Shown here one piece after another: positions 1 through 55,571 of a stretch of 55,571 bases of DNA; the stretch's first letter is position 1; every line of letters begins with the position of its first letter. The stretch spans positions 1 to 55,571 of the forward strand of contig PNKH01000044.1 of NCBI GenBank assembly GCA_013822345.1, written 5' to 3'. This DNA is from Isosphaera sp. (GTDB lineage Bacteria > Planctomycetota > Planctomycetia > Gemmatales > Gemmataceae). The position numbers were made by a program, and so were the translations under genes. A model generated the notes under the pieces. The model was not told where the DNA came from. It made no database searches and saw only the letters and a program-made list of their open reading frames with translations.

Positions 1-255
1 CCACTCACCGTACTTCTCTTTGAGCTCCTTGATCACCTCACCGATCGGCCGGCCCGCCGCCCGGTTCTTCCGGGCCTCGGCCAGCTGCTCGTCGGTGACC
101 GGGACCTTGAACCCCGGCGGCGGCTTCCCGACCGCGACCGTCTCGACGGTCTTGACCAGTTGGCCGGCCGGGCCCTGGAAGATGATCTGGCCGTCGGCGG
201 CGGCCAGCTTCGCCAGCAGCTCCGGGTCGGTGATGGTGATGGTGGTCACGGTCAC
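1..255 (-). CDS. Hypothetical small protein, cut by the window edge
   Basis: The frame opens with GTG at 255 behind a GGAGG-type ribosome site and runs 85 codons to the window edge without a stop, so the C-terminus is missing. The visible part begins with a Thr/Ile-rich strand, contains a segment reading GQIIFQGPAGQLVKTVETV, then a proline-rich linker and a basic helix with ARKNRAAGRPIGEVIKELK. This layout (short beta stretch followed by a charged helix) resembles antitoxin-like proteins common in Gemmata, but I cannot name a family. It lies 24 bp downstream of the RelE-like gene on the same strand and is probably co-transcribed with it. Confidence 0.6.
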   Translation of the reverse strand, partial: MTVTTITITDPELLAKLAAADGQIIFQGPAGQLVKTVETVAVGKPPPGFKVPVTDEQLAEARKNRAAGRPIGEVIKELKEKYGEW

Positions 256-279
256 GGGTCGCCTCCGGGGTGGGGTGCG

Positions 280-561
280 TCAGTTGCCGGTCGGGGCCGG
301 GCGGCCGCGGGCGGTATCCCAGACGGCCAACACGAAGACCTGCCGGGCCGCGTCGTCCACCTCGAACTCGATGCCCAGGGGCGGGCGGGTGAACTCGCGG
401 ACCGTGTCGAACACGACCACCCCGGTCGTGCCCGGGGACAACTCCAGGATGAGATCGACGGCGTGGGCCGCGACCGCGACCGCGTTCCGGTCGGCGGCCG
501 CCTGCCAGACGGCGGCCAGGAGTTGGAGGGCGGCCGGGGTCCAGATGACCGCGTAGCTCAC
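280..561 (-). CDS. RelE/ParE-like toxin
   Basis: A 93-residue protein with the usual size and pattern of the RelE/ParE superfamily: an N-terminal strand (YAVIWTPAALQLLAAVW), a helix covering roughly residues 15-45, and C-terminal strands with PLGIEFEVDD and VFVLAVW. Family members cleave ribosome-bound mRNA or poison gyrase; which applies here cannot be told. Its start overlaps the stop of the upstream 81-aa gene by 4 bp (ATGA), the tight coupling typical of toxin-antitoxin pairs. The conserved basic catalytic residues of RelE are not obvious, so activity is an inference. Confidence 0.7.
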   Translation of the reverse strand: MSYAVIWTPAALQLLAAVWQAAADRNAVAVAAHAVDLILELSPGTTGVVVFDTVREFTRPPLGIEFEVDDAARQVFVLAVWDTARGRPAPTGN

Positions 562-803
562 GCCCGACCCTCCTGGCTCTTCAGGAACTCCGGCCAGAAC
601 TCGGACAGCTTCCGGCCCCTCTCCGGGTGCTTGCGGGCTTCCTCCCGGATGCGCTCGATCTCTTCACGGGAGTACGGGGAGTGCGGGAACCGGACCGGGG
701 TGAACACCCCGAGCACGGCCCCGGCGGCGTTCACCACCTCGACCGGCCCGGTCGCCGCCCCCAACTGCTTCTCCAACTCGTCGTCGGCGAGAATCCGCGT
801 CAT
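558..803 (-). CDS. Putative antitoxin partner of the RelE-like protein
   Basis: An 81-residue protein, first gene of the small cluster. It has a short beta-type N-terminus (VEVVNAAGAVLGVFTPVRF), then a strongly charged helical C-terminus (SREEIERIREEARKHPERG). The N-terminal half resembles the phd/YefM-like antitoxins frequent in planctomycetes, where it would bind operator DNA while the C-terminal helix covers the toxin. It overlaps the toxin gene by 4 bp. Assignment rests on order, size and coupling rather than on a firm family match. Confidence 0.6.
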   Translation of the reverse strand: MTRILADDELEKQLGAATGPVEVVNAAGAVLGVFTPVRFPHSPYSREEIERIREEARKHPERGRKLSEFWPEFLKSQEGRA

Positions 804-831
804 CGCTCGGCCCTCCGGGTGACTCCGCCCA

Positions 832-2145
832 TCATACCAGCAGGTCGCGCGGGTCGGCGATCGTCCCCGCCAGCGCGCTGGCCGCGACCGTCAGCGGGCT
901 CGCCAGGTACACCTTCGCCTCCTTGTGCCCCATCCGCCCGGGGAAGTTCCGGTTCGTCGTGCTGATGCAGCTCAGGGGCGTGTTCAGCCGGCCGAACGTG
1001 TCGCTCGGCCCGCCGAGGCACGCCGCGCAGCTCGCGTCCCCGATCTTCGCCCCGGCGTTCAGGAACACCTCCCGCAGCGACTTCCCGCCCACCGTCTCGG
1101 TGTCCAGCCCGCGTGCCACCTCCGTCGTCGCCGGGACCACGAACGTGTCGATCTTCACCGCCTTGCCGGCGAGCAGCCCGGCCGCCGCCTTGAAGTCGGT
1201 CAGCTTCCCGCCGGTGCAGCTCCCGATGTACGCCCGGTCCAGCTTCGTCCCCTTTACCTGGCTGACGGTCGCCTTATTGTCCGGGGAGTGCGGCCTCGCC
1301 ACCACCGGCTCCAGCTTCGACACGTCGTACACCTTCTCGAAGTCGAACTTCGCCCCGGGGTCGGTGTACGCCGCGGTATACGCCTTCCCGGTCTTGTTCC
1401 GGCTGTTCACGTAGTCGAAGGTGACCCGGTCCGGGGCGATCACGCCGTTCTTCCCGCCGGCCTCGATCACCATGTTGCACAGGGTCATCCGCTCCTCGAT
1501 GTTCAGCGCGAACACCCCGTCGCCGTCGAACTCCATCGCCCGGTACGTCGCCCCGTCCACCCCGATGTCGCCGATCACCGCGAGGATCAGGTCCTTGGCC
1601 ATCAGGTACGGCGGGAGGGTGCCGTGGAACACGAACCGCATCGTCGGCGGGACCTTCAGCCAGAGCTTCCCGGCCCCCATGACGAACCCGGCGTCGGTGT
1701 TCCCGATGCCGGTGGCGAACTCGCCGAACGCCCCGGCGGTGCAGGTGTGGCTGTCGGTCCCGAGCAGCACCTCGCCGGGCCGGGTGTGGCCCTCCTCCGG
1801 CAGGGCGATGTGGCACACCCCCTTGTACCGGTCGGTGCCGACATCGTAGAAGTGCGGCAGGTCCTGCTCCCGGACGAACCGGCGGAGGACGTCGACGTTC
1901 CGGTTCGCCATCGCGTCGGCGGTGAAGATGTAGTGGTCGGGGATGATGACCACCTTCTCGCGGTCCCAGACCCTGGCCGCGTCGCCGCCGAAGTGCTTCT
2001 GGAAGACGCCGATGGTGCCGGGGCCGCACACGTCGTGGGTCATGAGCACGTCGACGTCCGCCCAGACGTTGTCGCCGGGGGAGACGTGGTCCTTGCCGGC
2101 GTGGCGGGCGAGGATCTTCTCGGTCGTCGTCATCGGGGAAGGCAT
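832..2145 (-). CDS. leuC: 3-isopropylmalate dehydratase large subunit
   Basis: A 437-residue aconitase-family protein of the short LeuC/HacA type. It isomerises 2-isopropylmalate to 3-isopropylmalate in leucine synthesis with a 4Fe-4S cluster, as a complex with LeuD. Visible motifs include MTHDVCGPGTIGVFQKHF near the N-terminus, LLGTDSHTCTAGAFGEFATG in the middle, and the cluster cysteines in YIGSCTGG and CAACLGGP, ending with NRNFPGRMGHKEAKVYLASP. The start at 2145 has GGAG about 8 bp upstream; the internal ATG at 2133 does not. No leuD is present downstream on the same strand, so the small subunit must be encoded elsewhere. Homoaconitase is possible from sequence alone. Confidence 0.93.
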   Translation of the reverse strand: MPSPMTTTEKILARHAGKDHVSPGDNVWADVDVLMTHDVCGPGTIGVFQKHFGGDAARVWDREKVVIIPDHYIFTADAMANRNVDVLRRFVREQDLPHFYDVGTDRYKGVCHIALPEEGHTRPGEVLLGTDSHTCTAGAFGEFATGIGNTDAGFVMGAGKLWLKVPPTMRFVFHGTLPPYLMAKDLILAVIGDIGVDGATYRAMEFDGDGVFALNIEERMTLCNMVIEAGGKNGVIAPDRVTFDYVNSRNKTGKAYTAAYTDPGAKFDFEKVYDVSKLEPVVARPHSPDNKATVSQVKGTKLDRAYIGSCTGGKLTDFKAAAGLLAGKAVKIDTFVVPATTEVARGLDTETVGGKSLREVFLNAGAKIGDASCAACLGGPSDTFGRLNTPLSCISTTNRNFPGRMGHKEAKVYLASPLTVAASALAGTIADPRDLLV

Positions 2146-2173
2146 CGGGGAGCTCCGTATCGGTCGGTTCGGG

Positions 2174-2833
2174 TTACTTCAGCTTCAGCCGCCGGAGGTT
2201 CTGGTTGAGCGCGTCGGGGTCGAACGCCTCGGGGTCGATCCGGCCGCCGGCCCACGCCAGCACGTCCTTGTGGTCCGGGTGCTTCTTGTCGGCGAGCACG
2301 TCGAGCAGGTTCAGATACCCCGGGGGGCCGCCGCAGTCGTCCGGCGGGCAGGCCCGGGCCCCGGCCACGACCCGCGGGTACTTCGCCGCCGGGTCCCGGG
2401 CGACCGGCTTCTCGAACGCGACCGTGTGGTCCCAGCCGTCGCCGAAGTCGTAGGTGTACCGGACCTTCTTGACCCCGCGGGCGGCCAGGTCGCTCAGCCG
2501 CACGGTGTCGGCCGAAGGGACCGGCTCGTCGAGCCACCCGCCGGCGAGCTCGTCGTCGCCCATCCCGTACCGCTCGGCCTTGCCGACGGTGAACTCCCAC
2601 AGGTGGGAGTTGTCCCACGGCATGCACGCCTGGACGACGGCGTGCAGGTCCCACAGGGTGCAGTCCGGCACCTCGACCCGCCGCCAGACCGCCGGCCGGA
2701 GCCAGTCGAGGGTGATCTTCAGGCGGAACACGGTGCCGGCCGGGGGCCCGGCCTTGGGCCTCGGGGTCGGCTTCGACTTCGCGGCGGCCTTGGGCTCCGC
2801 GGCGGGCTTCGGCGGGGTCGGTTTCCTGGCCAC
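2174..2833 (-). CDS. Plasmid pRiA4b ORF-3-like family protein
   Basis: A 219-residue protein. The first 45 residues are a Lys/Pro/Ala-rich tail; the rest is the pRiA4b ORF-3-like domain, recognised from FRLKITLDWLRPAVWRRVEV, the segment YTYDFGDGWDHTV and the late CPPDDCGGPPGY. The family is widespread beside mobile DNA but its function is unknown. The GTG start at 2833 is chosen because GGAGG lies just upstream and translation further up would run into the Uma2 gene. Its start lies within 15 bp of the Uma2 stop at 2848, so the two are likely co-transcribed. Confidence 0.82.
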   Translation of the reverse strand: MARKPTPPKPAAEPKAAAKSKPTPRPKAGPPAGTVFRLKITLDWLRPAVWRRVEVPDCTLWDLHAVVQACMPWDNSHLWEFTVGKAERYGMGDDELAGGWLDEPVPSADTVRLSDLAARGVKKVRYTYDFGDGWDHTVAFEKPVARDPAAKYPRVVAGARACPPDDCGGPPGYLNLLDVLADKKHPDHKDVLAWAGGRIDPEAFDPDALNQNLRRLKLK

Positions 2834-2847
2834 GGTTCGCCTCCGGG

Positions 2848-3720
2848 TCACGGCCGGGGGTTCAGTTGCGGGTCGTCGAACAACTCGGCGAGCGGGAGGG
2901 CGAAGCCGGGCAGGACGGTCCCGCCGTCGAGGGTGTCGGTCTCGCGGAGGAGGGTCATCAGGTCGGGTCGCCGCGGGTCGGCGTACACCGCGACCGTCCG
3001 GTCCTCCGGGTCGACCTCCCAGACGAGCTTGGTGCCGGCGGCGAAGTACTCCCGCCGCTTCCGGTCGATCTCGGCCGGGCGGTTGGTCGGGGACAGGATC
3101 TCGACCGCCAGGTCCGGGGCGTACCGCCCGACCCTCTGCAGGTGGGCGTCGGCCGACGGCAGGTTGGCCCAGGCGGTGAACGACACGTCCGGCAGCCGCT
3201 GGGTGCCGGGGGCCAGCCGCAGCAGGGTGTCCGGGGCCCCGACGACCCCGAGCCGGTGGGCCCTCACGTGCGTCCAGAGCAGCGCGATCAGCGACGCCGC
3301 GACAAACCCTTCGCGCTGGCCCATCGGCTTCTCCACCAGGATGCCGTCGACGAGCTCGACGAGCCGCTTCGGCTCGCCGTCCAGCAGCCGCAGCTGGTCG
3401 GCCTCCGTCGCGGTGCCCGGCCGGGGGTTCCACAGGATCCGGTCGAGTGGCACGTCGCCGAGCCGCTCGACCACGTCCGCGAGGGTCAGGGTTCCCGGCA
3501 CGAACTGGTCGAGCAGTTCCCGGAGGATGTCGCGGTCGACCGCCTTGACGACGAACACCCCGTCCACCAGCTCGGCCCGGATCTTGTGGTCCCAGAACGC
3601 CCACCCGTCGTCCTCGGTCGCCGTCCCGAGGCGGGTGAACAGGATGCGGTGGAGCGGGACGTCGCCCAGCGCCGCGACCACGTCGGCCAGGGTGTCGGGC
3701 TCGGCCGTCGCCGGGGTCAT
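2848..3720 (-). CDS. Uma2 family restriction-endonuclease-fold protein with duplicated N-terminal module
   Basis: A 290-residue protein. The C-terminal two thirds is a Uma2 (DUF820) PD-(D/E)XK-type domain: LPDVSFTAW, DLAVEILSPTNR and KLVWEVDPEDRTVAVY carry the expected acidic and basic positions. These proteins are hugely expanded in cyanobacteria and planctomycetes and their substrate is unknown. The unusual feature is an internal repeat: residues about 10-60 (LADVVAALGDVPLHRIL to LVDGVFVVK) are copied at about 78-128 (LADVVERLGDVPLDRIL to LVDGILVEK). Normally only the second copy precedes the nuclease domain. Confidence 0.85.
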   Translation of the reverse strand: MTPATAEPDTLADVVAALGDVPLHRILFTRLGTATEDDGWAFWDHKIRAELVDGVFVVKAVDRDILRELLDQFVPGTLTLADVVERLGDVPLDRILWNPRPGTATEADQLRLLDGEPKRLVELVDGILVEKPMGQREGFVAASLIALLWTHVRAHRLGVVGAPDTLLRLAPGTQRLPDVSFTAWANLPSADAHLQRVGRYAPDLAVEILSPTNRPAEIDRKRREYFAAGTKLVWEVDPEDRTVAVYADPRRPDLMTLLRETDTLDGGTVLPGFALPLAELFDDPQLNPRP

Positions 3721-3767
3721 GTCGCGCCTCCGTCGGGTCTACCCCATCTTACCGACCGGGAAACGCC

Positions 3768-3795
3768 GCGGGGCGGGCCCGCAGGCCCGCCCCGC
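3768..3795 (-). terminator. GC-rich hairpin after the lipoprotein gene
   Basis: A perfect 12-bp stem (3768-3779 with 3784-3795) and 4-nt loop lies between the lipoprotein stop and the Uma2 start. On the minus strand it is followed by only three T, so it would be a weak intrinsic terminator at best. It may instead mark the end of the DUF1559/lipoprotein cluster with Rho assistance. Confidence 0.4.
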
Positions 3796-3818
3796 CCGCC
3801 GCCCCGCCGGGTCGGCCG

Positions 3819-4256
3819 CTACTTCTTCTTCCCGGCCGGGACCGCGAAGTCGTACCCGGCCCCGCCGGCGTCCCCGACCGTCGCGGCCAGGTCCGTCCGC
3901 TCCGGGTCCGAGTACCGCGGCGGCAGCTTCTCCCGGGCCGGCGACTCGATCGGCGGCGTGTTCGGGTCGGGCGCGGTCCCGTCCGCGTTCTGCCGCAGGC
4001 TCAGCGTCACCTTGTACGCACCCGGCGGCAGGCCCTTCTTCAGGTACGGGGTGACGGCCTCGTACCGCCCGTCCGCCCCGGTCACCCCGTGCCCGCCGTT
4101 CCCCGGGGTGTCGCCCTGCGGGACGAACGTCACGACAACCCCGGCGGCCGGCGCCCCGCCGACCGTCACCGCCCCGGACACCGGGACCAGGCCGTCCCCG
4201 GCCCCGCCCCCGCCGCACCCGGCCAGCGCCACCGCCAGCACCGCCGCCCGTCGCAT
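3819..4256 (-). CDS. Lipoprotein with carboxypeptidase-regulatory-like fold
   Basis: A 145-residue protein whose N-terminus MRRAAVLAVALAGCGGG is a lipoprotein signal with the lipidated Cys at about position 14. The mature part is the small beta-sandwich type common in planctomycetes: VPVSGAVTVGGAPAAGVVVTFVPQG, then a GADGRYEA turn and a final PAGKKK. Its ATG at 4256 sits 14 bp downstream of the DUF1559 stop, so it is the last gene of the cluster. Such lipoproteins regularly accompany DUF1559 genes; a structural role at the cell surface is likely but unproven. Confidence 0.8.
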   Translation of the reverse strand: MRRAAVLAVALAGCGGGGAGDGLVPVSGAVTVGGAPAAGVVVTFVPQGDTPGNGGHGVTGADGRYEAVTPYLKKGLPPGAYKVTLSLRQNADGTAPDPNTPPIESPAREKLPPRYSDPERTDLAATVGDAGGAGYDFAVPAGKKK

Positions 4257-4270
4257 CGGCCCCTCCGTCG

Positions 4271-5272
4271 TCAGTCGAGGTTCGGGGAGAACCCGTCGGC
4301 CATCCGGGCGGTCTGGACCAGCAGGGTGCTCCCGACCGTCTCCCGGACCAGCCGGACCGACCCGTCGCCCATGGCGAAGTGGCACCCGCCCGGGTGCAGG
4401 CTCCCGGCGTGGCCCCAGCTCCCGAGCTGCCCCGGCCGCGGGTCCGGCAGGCTGGACGGGTAGGCCCACACGTTCAGCCCCCCGTTCGGGTCCACCCCGG
4501 TCATCACCCACCCGCGATACCCCCAGCAGCTCGGGTCCCCGTTCCACACCTCGACCAGGCTCTCCCCGAGCATGAACGTGTTGCTCAGCCCGTCCTTCAC
4601 GTCCGTCGGCCTGGTGTTGCTGTTCTCCCCGAACATGTACCGCACCCCGGCCCCGGCCCGCCGCCAGTAGTTGCACGAGTCGGTGTTGGTGCCCAGGGCC
4701 GAGTCGTTCCGGGAGGTGACGAAGTCGTAGTTGATCCGGGCCCCGGTCAGGGACCCGCCCGGGCCGTAGGCGGCGCTCGTCCCGGTCACCCGGTTGCCGC
4801 TGTCGGTGGGGCAGACGAAGGTCGGGATGACGGTCGACATCAGGGCCCCGTTGCCGTTCGTGGCCGGGTTGTCCGGGAGGGCGCCGTTCGCGTTCCCGGT
4901 GAACATGCAGCAGTACCCGGTGGTCTGCTGGCTGAACGCCCCGCTGGTGTTCAGCCGGGCGGCCAGGGCGCTCTGCTCCAGGTGGGGCAGGACCAGCACC
5001 CACCCGCTCATGTTCTGGATGACCCGGTCCCCGGGGCCGCCGGGGGTGCTGCTGCACCACCCGTACCCCTTCCCGGCCGGCGGGAGGGCGCGGTTGGCGG
5101 ACTCGTAGCTGTGGACCGCCAGGGCGAGCTGCTTGAGGTTGTTCTGGCACCGGGTCTTGGCGGCCGCCTCCCGCACCTTCTGGACGGCCGGCAGGAGCAA
5201 CCCGACGAGGACGGCGATGATGGCGACGACGACCAGCAGCTCGATGAGCGTGAAGGCGCGGCGGGGGCGCAC
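4271..5272 (-). CDS. DUF1559 domain protein (prepilin-like N-terminus)
   Basis: A 333-residue DUF1559 protein starting with GTG at 5272 (GGAG upstream). The N-terminus [20 protein letters not shown] is a type IV prepilin/pseudopilin methylation motif (cleavage before Phe, Glu at +5) with its hydrophobic helix. It continues with the family signature LLPAVQKVREAAAKTRCQNN and ends with the SLHPGGCHFAMGDGSVRLV segment typical of the SBP_bac_10 C-terminal region. Planctomycetes encode dozens to hundreds of these exported proteins. Third of three copies here, between two lipoprotein genes. Confidence 0.93.
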   Translation of the reverse strand: MRPRRAFTLIELLVVVAIIAVLVGLLLPAVQKVREAAAKTRCQNNLKQLALAVHSYESANRALPPAGKGYGWCSSTPGGPGDRVIQNMSGWVLVLPHLEQSALAARLNTSGAFSQQTTGYCCMFTGNANGALPDNPATNGNGALMSTVIPTFVCPTDSGNRVTGTSAAYGPGGSLTGARINYDFVTSRNDSALGTNTDSCNYWRRAGAGVRYMFGENSNTRPTDVKDGLSNTFMLGESLVEVWNGDPSCWGYRGWVMTGVDPNGGLNVWAYPSSLPDPRPGQLGSWGHAGSLHPGGCHFAMGDGSVRLVRETVGSTLLVQTARMADGFSPNLD

Positions 5273-5314
5273 GGCGGGACTCCAGGAACGAGTGTGGTGC
5301 GGCCGGGGGCGCCG

Positions 5315-5755
5315 TCAGTCGCGCTCCGCCCGGCCCGACGGGTCCAGCACCAGATCGTACGCCCCCGGGGCCGGGTCCGCCACCACTTCCATCCGGAGAG
5401 GCGTCTGCTCCTCGAAGGCGTACTTCGACGCGAACGGGGACGGGCCGGGCGCCACCCCGTCGACCTTCCGCTGCGGCCACTTCACCACCGCGAGGTACGA
5501 GCCGACCGGCACCCCGGACCGGCCCTCGGTGTCCAGCTCGTACGTCCCGTCCGGGCGGATCGGGGCGGCGGCGACCTTCCTCAGCTTGTTCTCCTTGTCC
5601 GGCACGAACATGACCGTTCCCCCGGTCACCGGCTTGCCGCCCTTCAGGGTGACGGCGCCCCTGACCGGGACGTAGGTGAACTCCGAGGCGCAGCCGGCTA
5701 GGAGGAGGACGGCCGGCCCGCACAGGGCGTAGGACGCGCGCTTCATGTCGGTCAT
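5315..5755 (-). CDS. Lipoprotein with carboxypeptidase-regulatory-like fold
   Basis: A 146-residue lipoprotein: signal ALCGPAVLLLAGCASEF with the lipobox LAGC, then a beta-sandwich reading VPVRGAVTLKGGKPVTGGTV, PDGTYELDTEGRSGVPVGSY and the closing PAPGAYDLVLDP. It is a paralogue of the product at 3819-4256. An internal ATG at 5746 would give a protein three residues shorter; neither start has a strong ribosome site. It lies between two DUF1559 genes on the same strand, 42 bp either side, which suggests one transcript. Confidence 0.8.
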   Translation of the reverse strand: MTDMKRASYALCGPAVLLLAGCASEFTYVPVRGAVTLKGGKPVTGGTVMFVPDKENKLRKVAAAPIRPDGTYELDTEGRSGVPVGSYLAVVKWPQRKVDGVAPGPSPFASKYAFEEQTPLRMEVVADPAPGAYDLVLDPSGRAERD

Positions 5756-5796
5756 GGTACGGCCGCTCGGGGGGACGGGGCCGGGGTCCGGGCCGA

Positions 5797-6813
5797 CTAC
5801 CAGTCAGCCCCGAGCACGTTCCCGTCGACCGGGATGTGGGCGTTCGCCCAGGTGGCGAAGGACAGGGCGGTGGTGACCGTCCGCGACGACCCGTCCCCCA
5901 GCCCGACCACCATGACCCCGGTGTGGCCGCTCTGGAGCCGGTTGGCCAGGCAGGTGACGGCCGTCGGCTGCGACTGCCAGGGGATGGCCGCGTTGCCCAG
6001 GTCGGGGAGCCCGCCCTGGGTCCAGAACCCCGGGTCCCCGGCCACCCCCTGCGCCCGCAGGTTGACGGCGGCGCTGCGGGCGGTGACGGACCCGTAGGCC
6101 GGGGAGTCGAACGGGTCCCCGTTCGGGAACGCGGTGGTGCTGCCCCACGCGGCGTAGGCGGTCAGCCCGCTGTTGTTGTCGAGGCAGTGCTGGTACCGCT
6201 CGGCGACGAAAATGCAGTTCGAGGTCCCGTCCGGCATCGACCGGGTGAGGGACTGGGGGGCGTTGTTGACCCTCATCACCATGACGTTGCCGTAGTAGTT
6301 GGCCGACCCGAACCCGACGGCGCTGATGTTCGGGCCCATCCCCCCGCCCCCGCTCGACGGGTCGGAGGGGCAGACGAAGGTCTTGATCGACCCGAGCGAC
6401 TTCATCTGCGCCTCCGCGGTGCCGCTGTTCGGCGACGCGCTCGTGTACTGGGGGCGGAGGACGTTGAACGCCGGTTCCTGCTCGATGAACGGCAGGATGT
6501 CCGAGCACCAAGTGCCGTGGTTCGTGCCGTTCGGCGAGCCCAGGCGGGCGCCCGGGGTGAACGTCGAGGCGTTGTAGAACGGGGCCCGCCAGTGCACCGC
6601 GACCGGCATCAGGTTGAACGTGTTCTCGAAGGAGTGGACGCCCAGGACGAGTTGCTTGACGTTGTTCTGGCACCTGGTCCGGGCCGACGCCTCCCGGACC
6701 TTTTGCACCGCCGGGAGCAGCAGCCCGATCAGGACCGCGATGATCGCGACCACCACCAACAGCTCGATCAGGGTGAACCCGGGCGGACGGGCGGGACGAA
6801 GGCGGGGGCTCAT
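5797..6813 (-). CDS. DUF1559 domain protein (prepilin-like N-terminus)
   Basis: A 338-residue DUF1559 protein. The start at 6813 is preferred over upstream codons because a GGAG lies just upstream and the prepilin motif [20 protein letters not shown] then falls at residues 10-29, as in relatives. The signature LLPAVQKVREASARTRCQNN follows. The C-terminal segment has LQSGHTGVMVVGLGDGSSRTV, a variant of the usual H-x-G-G-x-N/A DGS motif. It is predicted to be processed by a prepilin peptidase and exposed at the surface. Middle copy of three. Confidence 0.93.
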   Translation of the reverse strand: MSPRLRPARPPGFTLIELLVVVAIIAVLIGLLLPAVQKVREASARTRCQNNVKQLVLGVHSFENTFNLMPVAVHWRAPFYNASTFTPGARLGSPNGTNHGTWCSDILPFIEQEPAFNVLRPQYTSASPNSGTAEAQMKSLGSIKTFVCPSDPSSGGGGMGPNISAVGFGSANYYGNVMVMRVNNAPQSLTRSMPDGTSNCIFVAERYQHCLDNNSGLTAYAAWGSTTAFPNGDPFDSPAYGSVTARSAAVNLRAQGVAGDPGFWTQGGLPDLGNAAIPWQSQPTAVTCLANRLQSGHTGVMVVGLGDGSSRTVTTALSFATWANAHIPVDGNVLGADW

Positions 6814-6951
6814 GACGAGACTCCGGGCCGGCGGGGATGGGAGCCGGCGGGACGGGCGAGGACGAAGCGGCGGGTGTATTGAACCCGACCGGCCCGCCGC
6901 CCGCAAGCCGGACCCGCCCCTTTCCGCCCGCCGCCCGGGACGGGCCGGGCG

Positions 6952-7938
6952 TCAGTCGGCGCCCCCGGCCGGGCCGCCGTCCGCCCGGGCCCCCATCTGC
7001 CGGTACCGGTCCGGGTCGATGTCCTGGCGGACGAACCGGACGCTCCCGTCGCACAGGGCGAACTGGGCCCCCCGCAGGTGGTGGCTGCCGAACGTCCGGT
7101 TCCACGGGCTGATGCTGTCCCCGTTGATCGGGTCGGCGGCCGCCGCCATGTTCACCGGGATGCTCCGGACCGACGTGACCCGGGCGGACGACGCCCAGCT
7201 CACCGCGTACGTGACCGGCCGCCCGCCGATCACGGTCCCCGGGGCCTCCGGCCCCCCCCCGTACGGGTTCTCCCCGACCAGGAAGGTGGCGGAGGTGCCG
7301 TCCTCGACGTCGGTCAGCTTGACCCGGGAGTTGTGGTACATCACCCCGTTCGTGTACCACTGCCCGTACACGTGGGCGCTGACGCACGCCGCCGCCGGCC
7401 CGCCGCCCTGGACGGCGACGTAGTCGGTGTGGAACGACGCCGGGTTGCCGGCCCGCGGGTCGGACGGGCAGTGGAACGCCGGGTTCGGCTCCCGCTGGGC
7501 GGCCGCGTTCGCCGACGCCACGGCCGGGGCGGTCCCGGGCGCGTTGTTGTCGTCCATCAGCCCGTTGAAGCCGGCCGCCTGGTCGAACTGCTTGTACCGG
7601 GCGGACTGCTCCAGGTGCGGGAGGATGCGGACCGACCACGGGGCCCGCCCCCGCCGGTTCGTCTCCCCGAGGAAGTCCCCGCACCCGGCCCCCATGTCCC
7701 CGGGGACGGTCGACTGGTTCCCGGCCGGCAGGACCCGGTGGGTGTCGTGGTAGGCGAGGACGGCCAGCCCGAGCTGCTTCAGGTTGTTCCCGCACTTCGC
7801 CCGGGCGGCGGACTCGCGGGCCCGCTGGACGGCCGGCAGGAGCTGGGCGATGAGGATGGCGATGATGGCGACCGCGACCAGCAGCTCGATCAGGGTGAAC
7901 CCCGGCGGGCGCGACGCGGGGCGGACGGACCGGCGCAT
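6952..7938 (-). CDS. DUF1559 domain protein (prepilin-like N-terminus)
   Basis: A 328-residue DUF1559 protein and the first gene of the five-gene minus-strand cluster. AAGGAG about 7 bp upstream fixes the ATG at 7938. The prepilin motif [20 protein letters not shown] is followed by [20 protein letters not shown]. The end carries [20 protein letters not shown], the usual C-terminal DUF1559 motif. The three copies share only the N-terminal third closely, so they are diverged paralogues rather than a recent tandem duplication. Confidence 0.93.
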
Positions 7939-8404
7939 GACAGACTCCTTCAGCGGGAAAGGTGAGGGCGGCGGGACCGACAGAGGGGTGCTCAACTCGT
8001 AGAGTAAATTCCCCCCGCATGCGGCGAGAAAATCCGGCCGGTCGCGCCCCCGGCCGGGGCGTCAGAACTCGTCCCCCCCGGCCCGGCGGATCTCGAGTCC
8101 GTTGCAAGCCGAGATCGCCTCGTCCCCGAAATCCCGTCCCACCCCCGACTCGGAATCGGTTCGTATTCGGGCGCGGGCGGAGTTTTGCGCCCGCGGGCCG
8201 GACCGGTTCCGGGCCGGTGGTCACACCCGTCCTGTCCGGACGCCCGCGCCGGCATGGTGTTGCACCGGCGCGGGGCGCGACAGGCGGAACGGCGGCCGGG
8301 TCGCGGCCGCCGCGGTTCGCGACACCGGCGTGCGATTCCGCGGCACCGCCCCGGTGGTATCATGACCGGGGTCCGGCCGTGTTTCCCCCGACAGGGGCGC
8401 CGCG
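7939..8404. other. Divergent intergenic region with one short hairpin
   Basis: This 466-bp stretch separates the DUF1559 cluster from the plus-strand membrane protein gene. It must hold promoters for both directions. The part next to the DUF1559 gene (about 7990-8035) is noticeably richer in A and T than its surroundings and is the likeliest promoter zone for the cluster. A 10-bp perfect hairpin (8243-8252 with 8265-8274) precedes the membrane protein gene. I see no convincing coding frame. Confidence 0.5.
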
Positions 8405-8758
8405 ATGGCCGCCGACCCCGCCGACGAGTGGCACCTGACCGAGCCGGCCGAGGCCGCGTCGCCGTACGCGGTGCTGAAGAGCTGGGAGAAGCTGCGCCTC
8501 GTGTACAACGCCGTGCTGGTGCCGTGGGTGCTGCTGAACGTGGCGGCGGCCCGGCCGGCTGGGTGGGACGACCCGGTGTTCTGGGCGGGGGTGGCGACGG
8601 CCGGGCTGGGGGCGAACGTGTGCTTCTGCGCCGGCCCGGTGGCGGAGGCGTACCTGGCGTGGCTCGGGGCGGACGCGGCGGCCGCCCGGGCGTGGCTGTT
8701 CGCCCTCGGGACCGGGTTCACCGCCCTCGGGGCGGCGGCGGCGATCTGGTCGAACTGA
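8405..8758 (+). CDS. Hypothetical membrane protein
   Basis: A 117-residue protein with a hydrophilic N-terminus and about three hydrophobic helices: roughly residues 35-48 (YNAVLVPWVLLNVAAA), 58-80 (FWAGVATAGLGANVCF) and 95-115 (AWLFALGTGFTALGAAAAIW). No family is recognised. It ends 12 bp from the stop of the convergent HigA gene. Confidence 0.7.
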   Translation: MAADPADEWHLTEPAEAASPYAVLKSWEKLRLVYNAVLVPWVLLNVAAARPAGWDDPVFWAGVATAGLGANVCFCAGPVAEAYLAWLGADAAAARAWLFALGTGFTALGAAAAIWSN

Positions 8759-8770
8759 CGAGGCCCGCGG

Positions 8771-9208
8771 TCAGCCCGCGAACGTGCCCGGGCCGACGCG
8801 GAAGTAGCGGGACAGTTTGCCGACCTGGGCGCGGGTCAGCGTGCGCCGCCCGGCCAGCACGTCCGAGACGGTGGACTCCGCGACCCCGGCCCCCTTCGCC
8901 ACCTCCGCCTGGGTGACGCCCTTCCGCCCGATCAGAAAGCGGAGCAGGTCCGCGTCCCCGACCGGCTCGACCGGCACCGCCTCGTCCTCGTAGGCCTCGA
9001 CCAGGTCGCCGAGCACGTCGAGGTAGTCCCGCTCGGGGGCGGACAGGTCGTCCCGGTCGACGAGCGAATCGACGACGGCCACGGCCGCGTCGAGGTCGGC
9101 CGGGGTGCGGAGCGGGCGCAGCGGGAACCGGCGGACCAGGTCGAGGTACCGGTCCTCGGCCCTCCCGTACACCGCCCGGCTCGAGGTCGTGTCCTTCGCC
9201 CGCGGCAT
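8771..9208 (-). CDS. higA: HigA-like antitoxin with XRE-type HTH
   Basis: A 145-residue protein. The C-terminal 55 residues form a Cro/C1-type helix-turn-helix: RKGVTQAEVAKGAGVAESTV then SDVLAGRRTLTRAQVGKLS. The N-terminal part (DLVRRFPLRPLRTPADLDAA) matches the long HigA-type antitoxins that follow HigB. It would bind and neutralise HigB and repress the operon. ATG 9208 is used; a GTG at 9214 overlapping the toxin stop is an alternative adding two residues. Confidence 0.85.
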   Translation of the reverse strand: MPRAKDTTSSRAVYGRAEDRYLDLVRRFPLRPLRTPADLDAAVAVVDSLVDRDDLSAPERDYLDVLGDLVEAYEDEAVPVEPVGDADLLRFLIGRKGVTQAEVAKGAGVAESTVSDVLAGRRTLTRAQVGKLSRYFRVGPGTFAG

Positions 9209-9210
9209 GG

Positions 9211-9501
9211 TCACCCGTCTTTCCACTTCCCCTGGTCGTACTCGGCGTGCGTCAGCACGTGCCGGACGTACAGCTTCCCGCGGTCGAAGTGGATCACCGC
9301 GATCAGCCGGTACTTGTTGCCCCCGATGTCGAAGACCGTGAACTTCCCGACCTGGTCCGCCGAGTGGAACGTCTCGCGCACGTCGGCGAACGTCTCCCAC
9401 TCCGCGTGCCGGGCGACCTGGTACCACGCCTCAAGCGGGGCTCGTGCCCGCGTGTGTTCCTCCCAGAACTCCCGAAGCTTCTTCTTCGAGATGACGTGCA
9501 T
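9211..9501 (-). CDS. higB: HigB family mRNA interferase toxin
   Basis: A 96-residue toxin of the HigB (RelE-fold) family: MHVISKKKLREFWEEH, WYQVARHAEWETFADVRETF, FDIGGNKYRLIAVIHFDRGK and VRHVLTHAEYDQGKW are all family landmarks. It would cleave mRNA on the ribosome under stress. The toxin precedes the antitoxin, the order typical of higBA; the two are separated by at most 2 bp or overlap if the GTG start of higA is used. Confidence 0.9.
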   Translation of the reverse strand: MHVISKKKLREFWEEHTRARAPLEAWYQVARHAEWETFADVRETFHSADQVGKFTVFDIGGNKYRLIAVIHFDRGKLYVRHVLTHAEYDQGKWKDG

Positions 9502-9633
9502 TGGCCATTCATCCTCCTGGGCCGTTACGCTTGGCCCGAGCGCGGAACAGGGCTGCATGATCTTCGCAAATTGCGAACATGTCAACCCCGCGTTCCACAC
9601 TCGGCTACAATGGCCCCGCCGCGAGGCCGCGCC

Positions 9634-10704
9634 ATGAACCACCCCGCCATGACCCCGCCGCTGCTCACCCCCGACCTCCCCGGGGTCGGCGGCCGCATCC
9701 GGGCGCGCGACGAGGACTTCGAGGTCGAGGAGGTGCCGTCGTACGAGCCGTGCGGCAGCGGCGACCACCTGTTCCTGTGGGTCGAGAAGCGCGGCCTGGC
9801 CCCGGAGTTCTTCGCCCGGACTGTTGCCCAGCGGCTCGGCACCCACCCGGGGAACGTCGGCACCGCCGGGCTGAAGGACCGGCACGCCGTCACCCGCCAG
9901 TGGGTGTCCGTCCCGAAGGAGTGCGAGCCGCGGGTCAAGAACGTCGACGGCGGCGGGGTGCGTGTCCTGCGAACCGGGCTGCACACCAACAAGCTGAAGC
10001 CCGGCCACCTCCGCGGGAACCGGTTCCGCGTCCTCGTCCGCGACGCCGACCGCGGCGTCAGCCCCGACCCGGTCCTCGGCCGGGTGCGGGCGCAGGGTCT
10101 GCCGAACTTTTACGGCCCGCAGCGGTTCGGCCGGGACGGCGGGACGGTCGACCTCGGGCTGCAGTGCCTGGCCGGAAAGGCGCCGCGCCGCATCCGGCCG
10201 TTCCTGTTCCGGTTCGCCCTGTCGGCGGTTCAATCGCTGCTGTTCAACGACACCCTCGGCCGGCGGATGGCGGACGGGCTGTACCGGACGGTGCTGGCCG
10301 GGGACGTGATGGCGAAGTGGCCGGCCGGCGGGATGTTCGTGGCGCAGGACGCGGCCGCCGAGCAGCTCCGGTTCGACGCCCGGGAGACGGTGCCGGCCGG
10401 CCCGATGTTCGGGAAGAAGACGTACCCGGCGGAGGGGCTGGCGGCCGAGCGGGAGGCGGCGGTGTTGCGTGACAACGGGCTGTCACTGAACTCGTTCGGG
10501 GGGTTCGGGAAGCTGGTGCTCGGGACGCGGCGGCACAACCTGGTGTACCCCGACGACCTGTCGGCGGGGTGGGAGGCGGACGGGCTGCGGCTGGCGTTCA
10601 CGCTGCCGGCCGGGAGCTACGCGACGGTGCTGCTGCGGGAGGTGATGAAGGCGGCGGTGGACGACGAGCCGGCCGCCCCGGAGGACGACGAGGGCGACGT
10701 GTAG
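9634..10704 (+). CDS. truD: tRNA pseudouridine(13) synthase TruD
   Basis: A 356-residue TruD. It converts U13 of tRNA-Glu to pseudouridine. The catalytic Asp is D82 in GTAGLKDRHAVTRQWVSV; other landmarks are LPNFYGPQRFGRDGGTVDLG and LFNDTLGRR, plus SLNSFGGFGKL in the C-terminal part. The ATG at 9634 gives the family length; an in-frame ATG at 9610 would add eight residues without a better ribosome site. The 3' end overlaps the open frame of the convergent ogt gene by 107 bp. Confidence 0.92.
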   Translation: MNHPAMTPPLLTPDLPGVGGRIRARDEDFEVEEVPSYEPCGSGDHLFLWVEKRGLAPEFFARTVAQRLGTHPGNVGTAGLKDRHAVTRQWVSVPKECEPRVKNVDGGGVRVLRTGLHTNKLKPGHLRGNRFRVLVRDADRGVSPDPVLGRVRAQGLPNFYGPQRFGRDGGTVDLGLQCLAGKAPRRIRPFLFRFALSAVQSLLFNDTLGRRMADGLYRTVLAGDVMAKWPAGGMFVAQDAAAEQLRFDARETVPAGPMFGKKTYPAEGLAAEREAAVLRDNGLSLNSFGGFGKLVLGTRRHNLVYPDDLSAGWEADGLRLAFTLPAGSYATVLLREVMKAAVDDEPAAPEDDEGDV

Positions 10705-11338
10705 CCGCGACGCAGGGCGGGACGCGTCGGAATCGACCACCGTGCTGGCGAGCCGCGACCGCGAGGGAGCGGGTGGCGTGGGCCGCTCCCTCGCGGTCGC
10801 GGCTCGCCGCCGGGTCGCGTCTCGGTGTGACGGCCCCCTCGGCCCCGGCCCGCTCCAGGTCCAGCAGGTACTGCTTCCGCCGCAGCCCGCCGCCGTACCC
10901 GCCCAGGTCGCCGTTCTTGTTCACCACCCGGTGGCACGGGATCACCACCGCGACCCGGTTCGACCCGTTCGCCCGGCCGACCGCCCGCACCGCGGTCGGG
11001 TCGCCGACCGCGGCCGCCACGTCCTGGTACGACCGCGTCTCGCCGTACGGGATCCGCAACAACTCCTCCCACACCCGCCGCTGGAACGCCGTCCCCGGGT
11101 ACACCAGCGGCACCGCGAACGACCGCAGCCGGCCCGCGAAGTAGTCGGCGAGTTCCGCCCGCAGTTGCTCCAGGTGGGCGTTCGTCCCGGGCCGCCCCGG
11201 CCCGGCGGGTGGGTCGTCGGCGAACGCCAGCAGGCAGACGCCGCCGGCCGTCGCCCCGGCCACCAGCGGGCCGAGCGGCGACCCGAACGAGGTCAGGACG
11301 ACGGGGTCCCCGTCGGCGTCCGGCGGTACGGTGTTCAT
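10598..11338 (-). CDS. ogt: Methylated-DNA--protein-cysteine methyltransferase with palindrome-encoded tail
   Basis: A 246-residue frame whose first 165 residues are a complete O6-alkylguanine-DNA alkyltransferase. The alkyl-accepting Cys is C135 in VVIPCHRVVNKNGDLGGYGG; FQRRVWEELLRIPYGETRSY precedes it. It repairs O6-methylguanine by suicidal transfer. Relatives stop soon after LLDLERAG. Here there is no stop until 10598, so about 80 extra residues are read through a 26-bp-arm palindrome and on into the antisense of truD. The tail is low-complexity (Arg/Pro rich) and is very likely an accident of palindrome insertion. Confidence 0.88.
   Translation of the reverse strand: MNTVPPDADGDPVVLTSFGSPLGPLVAGATAGGVCLLAFADDPPAGPGRPGTNAHLEQLRAELADYFAGRLRSFAVPLVYPGTAFQRRVWEELLRIPYGETRSYQDVAAAVGDPTAVRAVGRANGSNRVAVVIPCHRVVNKNGDLGGYGGGLRRKQYLLDLERAGAEGAVTPRRDPAASRDREGAAHATRSLAVAARQHGGRFRRVPPCVAATRRPRRPPGRPARRPPPPSSPPAAAPSRSSRPAA
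10747..10808. repeat. Long inverted repeat, family A
   Basis: Perfect 26-bp arms (10747-10772 and 10783-10808) with a 10-nt loop between the convergent truD and ogt genes. The same family recurs at 49505-49575, with substitutions matched on both arms. It could act as a bidirectional transcription terminator. It is translated in the ogt tail. Confidence 0.95.
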
Positions 11339-11450
11339 GCCCGGGGTGTACCACACCCGCGGCCCGTCGACCAGAATGAAAAGAAACCCGAGCGCCGGCC
11401 CGGCCGCGGGCAATAACCTTCCGCACGGACGCGCCACACGGAGCCTCCCC

Positions 11451-13760
11451 ATGCCGACCAGGCCCGCCGGCCTGATGCCCGCCCTCCGCCGGGTCGTCCT
11501 CGCCTCGGCCGCCGCCGAGCGCACCGACGGGCAGCTCCTCACGGCGTTCGTCGCCGACCGGGACGCGGACGCGTTCGGGGCCCTCGTCCGCCGGCACGGG
11601 CCGATGGTCCTCGGCGTCTGCCGCCGGGTCGTCCGCGACCGGGCCGCCGCCGACGACGCGTTCCAGGCGGTGTTCCTGGTCCTCGCCCGCCGGGCGGCCG
11701 GGGTGCGGCCGCGGGAGCGGGTCGGGAACTGGCTGTACGGGGTGGCGCACCGGACGGCGCTGAAGGCCCGGGCGGTCCTGGCCCGCCGGCGGTCCCGCGA
11801 GAAGCAGGTGGACGCCATGCCCGAGCCGGCCGCGCCGGACCTCCGGGGACTCACGTCCCCCGGCTCGCCGGGGGACTGGGCCGACCTCCGCCCGGTGATC
11901 GACGAGGAGTTGGCCCGGCTCCCGGAGAAGTTCCGCACCCCGGTCGTCCTGTGCGACCTGGAAGGGCGGCCGCAGCGGGAGGTGGCCCGGCAGTTGGGGC
12001 TCCCGCCGGCCACCCTCGCCACCCGCCTGGCGGCCGCCCGCCGGACCCTCGCCGCCCGCCTCTCCCGGCGCGGGGTCACGCTGTCCGGCGGGGCGGTCGC
12101 CGCCCTGCTCACCGCCCACGGGACGGCCGGGGCCGTTCCCCCGGCGTCCGTCCACGCGCTGGTCCGCGCCGTCGAGGCCGTGGTCGCCGGGGGGGCGGTT
12201 CTCCCCGGGGTGTCGGCCGCCGCCGTCCAACTTTCCGAAGGGGTGATCCGGATGATTCTGCTCTCCAAGCTGAAGGCGGTGGCCGTGGTCGCGCTGACCG
12301 CCGCCGCCCTGTCCGGCGGGCTCGGCCTCGGGCTGGTCCCGGCCGCCGCCGGCGGCGACGACCCGGTCCCGGCCGTCCGGTTCGCCCCGGCCCCACGCCC
12401 GGCGGCCGCCGCGCCGGCGGCGCCGGAGGACGACGCCGCGTTCCTGAGGCGGGTCGTGTTCGACCACCGGGGTGACGAGCCGACCGACATCGAGGCGTTC
12501 TTCTTCGCCGCCGACCCGGACGACAACAAGCGGGCGAAGTTGGTCGGGTGGCTGGCGGAGGACGGCGACATCCGGGCGTTCGCCGCGAAGGAACTCGCCG
12601 TCCCGGCCGAGCGGGTGCAGGTCCTCCGGCTGGCCGGCGAGAAGGCCGGCCGGGTGGTCGTGGTCGTCGACGGGGACGGGCCGCACGCCGAGGCGAAGGG
12701 CCTCGCCTTCTCCCCGGACGGGAAGCGGCTCGCCGTCGAGGTCCGGCCCGACGTGGTCGCCACCCCGGCGACCGCGGTCCGGGGGGTGAAGGTGGAGGCC
12801 GAGGAGGAGGTCGTGGTGGCCGCGGGGCCGGACGGGAAGGTCGTGCGCGTCCGGGTGGTCCGCGCCGGGGACGCCAAGCCGGCGGACGTGCTGTACGGGT
12901 TCGAGGCGGCCGGCGACGGCGCGAGGCCGGCGGTGGTCCGGGTGCTCAAGGCCGTGAACGAAGGGGCCGTCCGGGTGTGGGACGCGGCCGACGGCAAGCA
13001 GTACCGGTCGGTCGTGGGCCAGGTGGTGTCCGACCTGTCGGCGCGGACCGAGTCGGACCTCGACTTCCTGAAGCGGGTCACGCTGGCCGCCCGGGGCACC
13101 CCGCCGACCGCCCTGGAGGAGAAGTACTTCGGCGAGGACAAGGACCCGAAGAAGCGGGAGAAGCTGGTCGACTCGCTGCTGAAGGAGCCGGCCGTGGCGA
13201 AGAAGCTCGGGGACGACTTCAAGCGGCGGGTGCTCGGCGGGCCGTTCTTCTACGAGGCGGTGAAGGGGCAGAAGTTCACGGCCCCGTTCGAGAAGGGCGT
13301 GCCGTTCTTCGAGGCCAAGCCGCTCGACGGGAAGGGGCCCCGGTTCTTCGAGTTCAAGATCGAGCTCGGCCCGGACGGGAAGCCGGTCGCGGGGACGCCC
13401 GGGGTGAAGGTGGTGCCGGTGCCGCCGGTCCCCCCCGTGCCGCCGGTGCCGCCGGTGCCCGCGACCCCGGCCGTGAGGGCGGTGAAGGTGCCGGCCCCGC
13501 CGCCGGCCGACCCGCTCGGGAGGCTGGTCGACGAGCTGCTGGCGGCGAGGAAGTCGGACGCCGAGGTGCTGGAGGCGCTCACCCTGGTGACCGCCGGGCG
13601 GCTGCCGACGGAGGCCGAGAAGCGGCTGGCCCTCGGGCTGGTGGCGAAGGCGAACGACCGGAAGGCGGCGTGGGCCGAGGTGGCCAGGGCGATGGCCGGG
13701 GACGCCAAGAAGGACGTGATCCGGAAGGTGACCCCGCCGCCGGTCCCGCCGGCGAAGTGA
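11451..13760 (+). CDS. ECF sigma factor fused to a membrane anchor and DUF1549/DUF1553-like segments
   Basis: A 769-residue protein. Residues about 28-110 are sigma-70 region 2 (DADAFGALVRRHGPMVLGVC, VGNWLYGVAHRTALKAR) and about 150-205 are region 4 (LARLPEKFRTPVVLCDLEGR, then QREVARQLGLPPATLATRLA). A single hydrophobic helix follows at about 268-300. Beyond it come two repeats resembling the start of DUF1549 (AFLRRVVFDHRGDEPT at about 330; DFLKRVTLAARGTPPT at about 537), a Pro-Val repeat, and a tail (EALTLVTAGRLPTEAEKRLA) resembling the end of DUF1553. Planctomycete ECF factors with C-terminal extensions are known. Here the extension would be periplasmic and could sense or anchor. ATG 11451 gives the sigma domain its normal start. 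Confidence 0.85.
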   Translation: MPTRPAGLMPALRRVVLASAAAERTDGQLLTAFVADRDADAFGALVRRHGPMVLGVCRRVVRDRAAADDAFQAVFLVLARRAAGVRPRERVGNWLYGVAHRTALKARAVLARRRSREKQVDAMPEPAAPDLRGLTSPGSPGDWADLRPVIDEELARLPEKFRTPVVLCDLEGRPQREVARQLGLPPATLATRLAAARRTLAARLSRRGVTLSGGAVAALLTAHGTAGAVPPASVHALVRAVEAVVAGGAVLPGVSAAAVQLSEGVIRMILLSKLKAVAVVALTAAALSGGLGLGLVPAAAGGDDPVPAVRFAPAPRPAAAAPAAPEDDAAFLRRVVFDHRGDEPTDIEAFFFAADPDDNKRAKLVGWLAEDGDIRAFAAKELAVPAERVQVLRLAGEKAGRVVVVVDGDGPHAEAKGLAFSPDGKRLAVEVRPDVVATPATAVRGVKVEAEEEVVVAAGPDGKVVRVRVVRAGDAKPADVLYGFEAAGDGARPAVVRVLKAVNEGAVRVWDAADGKQYRSVVGQVVSDLSARTESDLDFLKRVTLAARGTPPTALEEKYFGEDKDPKKREKLVDSLLKEPAVAKKLGDDFKRRVLGGPFFYEAVKGQKFTAPFEKGVPFFEAKPLDGKGPRFFEFKIELGPDGKPVAGTPGVKVVPVPPVPPVPPVPPVPATPAVRAVKVPAPPPADPLGRLVDELLAARKSDAEVLEALTLVTAGRLPTEAEKRLALGLVAKANDRKAAWAEVARAMAGDAKKDVIRKVTPPPVPPAK

Positions 13761-13766
13761 CCCGCG

Positions 13767-13851
13767 GCGAGCGCGGCGAGCGTCGGGGCGTGAGCCCGAC
13801 GTGCCCAGAACAGGCACGTCGGGCTCACGCCCCGACGCTCGCCGCGCTCGC
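13767..13851. repeat. Long inverted repeat, family D
   Basis: Perfect 39-bp arms (13767-13805 and 13813-13851) around a 7-nt loop, placed 6 bp after the sigma-fusion stop and 68 bp before the next start. Both flanking genes are on the plus strand. It probably ends or attenuates transcription between them. No second family member is seen in the window. Confidence 0.95.
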
Positions 13852-13919
13852 CCCCTTGCCCCGCGCCGGCGCCGGCCCGATAACGCACCTCGTACTGCCT
13901 GCTCCCCCGGAGGTGCGCG

Positions 13920-14537
13920 ATGCGCTCCCGCCGCCTGGCCGGCGCCGCCGTCCTGTTCGCCCTGGCCGCCCGCCTGCCGGCCGCCGACCCCGACCCGAAG
14001 GCCCTGGCCGCCGCGGCGGTGAAGGCCGCCGGCGGGGAGGACAAGCTGCTCAAGCTGTTCCGGATCAAGGAGCGGCTGAACGTCTCGGGCGACCCGGGGA
14101 AGAAGGGGAACGAGCGGGTGTCGGTGCTGGAGCCGCCGGGCCACTGGTGGGTCGGCAAGACGGACCGGGTGGCCGAGGAGAAGGAGCCGGCGACGTACCT
14201 GGTCTGGGCGTGGACCCTCGGCATCTTCACCGACCCGAAGACCAAGCTGGAGGCGATCCCGGAGGTGACGGAGAACGACAAGCCGGCGGTCGGGGTGCGG
14301 GTGAGCGGGACGGTCACCCCGGCGATGGACGTGTACTTCGACAAGGCCGACAGCCGGCTGGTGCGGGTCGACTGGCGGAACGACGTCACCCGGTTCAGCG
14401 ACTGGAAGGAGCACGACGGGGTGAGGTACCCGGCGAAGGTGGTCGGGTACCGGAAGAACACCGGCAAGCCGTGGTACTTCACCGAGATCCTGGAGCTGGA
14501 GCGGCTGAAGGAGCTGCCGGCCGGGCTGAAGCGGTAG
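13920..14537 (+). CDS. Exported hypothetical protein (lipoprotein-sorting-like fold suspected)
   Basis: A 205-residue protein with signal peptide LAGAAVLFALAARLPAAD. The mature part begins ALAAAAVKAAGGEDKLLKLF and continues with strands such as PPGHWWVGKTDRVAEEKEPA and VYFDKADSRLVRVDW, ending with YRKNTGKPWYFTEILELERL. The pattern (helix then a half-barrel of strands, ending in a T-E-I-x-E motif) recalls LolA/LppX-type lipid-binding folds often seen in planctomycete exported proteins. This is inference. GGAGG lies 9 bp before the ATG. Confidence 0.7.
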   Translation: MRSRRLAGAAVLFALAARLPAADPDPKALAAAAVKAAGGEDKLLKLFRIKERLNVSGDPGKKGNERVSVLEPPGHWWVGKTDRVAEEKEPATYLVWAWTLGIFTDPKTKLEAIPEVTENDKPAVGVRVSGTVTPAMDVYFDKADSRLVRVDWRNDVTRFSDWKEHDGVRYPAKVVGYRKNTGKPWYFTEILELERLKELPAGLKR

Positions 14538-14545
14538 GGCCGCCG

Positions 14546-14608
14546 GGCGAGCCGGGAGCGTGAGCGACCGGAGTGACGTCCTCCGGTCGCTCACGCTCCC
14601 GGCTCGCC
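14546..14608. repeat. Long inverted repeat, family B
   Basis: Perfect 28-bp arms (14546-14573 and 14581-14608) around a 7-nt loop, starting 8 bp after the stop of the exported protein gene. It differs from the copy at 47296-47360 at one arm position, matched on the other arm. Confidence 0.95.
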
Positions 14609-14624
14609 TTGAGACATCCTGCCG

Positions 14625-14811
14625 TCACTTCCCGGGCTTCTTCCGCGCCGCCAGGTCGTACTTCTCGCCGGCCGGCACCTCCTCGTAGTCCCGGTCGCCG
14701 CCCGCCCTCCTCCCGGCGTCGTAGAGCGCCACCTTCGCCCGCCCACTCCTGGTTCCCTACCTGGAACAGGTGGGCGGCGTGCCCGTCCCGGCACGGCTCC
14801 CGGAGCCACCG
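14625..14811 (-). pseudogene. Possible frameshifted remnant of a small gene
   Basis: On the minus strand, 14809-14811 downward reads WLREPCRDGHAAHLFQVGNQ in one frame; after about 30 codons, good coding sense moves to the next frame (KVALYDAGRRAGGDRDYEEV, then AGEKYDLAARKKPGK and a stop at 14625). A single-base change near 14735 would join the two. I see no proper start. The peptide resembles short hypothetical proteins of Gemmata but the family is not named. The rest of the 14538-14930 gap holds the family B palindrome and the upstream region of the beta-propeller gene. Confidence 0.4.
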
Positions 14812-14930
14812 GGGGGCGGTCCTCGCGCGGCGCCCCCGCCTTACCCGGCGTAACCCGGGCGCAACGGCCCTTGTCCCGCCACCGCCGGCCGCGGATCATA
14901 CCCCGGTCGCCACGTCCCACGGAGGTTCCC

Positions 14931-16244
14931 ATGCCGGTCCGCAGCTCACTCCTCCTCGCCGCCGCGCTGCTCGCCGCCGCACCCGCCGCCCGCGCCGACG
15001 ACTGGCCGCAGTGGATGGGGCCGAAGCGCGACAACGTCTGGCGCGAGGACGGCATCCTCGACACGTTCCCCGAGGGGGGCCCGAAGGTGGTGTGGCGCGC
15101 CCCGGTCGCCGGCGGGTACGCCGGTCCCGCCGTGGCCGGCGACCGGGTGTACGTCGCCGACTACGTGACCGCCGCCGACGTGAAGATCCCGAACTTCGAC
15201 CGGAAGGAGTTCAGCGGGACCGAGCGGGTCCTGTGCCTCGACCAGAAGACCGGGAAGGAGCAGTGGAAGCACGAGTACCCGGTGAAGTACACGGTCAGCT
15301 ACCCGGCCGGGCCGCGGTGCACCCCGACCGTCCACGACGGGAAGGTGTACACCCTCGGGGCCGAGGGGAACCTGTTCTGCCTCGACGCCGCGTCCGGCAA
15401 GGTCGTCTGGGAGAAGAACCTGAAGGCGGCGTACAAGACGGAGTCCCCGCTCTGGGGGTACGCCGCCCACCCCATGATCGACGGGAAGAAGCTGATCACG
15501 CTCGCCGGCGGCGAGGGGAGCCACGTCGTCGCGCTGGACAAGGACACCGGGAAGGAGGTCTGGAAGGCCGGCACCCAGAAGGAGCAGGGGTACAGCCCGG
15601 TGCTGGTCACCGAGGCGGGCGGGAAGCGGCAGATGGTCGTCGCCGGGACGAAGTCGATCTACGCCGTCGACCCGGAGACGGGCCGGGAGTACTGGTCGGT
15701 CCCGTTCGCGGTGGACAACGGGTGCGTGGTCATGACCCCGGTGCGGAGCGGGGACCACCTGTTCGTCGGCGGGTACAACGGCAAGAGCACGGTCCTGAAG
15801 CTGTCCGCCGACAAGCCCGGGGCCGAGGTGGTGTGGCAGAACAAGCGGGACCACGGGCTGTCGCCGATCAACGTCCAGCCGTTCCTGGAGGGCGGGGTGC
15901 TGTACGGGTACGACGACGACGGCAACATGTACGCGGTCGAGCTGCCGGGCGGGAAGCGGCTGTGGGACGGTCCCGGCCCGGTCCCCGGGGAGCCGCGGCG
16001 GGGGGCGGAGACGGCGTTCATCGTGAAGAACGGGGACCGATTCTTCCTCTTCGCCGACACCGGCCACCTGGCGGTCGGGAAGCTCACCCCGAAGGGGTAC
16101 GAGGAGACGGCCCGGGCGAAGGTGATCGACCCGACGAACGCGGCGAACGGGCGGAAGGTGGTGTGGTGCGCCCCGGCGTACGCGGACAAGAAGATGTACG
16201 TCCGGAACGACAAGGAGGTCGTCGCCGTCGACCTGGCGAAGTGA
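14931..16244 (+). CDS. Exported PQQ/BamB-like beta-propeller protein
   Basis: A 437-residue protein with signal peptide SSLLLAAALLAAAPAARA directly followed by DDWPQWMGPKRDNVW, the W-P-x-W/F-x-G-P start of planctomycete PQQ-like repeat proteins. Propeller blades show as GDRVYVADYVTAAD, LCLDQKTGKEQWKHEY, LFCLDAASGKVVWEKN, VALDKDTGKEVWKAGT and IYAVDPETGREYWSV. Such proteins are scaffolds or putative dehydrogenase-like proteins in the periplasm; no PQQ-dehydrogenase active-site motif is evident. GGAGG precedes the ATG. A second member lies at 50387-51628. Confidence 0.88.
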   Translation: MPVRSSLLLAAALLAAAPAARADDWPQWMGPKRDNVWREDGILDTFPEGGPKVVWRAPVAGGYAGPAVAGDRVYVADYVTAADVKIPNFDRKEFSGTERVLCLDQKTGKEQWKHEYPVKYTVSYPAGPRCTPTVHDGKVYTLGAEGNLFCLDAASGKVVWEKNLKAAYKTESPLWGYAAHPMIDGKKLITLAGGEGSHVVALDKDTGKEVWKAGTQKEQGYSPVLVTEAGGKRQMVVAGTKSIYAVDPETGREYWSVPFAVDNGCVVMTPVRSGDHLFVGGYNGKSTVLKLSADKPGAEVVWQNKRDHGLSPINVQPFLEGGVLYGYDDDGNMYAVELPGGKRLWDGPGPVPGEPRRGAETAFIVKNGDRFFLFADTGHLAVGKLTPKGYEETARAKVIDPTNAANGRKVVWCAPAYADKKMYVRNDKEVVAVDLAK

Positions 16245-16246
16245 CG

Positions 16247-16693
16247 TTACCCGGCGGCGGGCGGGGCGCCGAGGAGGCGGAGCGTCGCGGCGTCCGGTTC
16301 GCCCCGGAAGTACTTGTCGAGTAGCCGGTGGAACACCGACCCGGCCGGCGAGACGTGCGCGAACAGGGTCGCGCACGACCGCAGCTTCAGGTCGTCGGGC
16401 GGGCCGAAGACCTCGGCCGCGGACCTCCCCTCGACGCCGACGGCCGCCTCGGCGCACGCGACCAGCCGCGGCCCGAGGACGGGGTGGGCGAGGTACGCCG
16501 CAGCCTCCGCGGCGCTCCTGATCGCGTAGAACCGGGCGGTCGGGCTGGACCCGAGCCCGTCGAGTTGCGGGAAGACGTACCACATCCAGTGCGACCGCTT
16601 CCGCCCGGCCCGGACCTCGGCGAGGGCGGTGTCGTAGCTGTCCGCCTGCGCCCGGACGAAGCGGGCCAGGTCGTGCGGGTCGCCGTCCAGCAT
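16247..16693 (-). CDS. DUF1810 family protein
   Basis: A 148-residue protein covering the whole DUF1810 domain: DLARFVRAQADSYDTALAEV, then GRKRSHWMWYVFPQLDGLG, ARFYAIRSAAEAAAYLAHPV and DDLKLRSCATLFAHV. Family members resemble the calpastatin-named NrdI/YfbR-neighbour group but the biochemical role is unknown. Its stop is 2 bp from the stop of the convergent propeller gene. Confidence 0.9.
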   Translation of the reverse strand: MLDGDPHDLARFVRAQADSYDTALAEVRAGRKRSHWMWYVFPQLDGLGSSPTARFYAIRSAAEAAAYLAHPVLGPRLVACAEAAVGVEGRSAAEVFGPPDDLKLRSCATLFAHVSPAGSVFHRLLDKYFRGEPDAATLRLLGAPPAAG

Positions 16694-16879
16694 CGCCCAC
16701 CTCCCGCCTTCACCCGCCGACCGCCTCCCGCACCCGGGCCTTCCATGGCGGGCTTCGGGGGGCGGTCGCCTTCGGTGACCGGGAACGCGTCTTTCGAGTC
16801 AGAGCAGGCCCGGGGGTCGCTTCCGCCAAGGGTTGCCGAGCGGCCACGGGCGGGCCGACGCGAGGCGGTCCGGCGGGGG

Positions 16880-18364
16880 TCACCACTTCCACCGAACCTC
16901 ACACCCCGGCAGCAGTTTCTGGAATGTGGCTACGCCGTGGGCTGTGACGTTGGTCTCGTACAACTCGAGCACTTTCAGATTCTTGAGGGCGGCGAGTTGC
17001 TTCAGACCCTCGTCCCGCACCGCTGTACGAGACAGGTCGAGTTTGGTGAGGGCCATGAGGTTGAGCAGGTGCTTCAGGCCCTCGTCCGTCACCGGGGTGT
17101 GGGCCAGGTCGAGTGTTGTGCAGTCGGTCAGCGAGCCGAGGTGCTTCAGGCCGTCGTTCGTTACCGGGGTGCCTCTCAGGGTGAAACGAGACCCCACCCC
17201 GCGCCCGAGCGGGTCGGGTCCCGACCCGAGCCGTACCGACAGCAACCCGTCGCCGACGTAGGGACCGGTGAGCGCACGGAGCAGTTCGGCTTCCGCCAGC
17301 GTCGCCAGCGCGGCGTCGGTCATCTCCGCCTGATCCAGCCATACTCTGCCCAACGACTTTGCCCCCGCGAGGTACTTCAACCCTTCGCCCGCCGCGGGCG
17401 ACCCGTAGATGTACAACTCGGAGAGGTTCTCGAGGGACGCCAAGTGCTTCAGGCCCGGACCCTTCACCCGGGTGTTGGTGAGCGACAGCTTCTCGAGTTT
17501 CACCAACCCGGTCAGGTGCTTCAGCCCGTCGTCCGTCACCCCCGTGTTGTTGAGTTGGAGGCCGGTGAGGCGCCTCAAACCGGCCACGCCCATGAGGCCG
17601 TCGTCCGTCACCGGGGTGCGGCTCAGGCCGAGGTGGCCGAGTTTCTCCAACCCGGCAAGGTGACTCAACCCGGGGCCCTTGACCTTGGTCCCGGGGATGT
17701 GGAGCGAGGTGAGGGCCGTCAGTTCCGAGAGGTGCTTCAGACCCTCGTCCGTGATCGGTGCGTCGTCCAGATCGAGGAAGATCACCTCGTCGTGGCGGGT
17801 CGGCGCGGGGGAGAAAACCGACTCGCCCTTCCGTACGAGGAGGTGGAGCCGCTTCGTCTCGGCGAGCAGGCCGAGCACCCCGTCCGTGACCTGCTCGTTG
17901 TCCAACCCCAGTACCGCCAAGTACCGGAGGCCGGGGAGTTGCGCCAGCCCGGCCGCGGTCACCCGGGTGCCGTTCAGCCGGAGGGTAGCGAGGCGCTTCA
18001 GGCCGGCGAGGTGCTTGATGCCGGCGTCGGTCACCGCCGTGCCGCGGAGGTCGAGGCCGACCACGTCGTCGTCGGTGGCGGTGACGGTACCCGCGGCGTG
18101 TTCCGCACGGCTCAGTTCGTGGATCAACCGGGCCTCGGCCAGACGCCGGAGAACCGCGTCCGTATTCTGCTTGAACTCCGCCTTCCAGGCGTCGAGCGCG
18201 GCCGGGTCGACGGGCGCGCCGGGCGGGGCTGGCACGGGCACCGGCTTCGGGTCGGACTTGCCGACCGGTCCCGGGTCGGTGAAGACGCCGCTGGGGAGCA
18301 GGGCGAACGTCCCGCCCGCAACGACAAGCAGGATCCCGACTACGAGTAGGCGGCGACGGGTCAT
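16880..18364 (-). CDS. Leucine-rich repeat protein with N-terminal membrane anchor
   Basis: A 494-residue protein. One hydrophobic helix (LLVVGILLVVAGGTFALLP, residues 5-23) is followed by a Pro-rich linker and then about a dozen 24-residue LRRs of the bacterial TDEGLKHL type: VVGLDLRGTAVTDAGIKHLA, LGHLGLSRTPVTDDGLMGVA, KLEKLSLTNTRVKGPGLKHL, LTKLDLSRTAVRDEGLKQLA. The repeat region covers residues about 100-490. A middle stretch (about 355-405) is less regular. Binding partners are unknown. Very common in Gemmataceae. Confidence 0.88.
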   Translation of the reverse strand: MTRRRLLVVGILLVVAGGTFALLPSGVFTDPGPVGKSDPKPVPVPAPPGAPVDPAALDAWKAEFKQNTDAVLRRLAEARLIHELSRAEHAAGTVTATDDDVVGLDLRGTAVTDAGIKHLAGLKRLATLRLNGTRVTAAGLAQLPGLRYLAVLGLDNEQVTDGVLGLLAETKRLHLLVRKGESVFSPAPTRHDEVIFLDLDDAPITDEGLKHLSELTALTSLHIPGTKVKGPGLSHLAGLEKLGHLGLSRTPVTDDGLMGVAGLRRLTGLQLNNTGVTDDGLKHLTGLVKLEKLSLTNTRVKGPGLKHLASLENLSELYIYGSPAAGEGLKYLAGAKSLGRVWLDQAEMTDAALATLAEAELLRALTGPYVGDGLLSVRLGSGPDPLGRGVGSRFTLRGTPVTNDGLKHLGSLTDCTTLDLAHTPVTDEGLKHLLNLMALTKLDLSRTAVRDEGLKQLAALKNLKVLELYETNVTAHGVATFQKLLPGCEVRWKW

Positions 18365-18465
18365 CGAAGATCCTCCGGGTCGGAGTCCGCGCACCGGCTC
18401 CCGGCAGGTTACCCGGTCGCGCCGGCGCACGCCACCCGACACCCGATATTCCGGCCGTGACCCCC

Positions 18466-21441
18466 TCACAGCGCCTTGGCCGCCGCGTCCTCCTTCCGCT
18501 CCAGCTCGTCGTCCAGTTGCGCCACCTCCGCGCTCTCCTTCTTCGACTGCCACCACGCCCACCCGACGGCCACCAGCGCCACCGCCGCCACCACCCCGCC
18601 GACCGCCGGGTTCCCCACCCCGTCCGTCAGGTTGTACAGGATCACCAGCGGCAGCGCCAGCAGCGCGACCATGTTCATCACCTTGATCAGCGGGTTGATC
18701 GCCGGACCCGACGTGTCCTTCAGCGGGTCTCCGACCGTGTCCCCCGTCACACTCGCCTTGTGCTTCTCCGACCCCTTCCCGGTCTTCTCCGTCCGCGGCT
18801 CGTCCTCGATCATCTTCTTCGCGTTGTCCCACGCCCCGCCGGCGTTCGACATGAACACCGCCATCAGCTGCCCGCTCAGGATCATCCCGGCCAGGAACCC
18901 GCCCAGCGCGAACGGCCCCAACAGGAACCCGACCACCAGCGGCGTCCCGATCGCCAACAGCCCCGGCCCGATCAGCTCCTTCTGTGCCGTCCCGGTGCAG
19001 ATGCCCACCACCCGCCCGTAGTCCGGCGTCTTCTTCCCGGCCATGATGTCCGGGTCGTTGAACTGCCGCCGGCACTCGAACACGATCAGGTACGCCGCCC
19101 GCCCGACCGCCCGGATCGTCATCGCGCTGAACAGGAACGGGACCGCCCCGCCGATCAGCATCCCGATGAACACCAGCGGCTCCGCCACCGTCAGCTTCGA
19201 CGCCCCGCTGGTGAAGTCGCCGATCAGCAGCTGCCCGATCTTCTCCTCGCTCCCGGTCACCAGCACGGCGATGAAGCTGGCGAACAGCGACACCGCGGCG
19301 ATCACCGCCGACCCGATCGCGATCCCCTTGGTGATCGCCTTCGTCGTGTTCCCGACCGCGTCGAGGTCGGCCAGGATCTGCCGGGCGGCCGTGTTCTCCG
19401 CCGGCGACAGGTACCCGGGGTCGCCGGGGGCCAGGTCGGTGTTCCCCGGCCCCTTGTTGAACCCCATCTCGCCGATCCCGTTCGCGTTGTCGGCGATCGG
19501 CCCGAACACGTCCATGCTGATCGTGTCCCCGGTCAGGGTGAGCATCCCGATCCCGCACATCGCCACCCCGAACGCCATGAACAGCAGGTGGTCCGGGTGC
19601 CCGATCAGGTACACCGACCCGAAGATCGCGGCCCCGATGATGAGCACCGCCCACACGGAGCTCTCGAGGCCGAGTGCCAGCCCGGAGATGATGTTGGTGG
19701 CGTGCCCGGTCCGGCTGTTCTTCACCACCTCCCGAACCGGGCTGTACTCGGTGCTCGTCCAGTACTCGGTGCACTTGTTCAGCAGCACGGCCAGCAGGAT
19801 GCCCAGCAGGCAGCAGAACGCGACGCGCATGTTCAGCCCGGGCGACAGCGGGACGTGGTACCGGGCCTGGGCGACCTGGAGCAGGGTGAGGTCGCACTTC
19901 GCCTCCTCCGGGACCGAGTGCCCGTACTCGGCGAGCCGGGCCCGCTCCTCCGGCTTGAGGTTGGTGACGGTGAGCTTCGTGCCGGCCAGTTCCTCGCGCT
20001 TCGCCGGGTCCAACTTCTGCCACGCCCGGACGGCGGCGTCCCGCCACCCGTCCACCCGGTCCTCGAGCTTGCGGGTGTTCTCCGCGTTCCGCAGCGGCCC
20101 GCTCCGCAGCCGCCGCAGCTCGGCCACCTCCTCCGCCACGGTCCTGCCGGCCGGCAGGCCCGGCGGGGCGGTCAGGCCGAGGGCCGACCGGAGCGGGGGC
20201 GCGTCCGGGAGCGGGGGCGCGTCGTACAGCTCCTGGTACAGCCCCTTGTCGATCCCGCGCTCGACGACGTACGCGGCGTCGAACTGGAGGTACACGTACC
20301 CGAGGCCCAGGAACCCGACGGTGCTGATCGCGGCACTCCGCCAGAACCCGTGGTTGATCGAGTGCATCGCGGTGGTCGCGTTCCCGGTCGTCATCCCGCG
20401 GCCGACCAGGGCGGTCGAGATCATGCTCGCCACCACCCCGACCGCCTGCACCAGGAGCGGGAAGACCATCCCCTTGTACCCGAACGCGGCGTACCCGAGC
20501 ATCACCGCCGCGACCATCGTGACCGAGTAGCTCTCGAACACGTCGGCCGCCATCCCGGCGCAGTCCCCGACGTTGTCCCCCACGTTATCGGCGATCGTCG
20601 CCGCGTTCCGCGGGTCGTCCTCGGCCATCGACTTCTCGACCTTCCCGACCAGGTCGGCGCCGACGTCCGCGGCCTTGGTGTAGATGCCGCCGCCGACCCG
20701 CATGAACAGGGCGAGCAGCGACCCGCCGAACCCGTACCCGATCAGGATCTCGTAGGCGAGCTCGCCGAACACCAGCAGGATGAGCGCCCCGCCGAGCAGC
20801 CCGAGCCCGCAGGTGAACATGCCGGTGATGGTGCCGGTCTGGTACGCCAGCCGCATCGCCTCGCCGAAGCTCCGCCGGGCGGCGGCCGCGACCCGCAGGT
20901 TGCCGGCGGTGGCCAGCCGCATCCCGGTGAACCCGACGGCGGCCGAGAACAGGGCGCCGATGAAGAACGCGACGCCGCGGCCGACGGCCACCGTCCGCAT
21001 CGCCTCCTCGGACGCCGCCCCCGGGTCCACGCCCCACGGCCACTTGCTGGCGACGATGGCGACGGTGAGGACGACGATGAGGAGGCCGACGACGGTGAAC
21101 TGGCGGCGGAGGTAGGCGTTGGCCCCGTCCCGGACGGCCGTGGCGACGGCCTGCATGGCGGGGGTGCCGGTGTCGGCGGCGTACACCCGCCGCATCAGGA
21201 GGGCGGCGTACCCGAGGCCGGCGACGGCGACGGCCAGGCAGCCGAGGAGGCCGAACTTCTCGCCGGGGCCGTAGTTGCCGGAGGAGAAGAACCCGAACGG
21301 CTCCCACCCGGCCCCGAACACGGCGAGCGAACCCCCGGACGGCTCGGCGGCCCCGAGGAGCCCGAGCGGGAGGGCGCAGAGGACGGCGAGGAGCCAGGGG
21401 AAGCGGCGGCCGGCCGGTCGGGAGCGGCGGTGGGGCGGCAT
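18466..21441 (-). CDS. hppA: Membrane-bound proton-translocating pyrophosphatase, enlarged
   Basis: A 991-residue integral membrane pyrophosphatase coupling PPi hydrolysis to ion pumping. Catalytic motifs: KAADVGADLVGKVE (residues 256-269), DNVGDNVGDCAGMAADVFES (285-304) and DNANGIGEM (651-659). The GNTTKA motif at 697-702 has Lys where K+-dependent enzymes have Ala, so this is predicted to be a K+-independent H+ pump. It is about 200-300 residues longer than most relatives: an N-terminal extension and a hydrophilic insert of about 150 residues (388-537) between membrane helices. The two ends of the insert are predicted on one side of the membrane. A divergent gene starts 272 bp upstream. Confidence 0.93.
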   Translation of the reverse strand: MPPHRRSRPAGRRFPWLLAVLCALPLGLLGAAEPSGGSLAVFGAGWEPFGFFSSGNYGPGEKFGLLGCLAVAVAGLGYAALLMRRVYAADTGTPAMQAVATAVRDGANAYLRRQFTVVGLLIVVLTVAIVASKWPWGVDPGAASEEAMRTVAVGRGVAFFIGALFSAAVGFTGMRLATAGNLRVAAAARRSFGEAMRLAYQTGTITGMFTCGLGLLGGALILLVFGELAYEILIGYGFGGSLLALFMRVGGGIYTKAADVGADLVGKVEKSMAEDDPRNAATIADNVGDNVGDCAGMAADVFESYSVTMVAAVMLGYAAFGYKGMVFPLLVQAVGVVASMISTALVGRGMTTGNATTAMHSINHGFWRSAAISTVGFLGLGYVYLQFDAAYVVERGIDKGLYQELYDAPPLPDAPPLRSALGLTAPPGLPAGRTVAEEVAELRRLRSGPLRNAENTRKLEDRVDGWRDAAVRAWQKLDPAKREELAGTKLTVTNLKPEERARLAEYGHSVPEEAKCDLTLLQVAQARYHVPLSPGLNMRVAFCCLLGILLAVLLNKCTEYWTSTEYSPVREVVKNSRTGHATNIISGLALGLESSVWAVLIIGAAIFGSVYLIGHPDHLLFMAFGVAMCGIGMLTLTGDTISMDVFGPIADNANGIGEMGFNKGPGNTDLAPGDPGYLSPAENTAARQILADLDAVGNTTKAITKGIAIGSAVIAAVSLFASFIAVLVTGSEEKIGQLLIGDFTSGASKLTVAEPLVFIGMLIGGAVPFLFSAMTIRAVGRAAYLIVFECRRQFNDPDIMAGKKTPDYGRVVGICTGTAQKELIGPGLLAIGTPLVVGFLLGPFALGGFLAGMILSGQLMAVFMSNAGGAWDNAKKMIEDEPRTEKTGKGSEKHKASVTGDTVGDPLKDTSGPAINPLIKVMNMVALLALPLVILYNLTDGVGNPAVGGVVAAVALVAVGWAWWQSKKESAEVAQLDDELERKEDAAAKAL

Positions 21442-21713
21442 GGGTGGCGGTCCTGATGAACGGCGTAGCCCGGCGACACCCGTCGGGGGCGAGTCCGTCG
21501 CCCCGTCGGGTGGCAGGCCGGGCGGGAGGGGATGTTTCGGGCGCGACGGCCGCTCCGCCGCAGAGAGGGGTAAGGATAGACCCCGGGGACGGCCCCGTCC
21601 ACAACCGGGGCGGCCGGCCGGGTTGTCACGCGGCGGTAACGGCCGCCGCCCGTGCCGTGGCGTCCCGGCGGCCCGGCGCGGTAGGCTGCCGGTGCCGCCC
21701 CCGGAGGCCCGCC

Positions 21714-22508
21714 ATGGTCGTCGCGCTGCTGCTCGCCGTCATCACCCTGCCCGCCGAGCCGATCCCGGAGGGCCAGGCCGTGCTCGTCCGCCGCACCGTC
21801 CTGAAGAGCGAGGACGGGAAGCACGCGGTGCAACTCGCCACCTTCGGGTTCGCCCTCAGCGGCCCGGACTCCGGGCTGCTGACGTCGGTCATGGGGAGTG
21901 ACCCGTACTGGGACCACTTCCGCGGCCGGCAGCCGCACCTGTGGGTCGGGAAGGAGCACTACCCCGGCGGCCCGCGGATCGTGACCCGCTCCCCGCTGGC
22001 GGTGCTGGTGGGGAAGAACCGTGGGCTACCGCCCTACGGCTGGACCTCGACGTTCGTGCTGCCCGCGGACGCGAAGCTCGCCGGCGGCGAACTGGCGTTC
22101 AAGTGGTCGGGCGCGGGTCTCCCGCGGGGGGTCCCGCCGGCCGCGTTCGCCACCGCCACGCTCACGGACGAGGACGTGAAGGCGGCGGCGGCCCCGTTCC
22201 GGGCGACGGTGCTGGCGACCGGCACGACCGAGGAGCCGTACGCGCGGAAGCCGCGGCAGCTGCCGTACCTGATCTTCCGGACGGACCACGTCCCGTCCTT
22301 CACCGAGGTGCGGGTCGGGGACGACAAGCCGGTCGCGATCGGGCGGAGCGCGTCGAAGGGCGAGGGGAAGGGCTACCACCACCGGCAGCAGGACGGACAG
22401 ATCCTGGTGCTCGAGGCCGCGCCGAAGCCCGGGGCGGCGGTGCGGATGAAGTTCCCCGGGGGCGACGGCTGGTACCGGACCGAGACGGCGGAGGGGTCGA
22501 CGCCGTAG
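21714..22508 (+). CDS. Hypothetical protein, possibly exported
   Basis: A 264-residue protein starting at ATG 21714 after CCGGAGG. The first residues (MVVALLLAVITLPAEPIPEG) look like a short signal peptide. The body is beta-rich with AVQLATFGFALSGPDSGLL, RGLPPYGWTSTFVLPAD and VRMKFPGGDGWYRTE. No family is recognised. It is followed 116 bp later by the tyrosinase gene on the same strand. Confidence 0.65.
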   Translation: MVVALLLAVITLPAEPIPEGQAVLVRRTVLKSEDGKHAVQLATFGFALSGPDSGLLTSVMGSDPYWDHFRGRQPHLWVGKEHYPGGPRIVTRSPLAVLVGKNRGLPPYGWTSTFVLPADAKLAGGELAFKWSGAGLPRGVPPAAFATATLTDEDVKAAAAPFRATVLATGTTEEPYARKPRQLPYLIFRTDHVPSFTEVRVGDDKPVAIGRSASKGEGKGYHHRQQDGQILVLEAAPKPGAAVRMKFPGGDGWYRTETAEGSTP

Positions 22509-22624
22509 CGGTCGACCCGGCGGGCGCGGATTGTGGCAGTCACCTTCTTGCGGGTGCGGTCGGACGGCGGTACGCTGCGGCGCGTGACCCCATCGCCCGC
22601 GACCCCCTCCCGTGAGGTGTGCCG

Positions 22625-24139
22625 ATGTCCGATCGCGTGTCCCGCCGCGGGTTCCTCGCGGCCGCCGGGGTGGTCGGGCTGACCGCGGCCGACGCGGCGG
22701 CGTTCGGCCGGCGGCGCCGGGCGTGCCTGCCCCAGCCGTGCCCGCCCGGGCCGTGGCCGCCGCCGGGCCCCGGCCTGCGGGTGCGGCAGAACGCCAACGC
22801 CCTCACCCCCGGGCAGCTCGACTCCCTCCGCAGGGGGGTGGCCGCCATGAAGGCGCTGCCGGACACCGACCCGCGGGGCTGGCGGTTCCAGGCGAACGTC
22901 CACTGGACGACCGGCTCGCCCTCCAACCCGCTGTTCAACCAGTGCCAGCACGGCACCCTCCACTTCCTCTCCTGGCACCGGGCCTACCTGTACTTCTTCG
23001 AGCGGATCCTGCGGGCCCAGTCCGGCGACCCGACCCTCTGCCTGCCGTACTGGGACTGGGCCGCCGACCCCGCCCTGCCCGCCGCCTACCGCCTCCCGGG
23101 CGACGCGTCCAACCCCCTGTGGCACCCCGGGCGGACGGTGAACGACGGGTCGCCGCTCCAGCCGGAGGACGTGTCCGGGGTCGGCGGGGCGCTGGCGGCG
23201 ACCGCGTACCCCGGGCCGTTCGGGTTCAACCGGCTGCTCGAGGGGAACCCGCACGGGACCGTCCACGGGGCGGTGGGCGGGGACATGGGGTCGGTCCCGA
23301 CGGCCGCCCGGGACCCGGTGTTCTGGCTGCACCACGGGAACGTCGACCGGCTGTGGGACGTGTGGCTGGGGCAGGGCGGGCGGGCGAACCCGGCCGACGC
23401 GGCCTGGCTGGATCGGACGTTCCCGTTCGCGGACGAGTCGGGCGCGACCGTCCAGGCGCGGGTCGGGGACTACATGTCCTCGGCCCGGCTCGGGTACCGG
23501 TACGACAACGCCCCGCCGTCCGGCGCCGCGGTGGCGGTGGCGACGGCGGTGGCCGAGGCCGCCCCGGCCCCGCCGCGGGTGGTGGCCCGGTCGGCCGCCG
23601 ACGGGCCGCCGGAGAAGGCCGAGAGCAAGCCGCTCGGGTTCGCGGTCGAGCGGGTGCGGGTGAAGCCGGTCGACCCGGCGGCCCGCCAGGCGCTGGACGC
23701 CCGGCCGGCGGCCGGGGCGGGCCGGGTGTACGTCCGGGTCGAGGGGGTGTCGGCGGCCGCCGCCCCGTCCGGGGTGCGGTACGGGGTGTACCTGAACGCC
23801 CCGGCCGACGCCCTGCCCGGGCCGGACCGGCTGCGGTACCACGTCGGCACGATCAACTTCTTCGGCAAGACCCGGGCGGAGCTGAAGCTGCCGGGCCACG
23901 GGCACGCCGGCCACGCGGGTGCGGCCGGGGGGACGTTCGACGAGACGTTCGACGCGACCGCGGTGGTGGCCCGGTTGCGGCAGGCCGGGCGGTGGGACCC
24001 GGACGCCCTGGACGTGGTGATCATGCCGGTCGCCACCGTCCCGGTCGGCGGGACGGCGGAGGCGACGCAGGGCCGGGCGGCCGCCGACCTGAAGGCGGCC
24101 GACGTGCGGTACCAGCGGGTCTCGGTGCTGCAGCAGTAG
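22625..24139 (+). CDS. Tat-exported tyrosinase-family copper protein
   Basis: A 504-residue protein. A twin-arginine signal (SRRGFLAAAGVVGLTAADA) is followed by a Pro/Cys-rich stretch and the di-copper tyrosinase domain. CuA ligands are likely H93, H109 and H118 (in NQCQHGTLHFLSWHRAYLYF); CuB ligands are likely H210, H214 and one of H236/H237 (NPHGTVHGAVGG; DPVFWLHHGNVDRLWDVW). PYWDWAADPA is also typical. The C-terminal third (about 300-504) resembles the plant polyphenol-oxidase tail that shields the active site. Substrate is unknown; o-diphenol or phenol oxidation is the family role. The ATG at 22625 is used rather than the GTG two codons upstream. Confidence 0.9.
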   Translation: MSDRVSRRGFLAAAGVVGLTAADAAAFGRRRRACLPQPCPPGPWPPPGPGLRVRQNANALTPGQLDSLRRGVAAMKALPDTDPRGWRFQANVHWTTGSPSNPLFNQCQHGTLHFLSWHRAYLYFFERILRAQSGDPTLCLPYWDWAADPALPAAYRLPGDASNPLWHPGRTVNDGSPLQPEDVSGVGGALAATAYPGPFGFNRLLEGNPHGTVHGAVGGDMGSVPTAARDPVFWLHHGNVDRLWDVWLGQGGRANPADAAWLDRTFPFADESGATVQARVGDYMSSARLGYRYDNAPPSGAAVAVATAVAEAAPAPPRVVARSAADGPPEKAESKPLGFAVERVRVKPVDPAARQALDARPAAGAGRVYVRVEGVSAAAAPSGVRYGVYLNAPADALPGPDRLRYHVGTINFFGKTRAELKLPGHGHAGHAGAAGGTFDETFDATAVVARLRQAGRWDPDALDVVIMPVATVPVGGTAEATQGRAAADLKAADVRYQRVSVLQQ

Positions 24140-24170
24140 GGCGGCCGCGGGGCCGGCGGCCGGGCAGGGC

Positions 24171-25154
24171 TCACCCCGGCCCGCCGGCCGCCGGCAACCC
24201 GGTGCGGCGGAGGAAGTCGGCGAGGTCGGCCGCCTCCAGGGCGTGGTCCAGCCAGCGCTCGAGCACGTCGGCCGGTTGCCCCCGGACGGCGGCGGCGACT
24301 TCCGCCGGGACCGGGCCGGCCTTCTTCCCCAACACCATGAGAACGCTGTCCGCCAAGCCCTCGGCCCGGCCCTCTCGGATCCACTCCCTCACCGTCGCGG
24401 ACTCCTTCTTCTCCGCCAACCCCTGGGCCCGGCCCTCGGCGATCCACTCCTTCACCGTCGCGGACTCTTTCACGTTCCAGCCCTCCAGTGCCGCGCCCCA
24501 GATCGGCTTGCGGTCGGCCGCGTCGGCGAAGACCATCGCCAGGGCGGCCAGGTCGACCCGGCGGTGGTAGCCCGGCTCCGCCGCGGCCGCCGCTTTCCAC
24601 CGGTCGATGATACCCGCGCCGTCCCCGCCGGTCATCAGCGGAACCCACGGCAGCAGGGCCCGCGACCGCGCCCCGCCCTCGACCGCCGTCAGGAGTTCAT
24701 CGGCACTCTCCCGGGCCAGGTTGCGTTCGACCACGTCCAACTGCGTCCCCAACCCGGCCGCCGGCCACTCCATCCGGCGCGACGCCAACCCGACCCCGGT
24801 CAGGTTCACCACCACCGCCCCCACGTCGAACCGGCTCCCGCGCTCCTCGTCCGGCTTCACCCCGGCCCACAGCCCGCCGAGGTACACCAGGAGGCGGCCG
24901 AACATCAGCGGGTCCGGCTCGGCCTGGAACTCGACCGCCACCGCCCACGGCGGCCCGGTCCCGCCCGGGGGGTCGAGGCGGGCGACCGTGTCGTTCGTAC
25001 GGTCGGCCCCGCCGGGGTGTGGCACCGTCCGGGTGTCGAGCCACCCGCCGAACGCGAACCCGTCGGCCGGCAGGCCCAGCGCCCACGCCAGGAACCCCGG
25101 CGGGTCGAGCTTCGCCGCCGCCCGCGACGCCCGGTCGAAGTGGTTCGCCGGCAT
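24171..25154 (-). CDS. Rpn/PD-(D/E)XK nuclease-like hypothetical protein
   Basis: A 327-residue protein. Residues about 60-130 show the pattern of Rpn/transposase-like PD-(D/E)XK proteins: AVAVEFQAEPDPLMFGRLLV then YLGGLW, with E and Q in place of the usual E-x-K. Residues about 235-280 hold two copies of a 22-residue repeat (ESATVKEWIAEGRAQGLAEK and ESATVREWIREGRAEGLADS), the variable coiled tail common to this group. The end (DVLERWLDHALEAADLADFL) is a short helical module. Function is unknown. It follows the aminotransferase-like gene by 4 bp. Confidence 0.7.
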   Translation of the reverse strand: MPANHFDRASRAAAKLDPPGFLAWALGLPADGFAFGGWLDTRTVPHPGGADRTNDTVARLDPPGGTGPPWAVAVEFQAEPDPLMFGRLLVYLGGLWAGVKPDEERGSRFDVGAVVVNLTGVGLASRRMEWPAAGLGTQLDVVERNLARESADELLTAVEGGARSRALLPWVPLMTGGDGAGIIDRWKAAAAAEPGYHRRVDLAALAMVFADAADRKPIWGAALEGWNVKESATVKEWIAEGRAQGLAEKKESATVREWIREGRAEGLADSVLMVLGKKAGPVPAEVAAAVRGQPADVLERWLDHALEAADLADFLRRTGLPAAGGPG

Positions 25155-25158
25155 CCCG

Positions 25159-26055
25159 TCACCCCGGGTCGGTGAACGACTTCTGGATGTCCACCCCGAC
25201 GAGGTCGGACCACCCCGCGAGCAGCCGGCGGAACACCGGCCCCGGCCAGGCGAAGTCCCGCGGCCCGAGCCGCCGCACCCCGGCCAGGCAGAACCCCGTC
25301 CCCGCGAGCAGCAACTCCGACACCCGGCCGGCGTCCCTCAGGTCGAGCGGGGCGGACTCGGCCGTCAGCCCGAGCCCGGGGCACAACTCCCGCACCACCC
25401 GCACGCTGACGCTGTCCTGCACCGTGCCGGGGGCGGGGGCGAGGACGTGGTCCCCGACGGCCGCCAGGACCGACCCGACCGCGGTGTCTGCGGCGCCGTG
25501 CTGGTTCAACACCACCGCCACCGCGCCGGGGTCCGCGACCGCCTTCCCGGCGACGTGCCAGAACAGCCGGCTCCGGTGCTTCACCGCCGGCGGGACCAGG
25601 TCGCCGGGGTCGGAGTGCTGCACCCCGGCGACCGCGAGCCGGACGCCCTCGGTGAAGAACGGGCGGTAGCGGGCGACCGGGACCGGGTACGTCGCCATCC
25701 CGAGCGTCGGCGGGCCGTTCGCGGCGCCGCCGAGGTAGAACCCGAGCGGGCCGGGCGTGGCGAACGTGACCAGTTGCAGCTCGCCGCCCGGCGGCAGCAG
25801 CCTCGCGTTGTGCGCCACCAACTCCTCGGCCGTCGCTGTCAGTTCCGCGTCGGTGGCGGCGAGCGGGACGTAGCAGGTGTCGCAGTCGCGGCGGAACCGG
25901 GCGAGGTGGTCCGGCCAGCGGAACAGCCGGTGCCGGAACGTCCGGGCGTTGTCGACGACCGTCGCCCCGGAGACGAACCCGGCGTCGTGCAGCGGCAGGG
26001 CGGCCTCCGCGAACGGGAGGAGCCGGCCGTTCAGGGAGGCGAGCGGGGTGTTCAT
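25159..26055 (-). CDS. Class IV aminotransferase-like protein (PabC/IlvE fold)
   Basis: A 298-residue PLP fold-type IV protein: LNGRLLPFAEAALPLHDAGF at the N-terminus, then the PLP Lys expected at K159 in LVPPAVKHRSRLFWHV. Class IV enzymes include branched-chain transaminase, D-amino acid transaminase and aminodeoxychorismate lyase. The segment that usually reads E-x-S/T-x-x-N (binding the pyridine nitrogen) here reads ADTAVGSVLAAVGDHVLAP, so the conserved Glu appears replaced. Activity is therefore uncertain. Its start overlaps the phosphatase gene stop by 4 bp. Confidence 0.82.
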   Translation of the reverse strand: MNTPLASLNGRLLPFAEAALPLHDAGFVSGATVVDNARTFRHRLFRWPDHLARFRRDCDTCYVPLAATDAELTATAEELVAHNARLLPPGGELQLVTFATPGPLGFYLGGAANGPPTLGMATYPVPVARYRPFFTEGVRLAVAGVQHSDPGDLVPPAVKHRSRLFWHVAGKAVADPGAVAVVLNQHGAADTAVGSVLAAVGDHVLAPAPGTVQDSVSVRVVRELCPGLGLTAESAPLDLRDAGRVSELLLAGTGFCLAGVRRLGPRDFAWPGPVFRRLLAGWSDLVGVDIQKSFTDPG

Positions 26056-26549
26056 CCGGGGTCCGCCGCCCGGAACGGGACGACGATCTCGGGCCGGGGG
26101 TGCGGGAAGAAGTTCGCCAGCCCGTGCTTCTGCGCGAGCAGGACGTGCCCCGGGCCGACCAGCCGGCGGTGCCCGGGGTTGGCGACCGGGGACGCCGTCT
26201 CGATCCAGTCCCGGGCGTCGTCCGGCGGGACCCCGAGGGCGACCAGGTACAGCCACAGGGCGGTCGGCGACCGGTGCTGCCCGGCGAGGCAGTGGACGTA
26301 GACGTGCGACCCGGGGTCCGCGGCCATCCGGTGGAGGGTGTCGAGCAGCTCGACCGTGGTGTGGGTGGGGATGCGGGCGAAGTCGTCGACCGGGACCCAG
26401 GCCACCTCGCGGAACCCGGCGTCCCGCGGCACCACCCCCGCCGCGTCCGACACGTTCAGGACGTGCGTGACCCCGGCCGCGAGCAGCGCCGGGGCCCGCT
26501 CCAGGGACGCGAACGGCCCGACCGACAGCACCTGCGTGACCCGGTACAT
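26052..26549 (-). CDS. Dual-specificity/tyrosine protein phosphatase
   Basis: A 165-residue protein with the cysteine phosphatase P-loop HCLAGQHRSPT (Cys87, Arg93) and a general-acid region at about residue 55 (VPVDDFARIP). The N-terminus (VLSVGPFASLERAPALLAAG) is typical of small DSPs. It would remove phosphate from Tyr and perhaps Ser/Thr. The gene starts 3 bp after the stop of the PP2C-like gene and overlaps the aminotransferase-like start by 4 bp, so three genes are translationally coupled. Confidence 0.88.
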   Translation of the reverse strand: MYRVTQVLSVGPFASLERAPALLAAGVTHVLNVSDAAGVVPRDAGFREVAWVPVDDFARIPTHTTVELLDTLHRMAADPGSHVYVHCLAGQHRSPTALWLYLVALGVPPDDARDWIETASPVANPGHRRLVGPGHVLLAQKHGLANFFPHPRPEIVVPFRAADPG

Positions 26550-26551
26550 GG

Positions 26552-27160
26552 TCACCCCGCTTCGAGCAGGACCACCGTGAAGTCGTCCGGGAACGCCCCC
26601 GACCCCGGCAGACGGGCCGCCGCCCGAAGGGCCGCCAGCAACTCCTCGCCGCCGAGCCCCTGCGCCAGGTCGCGGACGCGCGGCCACCCGACGTACTTCC
26701 ACACCCCGTCGGTCACCGCCAGCACCCGCCACGGCCGCACCAGTTCGGCCTCGAACGGCACGAACGTCGCCCCGCCGGACCCGACCGGCGGGTTCTTGAA
26801 CTGCAGGGCGGTCAGTTCGGTCACCCTCCCCGACCCGCACACCGCGAGGACGGCACTGTCGCCGCACGACGCCCCGGACACGGCGTCCCCGCGGGCGACG
26901 AACGCGACCAGCGTCGTGAACCCGGCCTCCGGGTCGGCCGCGACCGCGTCGTCGGCGCGACCCTGGATGTTGAGCTTGGATGAAGCGCCGGCCGCGACGA
27001 ACTCGCACGCCAGCTGCGCGGCCCGCGCCCCGCCGGCCCGGCCGCCCTGCCCGTCGGCGAGGCAGACGAGTCGGCCGCCGTCCGGCAACTCGCGGACGGC
27101 GAACGCGTCCTCGTTCGCCGGGCGGCCGCCGGCCTCGCTGAAGGTGTACGCGCGGATCAC
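26552..27160 (-). CDS. PP2C-type Ser/Thr phosphatase, compact
   Basis: A 202-residue protein with PP2C metal-binding motifs in order: PANEDAFAV (about 14-22), LADGQGGRAGG (about 35-45, in place of the usual D-G-M-G-G-H), ASCGDSAVLAV (about 96) and PDDFTVVLLEAG at the C-terminus. It is shorter than typical PP2C domains (about 240), with reduced loops. GTG 27160 is the only sensible start. It probably counteracts Ser/Thr kinases, which are abundant in planctomycetes, although none is encoded here. Confidence 0.83.
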   Translation of the reverse strand: MIRAYTFSEAGGRPANEDAFAVRELPDGGRLVCLADGQGGRAGGARAAQLACEFVAAGASSKLNIQGRADDAVAADPEAGFTTLVAFVARGDAVSGASCGDSAVLAVCGSGRVTELTALQFKNPPVGSGGATFVPFEAELVRPWRVLAVTDGVWKYVGWPRVRDLAQGLGGEELLAALRAAARLPGSGAFPDDFTVVLLEAG

Positions 27161-27180
27161 CCCGCCATTGTACCGCGGGG

Positions 27181-28497
27181 TCAGGCGGCCCGCGACACGG
27201 CCGCGGCGGGGAGGAGGGCGTCGATCACGTCCAGGGTGCGGGCGGTCGCCCCCTGCTGCCGGCGGACCAGGTCCCGCGCCGCGGTCCCCATGCGTTCTCG
27301 CAGTTCGGCGTCCGCGACCAGCCGGGCCAGCTCCGCCTCCAAAGCGGCCGCGTCCTTCACCGTCACCGCCCCGCCGACCTCCACCAGCCGCCGCGCCGCG
27401 TCCCGGAAGTTCCACACGTGCGGGCCGAACGCGCACGGCACCCCGTACCCCGCCGGCTCGATCATGCTCTGCCCGCCGCGCACCCCGTCGAGGGTCCCGC
27501 CGACGAACCCGAGGTCGGCCAGGCCCCACGCCGCCCCGAGCTCCCCGACCGTGTCGAGGAGCACCACGGCTGGTGTCTCGGCCAAGGGTGCACCGATCCG
27601 CGACCGCCGGACGAACGGCAGCCCCGATCGCTCGACGAGCCGGGCGACCTCCTCGAACCGGTCCGGGTGGCGCGGCACCAGGACCAGCCGGAGGTGCGGG
27701 AACCGGGCCCGGAGCCGGGCGAACGCGGCGAGGACGACCGACTCCTCCGGGGCGTGGGTGCTCCCCGCGAGCCAGACGCACGCGCTCCGCTCCGCGTCGC
27801 GGCTAAACGACAGGAGTTCCGCAAGCGCCCGCGCCTTCGGGGTGTCGCGGTCACCGGACGCGCCGTCGTACTTCACCGACCCGGTGACCACCACCTTCGC
27901 CGCCGGCACCCCGAGCGCCCGGAGTCGGTCGGCGTACTCCGCCTCCTGCGCCGCGAACCGGGCGACGTGGCGGAACAGCAGCCGCCTGGCGACCCCGCCG
28001 GCCCGCCGCAGCCGGGCGAAGCTCCGCGGGCTCACCCGGGCGTTCACCACCACCACCGGCACCTTCCGCCGACCCGCCGCCGCCAGGAAGTTCGGCCACA
28101 GCTCGCTCTCGGCCAGCACCACCAGCGACGGGTTCACGGCGTCGAGGGCGGCGGCGACGGCCCACGAGAAGTCGAACGGGAACGGGACGACGGGCAGGTC
28201 CGGGAACCGCCGCCGGGCCTCCGCCAGGCCGGTGTCGGTGGTGGACGAGACGACGACCGCGAACCCCGGGCGGCGGCGGCGGAACGCCGGCACCAGGGTG
28301 CCCAGGAGGTTCACCTCGCCGACGCTGACGGCGTGGAACCACGCGACCGGCCGGCCGCCGGGGTCCGGCACCGCGACCCGGCCGAGCAGCTTCGCGGCGA
28401 GGCCGCGGCGGTACCGCCCGGTGGCGGCCGCCCGCCACAGGAGCCACGGCGACAGGAGGAGCAGGGCGAGCAGGTAGACGAGGTCGACGAGCGGCAT
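27181..28497 (-). CDS. waaA: 3-deoxy-D-manno-octulosonic acid transferase
   Basis: A 438-residue Kdo transferase that attaches Kdo to lipid A precursors at the inner membrane. N-terminal membrane segment VYLLALLLLSPWLLWRAA, the conserved WFHAVSVGEV (Glu is the catalytic base), VVVSSTTDTGLAEARRRFPD, LAESELWPNFLAAAGRRKVP and VNARVSPRSFARLRR. The C-terminal half has CVWLAGSTHAPEESVVLAAF and ELGAAWGLADLGFVGGTL. Presence supports an LPS-containing outer membrane in this planctomycete. The stop of waaA is 20 bp upstream of the PP2C GTG. Confidence 0.94.
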   Translation of the reverse strand: MPLVDLVYLLALLLLSPWLLWRAAATGRYRRGLAAKLLGRVAVPDPGGRPVAWFHAVSVGEVNLLGTLVPAFRRRRPGFAVVVSSTTDTGLAEARRRFPDLPVVPFPFDFSWAVAAALDAVNPSLVVLAESELWPNFLAAAGRRKVPVVVVNARVSPRSFARLRRAGGVARRLLFRHVARFAAQEAEYADRLRALGVPAAKVVVTGSVKYDGASGDRDTPKARALAELLSFSRDAERSACVWLAGSTHAPEESVVLAAFARLRARFPHLRLVLVPRHPDRFEEVARLVERSGLPFVRRSRIGAPLAETPAVVLLDTVGELGAAWGLADLGFVGGTLDGVRGGQSMIEPAGYGVPCAFGPHVWNFRDAARRLVEVGGAVTVKDAAALEAELARLVADAELRERMGTAARDLVRRQQGATARTLDVIDALLPAAAVSRAA

Positions 28498-28580
28498 GGG
28501 GTCCGGTCCCGGGGCGGTGGGCGGGGCAGCATACCCCCGCGGCCGCGCCGCCGCAACGGGACCGGGTCGCGTGTCGGTTC

Positions 28581-28638
28581 GGGAGGGCGAGGCTCCCGCC
28601 GAGTCTGCGCCCCGGCTCGGCGGGAGCCTCGCCCTCCC
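28581..28638. repeat. Long inverted repeat, family C
   Basis: Perfect 23-bp arms (28581-28603 and 28616-28638) with a 12-nt loop. It lies between waaA and the zinc-ribbon gene, both on the minus strand, 15 bp after the latter's stop. Related to 45369-45447. Confidence 0.95.
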
Positions 28639-28653
28639 ACACCGGGTCGTCCG

Positions 28654-29754
28654 TCAGTCGCCGGTCAGGGTGAGCGAGTCGAAGAACCGGGCGACGAGGT
28701 CTGCGTCCGGGTTCGGCCCCTCGACGGCGAGGTAGAACACCCGGGCCTCGCCGTCCTTCCGCACCACCACGAACAGCCGGGCCACCCGGGTCCGCCGGCC
28801 CGGGAAGTCGATCCGCACCTCCTGCCCGGGGGGCACGCCCGCGTGGGTCACGGCCCGGGTGTCCGCGAGCGTCCCGCCGGCCTGCCCGGCCAGGTCCTTC
28901 GCGGCCCGGTCGAACCACCCGTCGGTCCCCGGGGCCGGGTCGCCGTCCTGCCACTTCGCCCCCCCCCGCCGCACCGTCCCCGACCCGACGGTGTAGTGGG
29001 TGTGGCCGAACAGCCCGAGCCCGCGGCGGCCGGTCCGGTAGCAGGCGAGGTCGAGCGGCGGGGGCTCGGCCAGCGGGAGCGGGTACGTCGGCACCTTCAC
29101 CGCGTACCGGCCGTCCTCCGGCTTGAAGTCCACCCACCCCGGGTCGGCCCCGAGGAACTTCCGGGCCCGGTCGACCCCGTCCTTGGTCAGGACGTACAGC
29201 CCGACCCCGGCGGCGTACGACAGCCCGACCAGGGCGAGCACCCCGCGGACCCGCGTCCCGGGCCTCCAGTCGACGGTGTAGATCACCGCCAGGCACAGGG
29301 CGGACGTGGCCATCGCCAGGGCCAGCGGGGTGGCGGCCGACACCACCGGCTCCCGCCCGAGCACCGCCGGGGCGATCAGCCACAGGGTCGGGATGCCGAA
29401 CGGGAGCAGCGCCAGCCCGACCAGCACCGACGCCGGCACCCCGCCCGGCGCGTCCCGGTGCGGGTCGTGGTCCTCCGCCGGGGCGGGCGGGGGCGGGGCC
29501 GGACTCTTCAGGCCCGGGTCTGAGTCGTCCGGTTCCGGCGGCGGGGCGGGAGGCCGGCGGCGCCGGCGGGGCGGGCGCCGCCGTTCCGGCTCGGGTTCCG
29601 GCTCCGGCTCCGGTCGCGGCGGGGGCGGCTCGGGCTCCGCCCGGGCGACGAACGGGTGCCCGCACCGCGGGCACCCGACGGTCAGCCCGACCGCCGCCGG
29701 GTCGACCCGCGCCGCCCCCTGACACTCCGGGCACCGGACCACGACCATCTGCAT
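28654..29754 (-). CDS. Zinc-ribbon membrane protein with PsbP-like C-terminal domain suspected
   Basis: A 366-residue protein. Residues 7-31 form a zinc ribbon with two C-x2-C pairs (VRCPECQG and VGCPRCGHPF). A Pro/Glu/Arg-rich linker follows, then about three membrane helices (about 120-205: VLVGLALLPFGIPTLWLIAP; LALAMATSALCLAVIYTVDW; VRGVLALVGLSYAAGVGLYV). The C-terminal domain runs from GRYAVKVPTYPLPLAEPPPL to DLVARFFDSLTLTGD, the same kind of ending as the protein at 32366-33991. ATG 29754 is chosen because translation further up would pass through a palindrome. Function unknown. Confidence 0.78.
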   Translation of the reverse strand: MQMVVVRCPECQGAARVDPAAVGLTVGCPRCGHPFVARAEPEPPPPRPEPEPEPEPERRRPPRRRRRPPAPPPEPDDSDPGLKSPAPPPPAPAEDHDPHRDAPGGVPASVLVGLALLPFGIPTLWLIAPAVLGREPVVSAATPLALAMATSALCLAVIYTVDWRPGTRVRGVLALVGLSYAAGVGLYVLTKDGVDRARKFLGADPGWVDFKPEDGRYAVKVPTYPLPLAEPPPLDLACYRTGRRGLGLFGHTHYTVGSGTVRRGGAKWQDGDPAPGTDGWFDRAAKDLAGQAGGTLADTRAVTHAGVPPGQEVRIDFPGRRTRVARLFVVVRKDGEARVFYLAVEGPNPDADLVARFFDSLTLTGD

Positions 29755-29782
29755 GCGCCCGCCCCGTGGATCGACTGCCCCC

Positions 29783-29898
29783 GTAGGGTGGGCCGAGTCT
29801 TCGAGCCCCACCACTCCCACTCGCCGGGCGGTGGGACTCGAAGACTCGGCCCACCCTACAGCGGGAGTGGTGGGGCCCGAAGACTCGGCCCACCCTAC
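29783..29898. repeat. Three-armed inverted repeat, family E
   Basis: The left arm 29783-29818 pairs with 29863-29898 over 36 bp with one mismatch. A second right arm at 29837-29859 pairs perfectly with the first 23 bp of the same left arm. Two mutually exclusive hairpins are therefore possible. It lies between the M28 peptidase and zinc-ribbon genes. The outer 14 bp match the ends of 53908-54008. Confidence 0.93.
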
Positions 29899-29913
29899 AA
29901 GCGCCCCGGCCGC

Positions 29914-30978
29914 TCACTTGATCTTCTGCAGCCACACCGTGACCACCGTGCTCACCTCGGCCATCTGCGCCCCGGACACCTTGTCCGGCGTGTCCGACAG
30001 CTTGTGCCAGTGCGGGTAGTCGAAGTCGATGATGTCGACCGCCGGGATGCCGACCCGGTTCAGGGCCAGGTGGTCGTCCTGCACGTCGTCCGACCGCTTG
30101 AACCCCTTCTCGGCCACGAACGACTTCGCCCCGACCGCCTTCGCCGTCCCCCAGATCTGCTCGACCAGCGGGCGGGCGAACTGCCACGAGTACCCCTCGA
30201 TCGCCAGCCGGGCGCCGGCCGCCGCGCACAGGTCGAACAGCACCCCGGCCTCGTACCGGTACTTCCGCGCCCCCTTCGCCTTGGCGTACTCGTCGGCGAA
30301 GTGGTCGGACCCGAGGAAGTACCGGTCCCGGCCGGTCCCGGTCGGGCTGCTGTTGTGCGTGTCGAACACGAACTCCTCGCCGTCGAACAGGACGAAGTCC
30401 ACCCCGAACTCGGTCTTCAGGTCCTTCATGTGGTGGCCGAGCTCCATCAGCAGGGCGACCCCGCTGGCCCCGTCGTTGGCGCTGACGAACGGCCGGGTCC
30501 AGCTCCGCGGGTCCTTCTCCTCGTCGGCCAGCGGGCGGGTGTCGTAGTGCGAGCACAGCAGGATGCGGCGCTCCTTGGCCGGGTGCCAGGTGACGACCAG
30601 GTTGGTCATCGGGACCGGGTCCTTCCGGCTCCACTGCTTCGCCTTGAACTCCTGCCGGGTGACCGTCGCCCCGAGGTCCTTGAAGTGCTTCTCGATCAGC
30701 TCCTGCTGCTTCCGCATCCCGTCGGTGTCGCTGACCCGCGGGCCGATGTCGCACAACTGCTTCAGGTACCTCATCGCCCGGTCGGCGTCGAACTTCACCC
30801 CGGCCGGCTCGGCCTTGCCGGCCCCGGTCGCGAACTCGGTCATCCGCGGCTCGTCGGCCGCGGCGGCGGCGGGCGGCGGGCCGACCGGGGCCGGGGCCGG
30901 CGACGCCGACCAGCACGCCGCCCCGGCGGTCGCCGACAGCAGGACCGCACCCACCAGCCAGGCCGAAACGCGCGACAT
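29914..30978 (-). CDS. Exported M28-family metallopeptidase / glutaminyl cyclase-like
   Basis: A 354-residue protein with a signal or lipoprotein-like N-terminus (AWLVGAVLLSATAGAACWSA; Cys22 could be lipidated). The M28 zinc ligands are visible: H144 in LLCSHYDTRP, D169 in SANDGASGVALLMEL, E201/E202 in LFDGEEF, then a late Asp and the His in YPHWHKLSDTPDKV. The order and W-x-R-P-F spacing fit glutaminyl-peptide cyclotransferase-like M28 proteins as well as aminopeptidases. It acts in the periplasm or at the surface. Confidence 0.87.
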   Translation of the reverse strand: MSRVSAWLVGAVLLSATAGAACWSASPAPAPVGPPPAAAAADEPRMTEFATGAGKAEPAGVKFDADRAMRYLKQLCDIGPRVSDTDGMRKQQELIEKHFKDLGATVTRQEFKAKQWSRKDPVPMTNLVVTWHPAKERRILLCSHYDTRPLADEEKDPRSWTRPFVSANDGASGVALLMELGHHMKDLKTEFGVDFVLFDGEEFVFDTHNSSPTGTGRDRYFLGSDHFADEYAKAKGARKYRYEAGVLFDLCAAAGARLAIEGYSWQFARPLVEQIWGTAKAVGAKSFVAEKGFKRSDDVQDDHLALNRVGIPAVDIIDFDYPHWHKLSDTPDKVSGAQMAEVSTVVTVWLQKIK

Positions 30979-31584
30979 GGGGAAACCCCGTCTTGAGGAC
31001 CCGGGGTTGAAACCCCGGGCTATTCCCGGTGACCCCTTCGGGGTCAGAATGCCTCGGACCCCGAAGGGGTCACCGACAATAGCCCGGGGTTTCAACCCCG
31101 GGCGCCGGGCGACCGTGCCCCGCCCCGCTTGCACATCTTACCGACCGCCCCGGCGGGCCGCGACCCGGGCGGGGGATTCATCGGCGGATTGTAAATCTTC
31201 CCCTTCCCGGTCGCCCCGCCGGCCGGCATACACCCGCCCACGAACCACACCACCCGGCCGCGGACGACCCGTTGGGGAACGGGTCGCGCCCGCCGCTCCG
31301 GACCCGCCGCCCCGCCCGGTTCTGCCGGTCCGGGCGCGGCCGCCGCGCCCGCCGGTCGGGCGCGGCCCGGGGCGCCGCCGGGGGGTCGGGTTCCGTGCCG
31401 TTTTCATCACCGGCCGCGGGTCCGCGGCCGATAGTGGGTCGAAGGGCGCCGGCGTCTTCCCGCCCGGCGCCGCGGGGGAAGGGCGGGTCGGTCGCGTCGC
31501 CCAGGACGCCCGGGGGAACCTCTGCCGTCTGGCGGGGGCGGGCCGGGCGGCGCGGCGGCCCGCCGGGATCAGGGAGGATGGACC
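30979..31584. other. Divergent intergenic region
   Basis: A 606-bp gap between the M28 gene (minus) and the sigma factor gene (plus). It contains the family F nested palindrome at 31000-31102 and a small 8-bp hairpin near 31264. A comparatively A/T-rich patch around 31178-31200 is the best candidate promoter zone. The remaining 380 bp before the sigma gene is very GC-rich with no convincing coding frame. Confidence 0.5.
31000..31102. repeat. Nested long inverted repeat, family F
   Basis: 44-bp arms (31000-31043 and 31059-31102) with two mismatches and a 15-nt loop. Each arm itself contains a smaller hairpin (cccggggtt...ccccggg). It lies 21 bp upstream of the M28 start codon. A second member is at 37552-37665. 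Confidence 0.93.
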
Positions 31585-32358
31585 GTGACCGATCTCGAGA
31601 CGGACGTCAGCGCGGCCTGGCAGGAGTACCGCGACCGGCCGACGGTCGACCTGCGGAACCGGCTGGTCGAGCGGTACCTGCCGCTGGTCAAGTACAACGC
31701 CGAGCGGATCTGGGCGCGGCTCCCGGACGGGGTCGAGCTGGACGACCTGATCTCGGCCGGGGTGTTCGGGCTGATGGACGCGGTGGACGCCTTCGACCTG
31801 ACCCGCGGGGTGAAGTTCGAGACGTACTGCGTCCCGCGGATCCGCGGGGCGATGCTGGACGAGTTGCGGACGATGGACTGGGTGCCGCGGCTGGTGCGGA
31901 GCAAGGCGACGAAGACGGAGGCGGCGCGGAAGGCGCTGGAGGCGGCGCTCGGCCGCCCGCCGACGCGGGAGGAGCTGGCGGAGAAGCTCGGCATCCCGCT
32001 GGACCAGATCGAGCAACACCTCGGGGAGGCGACGGCGGTCAACCTGGTGAGCCTGAACAAGAAGTGGTACGAGACGGACAGCTACAAGGACGTCCGGGAG
32101 ATCGACATCCTGGAGGACAAGAAGGCGGAGGACCCGACCGGGCGGCTGCAGAACCGGGACCTGATGAAGCTGGTGACGCGGGGGCTTAACCGGAACGAGC
32201 GGCTGATCGTCATCCTCTACTACTACGAGGAGATGACGATGAAGGAGATCGGGGCGACGCTGAACCTGAGCGAGAGCCGGGTGAGCCAGATGCACTCGAG
32301 CATCGTCGCCCGGCTCCAGGCCCACCTCGCCAAGCGGAAGGGCGAGTTCAACAACTGA
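31585..32358 (+). CDS. FliA/WhiG-type sigma-70 family factor
   Basis: A 257-residue sigma factor of the group 3 type. Region 2: LVERYLPLVKYNAERIWARL, DLISAGVFGLMDAVDAFDLT and VKFETYCVPRIRGAMLDELR. Region 3: AALGRPPTREELAEKLGIPL. Region 4: RLIVILYYYEEMTMKEIGAT then LSESRVSQMHSSIVARLQAH. This arrangement matches FliA/WhiG. GTG 31585 with AGGGAGG 8 bp upstream fixes the start. No flagellar gene or anti-sigma factor is adjacent, so its regulon is unknown. Confidence 0.93.
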   Translation: MTDLETDVSAAWQEYRDRPTVDLRNRLVERYLPLVKYNAERIWARLPDGVELDDLISAGVFGLMDAVDAFDLTRGVKFETYCVPRIRGAMLDELRTMDWVPRLVRSKATKTEAARKALEAALGRPPTREELAEKLGIPLDQIEQHLGEATAVNLVSLNKKWYETDSYKDVREIDILEDKKAEDPTGRLQNRDLMKLVTRGLNRNERLIVILYYYEEMTMKEIGATLNLSESRVSQMHSSIVARLQAHLAKRKGEFNN

Positions 32359-32365
32359 CCGCCGG

Positions 32366-33991
32366 TCACGGGTCGCCCCGGCCGCTCAGAGCGGCCACCT
32401 CCCCGTCCGACAGCGGGCGGGCGACCATCACGAGGTCGTCGACGGCGGCGACGACCTCGTCCCGGTCTTGCCCCAGCGGTTCCCCGTCCCGGCGGCGCTC
32501 CCCGTCGGGCCTCAGGGTCAGGGCCGCCCAGATGTCGACCCCCGCCCACGGCTTCACCGCGCCCTGCCCGGAGCCGACCCGCACCCCGTCGAGGTACAGC
32601 CGGGCCTCGGGCTCGGCCCCCTGCCGGTCGTTCACCAGGGCGAGGTGGTGCCACCCCCCGTCCGCCGGCCACGGGTGGGTCAGCACGGTCGCCGCCCGGC
32701 CCTTCGCCGCCCGGCCCCCCGCCACCCGGGCGGTCACCACCCCCCGGGCGACGGTCAACTCGGCCAGGACGTCCGGCGGGGCCTCGGCGGCGCGGAACAC
32801 CTCGACCCCGGCGGACCGGGTCCGCACCCACCCGGCGAGCGTGTACCCCGGGGCGGTGGTGAACACCTTCCGCGCCCGCTCCCCGTTCCGGTGGGCGTAG
32901 CCCACGCCGACCGGGTTGTGGGCCGGCAGGAGGTACGCCGCCCGGTCCCGGACGCCCGGCCCGAGGACCGCCCCCACGAACTTCTCCCGGAACTCGTCCG
33001 CGACGACGACCCCTGGGGAGAGCTCCGTGTCGAACGGGTAGACCAGCACGTCGGCCGACTTCCCGGCGACCGCCCGCGGGTCGGGCGGCCGCCGGCCGGC
33101 GAACGGGGCGGCCAGGAAGGCCGCGTTGCCGGCCGCCACCGTTTCGGCGCGGGCCCGCTCCGCCGCCGCCCGCGCCTTCGCGTCCTCCTCCGCCTGTTTC
33201 CTCTCCCGGGCTGCCTCCCCGATGAGCTCCGTCAGGGCGAGCAACTTCGGGTCGGTGATCGTGAACGAGTCGAGGAACCGGCGAGCGTCCGCCCCGCGCG
33301 GGTTGGCGCGCCCACCGCCGACGACGAGGACGTACGCCCGGGTGTGGGCCACCACCACCCGGAACACCCGCTCGTCGCCGTTGTCCGCGGTGGCGTACAT
33401 GTCCCGGGCCGGGAACCCGCCGACCGTGAGCGGCGGCCCCTTCTCCCCGCGCGCTGCGTGCCGGGCGACGAGCCCCCGGTACGCCTCCTCCAGCACCTGG
33501 TCGTCGGTCTGCCGCCGCCGGTCCGGGATCTCCCCCCACAGGACGTGGTAGTCCGCGCCCCGGAACGTCGTCCCCTCGACCGCCCACCCCGGGAGCTGGG
33601 CACCGGCCTGTTCCGCCAGGTCCGCCCGCGGGGCGGCCGGCAGCTCGACCCGGAACCCGCCGCCGGCCGACTCGTGGGGCTGCCACGCGGCGGCCGGCGG
33701 GCGGGTCAGGAGGACCGCCCCGACGACCACCGCCACCAGCACCCCGACCCCGACCACCGCCCCGACCGCCGCCCGACCGCCCAACCCGGCCGGCTCCCGC
33801 CGCCGCGGGCGGGGGGGGCGGCCGGTGGCCCGCGACCACGGCGCCTCGTCGTCCGCCGCCGGCGGCGGGTCGTCGTCCGGGACCGGGACCCGGTCGCCGC
33901 ACCACGGGCAGCGGACGGTCCCGTCGGCGTCCGGGGCGCGGGCGACGCGGACCACCCCGCGGCACGTCGGGCAGAGGAACGAACTCGCCAT
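32366..33991 (-). CDS. Zinc-ribbon membrane protein with LamG-like C-terminal domain
   Basis: A 541-residue protein. Residues 7-31 form a zinc ribbon (LCPTCRG and VRCPWCGD). A Pro/Arg-rich linker leads to one membrane helix (about 75-96, GAVVGVGVLVAVVVGAVLL). Residues about 105-245 are a domain like that of the protein at 28654 (GGFRVELPAAPRADLAEQAG to ARRFLDSFTITDPKL). A charged coiled segment (about 255-285, ARERKQAEEDAKARAAAERA) follows. The C-terminus (about 380-541) looks like a concanavalin/LamG fold (TLAGWVRTRSAGVEVF; GGWHHLALVNDRQGAEPEAR; LYLDGVRVGSG). Role unknown. Confidence 0.8.
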   Translation of the reverse strand: MASSFLCPTCRGVVRVARAPDADGTVRCPWCGDRVPVPDDDPPPAADDEAPWSRATGRPPRPRRREPAGLGGRAAVGAVVGVGVLVAVVVGAVLLTRPPAAAWQPHESAGGGFRVELPAAPRADLAEQAGAQLPGWAVEGTTFRGADYHVLWGEIPDRRRQTDDQVLEEAYRGLVARHAARGEKGPPLTVGGFPARDMYATADNGDERVFRVVVAHTRAYVLVVGGGRANPRGADARRFLDSFTITDPKLLALTELIGEAARERKQAEEDAKARAAAERARAETVAAGNAAFLAAPFAGRRPPDPRAVAGKSADVLVYPFDTELSPGVVVADEFREKFVGAVLGPGVRDRAAYLLPAHNPVGVGYAHRNGERARKVFTTAPGYTLAGWVRTRSAGVEVFRAAEAPPDVLAELTVARGVVTARVAGGRAAKGRAATVLTHPWPADGGWHHLALVNDRQGAEPEARLYLDGVRVGSGQGAVKPWAGVDIWAALTLRPDGERRRDGEPLGQDRDEVVAAVDDLVMVARPLSDGEVAALSGRGDP

Positions 33992-34076
33992 CGCGCGCCT
34001 CCGGGACGGGGACGAACGCGGGCCGGAACGGCCGCGGAAGTGCCCACTCTACCGCACCGCCGGCGGCCCCGCCCGT

Positions 34077-34108
34077 GAAAAAGAAGCGGGGGGCCGAAGC
34101 CCCCCGCT
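34077..34108 (-). terminator. Intrinsic terminator downstream of secDF
   Basis: On the minus strand, a 10-bp stem closed by a TTCG tetraloop (34085-34108) is followed directly by a T-rich tract (34077-34084). This is the only textbook Rho-independent terminator I see in the window. It lies about 80 bp after the secDF stop and would end the secDF/yajC/tgt transcript. Confidence 0.88.
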
Positions 34109-34123
34109 GGTCGCGCCGAAGGT

Positions 34124-34176
34124 CGGTGGGGCAGGCATTCCTGCCTGCCTGGCAGGCAGGAATGCCTGCCCCACCG
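34124..34176. repeat. 53-bp near-perfect palindrome
   Basis: 26-bp arms around a single central base (34150). It lies between the secDF stop and its intrinsic terminator. The sequence (built on GGCAGGCATTCCTGCCTGCC) is unrelated to the other families in the window. The absence of a loop makes cruciform or slipped-strand instability likely. Confidence 0.95.
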
Positions 34177-34189
34177 GGACCCAAAACGC

Positions 34190-37100
34190 TCACCCCTCGA
34201 CCACCTCTTCCTCGGCCCCCTCTTCCTTCGCCGCCGGCTCGTCGGCCGCACCCGTCTCGTCCCGGCCCTCGCCCAGGAACAGCAGTAGCGGGGACGCCAC
34301 GAAGATCGAACTGTACGTCGAGATCATCACCCCGATCACCATCACGAACGCGAACAGGTGCACCCCCTCGCCGCCGAAGACGTACAGCACCAGCGACACC
34401 AGCAGCACTGTCATCGAGGTCAGGATCGTCCGGCTCAGCGTCTGGTTCACGCTGTCGTCGATCATCTGCGGGGTCAGCAGCGGGTTCTTGCCCCGCACCT
34501 CCCGGATCCGGGCGAAGTTCACGATGATCTCGTTCACCGAGTACCCGACCAGGGTCAAGAGAGCCGCCACCGCCGCGAGGTCGATCTTGAAGTCCTCCAG
34601 CCCGAGGAAGCCCGCCCCGGGCAGCAGGTGCAGGTAGTGGCACACCGCGATCGCCCCGAGGGTGAAGCACAGGTCGTGGACCAGGCACAGCACCGCCGCC
34701 AGCCCGAACGTCCAGTTCCCGAACCGGAACCACAGGTACAGGAGGATGGCGACCCAGCTCAGCACGATCGCCTTGAACGCCTTGTCCCGCGTCTCGGCCG
34801 CCAGGGTGCTGTCGAACACCTCCAGCCGGAGCGGCTCCGGGGCGCTCTCGAACGCCCGCCTGGCCGACTCCAGGACGGTCCGGAACACCTCCGCCTGCTT
34901 CGGGTCCGGGGCCGGCCCGCCCAGCGCCGCGAGGGCCGGGTTCCGCTCCACGCTCACCGCCATCGCGGCGTACCGCCCGTCCACCGGGTCCCCGACCGGG
35001 GTGAGCCGGAACGGCTCACCCTCCTGCGCCGCCCCGGCCTTCTTGAACTCCCGGTCCAGGAGGTCCTGGACGTACGCCCGGGAGGTCGGCTGGGAGAACG
35101 TCAGGGCGGCCTTCGCCCCGTCCACCTGGTACGCCATCGTCGCCCCGGCCATCAGCGACTTCCCGTCCTCCCGCAGGAGCCGGTCCAGGGCCACCCGGAC
35201 CAGCTCCGGCTGCTTCTCCGTCGTCCGGATGGTGAACAGCCGGCTCTTCCCCTCCCCCGGCCGCTGCTCCCCGGACAGGAACATCTGCTCGACCGACACG
35301 TCCGGCAGCACCCGGGCCCGGGCCACCACGTCGGCCGCCATCGCCTCGTCCGTGTCCCCGGCCGGCTTCGCGGTCAGGGTGACGGTGGCGGCCGTCCCGT
35401 CGGCGTACTCGATCGTGTAGTCGAACGTGTTGGCGGTGGCCGCGCCGCCGGTCGGCTTGTTCTCCCACCGGGCCGAGGTGGCGCTCAGCCGCTCCCTCTG
35501 CCGGGCCTCGTCGGCGATCAGCTGGCGGAACCCGAGCTTCCCGCCCGAGGTGGTGGTCAGGGCCCGCTCCTGCCCGTCCCGGAGCCGCCCGGCGAACACC
35601 GTCCCGCCGCGGAAGTCGACGTTCAGCCCGTCCTCCCCGCGGTACAGGAACACCGCCAGCCCGGCCACCGTCAGGGCGGCGGTGAACGGCAGGAACACGT
35701 ACCGGTACTTCATCGGCTTCAGGTTCGGGCGGCTGAACAGCCGCATCATCCGCAGCTCGGTCAGCCACCGCCGGTGCTGCCAGTAGTCGAAGATCAGCCG
35801 GGTCATGTACAGCGAGGTGAACAGGCTGATCACCAGCCCGACGGTCAGGGTGATGGCGAACCCCTTGAGCTGGTCGTTCCCGAACGTGTACAGGACGATC
35901 GCGGTGAAGATGCTGGTCAGGTGGGTGTCGATGATCGTCAGGAACGCCCGGTCGTACCCGTTGCGGAGCGCGGTGGCGATGTTCGCCCCCTTGTTCCGCT
36001 CCTCCCGCAGCCGCTCGTAGATCAGGACGTTCGCGTCGACCGCCATGCCGAGGGTGAGGACCAGCCCGGCCATCCCCGGGAGGGTGAAGGCGGCGTTCAC
36101 CGCGACCATGAACCCGATCGTCAGGAGCAGGTTGGCGAACAGGGCGACGCAGGCGACCAGGCCGGCGAACCGGTAGTAGAACACCATGAACGCCAGGATC
36201 GCCACGAACGCCAGCCCGACCGCCATCGTCCCCTTCCGGATCGTGTCCTCCCCGAGCGTCGCCCCGATCGTGTTCTCGCTCACCGGGCGGTCCCGCAGCT
36301 CGGCCGACAGGGCCCCGCTCCGCAGGATCTGCACGTCCCGCTCGACCTTCTTCCGGTCGAACTTCCCGGTGATCTGCCCGCGGGTGGTGATCTCGCTCTT
36401 GATGAACGCGACCGACTCGACCTTGTCGTCCAGCAGGACGCACAGGTCCCGCTGGAGGTCCTTGGACGGCTTGTTCCGGCGGGTGATCTGGCCGAACAGC
36501 TGGGCCCCGGCCGAGTTGAAGGTGAAGTCGACGGCCGGGTTGAAGCTCGAGTCCTGGCCGACGTTGGCGGTCAGGGTGATGTCCCCGTCCACCCGCAGGG
36601 CGTCGACCGGGGAGACCCGGGTGAGGACGAAGTACTCGACCTTCTTCGGCTTGACGGCGGCGGCGACCTCTTCCGGCTTCGCCCCGGTCCGGCGGAGCCG
36701 CTCCCGCTCGTTCTCCTCCTTGGCGAGTTGGTCGTAGCTGGTGACCTCCCGGCTGAACAGGACCTTCCGGGCCAGCCGGTTGTCGGCCGTCACCCGGGTC
36801 TCGGCGTCCAGGGCGACGGTCTTGCCCCGCCTCTCGGCCATCGTCTGCCACAGGCCGCCCGGGACGGGGGCTTCCCCGTTCGCGTTGGCCAGCCCGAGGC
36901 TGGCCCGGTACTCCGGCCCGAGCTCGGCCCACACGTACCGGACCTTGGCCTTCTCGTCGTTGATGTCGACGTTGAACTCGCCGTCCGGCCCGTCCGGGGC
37001 CAGGCCCTTGTCGCCCTGGGCCTTGACCTCCTCCGGGGACTTCCGGTCCAGGGCCTCCCGGGCGGCGGTGATCCCGTCGAAGTCGTCCGCCCCGTTGGCG

Positions 37101-37522
37101 AGGATCCGGAACTCGAGCACCCCCATCTGGGAGATCAGCCGCTTCGTCTCGGCGATCTCCTCGGCGGTCAGGTTCTCCCGGCTCCCGCTGGCCCCGCCGG
37201 TCGGGAGGATGATCTCCAGCCGGGTCCCGCCGACCGGCCGGACGGTGACGTTCTTGATGTCGGTCGGGTCGATCCGCCGCTTGATCTGGGCGGCCAGCTT
37301 GGCCATGTCCTCGCCGGACAGCCCCTGGGCGGTGTCGGTGTCCGGCCGGCCGAGGGCCTGGTTCCGCTGCTTGGTCCGCTCCAGGTTGATCTCGTAGACG
37401 AGGATGGTCCCGCCGGCGAGGTCGATCCCGAGCTTGTACCGGTCGAGCCGGACCGCGAACAGGGCGGCCACCAGGCACGGGATCAGGCAGACCAGGAGCC
37501 CGCGGAGGAAGTTCCGTTGCAT
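34190..37522 (-). CDS. secDF: Protein translocase SecD-SecF fusion
   Basis: A 1110-residue fusion driving late steps of Sec export with the proton gradient. SecD part: one N-terminal helix, LGIDLAGGTILVYEI (31-45), a large periplasmic region, then helices containing GLVLTLGMAVDANVLIYERL (486-505) with the essential Asp. SecF part begins near residue 600 with YVFLPFTAALTVAGLAVFLY and LNVDFRGGTVF; its late motif reads GYSVNEIIVNFARIREV, where relatives usually have N-D and F-D-R-I-R-E. The SecF periplasmic region is unusually long. yajC and tgt lie upstream on the same strand, the usual order. Confidence 0.95.
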   Translation of the reverse strand: MQRNFLRGLLVCLIPCLVAALFAVRLDRYKLGIDLAGGTILVYEINLERTKQRNQALGRPDTDTAQGLSGEDMAKLAAQIKRRIDPTDIKNVTVRPVGGTRLEIILPTGGASGSRENLTAEEIAETKRLISQMGVLEFRILANGADDFDGITAAREALDRKSPEEVKAQGDKGLAPDGPDGEFNVDINDEKAKVRYVWAELGPEYRASLGLANANGEAPVPGGLWQTMAERRGKTVALDAETRVTADNRLARKVLFSREVTSYDQLAKEENERERLRRTGAKPEEVAAAVKPKKVEYFVLTRVSPVDALRVDGDITLTANVGQDSSFNPAVDFTFNSAGAQLFGQITRRNKPSKDLQRDLCVLLDDKVESVAFIKSEITTRGQITGKFDRKKVERDVQILRSGALSAELRDRPVSENTIGATLGEDTIRKGTMAVGLAFVAILAFMVFYYRFAGLVACVALFANLLLTIGFMVAVNAAFTLPGMAGLVLTLGMAVDANVLIYERLREERNKGANIATALRNGYDRAFLTIIDTHLTSIFTAIVLYTFGNDQLKGFAITLTVGLVISLFTSLYMTRLIFDYWQHRRWLTELRMMRLFSRPNLKPMKYRYVFLPFTAALTVAGLAVFLYRGEDGLNVDFRGGTVFAGRLRDGQERALTTTSGGKLGFRQLIADEARQRERLSATSARWENKPTGGAATANTFDYTIEYADGTAATVTLTAKPAGDTDEAMAADVVARARVLPDVSVEQMFLSGEQRPGEGKSRLFTIRTTEKQPELVRVALDRLLREDGKSLMAGATMAYQVDGAKAALTFSQPTSRAYVQDLLDREFKKAGAAQEGEPFRLTPVGDPVDGRYAAMAVSVERNPALAALGGPAPDPKQAEVFRTVLESARRAFESAPEPLRLEVFDSTLAAETRDKAFKAIVLSWVAILLYLWFRFGNWTFGLAAVLCLVHDLCFTLGAIAVCHYLHLLPGAGFLGLEDFKIDLAAVAALLTLVGYSVNEIIVNFARIREVRGKNPLLTPQMIDDSVNQTLSRTILTSMTVLLVSLVLYVFGGEGVHLFAFVMVIGVMISTYSSIFVASPLLLFLGEGRDETGAADEPAAKEEGAEEEVVEG

Positions 37523-37551
37523 GTCGAGGAACCGTGAGACGTTGGCGGAAA

Positions 37552-37665
37552 CGCCCGGGGTTCACACCCCGGGCTATTACCCGGCCGCCCCTTCGGGGCT
37601 ACAGGCCGTGGTCTCGAACCCCGAAGGGGTGGCGAGGGAATAGCCCGGGGTGTGAACCCCGGGCG
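37552..37665. repeat. Nested long inverted repeat, family F
   Basis: 47-bp arms (37552-37598 and 37619-37665) with about four mismatches and a 20-nt loop. It lies between yajC and secDF, 29 bp upstream of the secDF start. It shares its cccggggtt...ccccgggctatt outer and ccccttcgggg inner hairpins with 31000-31102. A structure here could uncouple secDF expression from yajC. Confidence 0.92.
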
Positions 37666-37700
37666 GGCCACCCGGCTTCGTCAGGACTGAAAACCATTCC

Positions 37701-38051
37701 TCACCCCTTGGCCGCCTCCGCCTCGTCCGACCCGAGCACCTGGACCACCACGTTCCGCTTGATCCGCAGCCGGGTGTCCTCGGACCGGATCACGATCTCG
37801 TCCTCCCCGTCCTTCGCCGCCACGATGGTGGCCACGATCCCGCCGGAGGTCAGGACCTTGGTCCCCCGCTTCAGGTTGGCCAGCATCGACTCCTGCTCCC
37901 GCTTCTGCCGCCGGCTCATCGGCAGGATCACCACCACCCAGAACAGGAGCATCAGCCCGATCAGGAAGAACGGGAACATCGGCCCGCCGAGGCCGCCCTG
38001 GGGCGGCTGCGGCTGGGCCGGCGGGTCCTCGGCGAACAGGGTGTGGGTCAT
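37701..38051 (-). CDS. yajC: Preprotein translocase subunit YajC
   Basis: A 116-residue YajC: one membrane helix (FPFFLIGLMLLFWVVVILPM, about 26-45) followed by the basic S-R-R-Q-K-R-E-Q motif and the small beta domain LKRGTKVLTSGGIVATIVAA with TRLRIKRNVVVQVLGSDE. It associates with SecDF. ATG 38051 gives the usual length, with a Pro/Gln-rich lead. It lies between tgt and secDF on the same strand. Confidence 0.94.
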   Translation of the reverse strand: MTHTLFAEDPPAQPQPPQGGLGGPMFPFFLIGLMLLFWVVVILPMSRRQKREQESMLANLKRGTKVLTSGGIVATIVAAKDGEDEIVIRSEDTRLRIKRNVVVQVLGSDEAEAAKG

Positions 38052-38094
38052 CGGGGGGCCAGCGGCAGGAGTCGGCAGAATCGGAACACTCACT

Positions 38095-39207
38095 CTATTC
38101 GTCACCGTTCCACCGGGCAAGGCAGCCCGCCCGCCAGGCCGCGAACCGCCCCCCCCGCACCGCCGCCCGGGCCTCCCGCATGAGCCGCAGGTAGAACGCC
38201 AGGTTGTGCAGGCTCAGGAGCGTCGGCCCGAGCATCTCGTCGGCCGCGAACAGGTGGTGCAGGTACGCCCGGCTGTACCCGGCGCAGCACGGGCACGGGC
38301 AACCGGACTCGACCGGGGCCGGGTCTCGCCGGTGCCGGGCGTTCCGCAGCCGGATCGGCCCGCCGGCGGTGAAGGCGAGGGCGTTCCGGCCGTTGCGGGT
38401 GGGCATCACGCAGTCGAACAGGTCGATCCCCGCCGCGACGCCGGCGAGCAGGTCCTCCGGCCGGCCGACGCCCATCAGGTACCGCGGCTTGTGCTCGGGG
38501 AGGAGGGCGGCGCACGCCGGGAGGGCGGCGTGCATCGCCTCCGGCGCCTCCCCGACGCTGAACCCGCCGAGGGCGTACCCGGGGAAGTCCATCGCGACGA
38601 GGTCGCGGGCGCACTCCGCCCGCAGGTCGAGGTCGAGCCCGCCCTGGACGATCGCGAACTGGGCCTGGTCGCGGCGGGTGTGGTGCCGCTTGCACCGCTC
38701 CGCCCACCGCACCGTCCGCTCGACGGCGGCCCGCACCGTCGCCGGGGTGGCGTCGGCCAGCGACGGGCACTCGTCGAGCACCATCGCGATGTCGGACCCG
38801 AGGTTCTGCTGGATCTCGACCGCCCGCTCCGGGGTGAGTTCGAGCGGGGTGCCGTCGAGGTGGCTGCGGAACGTCGCCCCGCGGTCGGTGACCTTGACCT
38901 GGGCGGCGAGGCTGAACACCTGGAACCCGCCGCTGTCGGTGAGGATCGGGCCGGGCCAGTTCATGAACCGGTGGAGCCCGCCGAGGTCGCGGATCAGTTC
39001 GTCGCCGGGCCGCAGCGCGAGGTGGTAGGTGTTGCCGAGGATGACCTGGGCCCCGGCGGCGCGGACCATCTCGGGGGTCAGCCCCTTGACCGTCGCCTGG
39101 GTGCCGACCGGCATGAAGGTGGGCGTCTCGACCGGCCCGTGCGGGGTGGTGAGGAGCCCGGCGCGGGCGGCCTGGTCGGTGGCCTGGAGTCGGAACGAGA
39201 CGGCCAT
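38095..39207 (-). CDS. tgt: Queuine tRNA-ribosyltransferase
   Basis: A 370-residue bacterial TGT that swaps guanine 34 for preQ1 in GUN-anticodon tRNAs. Motifs: [39 protein letters not shown] (the substrate-binding Asp), [17 protein letters not shown] (the nucleophile is the preceding Asp in LFDCVMPT), and a zinc site in [19 protein letters not shown]. Located 43 bp upstream of yajC, as in many bacteria. Confidence 0.95.
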
Positions 39208-39223
39208 CAGACGCCGGATCCGG

Positions 39224-39607
39224 TCACGGGGTGGTGCGGCCGGCCCCCCGGACTTCCCGCAGCGCCGCGCCGAGGGCGGCCTCGAAGGGGACCACCTTCC
39301 CGTGGTCGAAGTCCCGGTCCGCCGGCGACGCGCCGCGCTCCTCCGGGGTGACCAGGAGCAGCATCGTCAGCTCGCCCAGCGAGTCCTCGTCGTCGTCCAG
39401 GGCGTGGAGGAGCGGCCAAACCTCCCGGTGCCGCTCGGACCGCGTCTTGCCGCGGAAGTCGGGGTCGGTGACCCGGATCCGGACCGACACCGGACTGTAG
39501 CGGTAGGCGTCCACCGCGGCGGCCGGGTGGGCCGCAGTGTAGGGCTGGAGCGCGGCCACGAGGGTCGCCACGACCGGGTCGCCGGACTCGGGGGTGTTCG
39601 CCGGCAT
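39224..39607 (-). CDS. Small hypothetical protein, faintly BolA-like
   Basis: A 127-residue protein. The central segment [20 protein letters not shown] followed by [20 protein letters not shown] and [10 protein letters not shown] has the order seen in BolA-type folds (strand, F-x-G-K-x-R-x-E-R-H, helix, strand L-x-L-L-T-P-E-E), though the family match is weak. ATG 39607 is chosen because the upstream codons fall in the intergenic part. It starts 88 bp after the HEPN gene and ends 16 bp before tgt. Confidence 0.68.
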
Positions 39608-39695
39608 CTCACAACCTCCCATCGGCCCATTCCATGATACGCCGGACGGCACCCAGGAACTCGACGGCCTCGTCGTCGGGGAGCTGGCTGGGGTC

Positions 39696-40080
39696 TTACC
39701 GGAGGTCGGTCCGCCAGGACTTGACGACCACGAACGCGGCCGCCAACTCCTTGTCCTTCTTCGGCGGGGGCTGCCCGCCGTACCTGTCGTAGAGGGACCT
39801 CAGCCAGTCGTAGTTGTGCGCCCCGGTCCCGCGGAACAGGGTGAGCACCTCGGGTTTCTTTTCCCTCCCGGCCCGGACGACGATCAGGGCCTTCCACAGG
39901 CACTCGACGCAATACCCGGCGAGGTAGACGGCCGCCCGGTTCCGCGCCCCCTCCATCAGGTAGGCGGCGTCCTCCAGCCGCTGACCGGCGACCCGGTTCC
40001 ATCAGGTAGGCGGCGTCCTCCAGCCGCTGACCGGCGACCCGGTAGAACCGCTTCGCATCCTTGTCGCGCGGGGTGCCCAC
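39696..40080 (-). pseudogene. HEPN-domain protein gene frameshifted by a 46-bp tandem duplication
   Basis: From GTG 40080 the frame reads TPRDKDAKRFYRVAGQRLED then AAYLM, and then runs out of frame. Downstream, the other frame carries the rest: NRAAVYLAGYCVECLWKALI, TGAHNYDWLRSLYDRYGG and AAFVVVKSWRTDLR (stop at 39696). The break is exactly a 46-bp direct duplication (39952-39997 copied at 39998-40043). Removing one copy restores a single 112-residue HEPN protein of normal layout. HEPN proteins are often RNases or nucleotidyltransferase partners in toxin or defence modules. As it stands, only an 86-residue piece from ATG 39956 could be made. The GTG is 3 bp after the upstream gene's stop. Confidence 0.8.
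39952..40043. repeat. 46-bp perfect tandem duplication
   Basis: Two identical, directly adjacent 46-bp copies (39952-39997, 39998-40043). 46 is not a multiple of 3, so the duplication frameshifts the HEPN gene. The absence of any difference between copies means it is very recent, or an assembly artefact. Confidence 0.97.
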
Positions 40081-40083
40081 CGG

Positions 40084-41460
40084 TCAATCCCCGCGGAGCT
40101 TCAGGTTGTACTGCCCGAGCCGCTCGCGCACCTCCGTGAGCGAGGTCATGCCGAAGTTCTTCGCCTCCAGCAGCTCGTCCGCGGTCCGCTGGCACAGCTC
40201 CCCGAGGGTGGTGATCTGGAGCCGGTTCATGCACTTCCGGGCCCGGACCGACAGGTTCAGGTCGCTGACCGGCTTGTTCAGCGTCGCCTGCTCCTCCGGG
40301 CTCAGGTTCTGCTGCGGCCGGTACCGGAACTCGTACTGCTGGCCCTGCTCCAGGGACTGCCCGATCCGCAGCCCCTTGGCGGTCATGATGACCTTGATCT
40401 CGTCCAGCGAGGTCTCGCCGAAGTTCTTGCTCGCCAGGAGCTGCGACTCGGTCACCCGGGTCAGGTCGCCGAGCGTCCGGATGTTCATCCGCTTCAGGCA
40501 GTTCCGGCTCCGGACCGACAGCTCGAAGTCGGTGATCGGGACCTCCATCACCTGGCGGAACTGCAGGCTGACCTGCTCGTCCTCGGGGCTGTAGTACATG
40601 CTCAGCGAGGCTTCCGCGTCCTTGACGAACAGCTTCGCCCGCTCGTCCCGCGGGTCGGCCCGGTTCAGCCGGCGGAAGCAGTCGGTCGCCTTGTCGTACT
40701 GGTCGTTGTCCTCGTACAGCACCCCGAGGTTGTACAACACCCCCTTGCCGACCGGCGGGTACTTCAGGCACCGCTCGTAGAACCCGATCGCCTCGTGGTC
40801 GTTCCCCTGCTGGTCGTTCAGGAACCCGAGGCGGAACAGGGCCCCGGCGTGCCGCGGCTCCAGCTCGACCGCCCGGGAGTACATCTTGGCCGCCCGCGGG
40901 ATGTCGCCCTCGGCCTCGGCGACCCCGCCTTCCTGGTAGTAGAACTCGGCGTTGTGGGCGGCCGCGTCCTTGAGCTTGGCCAGGATCGCCTTGGCGTCCC
41001 CGAGGTGGCCCTGGAGGCGCTGGACGCCGGCCTTCTGGAGCTGGGTGAGCTGGGCGGCGTACCCGGACTTCTCGGCCTTGTCGAACGCCCTGGCGGCCTC
41101 GGCGAGGTGGTCGGCGTGGTCGGCCCCGGGGTCGGCGTAGGCCCGGGCCTGGCCGAGGTAGGTGTGGGCCTGCCCGAGGACGAACGCGGCGAGCGGGCCG
41201 TCGGCCTTCTGCAGGTGCTCGACCGCCGTCCGGATGTGCCCGAGGTAGTAGAACGCGACCCCGAGCTTGAGGTGGATCTTCTTCTGCTGCGGGGCGGCGG
41301 CGACGGCCAGCCGCTTCCCGAGGGTGTCGGTGATCTCCTTCAGGGCCCGGACCTGGTTCGGCCCCTGGGCGAGGCCCTCCCGGAGCTTGGACACCATCCC
41401 GCCCTCGAAGTCCTCGCGCTCGACGAGGAGGGCCCGCAGGTCGATCAGGGGTTCGGTCAC
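40084..41460 (-). CDS. TPR protein with two RNA polymerase alpha-CTD modules
   Basis: A 458-residue protein starting with GTG 41460. Residues about 60-285 are tetratricopeptide-like helices (HLKLGVAFYYLGHIRTAVEH; AAKMYSRAVELEPRHAGALF; AIGFYERCLKYPPVGKGVLY). Two alpha-CTD-type helix-hairpin-helix modules follow: about 310-365 (FELSVRSRNCLKRMNIRTLG, then LLASKNFGETSLDEIKVIM) and about 395-455 (LNLSVRARKCMNRLQITTLG, then LLEAKNFGMTSLTEVRERLG). It is not RpoA, because the N-terminal assembly domain is absent. It likely binds DNA, RNA polymerase or ribosome-associated proteins through the CTDs. Confidence 0.88.
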   Translation of the reverse strand: MTEPLIDLRALLVEREDFEGGMVSKLREGLAQGPNQVRALKEITDTLGKRLAVAAAPQQKKIHLKLGVAFYYLGHIRTAVEHLQKADGPLAAFVLGQAHTYLGQARAYADPGADHADHLAEAARAFDKAEKSGYAAQLTQLQKAGVQRLQGHLGDAKAILAKLKDAAAHNAEFYYQEGGVAEAEGDIPRAAKMYSRAVELEPRHAGALFRLGFLNDQQGNDHEAIGFYERCLKYPPVGKGVLYNLGVLYEDNDQYDKATDCFRRLNRADPRDERAKLFVKDAEASLSMYYSPEDEQVSLQFRQVMEVPITDFELSVRSRNCLKRMNIRTLGDLTRVTESQLLASKNFGETSLDEIKVIMTAKGLRIGQSLEQGQQYEFRYRPQQNLSPEEQATLNKPVSDLNLSVRARKCMNRLQITTLGELCQRTADELLEAKNFGMTSLTEVRERLGQYNLKLRGD

Positions 41461-41705
41461 GGGTTCGGTCTCCGCGGGCCGGCGCCGGGCCGGGCCCGCG
41501 GGGCGGGCGGCGGCGGCGGGTCCCGTCAACTCGGCCGGGCCTTGCCGCGCGTCGGCAGATCGCGCGAGACCCGGCCACCCCAAGGTGCATGCCGAAGACG
41601 GGCATTGTACCGCCCGGGGTGGCGGACCGGCAAGGCCGCCCGGGTTCCTGACTGCGTTGCCGGAGGTGACCGAGTCAAACTCGTCCGGTACCGGGTTGGG
41701 CAGAA

Positions 41706-43094
41706 TCACTTGAACGTAGACAGTCCGGGCCGGACCTGATCACGGAGGTGACGGTACTTGGCATTCCGGTCGAGAAGTGCCCGCTGGTCGGACGTCGAGA
41801 ACCCCAGCTCGTGCAGCAGGCAGATCTTCCAGAGAAACGCAACCTGCTCGCCCCGCCAGTAGTAGTCAGTGCCGCTCGGTTGACCACTCTCGCCCTCCCG
41901 ACGGGTCAACGTGTACCGCAGGATGTCGGTTACCACCTGGGCGAACCGCTCGGGCCCCTCCGCCCCGTCGCCGCGAACCAACGGCCCGAAAACCTCCCAG
42001 TGGCGCCGGCCCAAGTCCAGTAGTGCCCGCTCCCCCGACACGAGCGGGTGCGACTCCAGTAGGGCCCGGACGCCGTCGGGGAGACCCGGCACCGCGACCC
42101 CACCCGTGCCGGGAGCGGGTGGCGGTGCGGCCCGGGCGTGGTAGAGGGCAAGGACTTGGACGAGGAGTTGGAGGCGGAGGTCGGAATACCCCGGGGGCCT
42201 GTACTGCAACGCGAAGTACATGTCGATTGCCGCCGGGTGAGACTTCGACAGGTCCGCCCACCGTCGGAGAACCTCCTGGAGCCGGGGCCTCGCGTCCGAG
42301 AGGGTGAAGATCATGCGGGGCCGGAGGAGGCCCTCAGCAGCCTCTTCGTCGTCGAACGTCTGGGGGCCGACGACGGTGATCGGTTGTGTTCCGGCGGCTT
42401 CCACCCCGGGCACGAACTGGAGTTTGGTGAGGGCGTTGGGGTGATCCGTCGCGAATGTCAGGAAGTTCTGGATCGGGGAGACGAGGTCGCGCTCGATGTC
42501 GGCCTCGGGGGTCGGCCCGGCGAGGCGAACGCTCACACCGACCGTTTCCGTCAGCCGCCGCTCACGTGTGCTCCTGGAAATGGTACAGCCGACTCCGAGG
42601 GTCAACTCCCCGCCCCTGAAGGGGACGCGCGTCGGGGAACTTGGGTTGTCCCAGGAGAGTGAGAAGCGGGTCGGGCCATCCCGGAGGGATGTGAGGTCGT
42701 CCGCCCAGGCCCCTAAGCCAGAGTACCCGATTGTGACCGACGTGAAGGCGTCCTCCCCGGCGGCGACCAATCGACCGCCGAAGAGGGCGCGGTGTGCGAA
42801 GAGTTCCTGTGTCGCTTTCCCCGTCGAACCGAAACTGTACTTGGTCTCGAAGCAGTCGCGCAGTGTGACGAGTTCCCCGCTCGGAACAGCGGAGTTCACC
42901 CCGCCCGGCCTGACAATAGTCCCGAACACCAGCGGGAGGTCGTGGTCCAGTCCCAGGGCGGGGACGGTCGGCCCGAGCGCTCCGAGGAGCGACAGCCGCA
43001 ACTCGCCCGAGTCATCACACCGCAGCGTACCCGGGCACTCGGCATCCTCCTGCCCCGGAACCCACCAGTACCCCTGACATTCGAATGGCGTCAC
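41706..43094 (-). CDS. ApeA-like anti-phage protein with HEPN-type C-terminus
   Basis: A 462-residue protein. The N-terminus (FECQGYWWVPGQEDAECPGT, then LRCDDSGELRLSLLGALGP) matches the ApeA N-terminal domain pattern G-x-W-W-x-P...G-x-L...L-x-L-x-G. Residues about 275-455 are helical and fit the ApeA HEPN domain (LQLLVQVLALYHARA; FAQVVTDILRYTLTR; LWKICLLHELGFSTSDQ). The expected R-x4-6-H site reads R393-YTLT-R398, with Arg instead of His; a second candidate is RNAKYRH at 443-449. ApeA proteins cleave RNA during abortive infection. GTG 43094 has GGAGG upstream. The gene overlaps the 103-aa gene by 80 bp. Confidence 0.75.
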   Translation of the reverse strand: MTPFECQGYWWVPGQEDAECPGTLRCDDSGELRLSLLGALGPTVPALGLDHDLPLVFGTIVRPGGVNSAVPSGELVTLRDCFETKYSFGSTGKATQELFAHRALFGGRLVAAGEDAFTSVTIGYSGLGAWADDLTSLRDGPTRFSLSWDNPSSPTRVPFRGGELTLGVGCTISRSTRERRLTETVGVSVRLAGPTPEADIERDLVSPIQNFLTFATDHPNALTKLQFVPGVEAAGTQPITVVGPQTFDDEEAAEGLLRPRMIFTLSDARPRLQEVLRRWADLSKSHPAAIDMYFALQYRPPGYSDLRLQLLVQVLALYHARAAPPPAPGTGGVAVPGLPDGVRALLESHPLVSGERALLDLGRRHWEVFGPLVRGDGAEGPERFAQVVTDILRYTLTRREGESGQPSGTDYYWRGEQVAFLWKICLLHELGFSTSDQRALLDRNAKYRHLRDQVRPGLSTFK

Positions 43095-43326
43095 GGTCAG
43101 CCCTCCTCTTACGGCGGGCCGGCACGTTGGCCGCCGGCGGTGCCGGGTACCGGAGGAACGACCCTTCGGCGACCGGCGGCGGGGTGAGCGGGATCTCGGC
43201 CGGTTGCTCGAGGGCGTCGAGCTCGGCATCGGACCATGGGAGCACTACGGAGCCGTTCTCCAAGCCCTCGAGGATTTCATTGACGACGGACACGAAGGTG
43301 CGTTTCGGGCGGAACGGCCAGATCAT
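43015..43326 (-). CDS. Unknown 103-aa protein of the ApeA-like cassette
   Basis: A 103-residue protein with a strong ribosome site (GGGAGGAGGGG) before ATG 43326. It begins MIWPFRPKRTFVSVVNEILE followed by GLENGSVVLPWSDAELDALE, then a Pro-rich linker and a basic, Gly-rich end (PARRKRRADRDAIRMSGVLV). The last 26 codons lie inside the ApeA-like gene in another frame. ATG overlaps the stop of the 2-TM gene by 4 bp, so the three genes are coupled. I do not recognise the family. It may bridge the membrane protein and the ApeA-like protein, or serve as their regulator. Confidence 0.68.
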   Translation of the reverse strand: MIWPFRPKRTFVSVVNEILEGLENGSVVLPWSDAELDALEQPAEIPLTPPPVAEGSFLRYPAPPAANVPARRKRRADRDAIRMSGVLVGSGAGGCRVPGYAAV

Positions 43327-43718
43327 TCCCCTCCTCCCTTTCTCAAACCCTTCCGGTAGTGCGAGACGAACGCCTCCCGGAGGACAGCCAGTGTGGCCCG
43401 CACTTCTCGCGGGTCGTTCAACGACAACTCGAGCATCCGGAGTAGGATGCTCGCCCGCCACGCCGAGAGGGTAGCGTAAAGCGTCCCGCCGAGCCCCAGG
43501 GTCACCAGACCACCGCCGACGGTAGCCCATTGGTGATTGTAGCAGACGCCGTAACCAAAGCCGACCAGCCCGATCACGGCGTGCGCGACCAGTACCATGT
43601 AGCTGGTCCATTCCCACCGCTTGTTCTCGGCGATTGCCGCGTCGATCACCTCGCGCGGGGTCCGCGGAGGTGGCGGCCCGGGTGAGGGCTGGGGGGTCTC
43701 GGCACCAGGTGTCGTCAC
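43323..43718 (-). CDS. Two-TM membrane protein of the ApeA-like cassette
   Basis: A 131-residue protein. A Pro-rich N-terminus is followed by a helix (PREVIDAAIAENKRWEWTSY), two membrane helices at about 39-60 and 64-86 (MVLVAHAVIGLVGFGYGVCY; ATVGGGLVTLGLGGTLYATL) and an amphipathic tail (ILLRMLELSLNDPREVRATL to FVSHYRKGLRKGGG). This small 2-TM plus coiled-tail layout resembles SLATT/TRADD-N-associated 2TM effectors of bacterial defence systems, though this is by shape only. GTG start. First gene of the cassette. Confidence 0.72.
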   Translation of the reverse strand: MTTPGAETPQPSPGPPPPRTPREVIDAAIAENKRWEWTSYMVLVAHAVIGLVGFGYGVCYNHQWATVGGGLVTLGLGGTLYATLSAWRASILLRMLELSLNDPREVRATLAVLREAFVSHYRKGLRKGGGE

Positions 43719-43936
43719 GGTTCACCCGTACCCAACGAGGTGCTCGCGCTCTCCGGACGGACGCCCGGAGCCCGACACAGTGGACCATGCTTCAGCCGTT
43801 GCGGCAAGTCCGCATCCGCAAGTGTAGCGTTGGACTCGGGGTTGACACGCCGCCGGGCGACGGTATCACCCCGGGCTTCACGCGGCGGTCGGACCGGTTT
43901 CGGGGAAGCGCCGCGCACTCGCGAGGGGGGCGGGGG

Positions 43937-44290
43937 ATGAAGAAACTGCTGTGGGCGTGCGCGGCCGTCGCCGCGGTCGGGGCGTCGGCCGCGGCCGCGG
44001 ACATCGTGTACAAGCCGATCGACACCAAGCAGCTGGTGGTGAAGCCGAGCCAGGCGGCCGCCGGGCTGGCCGCCCAGACGATCAGCGCCGTCGGGCAGAC
44101 GGCGGCCGGGTCGATCGACAACAACGGGTACGTGAAGACCATCAACAACCTGCTCAGCAAGAAGATCCGCATCCCGAGCTTCCAGACCGGGCCGAGCGCC
44201 CTGCCGTCCCCGAACGTGTTCCCGTCGACCCAGTACCGGAGCTTCAACAACCCGGTCATGCCGATCGCCCAGCCGGCCCGGGGGCGGTGA
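43937..44290 (+). CDS. Small exported hypothetical protein
   Basis: A 117-residue protein with signal peptide KKLLWACAAVAAVGASAAAA. The mature part (DIVYKPIDTKQLVVKPSQAA, then LAAQTISAVGQTAAGSIDNN and KTINNLLSKKIRIPSFQTGP) is Ala/Gln/Asn-rich and ends with a Pro-rich tail. Likely periplasmic; no family recognised. A polypurine run (gcgaggggggcgggg) precedes the ATG. Confidence 0.65.
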   Translation: MKKLLWACAAVAAVGASAAAADIVYKPIDTKQLVVKPSQAAAGLAAQTISAVGQTAAGSIDNNGYVKTINNLLSKKIRIPSFQTGPSALPSPNVFPSTQYRSFNNPVMPIAQPARGR

Positions 44291-44376
44291 CCGGGCGGTC
44301 GGGGATGCCCGGCGGGCCGGGAGCGGTCCGGGCGGGTATGCTCTACTCACCGCCCGAGCCACCCCCGGAGCCACCC

Positions 44377-45357
44377 ATGCCTGCCCGCGCCGCCGCCCTG
44401 TCGGCCTGCCTGGCCCTGTGTGCCCCGGCCCCCGCCGCCGACCGGGAGGCCGGCACCTTCCGGTTCGACCCGAAGGACGACGACAAGGCCGGGGTCGCCG
44501 AGCGGTACCGGATGCCGGCCCGGGACATCCCGTTCCAGCTGGCCCTCCGCCACGACCTCAGGCACGCCGGCGTGCGCGTCTACGACCTCACCTTCCCGTC
44601 GCCGGTGAAGTCGGCGGTCCCCGAGAACGACACCGTCCACTGCGAGCTGTTCCTGCCGGCGGGGAAGGGTCCGGTGCCGGCCGCGGTGGTCCTCGACATC
44701 CTCCAGGGGAACGCCCTGATCGCCCGCGGCGAGTGCCTGTGGCTGGCCCAGAACGGGGTCGCCGGGATGGTGGTGTACATGGCCCACTACGGCCCGCGCC
44801 GCCCGCCCGGCGGCACCGACCGGCTCATCTCCACCGACGTGGTGAAGACCGCCGAGGGGATCCGGCAGACCGTTCTCGACATCCGGTGTGCGGTGGCGTG
44901 GCTGGCGTCCCGGCCCGAGTTCGACCCGGACAACCTCGGGGTGGTCGGGACGAGCCTGGGGAGCCTGGTCGGGGCGGTGGCGGCCGCCAACGAGCCGCGG
45001 GTGCGGAACGTTTGCCTCGTGCTGCCGGGCGGCGGGCTGGTCGACGCGTTCTACGACCACCCGCAGGCGGCCCCGTACCGCCGGGTCCTCGACCTCCTCG
45101 GCGGGAAGTTCACGCTGAAGCTGCTGATCGCCCCGGTCGACCCGATCACTTACGCCAAGCCGTTGTCGGGGAAGAACCTGCTGATGCTGTGCGCCGCCCG
45201 GGACGACGTCATCCCGCCGAAGGCGGCGAAGGCGCTGTGGGAGGCGACCGGGCGGCAGAAGATCGTGTGGTACGACGCCACCCACGTCGGGGCGGCGGTG
45301 TTCCTGATGCCGGTGCTCAAGGAGATGACCGCCCACGTCCGCGGCGCGAAGAAGTGA
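44377..45357 (+). CDS. Exported alpha/beta hydrolase (acetyl-xylan-esterase-like layout)
   Basis: A 326-residue protein with a short signal peptide (RAAALSACLALCAPAPAADR). Alpha/beta-hydrolase triad: nucleophile Ser in LGVVGTSLGSLVGAVAAANE, Asp in LMLCAARDDVIPPKAAKALW and His in YDATHVGAAVFLMPVL. The long N-terminal part with GPVPAAVVLDILQGNALIAR is typical of planctomycete secreted esterases. Substrate unknown. Confidence 0.85.
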   Translation: MPARAAALSACLALCAPAPAADREAGTFRFDPKDDDKAGVAERYRMPARDIPFQLALRHDLRHAGVRVYDLTFPSPVKSAVPENDTVHCELFLPAGKGPVPAAVVLDILQGNALIARGECLWLAQNGVAGMVVYMAHYGPRRPPGGTDRLISTDVVKTAEGIRQTVLDIRCAVAWLASRPEFDPDNLGVVGTSLGSLVGAVAAANEPRVRNVCLVLPGGGLVDAFYDHPQAAPYRRVLDLLGGKFTLKLLIAPVDPITYAKPLSGKNLLMLCAARDDVIPPKAAKALWEATGRQKIVWYDATHVGAAVFLMPVLKEMTAHVRGAKK

Positions 45358-45368
45358 TGAGCCGTTCC

Positions 45369-45447
45369 GGGAGGGCGAGGCTCCTGCCGAGCCGCGGGCG
45401 TGACCGACCCCGCGACGGCGCCGGCTCGGCGGGAGCCTCGCCCTCCC
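45369..45447. repeat. Long inverted repeat, family C
   Basis: 26-bp arms (45369-45394 and 45422-45447) with one mismatch (T45385 opposite G, a G-U pair in RNA) and a 27-nt loop. It lies 11 bp after the hydrolase stop and 62 bp before the next ATG. The outer 23 bp match 28581-28638 apart from one position. Confidence 0.94.
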
Positions 45448-45509
45448 AAGGCCCGGACCCGCGAACGACCTCCGGGTTGCGGATCCGACACCTCACCGGG
45501 AGTTTCCCC

Positions 45510-46337
45510 ATGTCCGTGCGGTTCCTCGCGGCCACCGTGGCCGCCGTCGCCCTCGCCGCCGGTCCGGCGGCCGCCGCCGACCCCCCGAAGAAGCCCGACC
45601 CGGTAGAAACCCTCCTCGACAAGCTGTTCGACGAGGAGGTGAAGTTCGAGGGGAACGTCAACGAGCAGTCGTTCAAGGAACTGCTGACCAGCCTCTCCCG
45701 CCGGCACGGGTTCGCGATCGTCATCAACTACGCGGCGATCGCGGCCGAGGACGGGACCGGGCCGGACGCGGTGAACGAGCACAAGCCGAGGGTCGTGGCC
45801 GACGAGCTCAAGGGGATGAGGCTCGGGGCGTTCCTGGACACCGTCCTCTTCGCCACCGGCCGGGGCCACACCTACCTCGTCCGCAACGGGTACCTCGAGA
45901 TCGTGCCGCCGGCGTACGCGGCGAAGGTGACCAAGTCCGCCACCACGGACCGGCCGAACGGAGCGGCGGACGCCCGGGTCGTCCCCGCCCACCCACTGGT
46001 GTCGGCCGTGCTCAAGGAGAAGCCGCTGACCGAGGCGGTGGCGCTCGTCGCCGAGCGGTACGACCTGACGGTGGTGGTCGCCCCGCAGGCCGGGGACGCC
46101 CGGGCAGGGTTCGTCTCCGCCCGGCTGCTGAACGTCCCCGCGGACAAGGCCCTCGACCTGCTCGCCGTCCAGGCCGACCTGCGGGTCGTCCGGAAGGGGA
46201 CCGCGTTCCTGCTCACTAGCCGGGACCACGCGAACGAGATGGCGAACGAGAAGTTGGAGAAGGAGCGGCAGAAGATCGAGCTGGAGAAGTTCCGGAACGC
46301 CCCGCCGGTGCCGCCGGCTCCCGAGCCGAAGCCGTAG
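45510..46337 (+). CDS. Exported protein with STN/secretin N0-like repeats
   Basis: A 275-residue protein: signal peptide SVRFLAATVAAVALAAGPAA, then two N0-type modules. Module 1 (about 45-130): FEGNVNEQSFKELLTSLSRR, FAIVINYAAI and LGAFLDTVLFATGRGHTYLV. Module 2 (about 150-240): VSAVLKEKPLTEAVALVAER, YDLTVVVAPQAGD and DKALDLLAVQADLRVVRKGT. A charged coil (EKLEKERQKIELEKF) and Pro tail end it. STN folds occur in secretins and TonB receptors. No secretin beta-barrel is nearby. Confidence 0.75.
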   Translation: MSVRFLAATVAAVALAAGPAAAADPPKKPDPVETLLDKLFDEEVKFEGNVNEQSFKELLTSLSRRHGFAIVINYAAIAAEDGTGPDAVNEHKPRVVADELKGMRLGAFLDTVLFATGRGHTYLVRNGYLEIVPPAYAAKVTKSATTDRPNGAADARVVPAHPLVSAVLKEKPLTEAVALVAERYDLTVVVAPQAGDARAGFVSARLLNVPADKALDLLAVQADLRVVRKGTAFLLTSRDHANEMANEKLEKERQKIELEKFRNAPPVPPAPEPKP

Positions 46338-46429
46338 GGGCGGTCGGCAATCCGTCCGCCGCCCGGATCGTCGGATAGAATGTTCGCTGCCGCGTGCCCA
46401 GTCCCGATCCCCGTCGAGGAGCCTTTCCG

Positions 46430-47278
46430 ATGCGCGTGACCCTCCGCCGGCTGCTGGCCGCGGCCGTGCTCGTGTCCGCCGCCCCGGCCTCGGCCGCGGC
46501 CCCCGCCCCGGCGGCCCCGGCCAAGGCCGACAACCCGATGGCCGCCGCCCGCAAGGCGCTGGACGAGGTCGGGGACATGAGCTACCAGGCCCGGACCCTG
46601 AACGACGTGATCGAGGACGTGAAGGCGAAGGCGAAGGTGCCGGTCATCCTGGACAACCAGGTGATGAACTTCGGGCTCGACCCGAACCAGCCGACGGTGA
46701 ACCTGAACCTGAAGGGGGTGAAGCTGCGGGACGGGCTGAAGGCCGCCCTGGCCCCGTACAACCTGCGGTGCGGGCTGACCCAGGACGGGCTGTTCATCTC
46801 CACCGAGGACGGGCTGATCACCCGCCAACTCCGGCAGCGGGTGAGCATCGACTGCGACGGGACCGAGTTCGCCGCCGCCGCCAAGCAACTCGCCGCCGAC
46901 ACCGGGGCGAACGTGGTGGTCGACCCGCGGCTCGGGGAGAAGGGGAAGAAGGCGGTGACGCTGAAGCTGGACGACGTGCCGCTGGAGAGCGCGGTGCGGC
47001 TGCTGGCCGAGGTGGCCGACCTGCGGGCGGTGCGGATGGCCAACATCCTGTTCGTCACCACGGCCGACCGGGCCGACAAGCTCCGCCCGGACGCCGACGG
47101 CCCGACCACCCCGGCCCCGGTCAACCCGGTGTTCCCGAACGTACCGGGCGGGGTGATCGGGGGCGGGTTCGGCGGGTTCGGCGGGGTCGTCGTCCCGGCC
47201 CCGGGGGTCGTGCCGCCGCAGGCCGTCCCGGACCTGCCGGTCGAGAAGCCGGTCGCCCCGCCGGTCGAGAAGAAGTGA
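46430..47278 (+). CDS. Exported protein with STN/secretin N0-like repeats
   Basis: A 282-residue protein with signal peptide VTLRRLLAAAVLVSAAPASA. Two N0-like modules: about 50-130 (TLNDVIEDVKAKAKVPVILD then VKLRDGLKAALAPYNLRCGL) and about 140-215 (EFAAAAKQLAADTGANVVVD then PLESAVRLLAEVADLRAVRM). The tail is Gly/Pro/Val rich (GGGFGGFGGVVVPAPGV). It is a paralogue of the gene 92 bp upstream on the same strand, and the two probably act together in the periplasm. Clear GAGGAG ribosome site. Confidence 0.75.
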   Translation: MRVTLRRLLAAAVLVSAAPASAAAPAPAAPAKADNPMAAARKALDEVGDMSYQARTLNDVIEDVKAKAKVPVILDNQVMNFGLDPNQPTVNLNLKGVKLRDGLKAALAPYNLRCGLTQDGLFISTEDGLITRQLRQRVSIDCDGTEFAAAAKQLAADTGANVVVDPRLGEKGKKAVTLKLDDVPLESAVRLLAEVADLRAVRMANILFVTTADRADKLRPDADGPTTPAPVNPVFPNVPGGVIGGGFGGFGGVVVPAPGVVPPQAVPDLPVEKPVAPPVEKK

Positions 47279-47295
47279 GCCGGCGGGGGGTCCGT

Positions 47296-47360
47296 GGCGA
47301 GCCGGGAGCGCGAGCGACCGGAGGGGTGGCGTCTCCGGTCGCTCGCGCTCCCGGCTCGCC
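47296..47360. repeat. Long inverted repeat, family B
   Basis: Perfect 28-bp arms (47296-47323 and 47333-47360) with a 9-nt loop, between the convergent STN-like gene (stop at 47278) and the small exported protein (stop at 47366). Against 14546-14608 the arms differ at one position (T/C), with the matching A/G change on the other arm. Confidence 0.95.
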
Positions 47361-47365
47361 GGCCG

Positions 47366-47779
47366 TCATTTCCTCTCGACCGGCACCGTCTTGGCCCCCT
47401 TGTCGGCCCCGTTGATCTTGACCGCCTTCAGGTCGGCCGGCGGGTTCTCCCACTTCTCCGTCGCCGTCACCTTCGACAGCGCCTGGGTGACGATCCCGTC
47501 CGGGCGGACGGCGGTCAGGTCGAACTCGTAGACCCCGTCCTTCGGGGCCTCCTTCGCCTCCCGCCGGGTCAGCTTCGCCCCGGTCCACCCGCCGGTCGGG
47601 ACCTGGCCGACGGCGGTGACGACCAGCGTCTTCCCATCCTTGTCGAACGCCGCCGTCGCGCCGATCACCGTCTTGAGCACCTCGCCCTTCGGCTTGTCCT
47701 TCTCGGGCGCCTCGGCGAGGGCGGTCATCCCGGCCAGCGCGGCCGCCGCCAGCCCGGCGGCCCGGATCGTTCGCGTCAT
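47366..47779 (-). CDS. Small exported protein
   Basis: A 137-residue protein with signal peptide TRTIRAAGLAAAALAGMTAL. The mature part is beta-rich: VLKTVIGATAAFDKDGKTLV, VVTAVGQVPTGGWTGAKLTR, PKDGVYEFDLTAVRPDGIVT and a Lys-rich end. The layout suggests one small sandwich domain. No family recognised. Ends 5 bp from the family B palindrome. Confidence 0.7.
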   Translation of the reverse strand: MTRTIRAAGLAAAALAGMTALAEAPEKDKPKGEVLKTVIGATAAFDKDGKTLVVTAVGQVPTGGWTGAKLTRREAKEAPKDGVYEFDLTAVRPDGIVTQALSKVTATEKWENPPADLKAVKINGADKGAKTVPVERK

Positions 47780-47859
47780 GTTCGTCCCCTCGGTGGGTGT
47801 GGGCCGGGGCAGAGTACGCGGCGGGGGTGACCCGGCAAGGAGGCCGAGGTCCCCCGCGG

Positions 47860-48045
47860 TCACTCCTTCGGCGGGGGCGGGTCGTCGGCCGGGACGCCGC
47901 CGGCGAACGTCTGGCGGGTGTGCCTGTCGCGGATCGCCTGCTTCGCGGCCGGCCCGCCGCGCCGCCGGCGGTCGCCGTCCGGGTGCGGGGCGTTCGCCGG
48001 CCGGGGCTTCTTCGCGGCCTTCCGCTTCTGCTTGTCGGACGCCAT
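47860..48045 (-). CDS. Small basic hypothetical protein
   Basis: A 61-residue protein rich in Lys, Arg and Pro (ASDKQKRKAAKKPRPANAPH; AAKQAIRDRHTRQTFAGGVP). The basic composition suggests nucleic-acid binding or disorder. No family recognised. Flanked by 80-110 bp of non-coding sequence on both sides; the reading frame has typical codon bias, but its length makes it uncertain. Confidence 0.5.
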   Translation of the reverse strand: MASDKQKRKAAKKPRPANAPHPDGDRRRRGGPAAKQAIRDRHTRQTFAGGVPADDPPPPKE

Positions 48046-48157
48046 GGGTCGGCCTCGCGGGGGGGCGGTCTGCCGGGGACGACACCGGCGGGGGCCGGCG
48101 GGTTCGCGGCCGCCGGCGGCATGGTATCATGGCCGTGCCGCCTGCGGAGGGACCGCC

Positions 48158-48475
48158 GTGACCGAGACCGTACCCGCCCCCGGGGAAGAAGCCCTCACGA
48201 CGGCCGAGGTCGTCGCCCGGTTGCAGGAGTTGGGGGCGCGGTATCCGGCCCCGACGTGGGATGACGTGATGCCGGACTGGAAGTGGGTCAACGGGCGGGG
48301 GGAGGACCGCACCCTCGACCCGGACGGGCGGTACGCCGACCGGTGGGTCGCGGTCCTGAACGAGAAGATCGTCGGGTACGCCTGCGACCCGGCGGTGCTG
48401 CGGTTGGCGCTGGCCCGGGAGTACGGGATCCACCCGGAGCGGTTCGTGGTCACCTACGTCCACAGCGAATGGTGA
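48158..48475 (+). CDS. Small hypothetical protein (DUF5678-like suspected)
   Basis: A 105-residue protein starting with GTG 48158 after GCGGAGGGA. An acidic N-terminal helix (EALTTAEVVARLQELGARYP) precedes YADRWVAVLNEKIVGYACDP, a pattern like DUF5678 (short protein with W-V-A and strand pair), and FVVTYVHSEW at the end. It is separated by 6 bp from the retropepsin-like gene, so the two form a pair. Confidence 0.68.
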   Translation: MTETVPAPGEEALTTAEVVARLQELGARYPAPTWDDVMPDWKWVNGRGEDRTLDPDGRYADRWVAVLNEKIVGYACDPAVLRLALAREYGIHPERFVVTYVHSEW

Positions 48476-48481
48476 CCCGCG

Positions 48482-48985
48482 ATGCCCGTCATCCGGTTGG
48501 CCGTCCGCTACCTGACCGACCTCGCGCCGCACGACCCGAGCGGGAACCCCGTCCCGGTCCCGCGGCCGCAGCTCCGGTGCCTGGTCAAGTTGCCCGGCGC
48601 GCTCCTCCCGCAGGACGGGGTCATCGACACCGGGGCGCCGCTGACGACCGTTCCGGAAGACCTGTGGCGACCGCTACAGGCCGGTACGGATTACGAGTGG
48701 TTGATCTTCCCGCCCGGCACCCCGACGCCGGTCGGGGTGATGGCCCACTGGCGGTACACCTTCCGCCTGGCCCGGTTCCTGGCCCCGGTCACCCTGATAG
48801 ACTACGCCACCGCCGTCGACCGCCCGGGGGTGGTGGCCGCGTTCGCTGACAGCAACCCGCCGGCGGCCGGCCGCGGGCTGCCGCCGGTCGTGGTCGGGCT
48901 GTGGGGCGGGCTCCTCGAAGGCGGCGCGGTCGCGGTCGACCGCACCCCGGGCGGCCGCGTGGCCGGCGAACTCCGGTTCCCGTAA
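48482..48985 (+). CDS. Retropepsin-like aspartic protease family protein
   Basis: A 167-residue protein. GVIDTGAPLTTVPEDLWRPL carries the D-T-G-A motif of single-domain aspartic (retropepsin-like) proteases; GGLLEGGAVAVDRTPGG is near the end. It would need to dimerise for activity. Paired with the upstream 105-aa gene and 10 bp before the Nudix gene. Confidence 0.78.
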   Translation: MPVIRLAVRYLTDLAPHDPSGNPVPVPRPQLRCLVKLPGALLPQDGVIDTGAPLTTVPEDLWRPLQAGTDYEWLIFPPGTPTPVGVMAHWRYTFRLARFLAPVTLIDYATAVDRPGVVAAFADSNPPAAGRGLPPVVVGLWGGLLEGGAVAVDRTPGGRVAGELRFP

Positions 48986-48995
48986 GCCGACCCGC

Positions 48996-49523
48996 ATGAC
49001 CCCGGTCGACCTGTTCCGGTTCTGCCCGCGGTGCGCCGCCGCCCGCCCGCCCGACAACGCCGGGCACACCCCGTTCCGGTGCGGCGGGTGCGGGTTCCAC
49101 TTCTACTTCAACCCGACCGTCGCCGCCGCGGCGTTCGTGTCCGACCCCGGCGGCCGGGTGCTGTTCATCCGCCGGGCGAAGGACCCGGCGGGCGGGAAGC
49201 TCGGGGTGCCGGGCGGGTTCGTCGACTTCGGGGAGTCGGCCGAGGACGGGCTGCGGCGGGAGGTGCGCGAGGAGGTGGGGCTGGAGCTCGACCGGCTCCG
49301 GTTCCTGGTGTCGTTCCCGAACCTGTACCCGTACCGGGAGGTGACCTACCCGGTCGTCGACCTGTACTTCACCGCGGTCGCCGTCGACCCGTCGGCCGCC
49401 CGCCCGCTGGACGCCGTCCTCGGGCTGGAGTGGCGGCGGCCGGACGAGATCCCGGACGACGAGGTGGCGTTCCCGTCGCTGCGGGTGGCGCTGCGGGCGC
49501 TGGCGGGCGAACCGCGACCGTGA
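48996..49523 (+). CDS. Nudix hydrolase with N-terminal zinc ribbon
   Basis: A 175-residue protein. Zinc ribbon: C10, C13, C29, C32 (RFCPRCAA; FRCGGCGF). Nudix box at residues 73-95 (GGFVDFGESAEDGLRREVRE, then EVGL) fits G-x5-E-x7-R-E-U-x-E-E-x-G. This layout matches NADH pyrophosphatase-like/ADP-ribose-type Nudix proteins of the NudC-like zinc ribbon group. Substrate cannot be told. Its stop codon lies inside the left arm of a palindrome. Confidence 0.9.
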   Translation: MTPVDLFRFCPRCAAARPPDNAGHTPFRCGGCGFHFYFNPTVAAAAFVSDPGGRVLFIRRAKDPAGGKLGVPGGFVDFGESAEDGLRREVREEVGLELDRLRFLVSFPNLYPYREVTYPVVDLYFTAVAVDPSAARPLDAVLGLEWRRPDEIPDDEVAFPSLRVALRALAGEPRP

Positions 49524-49575
49524 GGGAGCGGGTGTTGCCCGCGGACACCCGCTCCCTCACGGTCGCGGTTCGCCC
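49505..49575. repeat. Long inverted repeat, family A
   Basis: Perfect 31-bp arms (49505-49535 and 49545-49575) with a 9-nt loop. The left arm encodes the last residues and stop of the Nudix gene; the right arm ends 3 bp before the esterase stop. Same family as 10747-10808. Confidence 0.95.
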
Positions 49576-49578
49576 GGC

Positions 49579-50349
49579 TCACGTCTTCGCCCGCTTCTGG
49601 GCGAAGACCCAGGTCCAGAACTCCTTCTCGTCGAACGCCGGGGACCACGAGTTGTGCCCGGCCTTCGGGTACTCGGTGTACTTCGGGTCGCCGCCGGCCG
49701 CCTTCAGCGCCGCCACCAGGTCCCGCGACCCGGACGCCGGCACAACGGTGTCGTCGGCCCCGTGGAACGCCCACACCGGGACGCGGGCGATCTCCTTCGC
49801 CTTGGACGGGTCGCCGGCCCCGCAGATCGGCACCACCGCCGCGAACAGCTCCGGCCGCCGCTGGGCCGCGTCCAGCACCCCGTACCCGCCCATCGACATC
49901 CCGACCGCGTACACCCGGTCCGGGTCGACCGGCAGCTCCTTCAGCAGGGCGTCGAGGAGGTCGAGGGTGAGCTTCAGCGGCTCGCTCACCTCCGGACTCT
50001 TGTAGCTCCCCTTCGACCACGGCACGTCCACCCACTGCTTCCCGTCCGGGCACTGCGGGACGACGACGAACGCCTTCGCCGCGGCCACCTCCGGCCGGCC
50101 GAGCACCCGCGGCTTCTTCGCGTCCCAGAACCACCCGAGCTGCTTCGTGTTGTCCGCCCCGCGCTCCCCGGCCCCGTGCAGCATCAGCACCAGCGGGTAC
50201 CCCTTCCCGGCCTCGACGCCGTCCGGCCGCAGCAGGCGGTACGGGAGCGCCTTCCCGCCGGCCTTGAACTCCCGGGCCTCCGGCTCGGCCGACCCGGCGG
50301 GGCCGAACGACGATGCGAGCGCACACATGGCGAGCACCGACCGCGTCAT
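49579..50349 (-). CDS. Exported esterase/polyhydroxybutyrate-depolymerase-like hydrolase
   Basis: A 256-residue protein with signal peptide RSVLAMCALASSFGPAGSAE. Alpha/beta-hydrolase: oxyanion region LVLMLHGAGERGADNTKQLG, nucleophile Ser in YAVGMSMGGYGVLDAAQRRP, Asp in VWAFHGADDTVVPASGSRDL and His in YPKAGHNSWSPAF. The pattern matches the secreted peptidase-like/PHB depolymerase C-terminal group. Polymer or ester substrate unknown. 37 bp upstream of the propeller gene on the same strand order (propeller first). Confidence 0.87.
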   Translation of the reverse strand: MTRSVLAMCALASSFGPAGSAEPEAREFKAGGKALPYRLLRPDGVEAGKGYPLVLMLHGAGERGADNTKQLGWFWDAKKPRVLGRPEVAAAKAFVVVPQCPDGKQWVDVPWSKGSYKSPEVSEPLKLTLDLLDALLKELPVDPDRVYAVGMSMGGYGVLDAAQRRPELFAAVVPICGAGDPSKAKEIARVPVWAFHGADDTVVPASGSRDLVAALKAAGGDPKYTEYPKAGHNSWSPAFDEKEFWTWVFAQKRAKT

Positions 50350-50386
50350 GGGAATCTCCGGACCGCGTCGCGGCGACGCGGGGGTG

Positions 50387-51628
50387 TCACTTCTTCTCGA
50401 TCCGGTACAGGGCCTTCTCGGTCCGCACCAGCAGGGCGTCGCCGTCCACCCCGTAGCTCGCCAGCGCCCGCTCGCCGAGCTTGTTCGTCGCCACCGGGTC
50501 GTAGGCGGCGCCCGGCTTGAACACCGTCGCCGTCCCGGCCTCGTCCAGCAGGTACACCAGCCCGTTCGCGTACAGCGGGGACGCCGAGAAGTTCCCGCCC
50601 ACGCTCTCGGTCCACCTCACCGCCCCGGTCTTCCCGTCCAGGCAGCTCAGCTCCCCCCGGTCCGACACCAGGTACAGGTCGCCGCCGACCGCCAGCACCG
50701 ACGGGTTGTGCGGCACGTTCTTCTTCGCCGCCCACGCGACGTGCGTCGCCGTCACGTCCCCCGTCCCGCCCGGCTTGATCGCCAGGAGCGTCGGCGTGTT
50801 GTACCCGGTGCAGACGTACACCAGCCCGTTCGCGAGCACCGGCTTCGGCACCACCGAGTACCCGCCGGCGTACTTCACCCGCCACAGCTCCGCCCCGGTC
50901 TTCGGGTCCAGGCTCATCACCACCCCGCTCCCGGCCGAGATCAACTGCTCCTTCCCGTCGATCGTGGCGAGGAGCGGGGTGGAGAACGAGAACGGCTGGG
51001 TCGGGTTGATCATCCGCGGCGTCCGCCAGGCCACCGCCCCGGTCTTCTTGTCGAGGGCGATCACCTCCTGCCGGTCGGTCCCGTCGGTCGAGAACACCAG
51101 CCGGTCCCCGGCGACCACCGGCGACCCGCCGTTCCCGTGCACCGGCTTGTACCCGAGCGTCTTCTGCGTCCACAGCACCGTCCCGTCCTTGGCGGACAGG
51201 GCGGCCGTCCCCATGTGCCCGAAGTGGACGAACACCACGCCCCCGTCGACGACCGCGGTCGGGCTGGCGTGGCTGTTCTTCTGGTGGATCCGGGGGACGT
51301 CGGCGGCGCTCTGCGCGAACACCTCCCGGTCCCACACCACCTCGCCGGTCTTCGCGTCCACGCCCAGCGCCCGGAGCGAGTAGTCCCCGGCCGCGGCCCC
51401 GGGCACCGCCGTCGTCAGGAACACCTTCCCGCCGGCCACCACCGGGGACGACCACCCGTTCCCCGGCAGCTCCTTCCGCCACGTCACGTTCTTCGTGTTG
51501 TCCCACTCGGCCGGCGGCCTGGCCGCGGCGGCGTGGCCGTCCTGGGTCGGGCCGCGGAACTGCGACCACTCGGCCGCGGGGGCGGGCGGGGCGGGGGCGG
51601 GGGCGGCGAGGAGCACGAGCCAGTGCAT
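50387..51628 (-). CDS. Exported PQQ/BamB-like beta-propeller protein
   Basis: A 413-residue protein with a very short signal (MHWLVLLAAPAPAPPAPAA) followed at once by EWSQFRGPTQDGHA, the same W-x-F/W-x-G-P start as the protein at 14931. Blades include LGVDAKTGEVVWDREVFA, ALSAKDGTVLWTQKTLGY, IALDKKTGAVAWRTPRM, MSLDPKTGAELWRVKYAG and SCLDGKTGAVRWTESVG. Periplasmic; no PQQ active-site motif seen. Likely co-transcribed with the esterase downstream. Confidence 0.88.
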   Translation of the reverse strand: MHWLVLLAAPAPAPPAPAAEWSQFRGPTQDGHAAAARPPAEWDNTKNVTWRKELPGNGWSSPVVAGGKVFLTTAVPGAAAGDYSLRALGVDAKTGEVVWDREVFAQSAADVPRIHQKNSHASPTAVVDGGVVFVHFGHMGTAALSAKDGTVLWTQKTLGYKPVHGNGGSPVVAGDRLVFSTDGTDRQEVIALDKKTGAVAWRTPRMINPTQPFSFSTPLLATIDGKEQLISAGSGVVMSLDPKTGAELWRVKYAGGYSVVPKPVLANGLVYVCTGYNTPTLLAIKPGGTGDVTATHVAWAAKKNVPHNPSVLAVGGDLYLVSDRGELSCLDGKTGAVRWTESVGGNFSASPLYANGLVYLLDEAGTATVFKPGAAYDPVATNKLGERALASYGVDGDALLVRTEKALYRIEKK

Positions 51629-51672
51629 GGGTGGGACCCGGGCCGAGGTGTGCGGGTGGGGGAGGCTACGGG

Positions 51673-52233
51673 TTACTGTACGGCCCGCCGGACGTGCGTC
51701 ACCAGGTCGTACCGCCCGACCAGCGCGTCCAGCTCCGGGCCGAGGCGCTCGAACGTCTCCCGGTCGGTCACCAGCGTCACCTCGACCCGGTCCGGGTCGC
51801 CGGCCTCCGCCTGCGGGTTCCCCGCCGGGTCGAGGCGGAGGGCGGCCAGCGTCCGGGCGTCGAACCCGGTCAGGTCGAGCTCCGGGGTGCCGTCCAGCTC
51901 GGCGAGCAGGTCGGCCAGCTTCCCCGGGTCGTACCGCCCCTGCGCCTCCTGGTTGTTCAGCACCACGTTCAGCGCCTTCTCCCGCGCCGCCGACAGCCGC
52001 ACCACCGACACCGGCACCTCCGTAACCCCGAGTTCCCGCAGCACCCGCAGCCGGGCGTGCCCGCCGACGACGTGCCCGGTGGGTTCGTTCCACACCAGCG
52101 GCTCGACCAGCCCGAACTCGGCCAGGCTCGCCCGCAGCTTCCGGTACGCCGGCGACGCGGGCGGCAGGGTCCGCCGCGGGTTGTACGGGGCCGGCTTCAG
52201 GTCCGTGATCGGCAGGACGCGGAGTTCGATCAT
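51673..52233 (-). CDS. Stand-alone ParB/Srx-fold protein
   Basis: A 186-residue protein. The N-terminal 100 residues are a ParB/Srx domain: LPITDLKPAPYNPRRTLPPA, LVEPLVWNEPTGHVVGGHAR and LGVTEVPVSVVRLS. The G-G-H-A-R box corresponds to the CTP/phosphate-binding box of ParB (usually G-E-R-R). The C-terminal part (KALNVVLNNQEAQGRYDPGK, LAALRLDPAG) resembles the co-methyltransferase ParB-like proteins of phages, but no methyltransferase is adjacent. No ParA or parS is seen here. Confidence 0.83.
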   Translation of the reverse strand: MIELRVLPITDLKPAPYNPRRTLPPASPAYRKLRASLAEFGLVEPLVWNEPTGHVVGGHARLRVLRELGVTEVPVSVVRLSAAREKALNVVLNNQEAQGRYDPGKLADLLAELDGTPELDLTGFDARTLAALRLDPAGNPQAEAGDPDRVEVTLVTDRETFERLGPELDALVGRYDLVTHVRRAVQ

Positions 52234-52339
52234 CGACGCACCACGGGTTGGCGGCGCCCCGGAGGAGCACCGGTGACGGGACCACCCTCAGGTCCGTGCG
52301 CGACGAACCGTCGGGTGTCAACCGGGGTATGATGACGGG

Positions 52340-53245
52340 ATGACGCTCTACCCGCTCCTCGCGGCCCTCCTCGCCCTCGCCCCGCCCCCGGTGTCCGGCG
52401 ACGCCACCGTCCGCGGCCGGGCCGGGCCCTCGGACATCGTCGTCACCACCACCACCCGCGTCGCCGGGGCGATCCACTCGCTCACCTGGCACGGCAGGGA
52501 GTTCGTCGACAGCGCCGACCACGGCCGGCAGGTCCAGTCGGCGTCGAACTTCGACGGCGGGAGGGCGTTCGTCCCCGAGGTGTTCAACCCGACCGAGGCC
52601 GGCAGCCTCGCCGACGGGGCCGGGCCGCGGTCCACCAGCCGGCTGCTCGAACTCGCCGCGAAGGACAACCAGCTCGTCACCCTCACCCGGATGGCGTTCT
52701 GGCTGAGGCCGGGGGAGAAGTCGGCCGGGCACCCGGCCCGGAACACCGGCCCGCTGTCCGACCACTACCTCGCCAAGCGGGTCACCGTCGGGTACAAGGA
52801 CCTGCCGCACGCGGTCGAGTACCGGGTCACGTTCCTGGTGCCGAAGGGGGAGGGCCACACCCTCGCCCAGTTCGAGGCGGTGACCGGGTACATGCCGCCG
52901 GAGTTCGCCGCCTTCCACCGGTTCGACCCGAAGGCCGGGAGGCTCAAGCCGCTGTCCGACGGCCCCGGGGAGCAGCCGGACCCGGTGGTGCTGGCGACCG
53001 CGGACGGGAAGCACGCGATGGGGGTCTACTCGCCGGACCAGCCGAGCCCCGGGTTCGAGGGGGCCGGGTACGGGCGGTTCCGGTTCGCCGCCGAGAAGGT
53101 GGTGAAGTGGAACTGCGTGTTCCGCCTGAAGGACCCGAACGGGGTGGCGGGCGGGGCGTACCCGTTCCGCTGCTTCCTGGTGGTCGGGAGCCTGGCCGAC
53201 TGCGAGGCGACGCTCGCCGCCCTGCACGACCGGTTCCGGCGGTGA
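52340..53245 (+). CDS. Exported hypothetical protein
   Basis: A 301-residue protein with a hydrophobic start (LYPLLAALLALAPPPVSG). Beta-rich body: IVVTTTTRVAGAIHSLTWHG, GREFVDSADHGRQVQSASNF, VEYRVTFLVPKGEGHTLAQF and EKVVKWNCVFRLKD. The pattern is like carbohydrate-binding or galactose-mutarotase-like sandwich folds found in planctomycete secretomes; inference only. It starts 106 bp after the divergent ParB-like gene. Confidence 0.7.
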   Translation: MTLYPLLAALLALAPPPVSGDATVRGRAGPSDIVVTTTTRVAGAIHSLTWHGREFVDSADHGRQVQSASNFDGGRAFVPEVFNPTEAGSLADGAGPRSTSRLLELAAKDNQLVTLTRMAFWLRPGEKSAGHPARNTGPLSDHYLAKRVTVGYKDLPHAVEYRVTFLVPKGEGHTLAQFEAVTGYMPPEFAAFHRFDPKAGRLKPLSDGPGEQPDPVVLATADGKHAMGVYSPDQPSPGFEGAGYGRFRFAAEKVVKWNCVFRLKDPNGVAGGAYPFRCFLVVGSLADCEATLAALHDRFRR

Positions 53246-53332
53246 CGGTCGTGCCGACCCCGCGGGGCGGCCGGGCGGGCGGGCGGACCCGCACCGCATG
53301 CCTACTTCCCGCCGATCCGCTATCATCGAGTC

Positions 53333-53911
53333 GTGATCCGGTTCAACTGCGTGCACTGCGGGCGGGGGTACGAACTCCCCCCGGCCCTGGCCCGGCTCCG
53401 CATCCTCTGCAAGAAGTGCGGCCAGCCGCTCCACGTCCCCGAGGCCGGCCCCGAGCCGGACCCGCCCGAACCGGAACTGCCCCCGCCCCCGCCGCCGGCA
53501 AAGCCGGCCCCGGCCGCCGAACCGGACGACGAGGTGCCGCTGTTCGCCGCCGAGCCGGACGCGGCCCTCGCCGCCCTCGCCCCGCCGACGACCGTTCCCC
53601 CTCCCCCGCCGGCGCCGCCCGCCCCGGTGCCGGTTCCGCGGCCGGCGCCCGCCCGGGTCGTGACGGTGTTGCCGGTCGCGGCCGACCTGGTCGTCGGGCT
53701 GGTGCTGCTCGCGGCCGGGGTGTTCCTCGGCGAGCTGCTGGCCGGGAAGGGGACCGCCGCGGTGTGGCGGGAGGCCGGGACGGCGGTCTCGTTCCCGACC
53801 GCCGACCTGGTGATGTGGGCCGGCCCGCCGCTCCTGGTGGCGCTCGGGTACGGGCTGCTGGCGGCGAGGGGGTTGGGCGCCGGCGGGTGGCTCCGCCGCC
53901 GGCGGGGGTAG
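53333..53911 (+). CDS. Zinc-ribbon membrane protein
   Basis: A 192-residue protein from GTG 53333. Zinc ribbon at residues 6-29 (FNCVHCGRGYEL; LCKKCGQPLHV). A long Pro/Ala/Asp linker (about 35-110) leads to two hydrophobic helices (VLPVAADLVVGLVLLAAGVF; LVMWAGPPLLVALGYGLLAA). Ribbon plus proline linker plus membrane helices is shared with the proteins at 28654 and 32366. Its TAG stop is the outer end of a 43-bp-arm palindrome. Confidence 0.72.
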   Translation: MIRFNCVHCGRGYELPPALARLRILCKKCGQPLHVPEAGPEPDPPEPELPPPPPPAKPAPAAEPDDEVPLFAAEPDAALAALAPPTTVPPPPPAPPAPVPVPRPAPARVVTVLPVAADLVVGLVLLAAGVFLGELLAGKGTAAVWREAGTAVSFPTADLVMWAGPPLLVALGYGLLAARGLGAGGWLRRRRG

Positions 53912-54008
53912 GGTGGGCCGAAGCGGGCGCTTCGCCCGCGAGTCCCACCACCGCCACGCTGAGGCTGGTGGGACTCGCGGGCGAAGCGCCCGCTTCGGCC
54001 CACCCTAC
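53908..54008. repeat. 43-bp-arm inverted repeat, family E, carrying both flanking stop codons
   Basis: Perfect 43-bp arms (53908-53950 and 53966-54008) with a 15-nt loop. The first TAG (53909-53911) is the stop of the plus-strand gene and its mirror image (54005-54007) is the stop of the minus-strand gene. The outer gtagggtgggccga matches 29783-29898. Confidence 0.97.
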
Positions 54009-54853
54009 CGGCCGCCGGCCGCCCGGGCGTTCACCGGCGGGCGAGCCGGTCCGGTGATCGCCGGCAGGTCCGGGGCCGCCGGGGCCGCCGACCGCGCCCG
54101 CACCACCAGCACCCGCTGCCGCGGCCGCCCGTCGGCCGACGCGGTGAACAGCACCGCCCCGAGCGTGTCCGGCTGGTCCGCCGCCCGCCCGAGCAGCAGG
54201 GTGTCGTCCGGCCCGAGGACCGCCTCGAACCCCAGCCCCGGGTACGTCTCGGCCGGCACCTCGTCCCGCCGGGCGAACCCGGTCGCGTCGGCGTTCGGCC
54301 GCAGCCACCCCTGCCGCTCCCCGTGCTGCACCCGCGGCTCGCACCACACCCGCACCCGCCCGTCCGGCCCGGCCTCCGGCCGGACCAGCAGCCCGCCGCG
54401 GGCCTGGCTCAGTTCGACCGGGACGGGTTGGCCGGCGAGGTCGGTGCGGACCGCGAACCGGCACGGGTCGGCCGGCCGGGCGGTCGGGATCACGTCGTCC
54501 TTGCGCTCCCGGAAGGTCCGCCGCTCGGCCCCGACGGCGTCCGCCTCGGACGCGAGCAGAGCCTGGAACGCCTGCGGCCCGGCCCCGGACAGGACGCCGA
54601 CCCGGAGCCCGTTCTCGGCGAGGAGGGCGCGGGTCTCGGGCGACCCGACGGGGAGGGCGTCGGCCCACACGTCGCGGTCGAGGAGCGGGTCGCCGAGCGG
54701 CCGCTCGGCGAGGACGGAGTCGACGAGGAGGCCGTCGGGCGGGAGGGGCGGGGTGAGGTGGGCGACGATCTCGGGGACGGTCGGCCGGCGGGTGACGGAG
54801 ACGCACCCGGCGGCGGCCGCCAGCAACGCCAGCCCGATCGCGGCCCGCCGCAT
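54005..54853 (-). CDS. Planctomycete lipoprotein
   Basis: A 282-residue protein with a lipoprotein signal (RRAAIGLALLAAAAGCVSVT; Cys17). The mature part reads LVDSVLAERPLGDPLLDRDV, WADALPVGSPETRALLAENG then LRVGVLSGAGPQAF, and ends RARSAAPAAPDLPAITGPAR. The R-x-L-L-x-E-N-G-L-R-V-G motif is common in a planctomycete-specific exported family. Role unknown. Confidence 0.75.
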   Translation of the reverse strand: MRRAAIGLALLAAAAGCVSVTRRPTVPEIVAHLTPPLPPDGLLVDSVLAERPLGDPLLDRDVWADALPVGSPETRALLAENGLRVGVLSGAGPQAFQALLASEADAVGAERRTFRERKDDVIPTARPADPCRFAVRTDLAGQPVPVELSQARGGLLVRPEAGPDGRVRVWCEPRVQHGERQGWLRPNADATGFARRDEVPAETYPGLGFEAVLGPDDTLLLGRAADQPDTLGAVLFTASADGRPRQRVLVVRARSAAPAAPDLPAITGPARPPVNARAAGGR

Positions 54854-54925
54854 CGTCCCGCCCCTGTGGAATGAGCCCGTGGGGCGGGGGCGATACCCGG
54901 CCGTGCAGCCGGGGTCAAGGCGGGC

Positions 54926-55524
54926 TCAGCGGAAGTACCAGACGCCGAGGTGGCGAAGGATGACCAGCGCCTTCTCCTCGGCGGCTTGTCGGGCGTTCTG
55001 GATCGTGTCCCACCTCCACTCCCACTTCACACCCTCGTCCCAGATGGACGGTGGGACCAACCCGCCCGGCCGGCGGTAGATGCTCACCTCGTAGCAGTAC
55101 TCGACATCCGGTGGCTCGCGGGTGACCCTGATGGAAACGACATCCCCCATCTGGAGGTCGGCAGCCCGATGGTTGGTGTGAGAGGCGGGCACTCGCATGA
55201 ACAGATTCGGGTGTAGCACGAACACCTTCGGGTTCGGGCCGTCGTCGTAACTCACCAACACCCTCTCGATCTTCCGTCCGGGAGGCGCCGCTCATGGTAG
55301 CTCTTGTGCGCGGTGCCGTCGACCACGACGGTTTTCTCTGTCAGACCCACGATCTTACCGGTGTAGCCTATGAAGAGGGATCGTCGTTCAGCCTTTACCT
55401 TCTCCCGCGGCGACGGGGCCTGTTCACGAGCCGCAGCCGCGGCCGGGACAGTCTCGCGGTCCTGCCCCTGTGGGCACGGAAGGACCGACAGGCCGAGAGC
55501 TATCGCCTGGAGGAAGTCGATCAT
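54926..55524 (-). pseudogene. Frameshifted exported hypothetical protein
   Basis: From ATG 55524 the frame gives a signal-like start (DFLQAIALGLSVLPCPQG) then SLFIGYTGKIVGLTEKTVVV and DGTAHKSYHERRLPDG, then runs 6 codons out of frame to a stop at 55252. The adjacent frame carries KIERVLVSYDDGPNPKVFVL, RAADLQMGDVVSIRVTREPP, YCYEVSIYRRPGG and VILRHLGVWYFR (stop at 54926). A one-base loss near 55282 would explain it; restored length is about 195 residues and matches an exported Gemmata family (strand pair, then V-x-V-G-D-V, then I-x-R-R-P-G-G). Sequencing error or real inactivation cannot be separated here. Confidence 0.72.
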
Positions 55525-55571
55525 GTGCTCCCCTCACCTCGCGTGTTGGTGTCGATCTACGCTAGTCGCGC

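Follow-up and report, generated by a model that had tools for sequence, protein, structure and literature searches.

Planctomycetes have many ECF sigma factors, and how these are wired is the question raised by a single open reading frame of 769 amino acids (positions 11451..13760, forward strand, as are all features below) in the window, a 55,571-nucleotide stretch of an Isosphaera sp. contig (family Gemmataceae, order Gemmatales). The initial annotation of this gene, made from its letters alone, described an ECF sigma factor fused through a membrane helix to pieces of DUF1549 and DUF1553, domains of exported planctomycete proteins, and proposed that such a chain would either signal across the membrane as one protein or need proteolysis to free its sigma part. 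Fused, membrane-tied ECF sigma factors and planctomycete ECF sigma factors with WD40 tails are already known (PMC8999054, PMC8567305). Comparison of the gene with its orthologues and paralogues brought out an unexpected feature at the junction of its two halves.

The sigma half

The main ATG is preceded at 7 nt by GGAG (11440..11443). Sigma-70 region 2 spans residues 45-107 (11583..11771; PF04542, E = 6.5e-10) and region 4 residues 150-200 (11898..12050; PF08281, E = 1.4e-10), both above cut-off and both as initially described, while no Pfam model of region 3 was listed for this protein; by this domain content, regions 2 and 4 without region 3, the product is classed as an ECF sigma factor. 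The best PDB matches for residues 40-203 are likewise ECF sigma factors. The only cysteines in the protein are Cys57, within region 2, and Cys168, within region 4, and their equivalents are present in all 16 orthologous sequences that have an intact N-terminus.

Fragments of exported proteins

The two motifs likened at the outset to the start of DUF1549 were recovered by Pfam as two stretches of PSCyt2/DUF1549, jointly at E = 1.7e-13 over the whole protein; the better of the two, at residues 535-589 (13053..13217), corresponds to positions 22-76 of a profile of 209. Scored alone, this second copy reaches 36.9 bits and passes the Pfam cut-off of 29.8, whereas the first copy (approximately residues 322-368, 12414..12554) reaches 23.6 bits (E = 5.7e-5) and falls below it. 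Both stretches were present in each of the seven orthologues scanned with Pfam. Modelled in isolation, copy 2 is helical with a mean pLDDT of 53.8.

For the tail, which had been compared to the end of DUF1553, the profile searches diverged. Pfam has no DUF1553 match in either the whole protein or the isolated tail, and for this reason we built our own profile, taking the C-terminal 72 residues of 11 proteins of DUF1549/DUF1553 type encoded in the same genome. Calculated for a nominal 10,000 sequences, its E-value for residues 692-746 (13524..13688) is 7e-9, and each of the 17 orthologous sequences, among them the window gene, is matched at no worse than E = 5e-5. Among controls, one of 2000 shuffled sequences scored (E = 1.9) and none of 17 reversed sequences did. 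The profile comparison proposed with the annotation is thus borne out for DUF1549, with copy 2 passing unaided, and by Pfam is negative for DUF1553, the likeness of the tail being seen with our own profile. The initial annotation had read the motifs correctly, the tail that Pfam overlooks among them.

Set against PSCyt2/PSD1 proteins (DUF1549-DUF1553), the window protein carries the start of DUF1549 (approximately positions 17-76 of 209) twice and the end of a DUF1553 protein once, and lacks most of both domains; a full-length DUF1549 of 209 positions was not encountered, nor was the CxxCH motif that full DUF1549/DUF1553 proteins of the same genome possess. On this comparison the pieces are fragments, comprising some 60 DUF1549 positions twice over and a short tail, and not full domains. 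Residues 384-525 (12600..13025), between the repeats, are poorly conserved and faintly WD40-like, with a Pfam match to WD40 at 384-431 (E = 0.08) and a PDB match to the designed propeller Tako8 at 454-525 (E = 0.0016). The WD40 match is somewhat clearer in one orthologue, L083 (E = 4.9e-5, still below cut-off), and the stretch weakly resembles a decayed WD40 blade.

The joining of a sigma factor to these pieces through a hydrophobic segment, as first described, recurs in other genomes. A search with residues 326-769 recovered this layout from 18 of 95 Gemmataceae genomes (its own among them), which belong to 3 of 39 genera. Sixteen of the 18 are complete from sigma factor to tail; one (G092), truncated by the end of its contig, is without the sigma half, and another (G018) has the sigma half split over two frames and was left out of the orthologue alignment. 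Beyond the sigma half mainly three islands can be aligned, namely the two DUF1549 copies and the tail, separated by variable and partly proline-rich stretches.

A constant half and exchangeable cargo

The genome that contains the window encodes 22 further genes, one of them in two frames, that have the first 300-odd residues in common and differ in their outside halves. Twenty of these were scanned with Pfam (L002 and L005 were left out), and the outside halves include WD40-type propellers in five, secretin N-type domains in two, DUF1559 in one and an OEP-like stretch in one; the other 11 matched sigma or helix-turn-helix models alone at E = 0.001. Members of this gene family occur in 66 of 102 genomes of the order at E = 1e-45, with 20 or more in eight genomes, counts that are lower bounds, since scoring was limited to 22 candidates in each genome. 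Beyond the order, 3 of 293 other genomes drawn from the phylum match at E = 1e-40, all from one taxonomic family (7 candidates scored per genome), and at that threshold the gene family appears rare outside the order. The members of this large family thus have the sigma-plus-membrane half in common and differ in what they carry outside, and DUF1549 is one cargo among several.

For family-wide comparisons we used a discovery set of 83 genes and a further set of 60. Members from other genomes, 120 in number, were drawn from the best-scoring among the matches listed and are not a random sample. A cysteine in sigma region 2 is kept in 139 of the 143 genes (82/83, with one gap, in the discovery set and 57/60 in the further set) and one in region 4 in 142 (83/83 and 59/60). 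A cysteine in each of these regions together with C-terminal WD40 extensions is described for group ECF57, of which Singulisphaera acidiphila provides an example (PMC8999054). The arrangement of regions 2 and 4, the long C-terminal extension and the one cysteine in each region are common to ECF57 and to the genes studied here, and the five WD40-type paralogues mentioned above extend the likeness. The extension of the window protein has a weak WD40 match and is made of DUF1549/DUF1553 pieces. The passages of PMC8999054 consulted make no mention of a membrane segment that carries an internal start signature. By the two cysteines we regard the window gene and its family as ECF57-like.

Selection on the RNA at the junction

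A methionine stands directly before the hydrophobic segment in 128 of the 143 family genes. In the window gene it is Met268 (12252..12254), a candidate internal ATG start codon in frame with the main one, and 8 nt upstream of it lies AAGGGG (12238..12243), which resembles a Shine-Dalgarno (SD) element. We counted as SD-like those letters that match the complement of the anti-Shine-Dalgarno sequence. After filtering at 65% identity the discovery set was reduced to 63 genes, of which 55 have the junction methionine. A match of at least 6 nt precedes that methionine in 28 of the 55, compared with 8 of 232 other internal methionines of the same genes (p = 9e-17) and with 3.4 of 55 expected from synonymous resampling.

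Codon choice points the same way. Glycine at the site is encoded by GGA in 37 of 50 cases, against 4 of 59 at a control position, the conserved Glu-Gly of an LEG motif in sigma region 4, and 205 of 2202 overall; glutamate is encoded by GAA in 26 of 29 cases, against 27 of 53 at the control. Elsewhere the commonest glycine codon is GGC, and the codons at the site are unusual for GC-rich genes. Among the 17 orthologous sequences the codons before the methionine are GAA-GGA in eight, GAA-GGG in six and other GGA or GGG forms in three, and the element reads AAGGAG in 8/17, compared with AAGGGG in the window gene. In that gene the last letter is G or C in 98.4% of codons, and of the 12 (among 769) that end in A or T, four fall within codons 259-270 (hypergeometric p = 1.6e-5, for a codon window chosen after the fact). 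Folding of the mRNA is also weaker at the site than in the remainder of the gene (z = +1.71) and weaker than in synonymous versions of the site (z = +1.31; n = 55).

Since match length and codon choice had been picked after seeing the data, we turned to the 60 further genes for replication (47 after the same identity filter, 41 with the methionine). The SD-like match of at least 6 nt was found before 21 of 41 junction methionines and 1 of 175 others (p = 7e-17), GGA was used in 28 of 33 cases at the site and 5 of 45 at the control, and the contrast in folding with the rest of the gene recurred (z = +1.70). The preference for GAA in this set was not clearly distinct from the control (20/22 against 25/33). 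Duplex energy showed no excess over synonymous sequences in the 17 orthologues (mean -7.94 against -8.01), in our view because the anti-SD can pair with GAG-GGN too; exact match length and codon choice were used in its place. The signal is not uniform: site matches are shorter than 6 nt in about half of the genes, and 6 of 55 have none of the motifs listed.

Methionine and motif tend to be lost together. In the discovery set the two are linked (35/55 against 1/8; Fisher p = 0.017), significantly if modestly, and 12 of 14 non-redundant genes without the methionine are also without an SD-like match of at least 5 nt. One gene, L155, retains AAGGAG and has GTG, itself a usable start codon, at the methionine position. 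The motif occurs as well in all three genes from a distant taxonomic family of the phylum; in a second family of the order, AAGGAG precedes a methionine in 3 of 15 genes, GGAG in 3 more and neither in 9.

Taken together, these comparisons make RNA-level selection at the junction well supported, and the junction has the appearance of an internal start, in frame, from which an exported product without the sigma part would be made. SD-like letters, an ATG or GTG, an open mRNA and an adjoining signal sequence would all be used by this reading. Its main doubt is spacing. Element and ATG are 11 nt apart in 41 of the 55 genes and 8 nt apart in five (8 nt being the spacing in the orthologue group of the window gene), whereas at the starts of open reading frames in the window a GGAG- or GAGG-type element, where present (7 of 19, several of the other 12 being guessed starts), lies 4 to 7 nt away; an internal start may therefore be weak or regulated. 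As a further control, the main starts of the orthologues match over 4 or 5 nt in 16 of 16, by what is a weak criterion.

SD-like elements are also a cause of programmed pauses in translation, and the main rival explanation builds on this: a single product, the full-length tethered sigma factor, would be made, and the element would slow the ribosome to aid folding of the sigma part or insertion into the membrane. Programmed pauses are described in membrane-protein genes of E. coli (PMC4359368), the element adjoins the hydrophobic segment and its distance from the ATG exceeds that of normal starts, all of which suits a pause. In E. coli, however, according to the part of PMC4359368 consulted, the later pauses trail the beginning of the first membrane segment by 35 +/- 13 codons, and an early pause was not seen in proteins whose first such segment follows at least 80 residues; here the element precedes the segment. 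Nor does a pause need an ATG, the joint loss of motif and methionine in 12 of 14 genes, or unfolding of the mRNA beyond synonymous expectation. We consider a pause unlikely as the sole explanation, at perhaps one chance in several.

Far less probable is that the motif is kept for some other reason at the level of nucleic acid, as an internal promoter or as a crossover site for the swapping of domains. Its position on the border between constant and exchanged halves speaks for such an origin. Yet the constraint is on SD-like letters, which are mostly absent where the methionine is absent, and upstream of the junction most members share only some 45-55% identity with the window protein, so that no homogenisation is seen.

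In the literature that we searched, an internal start has not been reported for such genes, though some main papers on planctomycete or ECF classification may describe it.

A signal-sequence-like segment

The product of an internal start at Met268 would begin with a segment that resembles a signal sequence. Residues 268-300 (12252..12350) comprise K-L-K, a hydrophobic core, a Gly-rich end and P-A-A-A (12339..12350), with a cut expected after Ala300. On the Kyte-Doolittle scale the most hydrophobic 19-mer begins at residue 269 (mean 1.98), which agrees with the single membrane helix initially annotated; a weaker 19-mer at residue 241 (1.72) leaves room for a second hydrophobic segment and makes the count of one less firm. 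Substrates of signal peptidase I have a positively charged n-region, a hydrophobic h-region and small residues at -3 and -1. When the 17 orthologous sequences were aligned on the last alanine, position -1 was Ala in 17, position -3 was Ala in 14 and Val in 3, position -4 was Pro in 13, and position -2 held eight residue types. By that rule the segment conforms to the substrate pattern in 17/17 sequences and may, in the orthologue group of the window gene, be a signal sequence that is cut and not a permanent anchor.

The protein is rich in alanine, and 14 column pairs of the alignment pass a loose version of the A/V-x-A pattern; in three of these, the present site being one, at least six residue types occur at the intervening position. 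As a feature of the whole family the pattern was considered and rejected, being present in 43 of 63 diverse members against 36.7 in shuffles. Given this near-shuffle frequency and the background of the loose pattern, we claim the site for the orthologue group alone. M50 and S26 proteases are both encoded in the same genome.

Alternatively, the tether could be permanent, with signalling by conformation or clustering and no proteolysis, and the exported module could serve mainly to dock to DUF1549/DUF1553 complexes at the surface. The pieces match the two ends of DUF1549/DUF1553 proteins and so could bind the partners of those proteins, and ECF57 sigma factors have been proposed to work through protein interaction and conformational change (PMC8999054). 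A sigma factor fixed in the membrane would, on the other hand, need to reach its promoters there, and conservation of A/V-x-A in all 17 orthologous sequences speaks against a permanent tether. We hold this alternative to be improbable, though worth keeping in mind.

A proposed two-product gene

The reading that we prefer is that of a two-product gene, from which a membrane-tethered full-length sigma factor and a short exported sensor module would both be made; we put its probability at roughly 0.55. The same, with odds a shade better than even, may apply to many ECF57-like sigma genes in the three taxonomic families, each with a nested in-frame start ahead of an internal signal sequence. The further steps of the model set out here, which starts from what the sequences show (the domain order, its conservation, the selection on the RNA, the conserved cleavage-like site and the presence of both protease families), are rated lower than the two-product reading itself. 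In the long form, the internal signal sequence would tether the ECF57-like sigma factor to the membrane's inner face, with the exported sensor module, composed of DUF1549/DUF1553 pieces, on the other side. The SD-like element and ATG268 directly before the signal sequence would give rise to a short, sensor-only copy. On sensing or binding a partner or ligand outside, the module of the long form might expose the cleavage-like site to signal peptidase, acting as the site-1 protease, after which an M50 site-2 protease would free the sigma factor. The short form would compete or co-assemble with the long form through the same module and so set the threshold. We infer the making of both products, the cleavage, the thing sensed and the modulation of the long form by the short one from these sequence features, and have drawn the route of release by analogy with RsiP, RsiV and IutY.

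Membrane tethering agrees with work on a relative, in which some ECF sigma factors, which may or may not belong to the present family, were recovered in detergent-soluble and not in soluble fractions (PMC8567305). In IutY (ECF243) and ECF48/52/53, a sigma factor is fused to a membrane anti-sigma factor, and proteolysis releases it or is presumed to do so (PMC8999054). Those proteins resemble ours in combining a sigma factor, a membrane segment and an outside part within a single chain; ours differs in having no anti-sigma or zinc-finger domain by Pfam (a search that could miss a divergent one) and in that proteolysis would be expected here by analogy. With the anti-sigma factors RsiV and RsiP, it is signal peptidase that makes the site-1 cut (PMC6066255, PMC8844934); the idea of a signal-peptidase site after a membrane segment as the start of ECF sigma release is common to both cases, whereas RsiV and RsiP are separate proteins and here the sigma factor itself would be the substrate. 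A precedent for the nested start is found in phage endolysins, for which internal in-frame initiation yields full-length and C-terminal products that in some cases co-assemble (PMC9430671). Two products with the same stop codon and possible co-assembly are the common ground; the endolysin products were shown by experiment and ours are predicted from sequence, and the endolysins, as described there, have neither sigma factor nor membrane segment.

The layout fits either of the two modes initially proposed, signalling by one transmembrane protein or proteolytic release, while the family with swapped cargo, the start signature at the membrane segment and the signal-peptidase-I-like site were not foreseen. 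If the internal start is real, current annotation would overlook an additional, exported product in a large part of this family, and the family would constitute a defined transmembrane switch, encoded by one gene and equipped with its own sensor-only form. One mRNA would then yield sensor-only and sensor-plus-sigma proteins in a set ratio, providing each paralogous switch with its own decoy or partner, and the DUF1549/DUF1553 version would tie such a switch to an abundant family of exported planctomycete proteins.

Gene neighbourhood and related sequences

A conserved gene neighbourhood was considered for the orthologue group and rejected: TruD is nearby at 4 of 17 loci, the neighbour encoded at 8771-9427 at two and a 205-aa neighbour at none, several loci being cut by contig ends. 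No free-standing homologue of the short form was present among the matches listed. A weak match (31%) was observed in a Hyphomicrobiaceae MAG, in one contig scan.

Variation among paralogues and orthologues

Among the paralogues that share the sigma-plus-membrane half of the window gene within the same genome, two ECF57-like members carry Secretin_N after the membrane segment, in three stretches in one (L009) and in a single stretch in the other (L015). Another member of the family is spread over two frames that overlap (L024 and L028; G000:C5:58282-59153) and match positions 7-97 and 87-326 of the query, apparently owing to a frameshift; a DUF1559/SBP_bac_10 domain makes up its C-terminal half, joined to a sigma factor. 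The DUF1553-type tail also occurs without the other parts, as a 160-aa ORF on contig C76 of the source genome (L031:7955-8434, minus strand), which was recognized by a profile built from same-genome DUF1549/DUF1553-type proteins (E 2e-16) and had no match in a Pfam scan.

Among the orthologues, the sigma half of L069 (genome G018) is divided between two reading frames, reflecting either a frameshift or a sequencing error. Two orthologues from genus g37, L083 (G090) and L085 (G088), contain weak FG-GAP-like stretches between both DUF1549 copies, together with a weak WD40 blade in L083, and so the middle part may itself be swapped.

Gene neighbourhood

Upstream of the window gene is a TruD gene (9634-10704, plus strand), and at four of 17 loci (G014, G088, G090 and G091) the orthologue likewise has TruD no more than a few kb away. 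Directly downstream is a short, exported-looking protein of 205 aa (13920-14537, plus strand), for which a Pfam scan returned no match and no counterpart adjoins the orthologues at the loci compared. Further genes in the window, identified with Pfam, encode a membrane H+-pyrophosphatase (18466-21441, minus strand) and a tyrosinase-type protein (22619-24139, plus strand).
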